DNA of 33,292 bases from an uncultured Caryophanales bacterium (GCA_945228905.1 CALYOH010000005.1:1-33292), one strand, 5' to 3'; shown: positions 1 through 33,292, counted from the stretch's first letter. The notes: generated from the letters alone by a model not told the origin. Program-made: numbers and translations.

Positions 1-1
1 A

Positions 2-1189
2 TCTGGAGTAGTTTGTGCTTTAAAAGCCAAAAGAAATGACAATGAAGTCATAATTCTAGAAAGAAATAATACATTAATGAAAAAAATATTAATGACAGGA
101 AATGGTAAATGTAATTATTTTAATGATGAAATAAGTATTGATAACTATGAATCTAGTAATAAAGAAGTATTAGAAAATATTATTACTCAAGATAATATTG
201 ATATGGTAAGAGATTTCTTTAACGAAATAGGTATAGTTCCAAAAGTAAAAAATGGATATTGGTATCCATATTCTAATCAAGCAACTACAATTAAAGAACA
301 ATTAGAATTAGAACTAAAAGAAAAAGATATAAAAGTTTATTTAAATAGTACAGTACAAAGTATTAAAAAAAATAATAATAAATTTATTATTAAATATAAT
401 AATGAAGTAATAGAAAGTGATGTAGTAGTAATATCTACTGGATCAAAAGCTTATCCTAAAACAGGTAGTGATGGTATGGGATATGATTTATTAAAAGAAT
501 TTAATCATACTGTTATTAAACCTTTACCAGCCTTAGTACAATTAGAAACAAAAGAAAAATATAAAGACTGGTCTGGAGTAAGAACAGATGTAGAATTAGA
601 ATTATTTGAAGATGATAAATATATATCTAGTGAAAAGGGAGAACTACAATTAACTGATTATGGTATTTCAGGTATATGTGTATTTAATCTAAGTAATAAA
701 TTAATAAGAGGATTAGATAGTAATAAAAAAGAAGTAATTAAAATAAACTTTGTACCATTTATTACTACATTAATTTCTCCATGGATAGATGAATATAGTA
801 ATAAACATAATAATAAGAATATAAAAGAATTATTAGAAGGATTCTTAAATAATAAAATAGTAAAAGTACTATTAAAATATAATAATATTGATGAAAATAC
901 TAAATATAATGAATTAAGTAATGACGAGAAATTAAAATTAATAAATAGTTTAAGATTCTTTAAAGTAGAAATTAAAAATACTAAAGGATTTGATAATAGT
1001 CAAATATGTAATGGAGGAGTATCTTTATTAGAAATAAATCCAATTACATTTGAATCTACTAAAGAAAAAAGATTATATATTATAGGTGAATTATTAGATA
1101 TAAATGGTAATTGTGGAGGATATAATCTTACTAATTGTTGGATATCCGGAATATTATCAGGAAATAATATAGGTGATAATAATGATTAG
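2..1189 (+). CDS. NAD(P)/FAD-dependent oxidoreductase, HI0933/BaiN-like (5' truncated by window edge)
   Basis: The frame is open from base 2 (SGVVCALKAKRNDNEVIILERNNTLMKKILMTGNGKCNYFN...). It has the conserved GNGKCN motif, VVISTGSKAYPKTGSDGMGY and a C-terminal GGYNLTNCWISG. Confidence 0.85.
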   Translation, partial: SGVVCALKAKRNDNEVIILERNNTLMKKILMTGNGKCNYFNDEISIDNYESSNKEVLENIITQDNIDMVRDFFNEIGIVPKVKNGYWYPYSNQATTIKEQLELELKEKDIKVYLNSTVQSIKKNNNKFIIKYNNEVIESDVVVISTGSKAYPKTGSDGMGYDLLKEFNHTVIKPLPALVQLETKEKYKDWSGVRTDVELELFEDDKYISSEKGELQLTDYGISGICVFNLSNKLIRGLDSNKKEVIKINFVPFITTLISPWIDEYSNKHNNKNIKELLEGFLNNKIVKVLLKYNNIDENTKYNELSNDEKLKLINSLRFFKVEIKNTKGFDNSQICNGGVSLLEINPITFESTKEKRLYIIGELLDINGNCGGYNLTNCWISGILSGNNIGDNND

Positions 1190-2762
1190 AGTAAGACAAA
1201 TAAAAGTACCTATATTAAAAGATAATAAAGATTATTTATTAAAAGAAATATCTAATAAATTACATATTAATTCTAAATATATTTCTAAATATAAAATTAA
1301 TAAGAAAAGTATAGATGCTAGAGATAAATCTAATATTAAATATGTTTATGAAGTAGATATAGAAATAAACGATGAAGATAAAATACTAAGTAGAAGTAAA
1401 TCAAATGATATATTAAAGACTCCTGATGAAGAATATAAATATTCTATTACTGGTAATATTAAAATGAATAGTAGACCATTAATTATAGGTAGTGGACCAT
1501 GCGGACTATTTTGTGCATATATGTTAAGTGTTGCGGGATATAAACCAATAATAATAGAAAGAGGAGAAAAAATAGAAGAAAGAATTAATACAGTAGATGA
1601 ATTCTTTAGTACTAATAAACTAAATAAAAATTCAAATATTCAATTTGGAGAAGGTGGAGCAGGAACTTTCTCTGATGGAAAATTAAATACTTTAACTAAA
1701 GATTCTAATAATAGAATGAAAAAAGTATTTGAAATATTTGTAGAAAATGGAGCACCTGAAGAGATAATGTATTTAAATAAACCACATATAGGTACAGACA
1801 TATTAAGAAAAGTAATTATAAATATAAGAAAAAAAATAATATTTCTTGGTGGAGAATTTAAATATAATTCATGTGTTACAGATTTAATTATTGAAGATAA
1901 TAAATGTATTGGAGTAGAAATAAATAATAATGATAAAATCTATTCTGATGTCATAGTACTAGCAATAGGGCATTCTGCAAGAGATACTTTTTATATGTTA
2001 TATGATAAAGGTATAAATATGAAACCTAAAAACTTTGCGATTGGTTTAAGAATAGAACATCCAAGAGAATTAATAGATAAGAGTCAATATGGAGAAAGTT
2101 ATAAGTATTTACCACCAGCAAGTTATAAATTAACATATCAAACTAAGAGTGTAAGAGGAGTTTATTCATTTTGTATGTGTCCTGGAGGATATGTTGTAAA
2201 TGCATCTAGTGAAGAAGGACAAATTGCAATAAATGGAATGAGTAATTATAAAAGAGATGCTAGAAACTCTAATAGTGCTATAGTAGTAACAGTATCTAAA
2301 GAAGATTTTGGATCTAATCCATTAGATGGAATAGAATACCAAAGAAATTTAGAAAGAAAAGCCTATGAACTTGGAAAAGGATTAATACCTGTACAATTAT
2401 ATAAAGATTATAAAAATAATATAGTATCAGATAATATAGGAGAAGTACTACCAAATATTAAAGGCAATTATAGATTATCTAATTTAAATGAATTATTACC
2501 TGAATATATAAATTCTTCTATTAAAGAAGCAATTAAAGAATTTGATAAAAAAATAAAAGGATTCTCAATGGAAGATGCAGTACTTTCAGGTATAGAATCT
2601 AGAACAAGTTCACCAGTAATTATAGAAAGAAATGAAGATTTTGAATCAATTCCTGGATTATATCCTGCCGGAGAAGGAGCAGGATATGCTGGAGGTATAA
2701 CTACATCCGCAATGGATGGAATAAAAGTATTTGAAAAAATAATAAGTAAATATATGTTATAA
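1182..2762 (+). CDS. FAD-dependent dehydrogenase (COG2509-like)
   Basis: PLIIGSGPCGLFCAYMLSVAGYKPIIIERG Rossmann FAD motif, FGEGGAGTFSDGKLNT, and C-terminal GLYPAGEGAGYAGGITTSAMDG. The start was moved to ATG 1182, preceded by AGGTGAT. Confidence 0.85.
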   Translation: MIRVRQIKVPILKDNKDYLLKEISNKLHINSKYISKYKINKKSIDARDKSNIKYVYEVDIEINDEDKILSRSKSNDILKTPDEEYKYSITGNIKMNSRPLIIGSGPCGLFCAYMLSVAGYKPIIIERGEKIEERINTVDEFFSTNKLNKNSNIQFGEGGAGTFSDGKLNTLTKDSNNRMKKVFEIFVENGAPEEIMYLNKPHIGTDILRKVIINIRKKIIFLGGEFKYNSCVTDLIIEDNKCIGVEINNNDKIYSDVIVLAIGHSARDTFYMLYDKGINMKPKNFAIGLRIEHPRELIDKSQYGESYKYLPPASYKLTYQTKSVRGVYSFCMCPGGYVVNASSEEGQIAINGMSNYKRDARNSNSAIVVTVSKEDFGSNPLDGIEYQRNLERKAYELGKGLIPVQLYKDYKNNIVSDNIGEVLPNIKGNYRLSNLNELLPEYINSSIKEAIKEFDKKIKGFSMEDAVLSGIESRTSSPVIIERNEDFESIPGLYPAGEGAGYAGGITTSAMDGIKVFEKIISKYML

Positions 2763-2787
2763 TTATATAGATAGAGAGGATGATTAT

Positions 2788-3456
2788 ATGAGTTATAGTT
2801 TAGTATTAATTATTACACTAATAATTACGTTAGGATCTCAAGCTTATATTAATTCTAGTTATAAAAAGACAAGAAAAATTAAATCTAAGAATAATATGAG
2901 TGGATATGAGGTTGCTAAAAAGATATTAAAAGAAAATGATTTAAAAGATGTAAAAGTAGAATGTATATCAGGTACATTAAGTGATCACTATGATCCAAGA
3001 ACTAAAACAGTAAGATTATCAACTGACATCTATGAAGGAACATCTTTAGCATCAATAAGTGTAGCATCACATGAATGTGGACATGCTGTTCAAGATAAGA
3101 ATGGATATTTATTCTTAAGAATTAGAAGATCATTAATACCAATAGTTAATATTGCATCTACTGCAGGATATTTTGCAATTGCAGGAGGATTTTTATTCCA
3201 AATAGTAAATTTAATATGGTTAGGTATTATATTTGAATTAGTAATTTTAGGATTCCAATTAGTAACTTTACCAGTAGAATTTAATGCTTCAAGTCGTGCA
3301 TTAAAACAAATAAAAGAATTAAAAATAGTAGATGAAAAAGAATATGGTAATTGTAGAGAAATGTTAACAGCAGCAGCACTTACTTATGTTGCATCAGCTG
3401 CAGTTGCATTAATAGAAGTATTAAGATTAATATTAATGTTTAGAAATAGAGAATAG
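2788..3456 (+). CDS. Neutral zinc metallopeptidase, YugP family membrane protein
   Basis: N-terminal TM, SHECGHAVQ zinc-protease motif, several TM segments, and YDPRTKTVRLS typical of the family. Confidence 0.9.
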   Translation: MSYSLVLIITLIITLGSQAYINSSYKKTRKIKSKNNMSGYEVAKKILKENDLKDVKVECISGTLSDHYDPRTKTVRLSTDIYEGTSLASISVASHECGHAVQDKNGYLFLRIRRSLIPIVNIASTAGYFAIAGGFLFQIVNLIWLGIIFELVILGFQLVTLPVEFNASSRALKQIKELKIVDEKEYGNCREMLTAAALTYVASAAVALIEVLRLILMFRNRE

Positions 3457-3464
3457 GTGATAAT

Positions 3465-4367
3465 ATGGCAAAAGTAGTAAGAAATGTAGATAAAGCAAAT
3501 TGTATTACTCATAGTGGAACAATGCATGCAGATGAAGTTTTTGCAACTGCATTCTTAGACATGTATTTAGGAGAAAGAACTGTATTTAGAACAAACAATG
3601 TTCCTGATAATATTAATCTAGATACATTAGTATATGACGTTGGTAGAGGACAATATGACCATCATCAATTAGATGCAAAAAAAAGAGATAATAATATTAC
3701 GTATTCATCATTTGGCCTATTATGGAATGATTTTGGAAGAAATTTCCTAAAAAAAATAGAAGTAGAATATATAGAAGATGTATTTCAAGGAATTGATAAA
3801 GACCTAGTAGAATATATAGATGCAGATGATAATGGAGTGTTTCCAAAGATAGAAGCATCATATAAGGTAAAAACACTTCCTGGAATAATTAAAATATTTA
3901 ATCCAAGTTTTTCTTCAGATGAAGATGAATCTACTCAATTTGAAAAAGCAGTAGATTTAGCAAAAACAATATTAGAAGAAGAAATATTATATATAAATGG
4001 AAAAGTATATGCAGATAGACAAATAAATGAATTACTAGAAGATTTAGGTGAAGAAGATAAATATCTAATTTTAAATACTTATCTTCCATATGAAGAAACT
4101 ATTTTAAATAGTGACAAAACAAATAACTTATTATTTGTAGCATTCCCATCTAATAGAGGAGGATACGCTATTAAAACATTACCTAAATCAGTAGAAGATA
4201 AATCAGCAAGATTAGACTTTCCTGAAGAATGGGCTGGTTTAGAGTCAAATGATTTACAAGAAGTATCAGGAATTAAAGGATTAACATTCTGTCATACAGG
4301 TAGATTTATAGTTAGTTGTAAAGATTTAGATACAGTATACGAAGTATTTGATAAAATAATAAAGTAA
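3465..4367 (+). CDS. MYG1 family protein (DHH-like phosphoesterase/exonuclease fold)
   Basis: ITHSGTMHADEVFATAFL, VYDVGRGQYDHHQ, FCHTGRFI motifs. Confidence 0.85.
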   Translation: MAKVVRNVDKANCITHSGTMHADEVFATAFLDMYLGERTVFRTNNVPDNINLDTLVYDVGRGQYDHHQLDAKKRDNNITYSSFGLLWNDFGRNFLKKIEVEYIEDVFQGIDKDLVEYIDADDNGVFPKIEASYKVKTLPGIIKIFNPSFSSDEDESTQFEKAVDLAKTILEEEILYINGKVYADRQINELLEDLGEEDKYLILNTYLPYEETILNSDKTNNLLFVAFPSNRGGYAIKTLPKSVEDKSARLDFPEEWAGLESNDLQEVSGIKGLTFCHTGRFIVSCKDLDTVYEVFDKIIK

Positions 4368-4393
4368 ATTTACAAGTATAAATTGTTATTTAA

Positions 4394-4421
4394 TTGAAAA
4401 AAGTATAAAAAATAATATAAT
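4394..4421 (+). promoter_or_regulatory. Putative sigma-A promoter (TTGAAA-N16-TATAAT)
   Basis: -35 at 4394-4399 and -10 at 4416-4421, just upstream of the CDS at 4440. Confidence 0.5.
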
Positions 4422-4439
4422 ATATATTTGAGGTGTAAT

Positions 4440-5015
4440 ATGTATAATTCGGGTATGAAAAAGTTTTTGGTAAAAAGTATATTGCAAATATCATTTGTAT
4501 TATTAGTCGCAATAGTATCAACTTATTATATATATAATAAATATACAGAAAGTAGAGAAATAGATTTTAGTTCAGATTCATTAGATATTTCATATCATGA
4601 AAAAGATGGAGATAAAATATCTATTACTAAAGCTACTCCAGTAACAGATTCTGTTGGTTTATCATCAAATTCATATGTTTTTACAATTAAGAATAACTTA
4701 ACTGAAAATGTAAATTACAAAGTTAAAATAATAGATGATAAAGAAAAAATACTAGAAGACAAATGTGATGAAAATCAAATTCCAAAAGAAGATATTAAAA
4801 TATCAATAAAAGAAGGAAATAAAGCAAATGAAATACATTATTTATCAGAATTAGAAGATCAGGTATTATTAGATACAAACATAGAAGCTTTAGATGAAGT
4901 AACAATTACAATAAGAGTTTGGGTAAATATAGATAGTGTAGTTCCAAATGATGCACATTATCATAGCATTATCCAAATAGTTGAAGATGATAATAGCATC
5001 GCATTAAATAGATAG
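4440..5015 (+). CDS. Hypothetical membrane-anchored protein with extracytoplasmic beta-rich domain
   Basis: Single N-terminal TM (FLVKSILQISFVLLVAIVSTYYIY) followed by a polar beta-rich region. ATG 4440 is preceded by GAGGTG. Confidence 0.6.
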   Translation: MYNSGMKKFLVKSILQISFVLLVAIVSTYYIYNKYTESREIDFSSDSLDISYHEKDGDKISITKATPVTDSVGLSSNSYVFTIKNNLTENVNYKVKIIDDKEKILEDKCDENQIPKEDIKISIKEGNKANEIHYLSELEDQVLLDTNIEALDEVTITIRVWVNIDSVVPNDAHYHSIIQIVEDDNSIALNR

Positions 5016-5024
5016 GGTGATTAT

Positions 5025-5504
5025 ATGGATATAGATTTAAGTTTATTACATAGTAATACAACTAATTTAATAGACATTACAAATACTTATACAATACCAA
5101 AAGAGTATTTTGAAAATACTGATATCATTTCTCTTAATGATATTAAAGTAGAAGGAAAAATAGTAAGAAGAGAAGATGAAGATGGAGAATTAGAAGACTA
5201 CATTGAATGTCAGATTAATGGAGAAATGAAGATTCCAGATTCAATAAGTTTAGAAGAGATAAATTACCCATTTTCGATAGAATATGATGATATTATCGAT
5301 GAAAACTGTAAAAAAGGAGAAAATATACTTGATATTTTTCAGTTTTTGTGGGAAAATATAGTACTAGAGGTCCCCTTACAATTTACTAAGGTCGAAGATC
5401 TCAGTAAATTTCATGGAGATGGATGGAGATTAATAGATGAAGAAGAATTAAATAAATCTAATAATCCATTCAGTGATTTATTAAAAGAATTTGATAAGGA
5501 GTGA
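5025..5504 (+). CDS. YceD/DUF177 family protein
   Basis: Acidic about 160-aa protein immediately upstream of rpmF, the conserved neighbourhood of DUF177; (I)[29 protein letters not shown] pattern. Confidence 0.8.
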
Positions 5505-5509
5505 GAAAA

Positions 5510-5719
5510 ATGATGAAATTAGATATTCAAATGTTTGCAGTTCCTTTCCATAAAGTATCAAAGACAAGAAAAAGATTAAGAAGAAGTCATAATGCTATGG
5601 AAGTTCCAGGAATGACAAAGTGCCCATCATGTGGAGAAATGATTAAACCACATAGAGTTTGCCCAAAATGTGGTAAATACAAAGGTAAAGAAGAAGTAGT
5701 AAAAGAAGAAACTAAATAG
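5510..5719 (+). CDS. rpmF: 50S ribosomal protein L32 with N-terminal extension MMKLDIQMF
   Basis: [21 protein letters not shown] is the canonical L32 N-terminus, with CPSCG...CPKCG zinc ribbon. SD AAGGAG at 5496-5501 points to ATG 5510, upstream of the canonical start. Confidence 0.93.
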
Positions 5720-5730
5720 TTTCTTTTTTT
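5704..5730 (+). terminator. Rho-independent terminator overlapping the rpmF stop codon
   Basis: GAAACTA-AA-TAGTTTC followed by T7; the stop TAG 5717-5719 is inside the hairpin. Confidence 0.65.
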
Positions 5731-5731
5731 A

Positions 5732-5760
5732 TTGATTTCTTGTATTTTATTTGATATACT
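5732..5760 (+). promoter_or_regulatory. Putative sigma-A promoter (TTGATT-N17-TATACT)
   Basis: -35 at 5732-5737 and -10 at 5755-5760, upstream of the first prepilin-like gene. Confidence 0.5.
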
Positions 5761-5787
5761 TTAAAAAGTAAAATAGGGTGAAAAAAT

Positions 5788-8700
5788 ATGAGAAAAGAAC
5801 AAAAAAAGAATACAAAGGCATTTACTTTAGTCGAGTTATTAGCCGTAATAGTAATTCTAGGACTTTTAGCAGTTGTTGGAATAACTGCAGTAAGTAGATA
5901 TATAGAAAGAGCTAAAAAAGAAAGCAATTCAGAAACAAAAGATGTATTACTATTAGCTTCAAAACAATACTTACAAGATAATAAAGATCTTGCACCTAAA
6001 GCAATTGGAGAACATAAGATTATTGCTGCTAAAGAATTAAAGAAGGCTAAATATTTAGTTAGTGATTTAAAAAATTCTAATGGCGAATCTTGTATGAATG
6101 AGAGTTTTGTAAGAGTTTATAAATCAGAAGGAACAGACTATTCATATACAGCATATTTATACTGTGGAGATGAAAAAGCACCTTCAGAGATAGAAGCAAT
6201 TTCTCCAGTAGTAACAAAATTTGAATTTTCAAAACCAGACGATGTTTCAGCAGCAAGTTTCACAATGGTAACAGAGGGATCTGAAGATAAAAATAACCCT
6301 CTTGAAATAGATAGTTATAGTTTCACAATTTCTACTTTGGTAGATAGTGAAACAGGATATCAAGAAGTTTATAATAGTGGTTCAGTTCCAGGAAATCATA
6401 ATACAAAAATTACTAAATCATATAAATTAGTTGACTATATTGATTTTGTTTCAGTAACATCAGTAAGAGTAAGTATTACGGTAATTAATGAACAAGGCGG
6501 TATAACATCAATTACAAAACAAACTGGAGTAGATAGCGAAAGAGACTTTAGTGATACAGTATCACCTAAATGTTCAAAGATAGATAATGAACCAAAACAA
6601 AATGAATGGATAAATAAAGAAACAATAGATAATATTGGTGGTGGTTATAGAAAGATAACTGCTACTTGTAATGATGGGCAAGGAAGTGGATGCTTAAGAG
6701 CAACATTTACAAAATCATTCCCTAATAATGATATCTATAGAGGAGAAAAACATTATTACTGGGGTGCAGAATATGCATATGTAGAAGTTAAAGATAATGC
6801 AGGAAACTCATCATTAGTAAATGCAGAAACTAAAGCAACATGTCGTGTATTAGTAAATGTAGACATCTTATCACCAAGAGTAGAAGTTACAGCAGTAACA
6901 AATGATAATATTATTAAAACAGTATCTGCTGGAGGAGCAGATGAAAACTATAATGAATATGATGATACAGCTTCTATAACAGCCAACTCATATAATTTAA
7001 GTAAATCACCAAGAGATACTGATTGGATTTGGTTTAATGAAGAATATAAAGATGGAGTAACTTATAAAATAAAAGTAGGAGATAATCTTCATTTATATAG
7101 ATATACATGGGAAACAAATTCAACAGGAGTATCAAAAGAAGAATATAGTAAAAATAAAAGTATAATTAATGATTTAAAAGTAGATAACACAGATGGAAAA
7201 GAAGAATATTTCCCAGAACAAGATTTATCTACTAATGACAATGGACTACAAAGTTCTGAATTTAGCGTTCAACTAAAAGGAGAAGGAGTCAGACATGGTA
7301 GATTAACGGTATATGATAGAGCTGGTAATAAGACAGTAATTAATATATATGCTAATATTGATAGAACTAGACCAGATGTTCCTACAAGTATAGTTGCTAA
7401 GACTTTAGAAAAGAATAATATAAATGCAGAAGAAGTAGCAGATTATACTCCAGAAAAATGGACAAATAAATATGTTAAAACTTATATAAACAAAAATTAT
7501 CAAAAAGATAGTATATCTGGATTTGATAAAGTTGAGTTTGAAGTAAGAAGTCATGGAATTGGAGCAGAAGAAAATGCTACAAAGAAAGGTGAAACTGAAT
7601 TTGTATTTGATGAACACTATCAAGGAAAGAACAAAGTAAGATTTAGAGTATGTGATAATGCAAATAACTGTTCTAACTATAGTGAAAATATAGAAGTCTG
7701 GTTAGATACGATTGCACCAACATGTACAGTTTCACAAAATGTAAACAAAAAAGTTGAAAATGTAGATGGAGTACTTTCAGATGCAGGATGGGCTGGAAAA
7801 GGTGAAACAATAACAGTAACAGGAAAATGTGCTGATCAAAATGCTGGTAAAACTGGTAGTGGTTGTGAAGTAGATAAAATAGAAAAAGAATATACAGATC
7901 CTATTAATACAACAACTGCAGGACCAGCAGGAGATAATAAAGGTGGAGTTTTAAAGGATATTGCTGGAAATCAAGTAACATGTGATGCTAAACAAGAAGT
8001 TAAAATTGATCATAGTGAACCATCTTGTACAGTAACAATTAAATACGAAGTAACTGACAATAGTAAGGGTGATGGTAAATTATCATCAACTGGTTGGTTA
8101 AGTAAAGGAGAACAAGCTGTTGTAACTGCTAAATGTAGTGAACTTCAAGGTACAGTAAGTTCTGGGTGCGTTACACAACCCTTCTCAAAAACATATAATA
8201 CACAAATTGAAATTTCTAATGCTGGAGCAGTTGATGCAGGAAAAGGTGGCTTTGTAAAAGATGCCGCAGATAATGTAACAGAATGTGCAGCAAATAAAGT
8301 AGTAAAAATAGATCAAACAGATCCAGAGTGTAAACTAGAAATTACATATGAAGGTGGAGACAAGAAAACACATGATGGAACTGAAAATGGATGGCTAAGT
8401 AAAGGAGAAAGTGCAAGAGTAACAGCAACGTGTGAAGATACGGGTGGTAGTAAATGCGCTACTCAGCCATTTAGTAAATTATATAAAACAGATAAAATGA
8501 TGAATACTTCAACAGCTGGAGCTGGTGGAGATGGAGTATCTAAATCAGTATCTGATACAGCAGGTAATACTAAAATATGTGGTTATAAAACAGTTAAGAT
8601 TGATGCAGTTGCACCAACATGTTATACAGATGGATGTAATAATACAACTTGGACCAACCAAAACAGAACATATAAATATGGATGCCAAGATACAAACGGA

Positions 8701-9399
8701 AGTGGATGTGTAACAGCATTAGCGTCTGGTACTGTAGATACTACAAAGAAATCATTATCACTATCATATGATATAGTTGATGTTGCAGGAAATAAAACTA
8801 GTTGTTCACCAACTTGTAATGTACTAGTTGATAAGAATATCCCAACAGGTACATGTACAGTTTCAGGTAATAAGATAACATTAAATTCTAAAAATGATGA
8901 TCATAGTGGTGTGTCTGCAGTACATTACATGTCTAGCACATCAAATGCAAAACAATCAATATCATCAAAGGCATGGTCTACTTCAACATCTTTAGGAACA
9001 AGTTGTGGTACAAAATATTATGGACATATAAAAGTTATAGATAAAGCAGGAAATTCAGCAGCATATGTATGTACTGGATCATATACAACAGGAGCTTGCT
9101 GTGGTGCTTCTAATCCATGGGGATGTACATGGAAGACAGCATGTCGTAACGGAAGAACATTTATCTATACAAGTGCTGCTAAGACAACTTATGCAGGAAC
9201 AGTATATCACAAGAAAGATTCCGCATGTAGTGATAGATTATATCTAATAGAGGGTAGTGGAAGTAAAAAATTATATATTCATTCTCCATGTGGCAACGTT
9301 TCATGGTATCCAGCCGCAAACAAACCACATGCATATATTTATTCAAACTGTATTGGAGGACAAAATAGTGTCTGCCCATATGCTAATTGCCCAGGATAG
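5788..9399 (+). CDS. Giant type IV prepilin-like protein with Cys-rich Ig-like repeats (1203 aa)
   Basis: N-terminal class III signal KNTKA|FTLVELLAVIVILGLLAVVGITAVSRYIE. Repeated units of the form GW.(S/A)KGE..TVTA.C.D..GSGC...F...Y...AG...G...D.AGN...C....VKID, then a Cys-rich C-terminal domain. Confidence 0.85.
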   Translation: MRKEQKKNTKAFTLVELLAVIVILGLLAVVGITAVSRYIERAKKESNSETKDVLLLASKQYLQDNKDLAPKAIGEHKIIAAKELKKAKYLVSDLKNSNGESCMNESFVRVYKSEGTDYSYTAYLYCGDEKAPSEIEAISPVVTKFEFSKPDDVSAASFTMVTEGSEDKNNPLEIDSYSFTISTLVDSETGYQEVYNSGSVPGNHNTKITKSYKLVDYIDFVSVTSVRVSITVINEQGGITSITKQTGVDSERDFSDTVSPKCSKIDNEPKQNEWINKETIDNIGGGYRKITATCNDGQGSGCLRATFTKSFPNNDIYRGEKHYYWGAEYAYVEVKDNAGNSSLVNAETKATCRVLVNVDILSPRVEVTAVTNDNIIKTVSAGGADENYNEYDDTASITANSYNLSKSPRDTDWIWFNEEYKDGVTYKIKVGDNLHLYRYTWETNSTGVSKEEYSKNKSIINDLKVDNTDGKEEYFPEQDLSTNDNGLQSSEFSVQLKGEGVRHGRLTVYDRAGNKTVINIYANIDRTRPDVPTSIVAKTLEKNNINAEEVADYTPEKWTNKYVKTYINKNYQKDSISGFDKVEFEVRSHGIGAEENATKKGETEFVFDEHYQGKNKVRFRVCDNANNCSNYSENIEVWLDTIAPTCTVSQNVNKKVENVDGVLSDAGWAGKGETITVTGKCADQNAGKTGSGCEVDKIEKEYTDPINTTTAGPAGDNKGGVLKDIAGNQVTCDAKQEVKIDHSEPSCTVTIKYEVTDNSKGDGKLSSTGWLSKGEQAVVTAKCSELQGTVSSGCVTQPFSKTYNTQIEISNAGAVDAGKGGFVKDAADNVTECAANKVVKIDQTDPECKLEITYEGGDKKTHDGTENGWLSKGESARVTATCEDTGGSKCATQPFSKLYKTDKMMNTSTAGAGGDGVSKSVSDTAGNTKICGYKTVKIDAVAPTCYTDGCNNTTWTNQNRTYKYGCQDTNGSGCVTALASGTVDTTKKSLSLSYDIVDVAGNKTSCSPTCNVLVDKNIPTGTCTVSGNKITLNSKNDDHSGVSAVHYMSSTSNAKQSISSKAWSTSTSLGTSCGTKYYGHIKVIDKAGNSAAYVCTGSYTTGACCGASNPWGCTWKTACRNGRTFIYTSAAKTTYAGTVYHKKDSACSDRLYLIEGSGSKKLYIHSPCGNVSWYPAANKPHAYIYSNCIGGQNSVCPYANCPG
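8602..9399 (+). repeat. Copy 1 of a 798-bp direct repeat (3' ends of the tandem prepilin-like genes)
   Basis: Begins GATGCAGTTGCACCAACATGTTATACAGA and ends CCCAGGATAG. The same length and ends occur at 12474-13271, with long identical blocks. Confidence 0.9.
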
Positions 9400-9405
9400 A
9401 ATAAA

Positions 9406-9437
9406 AAAAAACTAAATTTTCATAAATTTAGTTTTTT
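9406..9437 (+). terminator. Rho-independent terminator between the two prepilin-like genes
   Basis: AAAAACTAAATTT-TCAT-AAATTTAGTTTTT hairpin with A-rich and T-rich flanks. Confidence 0.8.
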
Positions 9438-9440
9438 ATA

Positions 9441-9469
9441 TTGTCTAAAAATAAAAATTATTTTATAAT
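9441..9469 (+). promoter_or_regulatory. Putative sigma-A promoter (TTGTCT-N17-TATAAT)
   Basis: -35 at 9441-9446 and -10 at 9464-9469, upstream of the second prepilin-like gene. Confidence 0.5.
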
Positions 9470-9491
9470 TAATACTATAGTAGGTGATAAT

Positions 9492-12400
9492 ATGAAAAAT
9501 AGAAAAGGATTCTCGTTGGTAGAGTTACTAGCAGTTATTGCAATTCTAGGAATCTTAGCTGTTGCAGGAATAGTTGGAGTAACTAGAATCATAGAAAAAT
9601 CTAAGGCAGAAAAGAATGCATCTGAAGTAAAAACTGCTACTTTTGCTGCTAAGAGCTATCTACAAGCAAATAAAGAAATAGCGCCAAAATCAATTGGAGA
9701 ATCAACAACTTTAACACTACAAGATTTAAAGGATACAAAATATTTAACTGAAGATCTTGTTAATGCTAAAGGTGAAAACTGTATGGAGCATTCATACGTT
9801 GAAATTATTAAGACAGGAAAAAATTCGTATGATTATGAGCCCCATATTTATTGTGGTTCAGAAATACCAGAAGATGAAGGGACAAAAGACCCTCCAGTAT
9901 TAAAAAAAGGTATTATATTCTCTGACGCAAATGATGTAAGTGTAGCAAGCTTCTCATTCACACTTTTAGGTTCAGCTAATAATAGTGATGAAGAAATTGC
10001 TTCATACACATATGTTATTTCTACAAAACTAAATGGTCAAACAGATTACCAAGAAGTTTATAATTCAGGAGTAATTGCAGGAAACGATCAAAAAGAAATC
10101 AACATAAATGAAAAGATTAAGAAATATGTAGATTTGACTGGTACAACTTCAGTAAGAATAACTGTTATTGCAAGAAATGAATCAGGTGGAAAGCTTGAAG
10201 AGTCAGCAGTTACTGGAACAGGTAAATACTCAGACTTTAAAGATACAGTACCTCCATATTGTGAGGCTGATAGTGCAAATAATCTTCAATATACTCAAGC
10301 AGAAGTAGGAGATTGGTTTAATTATGAAGACTACAAGAAAGCAGGAAGAGGTAAGAGTATCCAAGTAAAATGTCTAGATGGTGACGGAAGTGGATGTTTA
10401 AGAAATATATTCACACAAACATGGCCAAACAATCAAGTAGTAGACGAAAATGGAACAAAACCATATTTATATGGGGCTAAATATGCATGGATTTATATAA
10501 AAGATAATTCTGGAAACAGTGGAAAAGTAGTAAATACACTTCCTAGTGACTGGAATGATAATGGGGATCCAAATCATAGAAATGATGGTAATGATTATAG
10601 ATGTTTAGTAAGAGTTAATGTTGATATCTTACCTCCAGAGGTAACTTTAAATGTAAAAGCAACAGAAAATGGAAAAGTATTAGCAACAAAGACTGCTGGT
10701 GGTCTAGACTCTAATGGAAATAGAAGAAAAGATGGTACAGAAGACGCTAATGAAGAAAGCATTATGATTGAATTTGATTCATATAGCGATCTTGCTGATG
10801 CAGTGGATGGACATAAATGGTTTAATTCAACAAATTCACCAACAGGACCAATAATTGAATTTACAGCAAAAGATAATATTCAATTAGATAGATGGGTTTG
10901 GGAAACAAATGTTGGAGGAGTTCCATATAAAACAACATATTCAGGAAATGAAACTAAAGTTTCAACTGCAGGAGATGACAGTGAATTAGCTAGTTTCAAT
11001 TCTCCTAATAATTTGTTTTTTGATACAGCACCTTATAGTAAAACAGTAACTTTCGCAACAGATGGAGTAAGATTTGGTAAATTAACTGTTTATGACAAAG
11101 CAGGAAATAAAACAGTTATTAATGTTAAAGCATATGTAGATAAAACTGCTCCAAATATTAAAAATACAACGATAGCAACAAAATATTTAATTGAAAATAA
11201 AGTAGCAGCTGAAATTAGTGACGATGATTATCAAGAACAGACTTGGACAAATAAATATGTAATGGCATATATTAAAAAAGCAGATAAAGATAAAGAAACT
11301 GTGTCAGGATTTAGTTCAGCTAAATACAATGTATATAACGAAGAAGAAAAAATAATTATGACTGAAAGTAATGACACCAATAGAAAATCTTATTATAAAG
11401 GACCAGAATATAATGAAGAAGGATTAAGTGCATTTGTATTTACAAACACATTTGAAGGAAAAAATAAAATTGAATTTGCATTGTGTGATGTAGCAGGAAA
11501 CTGCTCAAACTACTTAGAGAAAAAAGCAGTGGTATGGCTAGATACAACTCCACCAGATTGTACAATGTCACAAAAAGTAAATAAACAAGCTGATTCAGCA
11601 GACGGAGCATTATCTCCTTACGGTTGGGCTGGGTTAAATGAAACTATAACTGTAACAGCAACATGTAGTGATCCAAGTAAAAATGGTATTTCAACAAGTA
11701 AATGTAAAGTTGAAACATTGAGTCACGAATATAAAGATGATATAAATACTACAAAAGCAGGAGCAGCTGGTAACGGTAATGGTGGAACTTTCTATGACGT
11801 TGCAGGAAATTCTAAAAAATGTCCAGCAACTGAAACAGTAAAAATAGACCATAAAGAACCATCTTGTACAACTAGCATTTCATATGCTGGAGGAGACGGA
11901 AAAACAAATGATGGATGGTTAATGGCTACTGAGACTGCAACAGTAACTGCAACATGTAAAGATGAAGCAGTTGATGGAGTAGTATCTCAATGTGTTAAAA
12001 ACTCATTCTCACATACTTATACAACTGAGATTGAAACTACAAAAGCAGGAGCAGTTGCAGATAAAAATGATCAAAATATCTCAGGTGGTTCTGTAACAGA
12101 CCAAGCAGACAATGTTACTCAATGTCCAGCAGATAAAACGGTTAAAATAGATAAAACAAAACCAAAATGTGAAATGACAACAAAATATTATAATAGTAAT
12201 AAAGTAGAAATTTCAAAATCTGTAATCCAAAATAATCAAAAAGGTTGGTTAAAGAAAGGTGAATATGCAACAGTAACTGGAAAATGTAGCGATACAGGTG
12301 GAAGTAAATGTAAAACTACAAATAATGTTAATATTAAATCCTATAATTATAAAACAACAACAACATTAAATATTAATGATGCAGGACCAAATGGCCGAGG

Positions 12401-13271
12401 AGTTAAGGTTACATTCACGGATGTAGCAGGTAATGAGTCAGATCCTTGTCCAACAAACATTAATATTAAAATAGATGCAGTTGCACCAACATGTTATACA
12501 GAAGGATGTGATAATACAACTTGGAGCAACCAAAATAGAACATATAAATATGGTTGCCAAGATACAAACGGAAGTGGATGTGCAACAGCATTAGCATCTG
12601 GTACTGTAGAAACTACTAAGAATTCATTACCGCTATCATATGATATAGTTGATGTTGCAGGAAATAAAACTAGTTGTTCAAAAACTTGTAATGTACTAGT
12701 TGATAAGATTTTACCAACAGGTACATGTACAGTTAAAGGTAATAAGATAACTTTAGATTCTAAAAGTGATGATCATAGTGGTGTGTCTGCAGTACATTAC
12801 ATGTCTAAGATAAAAAAAGAAACACCAGGAATAGATTCAAATGCATGGTCTACTTCAACATCTTTGGGAACAAGTTGTGGTAAAACATATTATGGATATA
12901 TAAAAGTTATAGATAAAGCAGGAAATTCACAAGTAGTTGGCTGTGGTGGATCATATACAACAGGAGCTTGCTGTAGTGCTTCTAATCCATGGGGATGTAC
13001 ATGGAAGACAGCATGTCGTAACGGAAGAACATTTATCTATACAAGTTCTGCTAAGACAACTTATGCAGGAACAGTATATCACCAGAAAGGTTCATCTTGT
13101 AGTGATAGATTATATCTAATAGAGAAAAGTGGAAGTAAAAAATTATATATTCATTCTCCATGTAACAAGATTTCATGGTATTCAGCAGCAAAAAAACCAT
13201 ATGCATATATTTATTCAAACTGTATTGGAGGACAAAACAGTGTCTGCCCATATGCTAATTGCCCAGGATAG
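9492..13271 (+). CDS. Giant type IV prepilin-like protein with Cys-rich Ig-like repeats, paralog of the preceding gene (1259 aa)
   Basis: NRKG|FSLVELLAVIAILGILAVAGIVGVTRIIE class III signal. Same architecture and near-identical C-terminus as 5788-9399. The start was moved to ATG 9492, preceded by AGGTGAT. Confidence 0.87.
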   Translation: MKNRKGFSLVELLAVIAILGILAVAGIVGVTRIIEKSKAEKNASEVKTATFAAKSYLQANKEIAPKSIGESTTLTLQDLKDTKYLTEDLVNAKGENCMEHSYVEIIKTGKNSYDYEPHIYCGSEIPEDEGTKDPPVLKKGIIFSDANDVSVASFSFTLLGSANNSDEEIASYTYVISTKLNGQTDYQEVYNSGVIAGNDQKEININEKIKKYVDLTGTTSVRITVIARNESGGKLEESAVTGTGKYSDFKDTVPPYCEADSANNLQYTQAEVGDWFNYEDYKKAGRGKSIQVKCLDGDGSGCLRNIFTQTWPNNQVVDENGTKPYLYGAKYAWIYIKDNSGNSGKVVNTLPSDWNDNGDPNHRNDGNDYRCLVRVNVDILPPEVTLNVKATENGKVLATKTAGGLDSNGNRRKDGTEDANEESIMIEFDSYSDLADAVDGHKWFNSTNSPTGPIIEFTAKDNIQLDRWVWETNVGGVPYKTTYSGNETKVSTAGDDSELASFNSPNNLFFDTAPYSKTVTFATDGVRFGKLTVYDKAGNKTVINVKAYVDKTAPNIKNTTIATKYLIENKVAAEISDDDYQEQTWTNKYVMAYIKKADKDKETVSGFSSAKYNVYNEEEKIIMTESNDTNRKSYYKGPEYNEEGLSAFVFTNTFEGKNKIEFALCDVAGNCSNYLEKKAVVWLDTTPPDCTMSQKVNKQADSADGALSPYGWAGLNETITVTATCSDPSKNGISTSKCKVETLSHEYKDDINTTKAGAAGNGNGGTFYDVAGNSKKCPATETVKIDHKEPSCTTSISYAGGDGKTNDGWLMATETATVTATCKDEAVDGVVSQCVKNSFSHTYTTEIETTKAGAVADKNDQNISGGSVTDQADNVTQCPADKTVKIDKTKPKCEMTTKYYNSNKVEISKSVIQNNQKGWLKKGEYATVTGKCSDTGGSKCKTTNNVNIKSYNYKTTTTLNINDAGPNGRGVKVTFTDVAGNESDPCPTNINIKIDAVAPTCYTEGCDNTTWSNQNRTYKYGCQDTNGSGCATALASGTVETTKNSLPLSYDIVDVAGNKTSCSKTCNVLVDKILPTGTCTVKGNKITLDSKSDDHSGVSAVHYMSKIKKETPGIDSNAWSTSTSLGTSCGKTYYGYIKVIDKAGNSQVVGCGGSYTTGACCSASNPWGCTWKTACRNGRTFIYTSSAKTTYAGTVYHQKGSSCSDRLYLIEKSGSKKLYIHSPCNKISWYSAAKKPYAYIYSNCIGGQNSVCPYANCPG
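12474..13271 (+). repeat. Copy 2 of the 798-bp direct repeat
   Basis: Constant offset of 3872 bp from copy 1. The shared block ...CTTCTAATCCATGGGGATGTACATGGAAGACAGCATGTCGTAACGGAAGAACATTTATCTATACAAGT... is identical. Confidence 0.9.
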
Positions 13272-13311
13272 GATTATGTTATAACTATTTAAATATAAGA
13301 GAGGTAATAAA

Positions 13312-14049
13312 ATGAAAAAGAATAAAAATAAAAAGAAAATAATTGTAACAATAATTATCTTGATTCTATTAATCGCTATAGGCTTTTTTGGATTTACAAA
13401 ATTTAGTTCAAAAGAAGAAAATATTGAAAATACAAATTTCTGGGATTATGATAATACTAATAAAATTAAAATTTGTAAAAAGAACTCGACAGATGAATGT
13501 CAAAGACCTATATATGACATATATAATTTAATAAAAATCAAATATGATAATAAAGTATTAAATAAAGAGTTAGATAGAGTTAATAAAGAAACAATGGAAT
13601 TATTTGAAGAAGCAAAAAAATCAGATATCTCAGATAGTACTTGTGATAGTGTAAGAAATAAATATAATTATAGACTTTCTAATGAAATAAGATATGCTAA
13701 TTTTGAAAACGATTCTGTTATATCAATAGCAGTTCATAAAGTTCAAGCAGATCTTTGTACAGAAGAAGTTAAGACTTTAAGTTATGAAGTATTTAATTAT
13801 GATAAAGAAGAAAAAAGATTACTTACACAAGAAGAAATAAAAGAAATAGAACAAGTAAAAGATGAAGAAATTGCTAATACTATTAAAGATGCAACAGAAA
13901 GATTATCAAAAGATGAAAAAAAGGAATATGAAATACAAACTGATTATAGTAAAGTATTATTATTCTATAGTGAAGGTGGTGGCTTAGTATTAGCATTTGA
14001 AATTCCTGGAACTAACTTTTATTTAGATAATGAATTAGAAAGAATTTAA
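13312..14049 (+). CDS. Hypothetical membrane-anchored protein (possible DUF3298/DUF4163-like extracytoplasmic domain)
   Basis: N-terminal Lys-rich segment plus TM (KKIIVTIIILILLIAIGFFGF). C-terminal SYEVFNYDKEEKRLLTQEEI resembles the DUF3298 pattern; the family assignment is tentative. Confidence 0.5.
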   Translation: MKKNKNKKKIIVTIIILILLIAIGFFGFTKFSSKEENIENTNFWDYDNTNKIKICKKNSTDECQRPIYDIYNLIKIKYDNKVLNKELDRVNKETMELFEEAKKSDISDSTCDSVRNKYNYRLSNEIRYANFENDSVISIAVHKVQADLCTEEVKTLSYEVFNYDKEEKRLLTQEEIKEIEQVKDEEIANTIKDATERLSKDEKKEYEIQTDYSKVLLFYSEGGGLVLAFEIPGTNFYLDNELERI

Positions 14050-14073
14050 AGAGAACATTAAGTTCTCTTTTTT
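14048..14073 (+). terminator. Rho-independent terminator
   Basis: GAGAAC-ATTAA-GTTCTC followed by T6. Confidence 0.8.
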
Positions 14074-14098
14074 ATGATATAATGAAATAGGTGATTAT

Positions 14099-16402
14099 AT
14101 GGAAAAGATAATTGTATGTCCTAACGAACAAAAACTAAATATTTTAAAAGAATTAAATAATAATAAAGAACTACATAGTATTAAATTTATGACAAAACAA
14201 GAGTTTATTAGAAACTATTTTTTTTCATATAATGATGATGCTATATATTACTTAATGAATAAATATAATTTTAATTTAGATGTATCTAAAGTGTATCTAA
14301 GTAATTTATATGTAATAGATATTAATAAAGACTATAATAATAAAAAACTATTATTTTTAAGAGATTTAAAGAAAGAACTTATTGATAATAACTTATTAAT
14401 ATTTAATAAATTATTTAAAGATTATATTAAAGATAAAACAATAGAAGTATTCAATTATTATGATTTAGATAAGTATGAAGAAATTGCTCTTAATTATAAA
14501 TTAAATATAAATAAAGTAAATATAAATAAAAAAGTATATGAATTTAATTCTATAGAAGAAGAAATTAATTATATATGTATAAAGATAATAGAATTAATAA
14601 ATAGTGGAGTAGATATAAATAAAATATATTTAACTAATGTATCTAATGATTATCTATATATTATTAAACAACTATTTAAATATTATAATATTCCAATTAA
14701 TATTAATTTTAATGATTCCATATATGGTACTAAAATAGTACAAGATTATTTAAAAACAAAAGAATTAGATTTAGATGATTCAAATAAAAATAATATTAAT
14801 AAAAAGATTATTAATATATTAGAAGACTTATCTAATATAGATAGTAATGATCCTATATATGATAAATTATTAATAGATAAGTTAAAGAATACTAAAATAG
14901 ATTCAATAAAATTAAATAATGCAGTTAATATAAAAAATCTATATGATTATGAATTTAAAGAAGATGAACACGTATTCTTAATAGGATTTAATCAAGATAT
15001 ATTACCAGTAATTAGAAAAGATATAGATTATATTACAGATAATATTAAAGATGAAGTAGATATGTATAAAACAGATTACTTAAATAATAGAGAAAAAAAT
15101 ATAGTTAGTTACTTACTAAGTAAAATTAATAATCTATATTTAAGTTATAAATTAAATTCTCCATTTAGTAGATTTTATAAATCTCCTCTTATTAATGAAA
15201 TAGGTCTAGAAGTAGATCATATATTAGATGATAAATATTTATATTCTAATATATATAATAAAATAAGGTTAGGTGAAATGTTAGATTACTATTACTTATA
15301 TGGAGAAAAGAATAATAAATTAAAAGAATTAAATACACATTATGATATAAATTATAAATCCTATAATAATAACTATACAGGAATTAATAATGATACATAC
15401 CTAAAGAATTTACCATATCCATTAAGATTGTCTTATACATCAATAAATAGTTATAATGAATGTAATTTTAAATACTATATAAACTATGTATTAAAACTAA
15501 ATATATATGAAGATACTTTTGCAGCATACATAGGATCTTTATATCACCATTTATTAGCTATTTATATGACTCCTGGCTTTGATTTTAATACAGAGTACAC
15601 TAAATATATTAGTGAAAAGAATTTGTCTTTAAAAGAGAAAGTATTACTAGTAAGAATAAGAAAAGATTTAGAAGATTTTATAGATATATTAAAGAAACAA
15701 CAATTATTAACTGGATATGATAATTTCTATTTTGAAAAGAAATTACTTGTTCCTATATCTAATGATATATCAGTAGAATTTGTAGGGTATATTGATAAAA
15801 TTATGTATTATAAAAAGATGGATGATACATATTATTCAATAATAGATTATAAAACAGGTACTATAGATACTAATATAGAACCAATGAAATATGGTCTTCA
15901 TATGCAATTACCATCTTATTTATATTTAATTAACTATTCAAAAGAAATATCTAATCCAATATTTACAGGTATATATTATCAAAATATATTACATGATTAT
16001 CCAAACTGGTCTAAAAACTTAGAAAAAGATATTAAAGATAAATATTTATTAAAAGGATATTCTACTGATAATATAGAAGTACTAGAAAGATTTGATTCAA
16101 CATATCAAGATAGTGAACTAATAAAAAGTATGAAATATAATGAAGATAAAGGTTTCTATAGTTATACAAAACTAATAAATGATGATACTATGTATCAATT
16201 AATTAGATATAGTAAAAATATAATAGAAAAAAATTCTAAAGATATATTAGATTCTAAATTTGATATAAATCCTAAAGTATATAATAATGAAAATATATCA
16301 TGTAAATACTGTCAGTATAAAGATTTATGTTTTATGAAACCAGATAATATTATTTACTTAGATAAAGTAGAAAACTTAGATTTCTTAGGGGGTGAAGAAT
16401 AA
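14099..16402 (+). CDS. addB: AddB-like PD-(D/E)XK nuclease subunit (767 aa)
   Basis: Directly upstream of and overlapping addA. LSYTSINSYNECNFKYYINYVL, VGYIDKIMYY...SIIDYKTG nuclease motif, and C-terminal CKYCQYKDLCF Fe-S-type cysteines. Confidence 0.8.
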   Translation: MEKIIVCPNEQKLNILKELNNNKELHSIKFMTKQEFIRNYFFSYNDDAIYYLMNKYNFNLDVSKVYLSNLYVIDINKDYNNKKLLFLRDLKKELIDNNLLIFNKLFKDYIKDKTIEVFNYYDLDKYEEIALNYKLNINKVNINKKVYEFNSIEEEINYICIKIIELINSGVDINKIYLTNVSNDYLYIIKQLFKYYNIPININFNDSIYGTKIVQDYLKTKELDLDDSNKNNINKKIINILEDLSNIDSNDPIYDKLLIDKLKNTKIDSIKLNNAVNIKNLYDYEFKEDEHVFLIGFNQDILPVIRKDIDYITDNIKDEVDMYKTDYLNNREKNIVSYLLSKINNLYLSYKLNSPFSRFYKSPLINEIGLEVDHILDDKYLYSNIYNKIRLGEMLDYYYLYGEKNNKLKELNTHYDINYKSYNNNYTGINNDTYLKNLPYPLRLSYTSINSYNECNFKYYINYVLKLNIYEDTFAAYIGSLYHHLLAIYMTPGFDFNTEYTKYISEKNLSLKEKVLLVRIRKDLEDFIDILKKQQLLTGYDNFYFEKKLLVPISNDISVEFVGYIDKIMYYKKMDDTYYSIIDYKTGTIDTNIEPMKYGLHMQLPSYLYLINYSKEISNPIFTGIYYQNILHDYPNWSKNLEKDIKDKYLLKGYSTDNIEVLERFDSTYQDSELIKSMKYNEDKGFYSYTKLINDDTMYQLIRYSKNIIEKNSKDILDSKFDINPKVYNNENISCKYCQYKDLCFMKPDNIIYLDKVENLDFLGGEE

Positions 16403-19400
16403 TGGCATGGACAAAAGAACAAGAAGAAGCAATAAATACCGAAGGATCTAATGTTATAGTATCAGCAGGAGCTGGTTCTGGTAAAACAGCAGTATTAACT
16501 GCTAGAGTACAAAGAAAACTATTAAGTGGAGTTCATATTAATGAATTATTAGTATTAACATTTACTAATGCTGCAGCAGCAGAAATGAAAGAAAGAATAA
16601 GAAAAACAATAAATAAAACAGAAGGATTAGAAAGAGAAAGAGAACTTATTGATTCTTCTTTTATAACAACATTCGATTCTTTCGCACTTTCTATTGTAAA
16701 GAAATATCATACATATTTAAATATATCTAATAAAATAAAGATCACTGATCAAGTAATAATAGATATAAAGAAAAAAGAAATATTAGATGAAATATTTAAT
16801 GAATATTATCTATCTCCAAAGAAAAATTTCTTAAATTTAATTAATGATTTTTGTCTTAAAGATGATAAAAAATTAAAAGATAGTATATTAAATGTCTATA
16901 AAAAAATAGAATTAAAATATGATAAAGATAAATATATAGATGAATATATTAATAATGAATTTACTGATTATAAAGTAAGTGAATATATAAAAGAATATAC
17001 ATCTATTCTAATGTATAAAAAGAAAACTATTAAAGATTTATTAGTACAATTAAATGACTATTTTGACGGAGTTTTTATATCTAAAGTAGAAGATTCATTA
17101 TATGAATTATTAAGAGCTAAATGTTATGATGATTTTAAAAAACTAGATATAAAGACAGTAGTAGTACCTAAAAATAGTCCTGAAGAAGGTAAAAAGATTA
17201 AATCAACTATATTTGATATAGTAAAACAAATAAGAGAATATTGTACATATGAATCTGAAGAAGAAATAAAAGAAGAATTAATATCTACTAGAAATAATAT
17301 AGAAGTAATAATAGAAATAATTAGAGAATTAAATAAAAGACTAAATAATTATAAATTAGAAAATGAATTATTTAGTTTTAATGACATAGCATCTCTCGCA
17401 ATAAAAGTAGTAGAGAAGAATGATGATATAAGAGAAGAATTAACTAATAGTTTTAATGAAATATTAGTAGATGAATATCAAGATACATCAGATACACAAG
17501 AAAGATTTATATCTTTAATATCTAATAATAACGTCTATATGGTAGGAGATATTAAACAATCTATTTATAGATTTAGAAATGCTAACCCATACATATTTAA
17601 AAAGAAATATGACTTATATAGAGATACTAATCAAGGTATAAAAATAGATTTATTAAAGAACTTTAGATCAAGAGAAAATGTCTTACAAAATATAAACTTA
17701 TTATTTGATTTATTTATGGATGATGATATAGGAGGAGCAGATTATAAAGTAAGTCATAGAATGATATTTGGTAATAATACATATAGTAATGAAGGTAAAA
17801 CAAATCAAAATTATGATATGGATATTATTACTTATAATGATAAAGAAATAAATGTATCAAAAGATGAAGAAGAAGCATTTATTATAGGATATGATATTAA
17901 AAATAAAATAGAAAATAAATATCAAATATTTGATAAAGATAATTTAATATTAAGAGATGTAGAATATAATGACTTTGTAATACTTCTAGATAAAAGTAAA
18001 AACTTTGAATTATATAAAAAAGTATTTGAATATCTACAAATACCTATGTCTATATTAAAAGATGAATCATTAAATAATGATCAAGATATTCATATTATTA
18101 GAAATCTATTAAAATTAATAATCTGTATAAAAGAAAATAGATATGATACAGACTTTAAATATAATTTCACATCTATAAGTAGAAGTTTTCTATATAAGAT
18201 TAGTGATGAAGAAATATATAATTACTTTATAAATGATAATTTTAAAGATAGTGAATTATATAATATATGTTTAGAATTATCTAAATCTATTGATTATTTA
18301 ACTCCAAGGGAATTCTTTAGATTAGTACTAGATACATTTAATTATGAAGAGAAATTACTAAGTATAGGAAATATAAAAGCATATAGAGTAAGAGTAGAGT
18401 ATATATATAATTTAATAAACTCATATTCAGAAGAAGGAATGACTATATATGACTTTATTAATTACTTAGAAGATATATTTAAAAATGATTATGATATTAG
18501 TTTTAATATTAATACATCATCAAGTAATAGTTGCAAAATAATGACTATTCATAAATCTAAAGGATTAGAATTTCCAATATGTTATTTTGCAGGATTCTCA
18601 TCTAAATTTAATATAAGTGAATTAAATGATAAAATGTTATTTGATAATAAATATGGAATTATATTACCTAAAGTAGATAATTATTATAAAGATACTATTT
18701 TAAAAACATTATTAAAAATAAATACTAAAAAAGAAGAAATATCAGAAAGAATAAGAGTATTATATGTTGCATTAACTAGAGCAAAAGAAAAAATGATAAT
18801 AGTAATGCCAGAACAAGAAGAAGAGAGTGAAGTATTTGATTTAGTTCCATCTTACGAAAGAGAAAATTATAATTCATATTTATCTATTATGAAAAGTATT
18901 TATACAGTACTATTACCATATATTATTAAGAGTGATGTTAAAGGTACAAAAGACTATTTATTATCAAAAGAAAAGATAAGCAACGATCTAGAATTAGATG
19001 AAGATATTCTAAAAGTAAATGAAATAAATATAGAATCAACTAAAGTAGAAGAAAAACACTATTCTAAAGAAAGTCTCCATTTAGTAACAAAAGAAGAAAA
19101 AGAATTATTAGAATATGGAACTAAAGTACATGAATTATTAGAAGAAATAGATTTTAATAATTATAATGAAAATATTATTGAAGATATATTTATAAGAAAT
19201 AAAATAACTAAATTTATAAATAATGAATTAATACAAAATAATATTAATAATAAAATGTATAAAGAATACGAATTTATATATGAAGAAGATAATAATATAT
19301 CTCATGGAATAATAGATTTACTAATAGAATGTCCAAATAAAATGATAATTATTGATTATAAATTAAAGAATATAGAAGATTCTAATTATATAAAACAATT

Positions 19401-19506
19401 AAATGGATATAGAAAATATATAGAAGAAAAAACCAATAAAGAAGTAGATTGCTACTTATATTCAATAATTAATGAAGTATTTCAAGAAATAAAAAAAGAG
19501 ATTTAA
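16402..19506 (+). CDS. addA: ATP-dependent helicase/nuclease subunit A (UvrD/Rep-type helicase plus PD-(D/E)XK nuclease)
   Basis: SAGAGSGKTAVLTARV Walker A, LTFTNAAAAEMKERI, VDEYQDTSDTQE, GDIKQSIYRFRNA, TIHKSKGLEFPICYFAG, LYVALTRAKEKMI, and C-terminal GIIDLLIE...IIDYKLKN. Confidence 0.95.
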   Translation: MAWTKEQEEAINTEGSNVIVSAGAGSGKTAVLTARVQRKLLSGVHINELLVLTFTNAAAAEMKERIRKTINKTEGLERERELIDSSFITTFDSFALSIVKKYHTYLNISNKIKITDQVIIDIKKKEILDEIFNEYYLSPKKNFLNLINDFCLKDDKKLKDSILNVYKKIELKYDKDKYIDEYINNEFTDYKVSEYIKEYTSILMYKKKTIKDLLVQLNDYFDGVFISKVEDSLYELLRAKCYDDFKKLDIKTVVVPKNSPEEGKKIKSTIFDIVKQIREYCTYESEEEIKEELISTRNNIEVIIEIIRELNKRLNNYKLENELFSFNDIASLAIKVVEKNDDIREELTNSFNEILVDEYQDTSDTQERFISLISNNNVYMVGDIKQSIYRFRNANPYIFKKKYDLYRDTNQGIKIDLLKNFRSRENVLQNINLLFDLFMDDDIGGADYKVSHRMIFGNNTYSNEGKTNQNYDMDIITYNDKEINVSKDEEEAFIIGYDIKNKIENKYQIFDKDNLILRDVEYNDFVILLDKSKNFELYKKVFEYLQIPMSILKDESLNNDQDIHIIRNLLKLIICIKENRYDTDFKYNFTSISRSFLYKISDEEIYNYFINDNFKDSELYNICLELSKSIDYLTPREFFRLVLDTFNYEEKLLSIGNIKAYRVRVEYIYNLINSYSEEGMTIYDFINYLEDIFKNDYDISFNINTSSSNSCKIMTIHKSKGLEFPICYFAGFSSKFNISELNDKMLFDNKYGIILPKVDNYYKDTILKTLLKINTKKEEISERIRVLYVALTRAKEKMIIVMPEQEEESEVFDLVPSYERENYNSYLSIMKSIYTVLLPYIIKSDVKGTKDYLLSKEKISNDLELDEDILKVNEINIESTKVEEKHYSKESLHLVTKEEKELLEYGTKVHELLEEIDFNNYNENIIEDIFIRNKITKFINNELIQNNINNKMYKEYEFIYEEDNNISHGIIDLLIECPNKMIIIDYKLKNIEDSNYIKQLNGYRKYIEEKTNKEVDCYLYSIINEVFQEIKKEI

Positions 19507-19517
19507 AATCTCTTTTT
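19493..19517. terminator. Bidirectional terminator between convergent addA and pyrH
   Basis: AAAAAGAGAT-TTAAA-ATCTCTTTTT; the addA stop TAA 19504-19506 is in the loop. Confidence 0.8.
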
Positions 19518-20223
19518 ATTTTACTAATGTTCCAATAGATGGATCACTAATTGCATTTAATAATATATTTTTTTCATTTATATTAACTACAAGTATAGGA
19601 ATATTCTCTTCCATACACAAACTAGTTGCAGTAGAATCCATAACATTAAGTTTTTTATTCAAAACATCAATATAAGATATCTCATCAAATTTCTTAGCAT
19701 CTTTATATTTAACTGGATCTTTATCATAAACGCCATCAACTTTAGTACCTTTAATTAAAATATCTGCATTAATTTCAGCAGCTCTTAAAGCTGAAGCAGT
19801 ATCAGTCGAGAAGAATGGACTACCAGTACCACATCCAAATATAACAACTCTTCCTTTTTCTAAATGTCTAATAGCACGATCTTTAATATAGAATTCTGCT
19901 ATTTGTCTCATTTCAACTCCAGTTTGAACTCTAACTGGTACACCAATTTGTTTAAAGGCATCTCCTAAAGCTAAAGCATTCATTACAGTTCCCAACATGC
20001 CAATATAGTCTGATGTTGCTCTATCCATATATTCATTACTTTTACCTCTCCAGAAGTTTCCTCCTCCAACAACAATACCAATTTCATATCCCTCATCATG
20101 GCATTTTTTAATCTCTCTAGCAAGTTCTAGAGTTCTTTCAAAATCAATTCCTGTTTTCTTTTCACCAGCAAGTACTTCACCACTAAGTTTTAATAATATT
20201 CTCTTATATTTCGTAATAATCAT
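19516..20223 (-). CDS. pyrH: UMP kinase
   Basis: [70 protein letters not shown] motifs. Confidence 0.97.
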
Positions 20224-20295
20224 CTCCTTATAATGATTCTAACATATATATAAACAAAATATCCATAATAATCTTTTATAAATAGGCTCAAATGT

Positions 20296-20324
20296 TTGAC
20301 AATAAAGCATCTCCATGTTATAAT
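20296..20324 (+). promoter_or_regulatory. Perfect-consensus sigma-A promoter (TTGACA-N17-TATAAT) for the rplU operon
   Basis: TTGACA 20296-20301, 17-nt spacer, TATAAT 20319-20324. Confidence 0.85.
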
Positions 20325-20330
20325 CTATGT

Positions 20331-20415
20331 GTTTGACGCCTCAAGCTCAAACCGCATTGAAAAGGTTTTAAACGATTTTCGTACCTCAAAAGCGAGTCTT
20401 AAGTATTAAATAAAG
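20331..20415 (+). promoter_or_regulatory. Probable ribosomal protein L21 mRNA leader
   Basis: GC-richer structured-looking 5' UTR (TTTGACGCCTCAAGCTCAAACCGCATTGAAAAGG...CGTACCTCAAAAGCGAGTCTTAAGTATTAAATAAAGGAGG) directly between the promoter and rplU, where the Firmicutes L21 leader occurs. Confidence 0.65.
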
Positions 20416-20428
20416 GAGGTAAAATTAG

Positions 20429-20728
20429 ATGAACGCTGTAATTAAAGTTGGTGGAAAGCAATATTATGTTGCTGAAGGATCTGAAATTTATGTTGAAAAA
20501 TTAGATTGTGAATCTGGTGATGTAGTAAATTTCGATCAAGTATTAATGCTTGATAAGAAAGTAGGTAATCCTTATCTTACTGGTGTTACTGTTCAAGGTG
20601 AAGTTATCAAGAATGGTAAAGCTAAAAAAATCAAAGTATTCAAGTATAAACAAAAAGATAGATCTAATCGTGTAAAACAAGGTCATAGACAACCTTATAC
20701 AAAAATCAAAATTACTAAAATCGGATAA
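20429..20728 (+). CDS. rplU: 50S ribosomal protein L21
   Basis: AVIKVGGKQYYVAEGSEIYVEKL...KIKVFKYKQKDRSNRVKQGHRQPYTKIKITKI. Confidence 0.97.
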   Translation: MNAVIKVGGKQYYVAEGSEIYVEKLDCESGDVVNFDQVLMLDKKVGNPYLTGVTVQGEVIKNGKAKKIKVFKYKQKDRSNRVKQGHRQPYTKIKITKIG

Positions 20729-20731
20729 TTT

Positions 20732-21034
20732 ATGATTACTGTAAAAGTTGTAAAAGAAAATGCTAAATATAAAAAAATTACTATTTTAGGTCATGCAATG
20801 TTTGATGATTATGGAAAAGATATCGTATGTAGTGCTTGTAGTAGTATTATAACAACTACAGTAAATGGAATCCTTTCTATAGATAGTAATAATCTAACAT
20901 ATTTAGTAAGTAAAAAAGGTATGACAATTGACGTAAAGAGTGATGATAAAATTACTCAAACATTAATTAATAATATGATTAGTCTTTTAAAAGAACTATC
21001 TGGAAATTATCCAGAAAACATTGAAATAAAGTAA
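20732..21034 (+). CDS. prp: Ribosomal-processing cysteine protease Prp (YsxB family)
   Basis: Lies between rplU and rpm[29 protein letters not shown] contains the conserved catalytic His and Cys. Confidence 0.93.
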
Positions 21035-21045
21035 GGAGGAGAATT

Positions 21046-21336
21046 ATGAAATTATTAAAATTAGATATCCAATTATTTGCTCACCATAAAGGGCAAGGAT
21101 CAACATCTAATGGTCGTGATTCTGCAGGTCGTAGATTAGGAGCTAAAGCAGCTGACGGTGAATTCGTAACAGCTGGTTCTATAATATATCGTCAAAGAGG
21201 AACAAAAGTTTTCCCAGGTACAAACACTCGTCGTGGTAAAGACGACAGTATTTTTACTACAGTAGACGGAATTGTTAAGTTTGAACGTTTAGGAAGAGAT
21301 AAAAAACAAGCTTCTGTTTATCCAGTAGCAGAATAA
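21046..21336 (+). CDS. rpmA: 50S ribosomal protein L27 with Prp-type N-terminal propeptide
   Basis: [39 protein letters not shown]. Confidence 0.97.
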
Positions 21337-21337
21337 T

Positions 21338-21361
21338 AAAGAACCATTTGGTTCTTTTTTT
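21338..21361 (+). terminator. Rho-independent terminator after rpmA
   Basis: AAAGAACC-ATTT-GGTTCTTTTTTT. Confidence 0.85.
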
Positions 21362-21402
21362 ATTCTCCATAGTATAGTATAATTATCATAGAGGTGTATG
21401 AT

Positions 21403-21672
21403 ATGAATAAACTAACTGTTATTAATGAAAATGGAGAACAAGAAGACATTGAAGTATTAGATTTCTATCAATTAGAAGATTATGATCATGAATATGTCCT
21501 TTATACAAAAGGAGAAGAAGTCGACAAAGATAATATGTTTACTTATCTAGCAATTATTACTCAAGAATCTGAAAATGAATTTAAATTTAAAAAAATAACT
21601 GATCCAGAGGAAGAAAGAAAAGTAGAAGAATTAATGAATCGAGAAATCGAAGAATTAATGAGTCATAAATAA
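21403..21672 (+). CDS. DUF1292 domain protein
   Basis: Short acidic protein with NENGEQEDIEVLDFYQLEDYDHEYVLYTKGEE and Y.AII. pattern. ATG 21403 is preceded by GAGGTG. Confidence 0.8.
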   Translation: MNKLTVINENGEQEDIEVLDFYQLEDYDHEYVLYTKGEEVDKDNMFTYLAIITQESENEFKFKKITDPEEERKVEELMNREIEELMSHK

Positions 21673-21676
21673 TAAA

Positions 21677-23605
21677 ATGTATAATATAGAATTAGTAGAA
21701 TTATTAATACCATATAAAGAAAAACAACTAAGAGAATTAAAAAATGATCCATCATCTTCAGCTATAGAAATAAAAAAACTAGAAGATGAACTACAATCTC
21801 TGGAAATATATAAAGTAAGATATGAAATTGCTAGAATAATAGGATATGAAAATAATGAATCTTTTAAAAATGTAAATTATATTGGAATAGAAAATGAAGA
21901 CTTTTCTTCAATGAATCTTTCACAAGAACAGTTAAATAGTCTTAATTCATTAATACCACAAATACCTGCCTATAATGCAGAATTATATAGAACAAGATTA
22001 GAAATGGCAAAATTATTAAAACAAGAAGATAATAAGAATTTACAAATGGTTAATTATGAAGGAATAGAAAATAGTAATCCTTCAAGTATGCAATATCGTT
22101 TATCTGTAAGAGAAGTCGCAAGATTTAACTCTCTAAGAAATAGAGTAACAATATTAAAACAAAGTAATTTATTTAGAAATAGTAATTTTAATGATATTGC
22201 AAAAGCTACAATTAATGAATTAATAGATGAATTAAATAGTACAAGTAAAGATGAATATGAATCTATAAAAGAAGCAGATTTAGAAACACTATTTAAATTA
22301 ATGGATATAACTGGAAGTAAAGAATTTCCAGAAATTAATAATTATGAGTTTGCTTATGATATATCTAAAAAATATCCAGATATAAAAATAAAACTAAATA
22401 ATAATGAAATATTAGAAATAATAGATTTACTAAATAGTGATAAAGAAATGGATCAAGAAAAGTATCAAGAATATTTAAAAATAGTATGTTCTAATATAAA
22501 TGACTTATTAAAAGAAGAAAATATTACAGATGATACTAAAGAAATATTAAGTAGAATCGAAAAATCAAATTATTCATTAAGAATAGAATTTGAAAATAGA
22601 ATAGAAGACCAAAAAATAAAACTACAAGATAAAGATATCTATTCAATATTAACTTATCTAGATAAGAACTATGATAAGATAAATGAAGAAGAAAGAAAAA
22701 ACCTACTAGAATACACAACAAGAAGAATTAAAGATATTATTAAAGATCCAGATAAATTAGAAGAATTTAATAGTCATTTAGAAAACATTAAAAATAATAA
22801 TTTAAGAGAAGAATTAAGAAGATCATTTAGTAATGAATCTACTGTTCAATTTAGTGATAGACATGTAAGTTCATATAGTAATCTACAATCAGATAGAATC
22901 AGAAAATTAGAAAAAAAGAGAATGCAATTCCTAAGTAAAAAGATAGGAATTGAAGCATTAGATGTTTGGTATAAAACAAAAGCAAAAGAAATAGAAAAAG
23001 AAATAGAAAGAATAAAAGGACTAGATTTAAGTTATGACAATCCATTACTAAATGGATTAGATAAAGGATATAATAAAACTAGTGAAAAAATTATAAGAAT
23101 ACAAAAAGAGATAAAAGAACTACAAAAATTAAAATCTGAATTAAAGACAGAATTTGAAAAGAAAAGAATAGATAAAAAAATTAAAAATCTAAATGAAAGA
23201 ATAACTTTACTAAGAAAAGGCCAAGTATTTATAGATGGTACTCAAAAGAAAATAATGACTCCTAAGTTATGGGTTAAGATGAAACAAGGAGCAATACAAA
23301 GACATTTTGAGAGTAAGTCAGAAGTATATAGTGACTACGCAGACGATTATGAAAAGATGGCTGAAAAGACCAAAGAAATGGGTGGAATGTTTAGTGGAAT
23401 AAAAGCAACATTCTATGAATTTAAAGCTGGAAGATATAGAAGTAAAAGTGAATTAAATAAAGTGATATTTAATTTATTAAATAAGCCAGGAAATAAGATT
23501 AAAGTTGATGGAAGTAATAGAAAAGTACTAAGTAAAGATCAAGTACAAGCACTTCAACAAATGAATCAACAGCAATTAGATGATCAAGTACAAATGGCTG
23601 CATAA
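21677..23605 (+). CDS. Hypothetical coiled-coil protein (642 aa) between rpmA and obgE
   Basis: Long intact ORF rich in E/K/L with two internal repeats (KNVNYIGIENEDFSSM and QMVNYEGIENSNPSSM). No family recognised. Confidence 0.75.
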   Translation: MYNIELVELLIPYKEKQLRELKNDPSSSAIEIKKLEDELQSLEIYKVRYEIARIIGYENNESFKNVNYIGIENEDFSSMNLSQEQLNSLNSLIPQIPAYNAELYRTRLEMAKLLKQEDNKNLQMVNYEGIENSNPSSMQYRLSVREVARFNSLRNRVTILKQSNLFRNSNFNDIAKATINELIDELNSTSKDEYESIKEADLETLFKLMDITGSKEFPEINNYEFAYDISKKYPDIKIKLNNNEILEIIDLLNSDKEMDQEKYQEYLKIVCSNINDLLKEENITDDTKEILSRIEKSNYSLRIEFENRIEDQKIKLQDKDIYSILTYLDKNYDKINEEERKNLLEYTTRRIKDIIKDPDKLEEFNSHLENIKNNNLREELRRSFSNESTVQFSDRHVSSYSNLQSDRIRKLEKKRMQFLSKKIGIEALDVWYKTKAKEIEKEIERIKGLDLSYDNPLLNGLDKGYNKTSEKIIRIQKEIKELQKLKSELKTEFEKKRIDKKIKNLNERITLLRKGQVFIDGTQKKIMTPKLWVKMKQGAIQRHFESKSEVYSDYADDYEKMAEKTKEMGGMFSGIKATFYEFKAGRYRSKSELNKVIFNLLNKPGNKIKVDGSNRKVLSKDQVQALQQMNQQQLDDQVQMAA

Positions 23606-23626
23606 TATAATCAGGGAGATGAGACA

Positions 23627-24901
23627 ATGTTCGTAGATGAAGTCATACTAAAAGTAGAAGCAGGTAATGGTGGAGATGGATGTACTGCCTTTAGAAGAGA
23701 AAAATTTGTACCTATGGGAGGACCATATGGAGGAAATGGTGGTCATGGATCTGATATAGTCTTTGTAGTAGATGAAGGACTACATACATTACTTGATTTA
23801 AGATATCAAAAGACAATTAAAGGACCGAAAGGAGAAAATGGTAGAGGTAAGAACCAAAATGGTAAGGGTGCTGCTCCAACAGTAGTTAAAGTACCTTTAG
23901 GAACAGTTGTAACTGATATGGATACTGGACTAATAATTGCCGATCTATCACATAAAAATCAAGAAGAAATAATTGCTAAAGGTGGAAGAGGTGGTAGAGG
24001 AAACACTGCCTTTAAAACACAAACTAATACAGCTCCAGATTACTCAGAAAATGGAGAAGAAGGAGAAAAAAAATTACTAAAAGTAGAAGTAAAACTACTT
24101 GCAGATGTAGGATTGGTTGGACTACCATCAGTTGGCAAAAGTACAATTATTTCATGTGTATCAGCTTCTCGTCCCAAAATAGCTGCTTATCACTTTACAA
24201 CACTATCTCCAAACTTAGGAGTAGTAAGAGCAAGTGATAATAGAAGTTTTGTAATGGCAGACTTGCCAGGATTAATAGAAGGAGCATCTAATGGTGAAGG
24301 TTTAGGAGATAAATTCCTAAAACATATTGAAAGAACAAGAGTAATTGCTCATGTAGTAGATATGTCCGCATCAGAATTAAGAGATCCATATGAAGACTTT
24401 GTATTAATAAACAAAGAACTAGAAGCGTTCAATGAAAAATTAATGAAAAAACCAATGATAGTAATTGCTAATAAGATGGATCTACCTAACGCAAAAGAAA
24501 ATTTAGAAGAATTTAAGAAAAAAGTAGACTTAGAAATATTTGAAGTAAGTGCTGCTACAAATAAAGGATTAGATAAAGTAATAAATAGGTTAGCAGATAT
24601 TCTAGATACTATACCATCTAATTCATTATATGATGATTCACAAATAGAAAGTCATATATTATATAAATTCAAGAAAGAAGAACCATTCACTATAACTAGA
24701 GATGATGATGGAACATGGGTAGTATCAGGAAAAGAAGTTGAAAAGATATTTAAGATGACTAAATTCTCTAGTGAAGAAGCAGTATATAGATTTGCCAAAA
24801 AACTAAGAAGAATGGGTATTGATGATAAACTAAGAGAGTTAGGTGCAGAAGAAATGGATCAAGTAAGAATATTAGATTTCTACTTTGATTTTAAAGATTA
24901 A
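23627..24901 (+). CDS. obgE: GTPase Obg/CgtA
   Basis: MFVDEVILKVEAGNGGDGCTAFRREKFVPMGGPYGGNGG; GLVGLPSVGKST; DLPGLIEGAS; NKMDLP; C-terminal OCT domain. Confidence 0.98.
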   Translation: MFVDEVILKVEAGNGGDGCTAFRREKFVPMGGPYGGNGGHGSDIVFVVDEGLHTLLDLRYQKTIKGPKGENGRGKNQNGKGAAPTVVKVPLGTVVTDMDTGLIIADLSHKNQEEIIAKGGRGGRGNTAFKTQTNTAPDYSENGEEGEKKLLKVEVKLLADVGLVGLPSVGKSTIISCVSASRPKIAAYHFTTLSPNLGVVRASDNRSFVMADLPGLIEGASNGEGLGDKFLKHIERTRVIAHVVDMSASELRDPYEDFVLINKELEAFNEKLMKKPMIVIANKMDLPNAKENLEEFKKKVDLEIFEVSAATNKGLDKVINRLADILDTIPSNSLYDDSQIESHILYKFKKEEPFTITRDDDGTWVVSGKEVEKIFKMTKFSSEEAVYRFAKKLRRMGIDDKLRELGAEEMDQVRILDFYFDFKD

Positions 24902-24923
24902 TATTTAATTATTAATCTTTTTT
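24893..24923 (+). terminator. Rho-independent terminator overlapping the obgE stop codon
   Basis: AAAGATTAATA-TTTAAT-TATTAATCTTT; stop TAA 24899-24901 is in the stem. Confidence 0.8.
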
Positions 24924-24953
24924 ATATAATAATAAATAGAAAGAAGGATATCT

Positions 24954-25655
24954 ATGTTAAGAATAAGTTCTTTTAATATACAAAATAATTATAGAAAATA
25001 TAATATTAATAAAACAAAAGATATTTTAAATTACTTAGTTACTAATAATATAAATATTCTTGGACTACAAGAAGTATTTTACTTATGTGATAAAGATATT
25101 TGTAAAAAAATAGATACAAAATATAATTATTTTGGTAAATATAGATTCTATTCTAGATTATTATTAAGACATATTAATGAAATGACACCAATAATTACTA
25201 ATAAAAAAGTAATAAATAAAAGAATTTATAGATTACCACATTTCCCATCACTATTAAAAAGAGTATTAACAAAAATGGTAATAGAATATGATGGTAAATT
25301 AATAAGTATATATAATACCCATCTAGAAGTAAGAAATATGAAAATAAAAGAAAGACAATTAAATAAAATATATAATTTAATAAAAGAAGATAATAATCTA
25401 ATAATATTAATGGGCGATTTTAATTTAAAAAATAATAAAGAATTATTTAATAAATTTGAAGCTTTATTAAAAGAAAAAGGAATGTATAGAGTAGAATTTA
25501 ATCATAAAACATTAAAGATATCTAAATATAAAAGAGAAATAGATCATATTTTCTTATCTAATGAATTTGAATTATTAGATAAGAAAGTAGTAGAAGATTT
25601 ATCTATAAGTGATCATTATCCAATAATGGTAGATGTAAAGATAAAAAATGCTTGA
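24954..25655 (+). CDS. Endonuclease/exonuclease/phosphatase (EEP) family protein
   Basis: SFNIQ, GLQEVF, YNTHLEVR, MGDFNLK, REIDHIFLS, ISDHYPIMVDV motifs. Confidence 0.85.
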   Translation: MLRISSFNIQNNYRKYNINKTKDILNYLVTNNINILGLQEVFYLCDKDICKKIDTKYNYFGKYRFYSRLLLRHINEMTPIITNKKVINKRIYRLPHFPSLLKRVLTKMVIEYDGKLISIYNTHLEVRNMKIKERQLNKIYNLIKEDNNLIILMGDFNLKNNKELFNKFEALLKEKGMYRVEFNHKTLKISKYKREIDHIFLSNEFELLDKKVVEDLSISDHYPIMVDVKIKNA

Positions 25656-25706
25656 AATCTATAGACAATATGATATAATAAAAAATAATTTTGGGGGAAT
25701 AATACC

Positions 25707-26420
25707 ATGGCATCAGACAACAACCAGATACATAATTGTATGAAAATAAACAAATATTTAAAAAAACATCCAGGTATATATGATGACTATCAAGAAAGAT
25801 ATATTAGAGAGTTAGCATCAGCTGGACCAACAGATAGAAATATAGAAAATGATTTAGTAAGAGAAATATTAGATGAGCTAGACATGATACCTGATGATAA
25901 GAATCTATATCTTGATTTCTTAAGAGTAATAGAACAAGTACATCCTGATTTAAAAGATAAATATATAGTAGAAATAGGATCAGGAATACTTCCAAGATTG
26001 GGAGAAAGAATAGAAAAGAAACTAGATAAAGGTAGAATAGTTCTATTTGATCCATTAATTTCTAAATATAAAAAGGGTACAGATAAGCTAATAATAAAAA
26101 GACAGCAAGCAAAAGTAGATGATAGAACTATTAACTGGGATGATGTAGATTTACTAGTAGCACTAAAACCTTGTGCAGGAGCAGATTCTTTAATTGAATT
26201 GGCGGCAACATATGGAATAGACTTTGTTCTTGGATTATGTGAAGGAGGACCACACGGAGATGTATATGACTTCTATGAATCAGATGATGAATGGATTAGT
26301 TCTATAATCCACTATGCAAAAAGAGAAGTAGAAGATAAAGGCTTAGGACAATTAGTAAAGACTAAATTAGATAAACCTTACTATGATTATCCAATAATTT
26401 ATAATAGAAGAAAGAAATAG
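25707..26420 (+). CDS. Putative SAM-dependent methyltransferase-like protein
   Basis: YIVEIGSGILPRLGERI resembles methyltransferase motif I, with a following VLFDPL acidic strand. Function is inferred only. Confidence 0.5.
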   Translation: MASDNNQIHNCMKINKYLKKHPGIYDDYQERYIRELASAGPTDRNIENDLVREILDELDMIPDDKNLYLDFLRVIEQVHPDLKDKYIVEIGSGILPRLGERIEKKLDKGRIVLFDPLISKYKKGTDKLIIKRQQAKVDDRTINWDDVDLLVALKPCAGADSLIELAATYGIDFVLGLCEGGPHGDVYDFYESDDEWISSIIHYAKREVEDKGLGQLVKTKLDKPYYDYPIIYNRRKK

Positions 26421-26449
26421 AAAATAGTTGTATTATTTTCTATTTTTAT
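26415..26449 (+). terminator. Rho-independent terminator overlapping the stop codon
   Basis: AAATAGAAAATA-GTTGTAT-TATTTTCTATTT; stop TAG 26418-26420 is in the stem. Confidence 0.75.
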
Positions 26450-26488
26450 ATGCTATAATTCTATTAGAGTAAAAATAGAGGTGTTTAT

Positions 26489-27286
26489 ATGAAAAGTATA
26501 GAGTTTTTGGAAAAAAATGAAGTAGATATAAAGAAAAGCTTAGAATTATTTGGAAACATTGAAACATATAATGACACAATAGGAGAATTCCTTGTAGGTA
26601 TTCACTCTAAAATAAAAGACTTAATTACATTTATGCAAAATAAAGATATGCCTAATTACGCAATTTATGTTCATTCTATGAAAAGTGATGCTAAATACTT
26701 TGGATTCACTAAATTAGCAAATATGGCTTATGAACATGAATTAAAAAGTAAAGCAGGAGATCTATACTATGTAACAGAACATATAAATGATTTAATTAAT
26801 GAAACTAATTCAGCTATAGTATTAATTCAACAATATATGAATGGTAATGAAGAAGAACCTATAATACCAGTAATATTAGAAAATGAAAATGAATATAATT
26901 CAGAAACAATACTAGTAGTAGATGATTCTAATATAGTAAGAAACTTTGTAAAAAGAATATTTAGTGAAAAATATAATGTAGGTGCTGCTAAAAACGGAGA
27001 AGAAGCAATTAGTATTATTGATGCAAATAAAGATAATGATAATATTATCGCAATCCTTCTAGATTTAAATATGCCAGTTAAAGATGGTTTTGCAGTACTA
27101 GAATACATGAGAGAAAATCAATTGTTACAAAAGATGCCAGTATCTATAATATCAGGAGACTCATCTAAAGAAACAATAGATAGAGCATTTACATATGATA
27201 TAGTTGATATGTTAGGTAAACCATTTAATGATCAGAATGTTAAGATGATAATAGAAAAAACATTAATGGTAAGAGATAAAGATTAA
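26489..27286 (+). CDS. HPt-REC two-domain signalling protein
   Basis: N-terminal HPt-like YAIYVHSMKSDAKYFGFTKLANMAYEHELKSKAGD; C-terminal receiver ILVVDDSNIVRNFVKRIF...AILLDLNMPVKDGF...MLGKPF. No output domain follows. Confidence 0.8.
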   Translation: MKSIEFLEKNEVDIKKSLELFGNIETYNDTIGEFLVGIHSKIKDLITFMQNKDMPNYAIYVHSMKSDAKYFGFTKLANMAYEHELKSKAGDLYYVTEHINDLINETNSAIVLIQQYMNGNEEEPIIPVILENENEYNSETILVVDDSNIVRNFVKRIFSEKYNVGAAKNGEEAISIIDANKDNDNIIAILLDLNMPVKDGFAVLEYMRENQLLQKMPVSIISGDSSKETIDRAFTYDIVDMLGKPFNDQNVKMIIEKTLMVRDKD

Positions 27287-27310
27287 AAAAAGAGAAGTAA
27301 TTCTCTTTTT
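27286..27310. terminator. Bidirectional terminator between convergent genes
   Basis: AAAAAGAGAA-GTAA-TTCTCTTTTT. Confidence 0.8.
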
Positions 27311-27632
27311 ATTTTTTTCTAAATTTTAATTGTTCTCCTACCTTTAAATATTTAACTGTATTTAATGGTAAATAATAGATATTTTTAGATTTAAATTTAA
27401 ATATTTTCTTTTCACTTTTAACATCTTCATATAAGTATAAAACTTTATCATCTTTATCAGTAAAACAAATATCTACTCTTTGACAAAAGAATGTAGTATT
27501 AGCTCTTTTCTTTTTAGGTAACTTAATACCAAAATCAATCTTATCTAAATAAAACTTTAAAGTTTTAAATCTATCTTTAAACTTAATATATTCTTTAATT
27601 AGTATTTTTTTATTATTAATAATTAGATACAT
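27309..27632 (-). CDS. Small conserved protein, possibly divergent DUF192
   Basis: QRVDICFTDKDDKVLYLYEDVKSEK...YLPLNTVKYLKVGEQLKF resembles the DUF192 C-terminal pattern. Convergent placement with its own upstream region. Confidence 0.45.
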   Translation of the reverse strand: MYLIINNKKILIKEYIKFKDRFKTLKFYLDKIDFGIKLPKKKRANTTFFCQRVDICFTDKDDKVLYLYEDVKSEKKIFKFKSKNIYYLPLNTVKYLKVGEQLKFRKK

Positions 27633-27717
27633 ACTATCACCTACATATATATTAACAAAAAATATTTAAAAAAACAAAGAATTATGATATCATATTACTG
27701 GAAGTGGAGGTATAAAT

Positions 27718-28440
27718 ATGAGTGGACATTCAAAGTGGGCTACAATTCATAGAAAAAAAGGTTTAATAGACGCAGCTCGTGGAAAAGTATTCCAAAAGTT
27801 AGCTAAAGAGATAATGGTAGCTGCAAAAGGAGGAAGTCCCGATCCGAGTCAAAATGCTGCATTACGTTTAGCTGTAGATAAAGCTAAAGCTCAAAATATG
27901 CCTAAAGATAATATACAAAAAGCTATAGAAAAAGCAACAGGGGCAGGAAATGAAGCAAACTTCGAATCAGTAAGATATGAAGGTTATGGTCATGGTGGAG
28001 TAGCATTTATGGTAGACTGTTTAACAGATAATCGTAATAGAACTTCTTCACAAGTAAGAAGTACTTTTACTAAAGCAGGAGGAAATCTTGGTACTGATGG
28101 ATCAGTAAGTTATATGTTTGAAAGAAGAGGATCTATCGTTATTCCAGGAGAATATGATGAAGATACAATGATGATGGTATCTTTAGATGCTGGAGCATTA
28201 GACTTTGAAAAAGTAGATGATAACTATTTAATTACTACTGATCAAAATACATTTACTGCAGTAAAAGATGCTCTAGAAGCTGCTGATGTAAAAGAATTCT
28301 TAGAATGTGAATTAACATATATTCCTAATATGGAAGTAGAACTTGATGAAGAAGGTCAAGAAAAAGTTATGAAATTAGTAGAAAACTTAGAAGACTTAGA
28401 TGATGTTCAAGATGTATATTATAATTTAAAAGAAGATTAA
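27718..28440 (+). CDS. yebC: YebC/PmpR family protein
   Basis: MSGHSKWATIHRKKGLIDAARGKVFQKLAKEI...ALRLAVDKAKAQNMPKDNIQKAIEKATG. Confidence 0.97.
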   Translation: MSGHSKWATIHRKKGLIDAARGKVFQKLAKEIMVAAKGGSPDPSQNAALRLAVDKAKAQNMPKDNIQKAIEKATGAGNEANFESVRYEGYGHGGVAFMVDCLTDNRNRTSSQVRSTFTKAGGNLGTDGSVSYMFERRGSIVIPGEYDEDTMMMVSLDAGALDFEKVDDNYLITTDQNTFTAVKDALEAADVKEFLECELTYIPNMEVELDEEGQEKVMKLVENLEDLDDVQDVYYNLKED

Positions 28441-28444
28441 TTAT

Positions 28445-28920
28445 GAAGTGAACCCTTAGTTGAACACTTTATTAAAAAGAAGAATTAATATAAAATAACA
28501 CCTCATTAAAGTGAGGTGTTATTTTTATGGGAAAATATTATGTTACAATATTTAAACATAAGATATTTAAATAATGTTATACGTACATTAAATGAAACAA
28601 TTACAAAAAGAAAAGATGTATCAGGAGTAATCATTAATTCAGATCAAGGATTCCAGTATACATATTATGAATAGAAATCCATTTGCAAAGCTAATAATAT
28701 CAAATTTCAATGTCTAGAAAAAGTACTCCAATTGATGATTCACCAATGGAATATAAAAGAAAGTAACTTTGTATAATAAAAAATATCTTCAATACAAGAA
28801 TAACAAGTACTTGTTGAAGATTGGATTCTATTTACAATACTTCTAGATTAAAATCAAAAAAGATTTAGATATTATTCTAAACCTTCTTTTTATTATTGTG
28901 AACTATTTGGGGTTCACTTC
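28445..28920 (+). mobile_element. Decayed, internally deleted IS3-family-like element
   Basis: Terminal inverted repeats GAAGTGAACCC (28445-28455) and GGGTTCACTTC (28910-28920). Inside is a remnant of an IS3 OrfB/rve transposase (VIRTLNETITKRKDVSGVIINSDQGFQYTYYE*KSICKANNIKF) with in-frame stops and frameshifts. Confidence 0.85.
28492..28526 (+). terminator. Perfect 14-bp hairpin inside the left end of the IS remnant
   Basis: AAAATAACACCTCA-TTAAAG-TGAGGTGTTATTTT followed by T. Confidence 0.8.
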
Positions 28921-28982
28921 AATTAATATCTTCTTTTTTTTAATTTTTTATATTATAATGTATTTAGAATAGGAGAGGTAAT

Positions 28983-29903
28983 ATGAAAAAGATATTTATA
29001 ATTGTTTTATTATTTATATGTATATTTTCATATAATGTAGTATTTGCTGAAGATACAATTAAAATAAGTAGTATTGATATAGAAGATATTTCAGATAATA
29101 CGCTAATTAATAAAGAACCACAAGTAAATGGATTATCATTTTCATCAGATGCAACTTTCTTTGAAGTAAATGACTTTATCAAATACAAAATAACAGTAAA
29201 TAACCCAACTCCAGAAGATTATATATTAAGTAATGATACAAAGTTTTCAGATAATAACTATATAAAATATAAATATGAAGTAGATGGAGATAGTATTATT
29301 AAAGCTAATTCTACTAAAACAATGTTTATTACAGTATCATATAATAAAGAAATAGAAGAATCTAATTATGAATATAAAAATAATATGGCTTTAAATCTAA
29401 CTAATTTAAATAATAATCCTAAGACAGGATCATCAAATAAAGTATTAACTATTGTAAGTATACTAATGATTGTATTTGGAATGTATATGGTAATGAAATA
29501 TGGAAAAAAAGAAAATCTAATAGTATTAATTATCTGTTTATCTATATTACCTTTAGGAGTATTTGCAATAGAAACATTAAAAATAAATATAGAATCAAAT
29601 ATAGTAATAGAAAAAGAAGCTCCTACATTTAAAATATGTGCACATAATATAAATCCTGAATCATGTACTACTTATAGATATAAAGAAGGTATGATTTGGA
29701 ATAAATGGTTAACAAGTAAATATAACTATAATCAACTTACATTTGAAAATGATGGTAGCATTTGTAATTATGGTTCAAGATACTTAATGCACTATGTAGA
29801 AAATGATGATTCATTTATAGAGCAATCAGTTAAATATACAGATTTGGTAGAATCAAAAACATACTATACTGGAATTGGAGTTTACTGTCCAGAGAGCAAT
29901 TAA
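28983..29903 (+). CDS. Secreted/membrane protein with internal NPKTG motif and two adjacent TM segments
   Basis: Signal peptide MKKIFIIVLLFICIFSYNVVFA. Beta-rich domain, then NPKTGSSNKVLTIVSILMIVFGMYMVMKYGKKENLIVLIICLSILPLGVFA, then a Cys-containing C-terminal domain. Confidence 0.7.
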   Translation: MKKIFIIVLLFICIFSYNVVFAEDTIKISSIDIEDISDNTLINKEPQVNGLSFSSDATFFEVNDFIKYKITVNNPTPEDYILSNDTKFSDNNYIKYKYEVDGDSIIKANSTKTMFITVSYNKEIEESNYEYKNNMALNLTNLNNNPKTGSSNKVLTIVSILMIVFGMYMVMKYGKKENLIVLIICLSILPLGVFAIETLKINIESNIVIEKEAPTFKICAHNINPESCTTYRYKEGMIWNKWLTSKYNYNQLTFENDGSICNYGSRYLMHYVENDDSFIEQSVKYTDLVESKTYYTGIGVYCPESN

Positions 29904-29916
29904 TTGCTCTTTTTAT
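29893..29916 (+). terminator. Terminator with the stop codon at its centre
   Basis: Perfect 18-nt palindrome AGAGCAATTAATTGCTCT followed by T-tract; stop TAA 29901-29903 is at its centre. Confidence 0.8.
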
Positions 29917-29957
29917 TTTGTAAGAATTAAGTTATAATAATAACTCGTAGTGATAGT

Positions 29958-30471
29958 ATGAACGTAATTAACTTAAGAATGTATCAAGTAAGAAAATTAT
30001 AACCACTTGAGTTAGGATTAGATATATTAAATAGTGAATCATATATGTTAATTTTAAATGAATATAATTTTATTATTGATAAAGATGATAATATTAGAGT
30101 AGTGGATTTAGACAGTTCATATACATCAGGAACTAATCTATCAGATATGGCATATTATATATTAAGAAATGAGTATTTAGATCATGTACCAAAAAAATAT
30201 AAGAAAACAGATTCAGGTATAATAATTCCGTCTGATAATACAGATTTATATTGCTACAACATGATAATTTTAAATACTCTAGCAAGACATCCTATTTATA
30301 AGCAAACGTAGGAGAATATTATGAATATTTAGATTATTTAAAAAATTAGGAATACCTAAAGAAATAATTTATATGTTCTTTCATATATATACAGAAAAAG
30401 ATAACATGAACCCACATGAATTAATAGAAATAATCCCATTACATTTAGAATATGATTTAAGTTACAAGTAA
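29958..30471 (+). pseudogene. Decayed protein-kinase-like gene fragment
   Basis: In-frame stop TAA at 30000-30002 before PLELGLDILNSESYMLILNEYNFIIDKDDNIRVVDLDSSY...; frameshifts needed near 30305-30345 to join GEYYEYLDYL and KKLGIPKEIIYMFFHIYTEKDNMNPHELIEIIPLHLEYDLSYK. Confidence 0.65.
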
Positions 30472-30504
30472 TTTTTAAAAATGAAACAAATGTTTTAATT
30501 TAGT

Positions 30505-30533
30505 TTGATTAATAAAAAAAATTAGTTTATAAT
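30505..30533 (+). promoter_or_regulatory. Putative sigma-A promoter for ruvAB (TTGATT-N17-TATAAT)
   Basis: -35 at 30505-30510 and -10 at 30528-30533, directly upstream of ruvA. Confidence 0.6.
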
Positions 30534-30552
30534 AATTATGGAGATGATTATA

Positions 30553-31116
30553 ATGTACGATTACATTAAAGGAATTATTACAGATTTAAAAAATAATGCT
30601 ATTGTAGTAGATAATAATGGTATAGGTTATTTAATATATGTATCAAATCCATATTCATTTGAAATAGGTAATGAATATAAAATATTTGTATATCAACAAA
30701 TACAAGAAGATGGACATTACTTATATGGATTTAAAACTATAGAAGAAAAGAATTTATTCTTAAAATTAATTAGTGTTAAAGGTTTAGGATGTAAGATGGC
30801 TCTTCCAATTCTAGCAGTTGGTTCAATTGATGGAATAATGGATGCAATAGAAAGAGAAAATGTTTTATATCTTAAGAAATTTCCTAAAATAGGAGATAAA
30901 TTAGCAAAACAAATTATATTGGATTTAAAAGGAAAACTAGAATTTATTGGTGTAGGTACATCAGAAGATGAATTACAAACTTCTGAAGAACTTAAAGAAG
31001 TACTAGTAGGTTTAGGATATAAAGAAAAAGAATTAAAGCCAGTACTTGCTAGAGTAGATACATCTCTACCAATAGAAGATCAAGTAAAAGATGCATTAAA
31101 ACTATTATTAAGATAA
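30553..31116 (+). CDS. ruvA: Holliday junction branch migration protein RuvA
   Basis: MYDYIKGIITDLKNNAIVVDNNGIGYLIYVS...LISVKGLGCKMALPIL...FPKIGDKLAKQIILDLKGKL. Start at ATG 30553 after GGAGATGAT. Confidence 0.95.
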   Translation: MYDYIKGIITDLKNNAIVVDNNGIGYLIYVSNPYSFEIGNEYKIFVYQQIQEDGHYLYGFKTIEEKNLFLKLISVKGLGCKMALPILAVGSIDGIMDAIERENVLYLKKFPKIGDKLAKQIILDLKGKLEFIGVGTSEDELQTSEELKEVLVGLGYKEKELKPVLARVDTSLPIEDQVKDALKLLLR

Positions 31117-31134
31117 TTATAGGGGAGGTATTTC

Positions 31135-32136
31135 ATGGAGAAAGATGAAAGTGTTATAAAAAATTATAATTTATTTGATGATAAAACATTAGATAATACT
31201 ATAAGACCAGAATCAATTGATGAATATATTGGTCAAACTGATGTAAAAGAAAATATAAAAGTATTCGTAGAAGCAGCTAAAATGAGAAAAGAATCTCTAG
31301 ATCATGTATTACTATATGGGCCTCCAGGTTTAGGAAAAACAACACTTGCTTTTATAATTGCTCATGAGTTAGGAACTAATATAAAAACAGCATCAGGTCC
31401 AAGTATAGAAAAGACAGGAGACTTAGCAGCAATTCTTTCATCACTTGAACCAGGAGATGTATTATTTATTGATGAAATTCATCGTATGCCAAGATATATT
31501 GAAGAAATACTATATCCAGCAATGGAAGATTTCTCTCTTGATATAATAGTTGGTAGTGAAGGAAATAGCAGAAATATAAAAATAGATCTACCTCCATTTA
31601 CATTGGTAGGAGCAACTACAAGAGCAGGAGATATTTCAGCGCCACTTAGAGATAGATTTGGAATAGTAAATAAACTACAATTCTATACAGTAGATGAATT
31701 AACAGATATAGTAAGAAGAACATCACGTGTATTAGATATGCCTATTGATGATGAAGCAGCAGTAGAACTTGCGATGAGAAGTAGAGGTACTCCAAGAATA
31801 GCAAATAGGTTATTTAAAAGAGTAAGAGATTTTGCTATGGTAAAGAAAAAAGACACAATAGACTTACAAACTACTAAAGAAGCCCTAAAAAGATTACAAG
31901 TAGATGAAATGGGATTAGATAATACAGATAGAGAATTATTACTTGCAATCATAAATAAATTTAATGGTGGACCAGTAGGAATAGAAGCACTAAGTAGTTC
32001 TATAGGTGAAGAAGTAACAACAATAGAAGACGTATATGAACCATACTTATTACAAGTTGGTCTATTAAAAAGAACTGCTAGAGGAAGAGTTGTTACCGAT
32101 AAAGCATATGAATTGTTAGGAATAGAAAAGAGATAG
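31135..32136 (+). CDS. ruvB: Holliday junction branch migration helicase RuvB
   Basis: [12 protein letters not shown]-type motif, [63 protein letters not shown]. Confidence 0.98.
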
Positions 32137-32152
32137 TAATTTCTCTTTTTTT
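32126..32152 (+). terminator. Rho-independent terminator overlapping the ruvB stop codon
   Basis: AAAAGAGA-TAGTAATT-TCTCTTTT plus T-tract; stop TAG 32134-32136 is at the hairpin. Confidence 0.7.
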
Positions 32153-32199
32153 TATATTAAAAATATGCTATAATTAAGCGTAGTTATGGAGGGGAAACT

Positions 32200-33225
32200 A
32201 TGAAAGTAGAAGACTTTGATTATTACTTACCAGAAGAGTTAATTGCTCAAACTCCTTTAGAAAAAAGAGATGAATCAAGACTACTTGTACTTGATAAAGA
32301 AACTGGAGATATTGAACATAAGAAATTTTATAATATAGTAGATTATTTAGAAGAAGGAGATACATTAGTATTAAATGATTCTAAAGTTTTACCCGCAAGA
32401 TTAATAGGTATAAAAGAAGAAACAAATGCTGTTATAGAAATATTATTATTAAAAAATATTAAAGAAGATATCTGGGAATGTTTAGTAAAACCAGCTAGAA
32501 GAATAAAAGAAGGAACTATTATTTCCTTTGGAGATGGTAAACTAAAAGCTAAATGTTGTGGTGTCTTTGATGAAGGAATAAGACATATAGAATTGATATA
32601 TGATGGAATTCTATTAGAAATATTAGAAGAGTTAGGCACAATGCCACTACCTCCATATATACATGAAAAATTAGAAGATCAATCACGTTATCAAACTGTA
32701 TATGCTAAAGAAGTAGGAAGTGCAGCTGCTCCAACTGCAGGACTTCATTTTACAAAAGAATTATTAAAAGAAATAGAAACTAAAGGAGTAAATATCTGTT
32801 ATGTAACACTACATGTGGGTTTAGGTACTTTTAGACCGGTAAGTGTAGAAAAAGTAGAAGACCATGAAATGCATAGTGAATTTTATACTATGTCAAAAGA
32901 AGTTGCTGATACATTAAATAAAACAAAAAAGAATAATAAAAGAATAATTGCTGTAGGAACAACATCTACAAGAACATTAGAAACTATAATGAGTCTATAT
33001 AATGAATTTAAAGAATGTTCTGGGTGGACTAATATATTTATCTATCCTGGATATACATTTAAAGCAATAGATGCCTTAATTACTAATTTCCATTTACCAA
33101 AATCAACACTAGTAATGTTAGTATCAACACTAGCTGGTAGAGAAAATATACTTAACGCTTATAAAGTCGCAGTAAATGAAAAATATAGATTCTTCTCATT
33201 TGGAGATGCAATGTTTATAAAATAA
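32200..33225 (+). CDS. queA: S-adenosylmethionine:tRNA ribosyltransferase-isomerase
   Basis: [32 protein letters not shown]...[12 protein letters not shown]...[10 protein letters not shown]...[11 protein letters not shown]-type motifs. Confidence 0.97.
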
Positions 33226-33244
33226 AGATTATGTATATTTAAAA

Positions 33245-33292
33245 TGAACCCTTTGTCAAGGACTAATTAAAAAGAGAGATTCTAAATAATAG
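33245..33292 (+). mobile_element. Probable left end of a second IS3-like element (continues past the window)
   Basis: TGAACCCTTTGTCAAGGACTAATTAAAAAGAGAGATT closely parallels the left end of the IS remnant (TGAACCCTTAGTTGAACACTTTATTAAAAAGAAGAATT at 28449). Confidence 0.6.

Follow-up and report, generated by a model that had tools for sequence, protein, structure and literature searches.

What kind of protein begins like a type IV pilin and then runs on for more than 1200 residues? The question is raised by two adjacent genes of an uncultured Caryophanales bacterium, in a window of 33,292 nucleotides, by which we mean the whole stretch of DNA that was analysed, contig 5 of a metagenome-assembled genome (MAG) of 1.56 Mb in 153 contigs. 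ORF1 (5788..9399) encodes 1203 residues and ORF2 (9492..13271) encodes 1259, counted from the likely start codon ATG 9492; the mechanically called frame of ORF2 begins earlier, at TTG 9441. These genes and all features of the window given below lie on the plus strand. The ORF call and the Pfam and NCBIfam matches describe each as a giant modular prepilin, and a first-pass annotation of the same DNA, which had described a tandem pair of giant prepilin-like proteins of these lengths, was accurate in its coordinates and description. We propose, with a probability of roughly 0.6, that both genes encode minor type IV pilins of a giant, modular kind, adhesins that are presented probably at the pilus tip.

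The tandem pair is genuine and no chance artefact. The closest named relative, Bacillales bacterium UBA3789, which NCBI now places in Caryophanales, class Bacilli, has an identical gene order across the compared region of its contig, and against its orthologs ORF1 has a dN/dS of 0.21 and ORF2 one of 0.41; both are therefore intact genes under purifying selection. The comparison genomes are mostly, perhaps all, MAGs, fragmented and with some contamination (8.6% in the source MAG). A search of viral contigs and phages returned two short matches confined to the helix and no further relatives, which leaves a phage origin of the two genes unsupported. Between them lies an AT-rich hairpin with a T run (9410..9437), by eye a probable terminator, which the terminator scan, needing three G-C pairs, did not call. 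It is followed, 5' of ORF2, by a promoter-like TTGTCT-17-TATAAT (9441..9469), a consensus match of a kind that is as frequent in shuffled sequences.

The class III prepilin signals that the first-pass annotation had claimed for both proteins are borne out by the N_methyl family PF07963 (24.1 bits, E 2.4e-5, in ORF1 and 31.6 bits, E 1e-7, in ORF2; curated cut-off 21.2) and by TIGR02532 (19.6 and 28.3 bits; cut-off 16.3). The leader of ORF2, MKNRKG (9492-9509), has Gly at position -1, as in most homologs; that of ORF1, MRKEQKKNTKA (5788..5820), has Ala there, a residue shared with its UBA3789 ortholog and with a 1131-aa gene of another species (G013), and one that we counted against the modular-pilin reading. 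The leader is followed by a pilin module, mature residues 1-116 (5821..6168 in ORF1, 9510..9857 in ORF2), which in ORF1 comprises F1, E5, a long alpha-1 helix, a short beta part and one Cys pair, assigned from the match of residues 1-56 to PDB pilins and from the structure model of the corresponding part of ORF2. When 29 heads from this genus are aligned, every one of them has F1 and E5.

Searched against the PDB, the profile of these heads matches solved type IV pilins over residues 1-56 only, and best of all PilE1 of Streptococcus sanguinis (8pfb, E 3.9e-10). The AlphaFold2 model of ORF2 residues 1-249 (mean pLDDT 73) has a continuous 51-residue helix from 3 to 53, then a short second helix and strands at 65-69, 96-101 and 109-114; a low-confidence linker (117-124) leads to a separate Ig-like sandwich. 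Foldseek matches of the head model are dominated by Ig-like folds and include no pilin among the best 50, and the assignment of a beta part to the pilin module is accordingly tentative; this too was counted against a modular pilin. On the choice between a pilin and an ordinary transmembrane anchor, for which the first-pass annotation had looked to structure prediction, the alpha-1 helix and the pilin profile match thus speak for a pilin, whereas the best 50 fold matches do not. On balance the sequence evidence supports a type IV pilin anchor in both proteins.

Such an anchor calls attention to the rest of the pilus. The first-pass annotation had seen no assembly ATPase, platform protein or prepilin peptidase in the window, and indeed nothing on contig 5 matches a machinery gene; all matches sit elsewhere in the genome, on different contigs. 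A PilB-type ATPase is encoded on contig 26 (E 3.5e-115) and the platform protein PilC on contig 45, with the prepilin peptidase PilD directly after it, so that the machinery homologs for which that annotation had proposed a genome search are all present, and the objection that the machinery is missing therefore fails. A separate Tad-like cluster lies on contig 13, and no PilM was found above cut-off in the source genome. Across the genus, 37 of 39 genomes have a PilB-type ATPase, and the usual set is one PilB-type and one TadA-type enzyme. In none of these 39 genomes did a third ATPase of PilT type turn up; the one possible third match is a split hit in a single genome, and we therefore see no PilT-type motor.

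This apparently minimal, Com-like machine, together with the ComEC encoded in the source genome and with the scores that the head gives to the GspG and ComGE models, might suggest pseudopilins of a type II-like secretion system or Com-pilus subunits for DNA uptake. Those scores are far under the equivalog cut-offs, as are those of the heads against the ComG pilin models ComGC and ComGE, and no comG operon is found around the PilB or PilC genes. We know of no Com or GspG-type pilin with a 1000-aa Ig stalk, and we regard such an origin as highly improbable.

Beyond the pilin module and a linker, both proteins continue as a stalk. A first Ig-like domain lies at 6193..6561 in ORF1 and at 9882..10256 in ORF2, and Big_3_2 Ig-like domains score 25 and 27 bits in the two proteins, above the gathering cut-off of 23.3. 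Further on, each carries three Ig-like repeats of about 101 residues with four cysteines apiece (in tandem at residues 637-935, 7696..8592, pLDDT mostly 70-80, in ORF1; 11532..12491 in ORF2), and the Cys-rich Ig-like repeats of the first-pass annotation are thereby confirmed. The copy number of this repeat ranges from 0 to 9 across the giants. The full-length AlphaFold2 model of ORF1, built from four sequences, has a mean pLDDT of 44, which we also counted against the modular-pilin reading, and only its repeats are usable; they form a tandem Ig-like array whose fold matches include the extenders of the adhesins GhpA, RTX adhesin and SiiE. Sequence searches of the PDB with the repeat, the tail and the partner protein discussed below gave no credible match, and a Pfam match to Mucin_bdg in ORF1 was discarded as sub-threshold.

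Cysteines number 38 in ORF1 and 38 in ORF2, and 38, 38, 38 and 36 in the four proteins compared, with four in each repeat. A stalk stabilised by disulfides, as the first-pass annotation had suggested, is plausible from these counts, but the search for an enzyme to match gave no clear candidate: the thiol-disulfide oxidoreductase family PF13462 is absent from the genome, and a thioredoxin-like lipoprotein, the only extracytoplasmic oxidoreductase candidate, has a CPWC motif and scores under the Pfam cut-offs.

Each protein ends in a 103-aa Cys-rich "CPG" tail domain (9088..9396 in ORF1, 12960..13268 in ORF2). Both close with CPYANCPG, with no LPXTG sortase anchor and no C-terminal transmembrane segment, and neither has a Pfam match to the PilY1 beta-propeller. 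The tail matches no Pfam or PDB family and no identified ligand-binding family, the last of which we counted against the modular-pilin reading. A sub-threshold Pfam match to Enas was discarded, and an SH3b-like assignment found no support. The CPG tail occurs in only 5 of 196 related genomes. Other giants have unrelated Cys-rich tails, and one giant (locus L103) has a thrombospondin type 1 domain that scores above cut-off; its tail aligns weakly with the CPG tail in hhalign (probability 59, P 9e-5), and hmmsearch did not recover it.

The ends are also where the two genes resemble each other most. Over most of their length the DNA of ORF1 and ORF2 is about 55-65% identical, with pS near 0.5; from position 8597 in ORF1 and 12463 in ORF2 to the stop codons, identity is about 92% and pS 0.06-0.17, a boundary at which identity steps from 0.68 to 0.95. 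Within this shared tract (8597..9399 and 12463..13271) ORF2 is 62-79% identical in amino acids to the ORF1 ortholog of UBA3789 and 40-47% to its own, which indicates that its last ~800 bp were copied from ORF1 after the species split. Judged by these identities, the end of ORF2 is the recipient, and that of ORF1 the donor, of a recent gene conversion, and the likeness of the two ends reflects recent overwriting and not slow conservation. A phylogenetic tree of the heads places ORF1 beside its UBA3789 ortholog (support 100/98) and ORF2 beside its own (100/100). In two other species (G036 and G006) the heads of the pair cluster within the species, which suggests that duplication or homogenisation happened more than once.

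The two genes occupy a conserved slot. Its left border (5510..5719) encodes a 69-aa protein that we take to be ribosomal protein L32, the product of rpmF, with 81-92% identity to the slots of other species; the right border is an addB-like gene in conserved position (14099..16402), presumably addB. The slot was recognised in 11 species, the source and ten others, with a single prepilin or a pair in each, 257 to 2125 aa long. Pairs are found in UBA3789 (1204 and 1252 aa), G013 (1131 and 1399), G036 (830 and 1092) and G006 (849 and 854), and single prepilins in G007 (1042 aa), G014 (893), G012 (1929), G023 (2125) and G016 (257); in G030 a 1033-aa prepilin is present and the contig stops before addB. 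The pilin head is conserved across slots; stalk length and end domain differ. Giants are also found outside the slot and in most of the genus; the source genome has further ones of 942 and 1388 aa, as well as a 239-aa pilin that consists of the head and first Ig domain alone. The first-pass annotation had left aside the slot and the genus-wide giants, as well as the gene conversion and the partner gene at 13312-14049, and we found no published account of giant prepilins in this lineage in the open-access literature.

How many such proteins could one pilus carry? About 13 prepilin boxes were counted in the source genome, several of which lie in large genes, so not all can share one tip. Across the family the boxes proliferate in 95 of 98 genomes, of nearly as many genera, many of them in long frames, and reach 54 in one genome of 1.2 Mb. 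The number per genome is too high for one tip, and for this reason a second explanation has to be kept in view, namely that the prepilin head is mainly a generic surface anchor and that the giants are held in the membrane by alpha-1 as fixed stalks which never, or rarely, polymerise. The family-wide spread of the boxes, the excess of giants over tips and the apparent lack of a PilT-type third ATPase in the genus would all fit. On the other side, E5 serves filament packing and would be dispensable for a mere anchor, yet it is the residue that no head in the alignment has lost; the leader is retained, with Gly or Ala at -1, and so are PilB, PilC and PilD. We consider a mainly anchoring role unlikely, and favour modular pilins that are built into a filament.

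Directly 3' of ORF2 lies a third gene (13312..14049), which encodes a 245-aa bitopic membrane protein with one N-terminal transmembrane segment and four cysteines invariant in its family, and which is followed by a terminator-like hairpin called by the terminator scan (14048..14070), where the cassette would end. Small single-TM genes, defined by a simple hydropathy rule, stand directly 3' of 18 of 42 giants and after 24 of 356 other genes (Fisher p 4e-9, an optimistic value because the loci are related). The family of the 13312 gene lies behind all CPG-tail loci (6/6: G000, G003, G007 twice, G030 and G036), one of the two in G007 being a second locus outside the slot. The G030 locus was first recognised by its tail, and the partner was afterwards located directly behind it, its frame cut by the contig end. 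The same family is found 3' of one giant in G015 (locus L103), whose tail is maybe a remote CPG relative (hhalign P 9e-5, probability 59). Other tails have other partners: proteins of 162-171 aa form a family encoded behind the ~1390-aa prepilins and behind one giant besides, and a family of 305-322 aa goes with three other giants. Partner families thus track tail type. The 13312 family itself has no counterpart in Pfam, NCBIfam or the PDB; an RsiV/DUF3298-like assignment, suspected from the pattern, is unsupported by all three, and a sub-threshold Pfam match to DUF6520 was discarded.

A small gene that covaries with the tail family, also at a second locus, brings to mind contact-dependent competition, in which the Cys-rich tail would be an effector on a pilin stalk and the downstream membrane protein its immunity protein. 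C-terminal tails that vary while heads and repeats are conserved, and recombination that is concentrated on the tail, would be in keeping with such a system. No tail matches a toxin family, however; the thrombospondin type 1 tail looks adhesive, over half of the giants lack such a partner immediately 3', and ORF1 and ORF2 have a single partner in common. This explanation therefore seems improbable to us. The unit is likely a cassette of a giant modular pilin and its tail-matched partner, and the 13312-14049 product is most likely, as far as its linkage allows one to judge, a dedicated partner of the end domain, one that would help in assembly or folding or would be bound to it as a co-receptor. 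More tentatively, and rather against the odds, we speculate that this is an uncharacterised two-gene cassette spread lineage-wide among small-genome Bacilli: a giant stalk on a pilin anchor, with a Cys-rich tail that can be swapped, and a tail-matched bitopic partner (immunity protein, chaperone or co-receptor), diversified by gene conversion and the exchange of tails and displayed by a type IV machine that apparently has no retraction motor.

The pilin anchor, repeats, machinery genes, conserved slot, tail turnover, gene conversion and partner linkage, all as read from sequence, allow one to outline how the giant modular pilins may work. Sec would insert the ORF1 and ORF2 proteins with the stalk facing outside, and the PilD of this genome would cut the leader. 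The PilB/PilC machine, apparently without a PilT retraction motor, would then build the head into a filament, where the bulk of the stalk may restrict the subunit to the tip, as has been argued for PilB and PilC of S. sanguinis (PMC8179133, PMC9934059). At the tip the end domain could bind a surface, a host glycan or a neighbouring cell, and the bitopic partner would act on that domain. Modular pilins would thus range from those with a single grafted domain to those with stalks of 1000-2000 aa, which suggests that for a family of uncultured Bacilli with genomes of ~1-2 Mb the pilin head is one of the main ways to display large surface proteins. It also raises the questions of how bulky subunits are handled by a minimal, apparently PilT-less machine, whether the several giants are rivals for a single tip, and what role the partner has.

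Modular pilins are already known to be widespread: more than 1200 proteins in 264 architectures were recognised by InterPro, a spread that is probably underestimated (Raynaud et al. 2021, PMC8179133). ORF1 and ORF2 belong by definition to this class, as a non-pilus domain, the Ig-like Big_3_2, is fused after the pilin module. The reading as pilus-tip adhesins would fit the published examples, PilB (vWA) and PilC (lectin) of S. sanguinis, which are adhesive and have been modelled at the tip (PMC8179133, PMC9934059). Common to both are a class III leader with Glu5, a short pilin module, a linker and domains that are not pilus-specific, as well as a monoderm host and, here by analogy, a probable tip position and adhesion. 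Unlike the ~50 kDa streptococcal proteins, those described here are more than double the size (1203-1259 aa, with a genus maximum of 2125 aa), carry many Ig-like Cys-rich repeats, exchangeable tails and a linked membrane-protein gene, and occur as several giants per genome with no PilT found.

The monoderm Com pilus T4dP (PMC12153270) is comparable in its minimal set of ATPase, platform, peptidase and pilins, with ComEC and no PilT found, whereas here the genes are scattered, no comG operon is seen, scores stay under the cut-offs and Com pilins are small. The PilY1/PilC tip adhesins of diderms are likewise very large, thought to be shown at the tip and built of variable modules on a constant carrier (PMC8179133); PilY1 is no pilin, whereas here the pilin itself is the carrier and a PilY1 domain was undetected. 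Giant Ig-repeat adhesins such as RTX adhesin, SiiE, MpAFP and GhpA resemble the present proteins in their tandem Ig-like extender and variable end domain, and differ in their anchor. They are mostly stabilised by Ca2+, whereas the repeats described here are Cys-rich and stand on a pilin anchor. What differs from the known modular pilins is the apparent lack of a retraction motor, the scale, the exchange of tails by recombination and the linked partner, and it is the cassette of giant and partner that has the best chance of being new.

The proliferation of prepilins is family-wide: genomes of about 1.0-1.2 Mb from other genera of the family carry 54 (G222), 39 (G228) and 33 (G213) prepilin boxes, many of them within long frames. 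Two short open prepilin boxes occur in the source genome, G000 (C3:23646 on locus L002 and C36:11659 on locus L030), with frames of 56 and 87 aa; the box at C3:23646 is similar to the head of the 942-aa giant prepilin of the same genome and then runs into stops, and is probably a decayed copy.

A second prepilin family of ~1320-1400 aa is separate and distinct from the first, and is represented here by four members (L026:4670-8836, L075:3547-7743, L084:10755-14948 and L091:1372-5337), three of which are followed directly 3' by a single-TM partner of 162-165 aa.

A Tad-like cluster on G000 contig 13 (L023) encodes a TadA-type ATPase, two TadB/C-like membrane proteins and a CpaB-like protein and, judged by its ATPase, is found in most genomes of the genus. 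In the window, a secreted protein of 306 aa (28983-29903) scores 16.2 bits with the TIGR01167 model (cut-off 15.9) for a sortase-like signal, NPKTG, that lies internally, with more sequence C-terminal of the TM. A sortase-like protein on contig 61 (L028:1098-1880) lies close to two short prepilins. The extracytoplasmic lipoprotein at L071:1306-2007, whose CPWC motif is thioredoxin-like, is a candidate for the disulfide enzyme acting on the Cys-rich giants.

On G000 contig 26, a 628-aa prepilin (L022:2536-4422) adjoining pilB and a 258-aa minor pilin contains the ALK/LTK glycine-rich domain PF12810 (E 1.1e-33), and is a further modular pilin besides the window giants. The 829-aa giant prepilin of G015 contig 3 (L103, 5635-8124, minus strand) bears in its tail the thrombospondin type 1 domain PF00090 (25.2 bits against a cut-off of 21.6).
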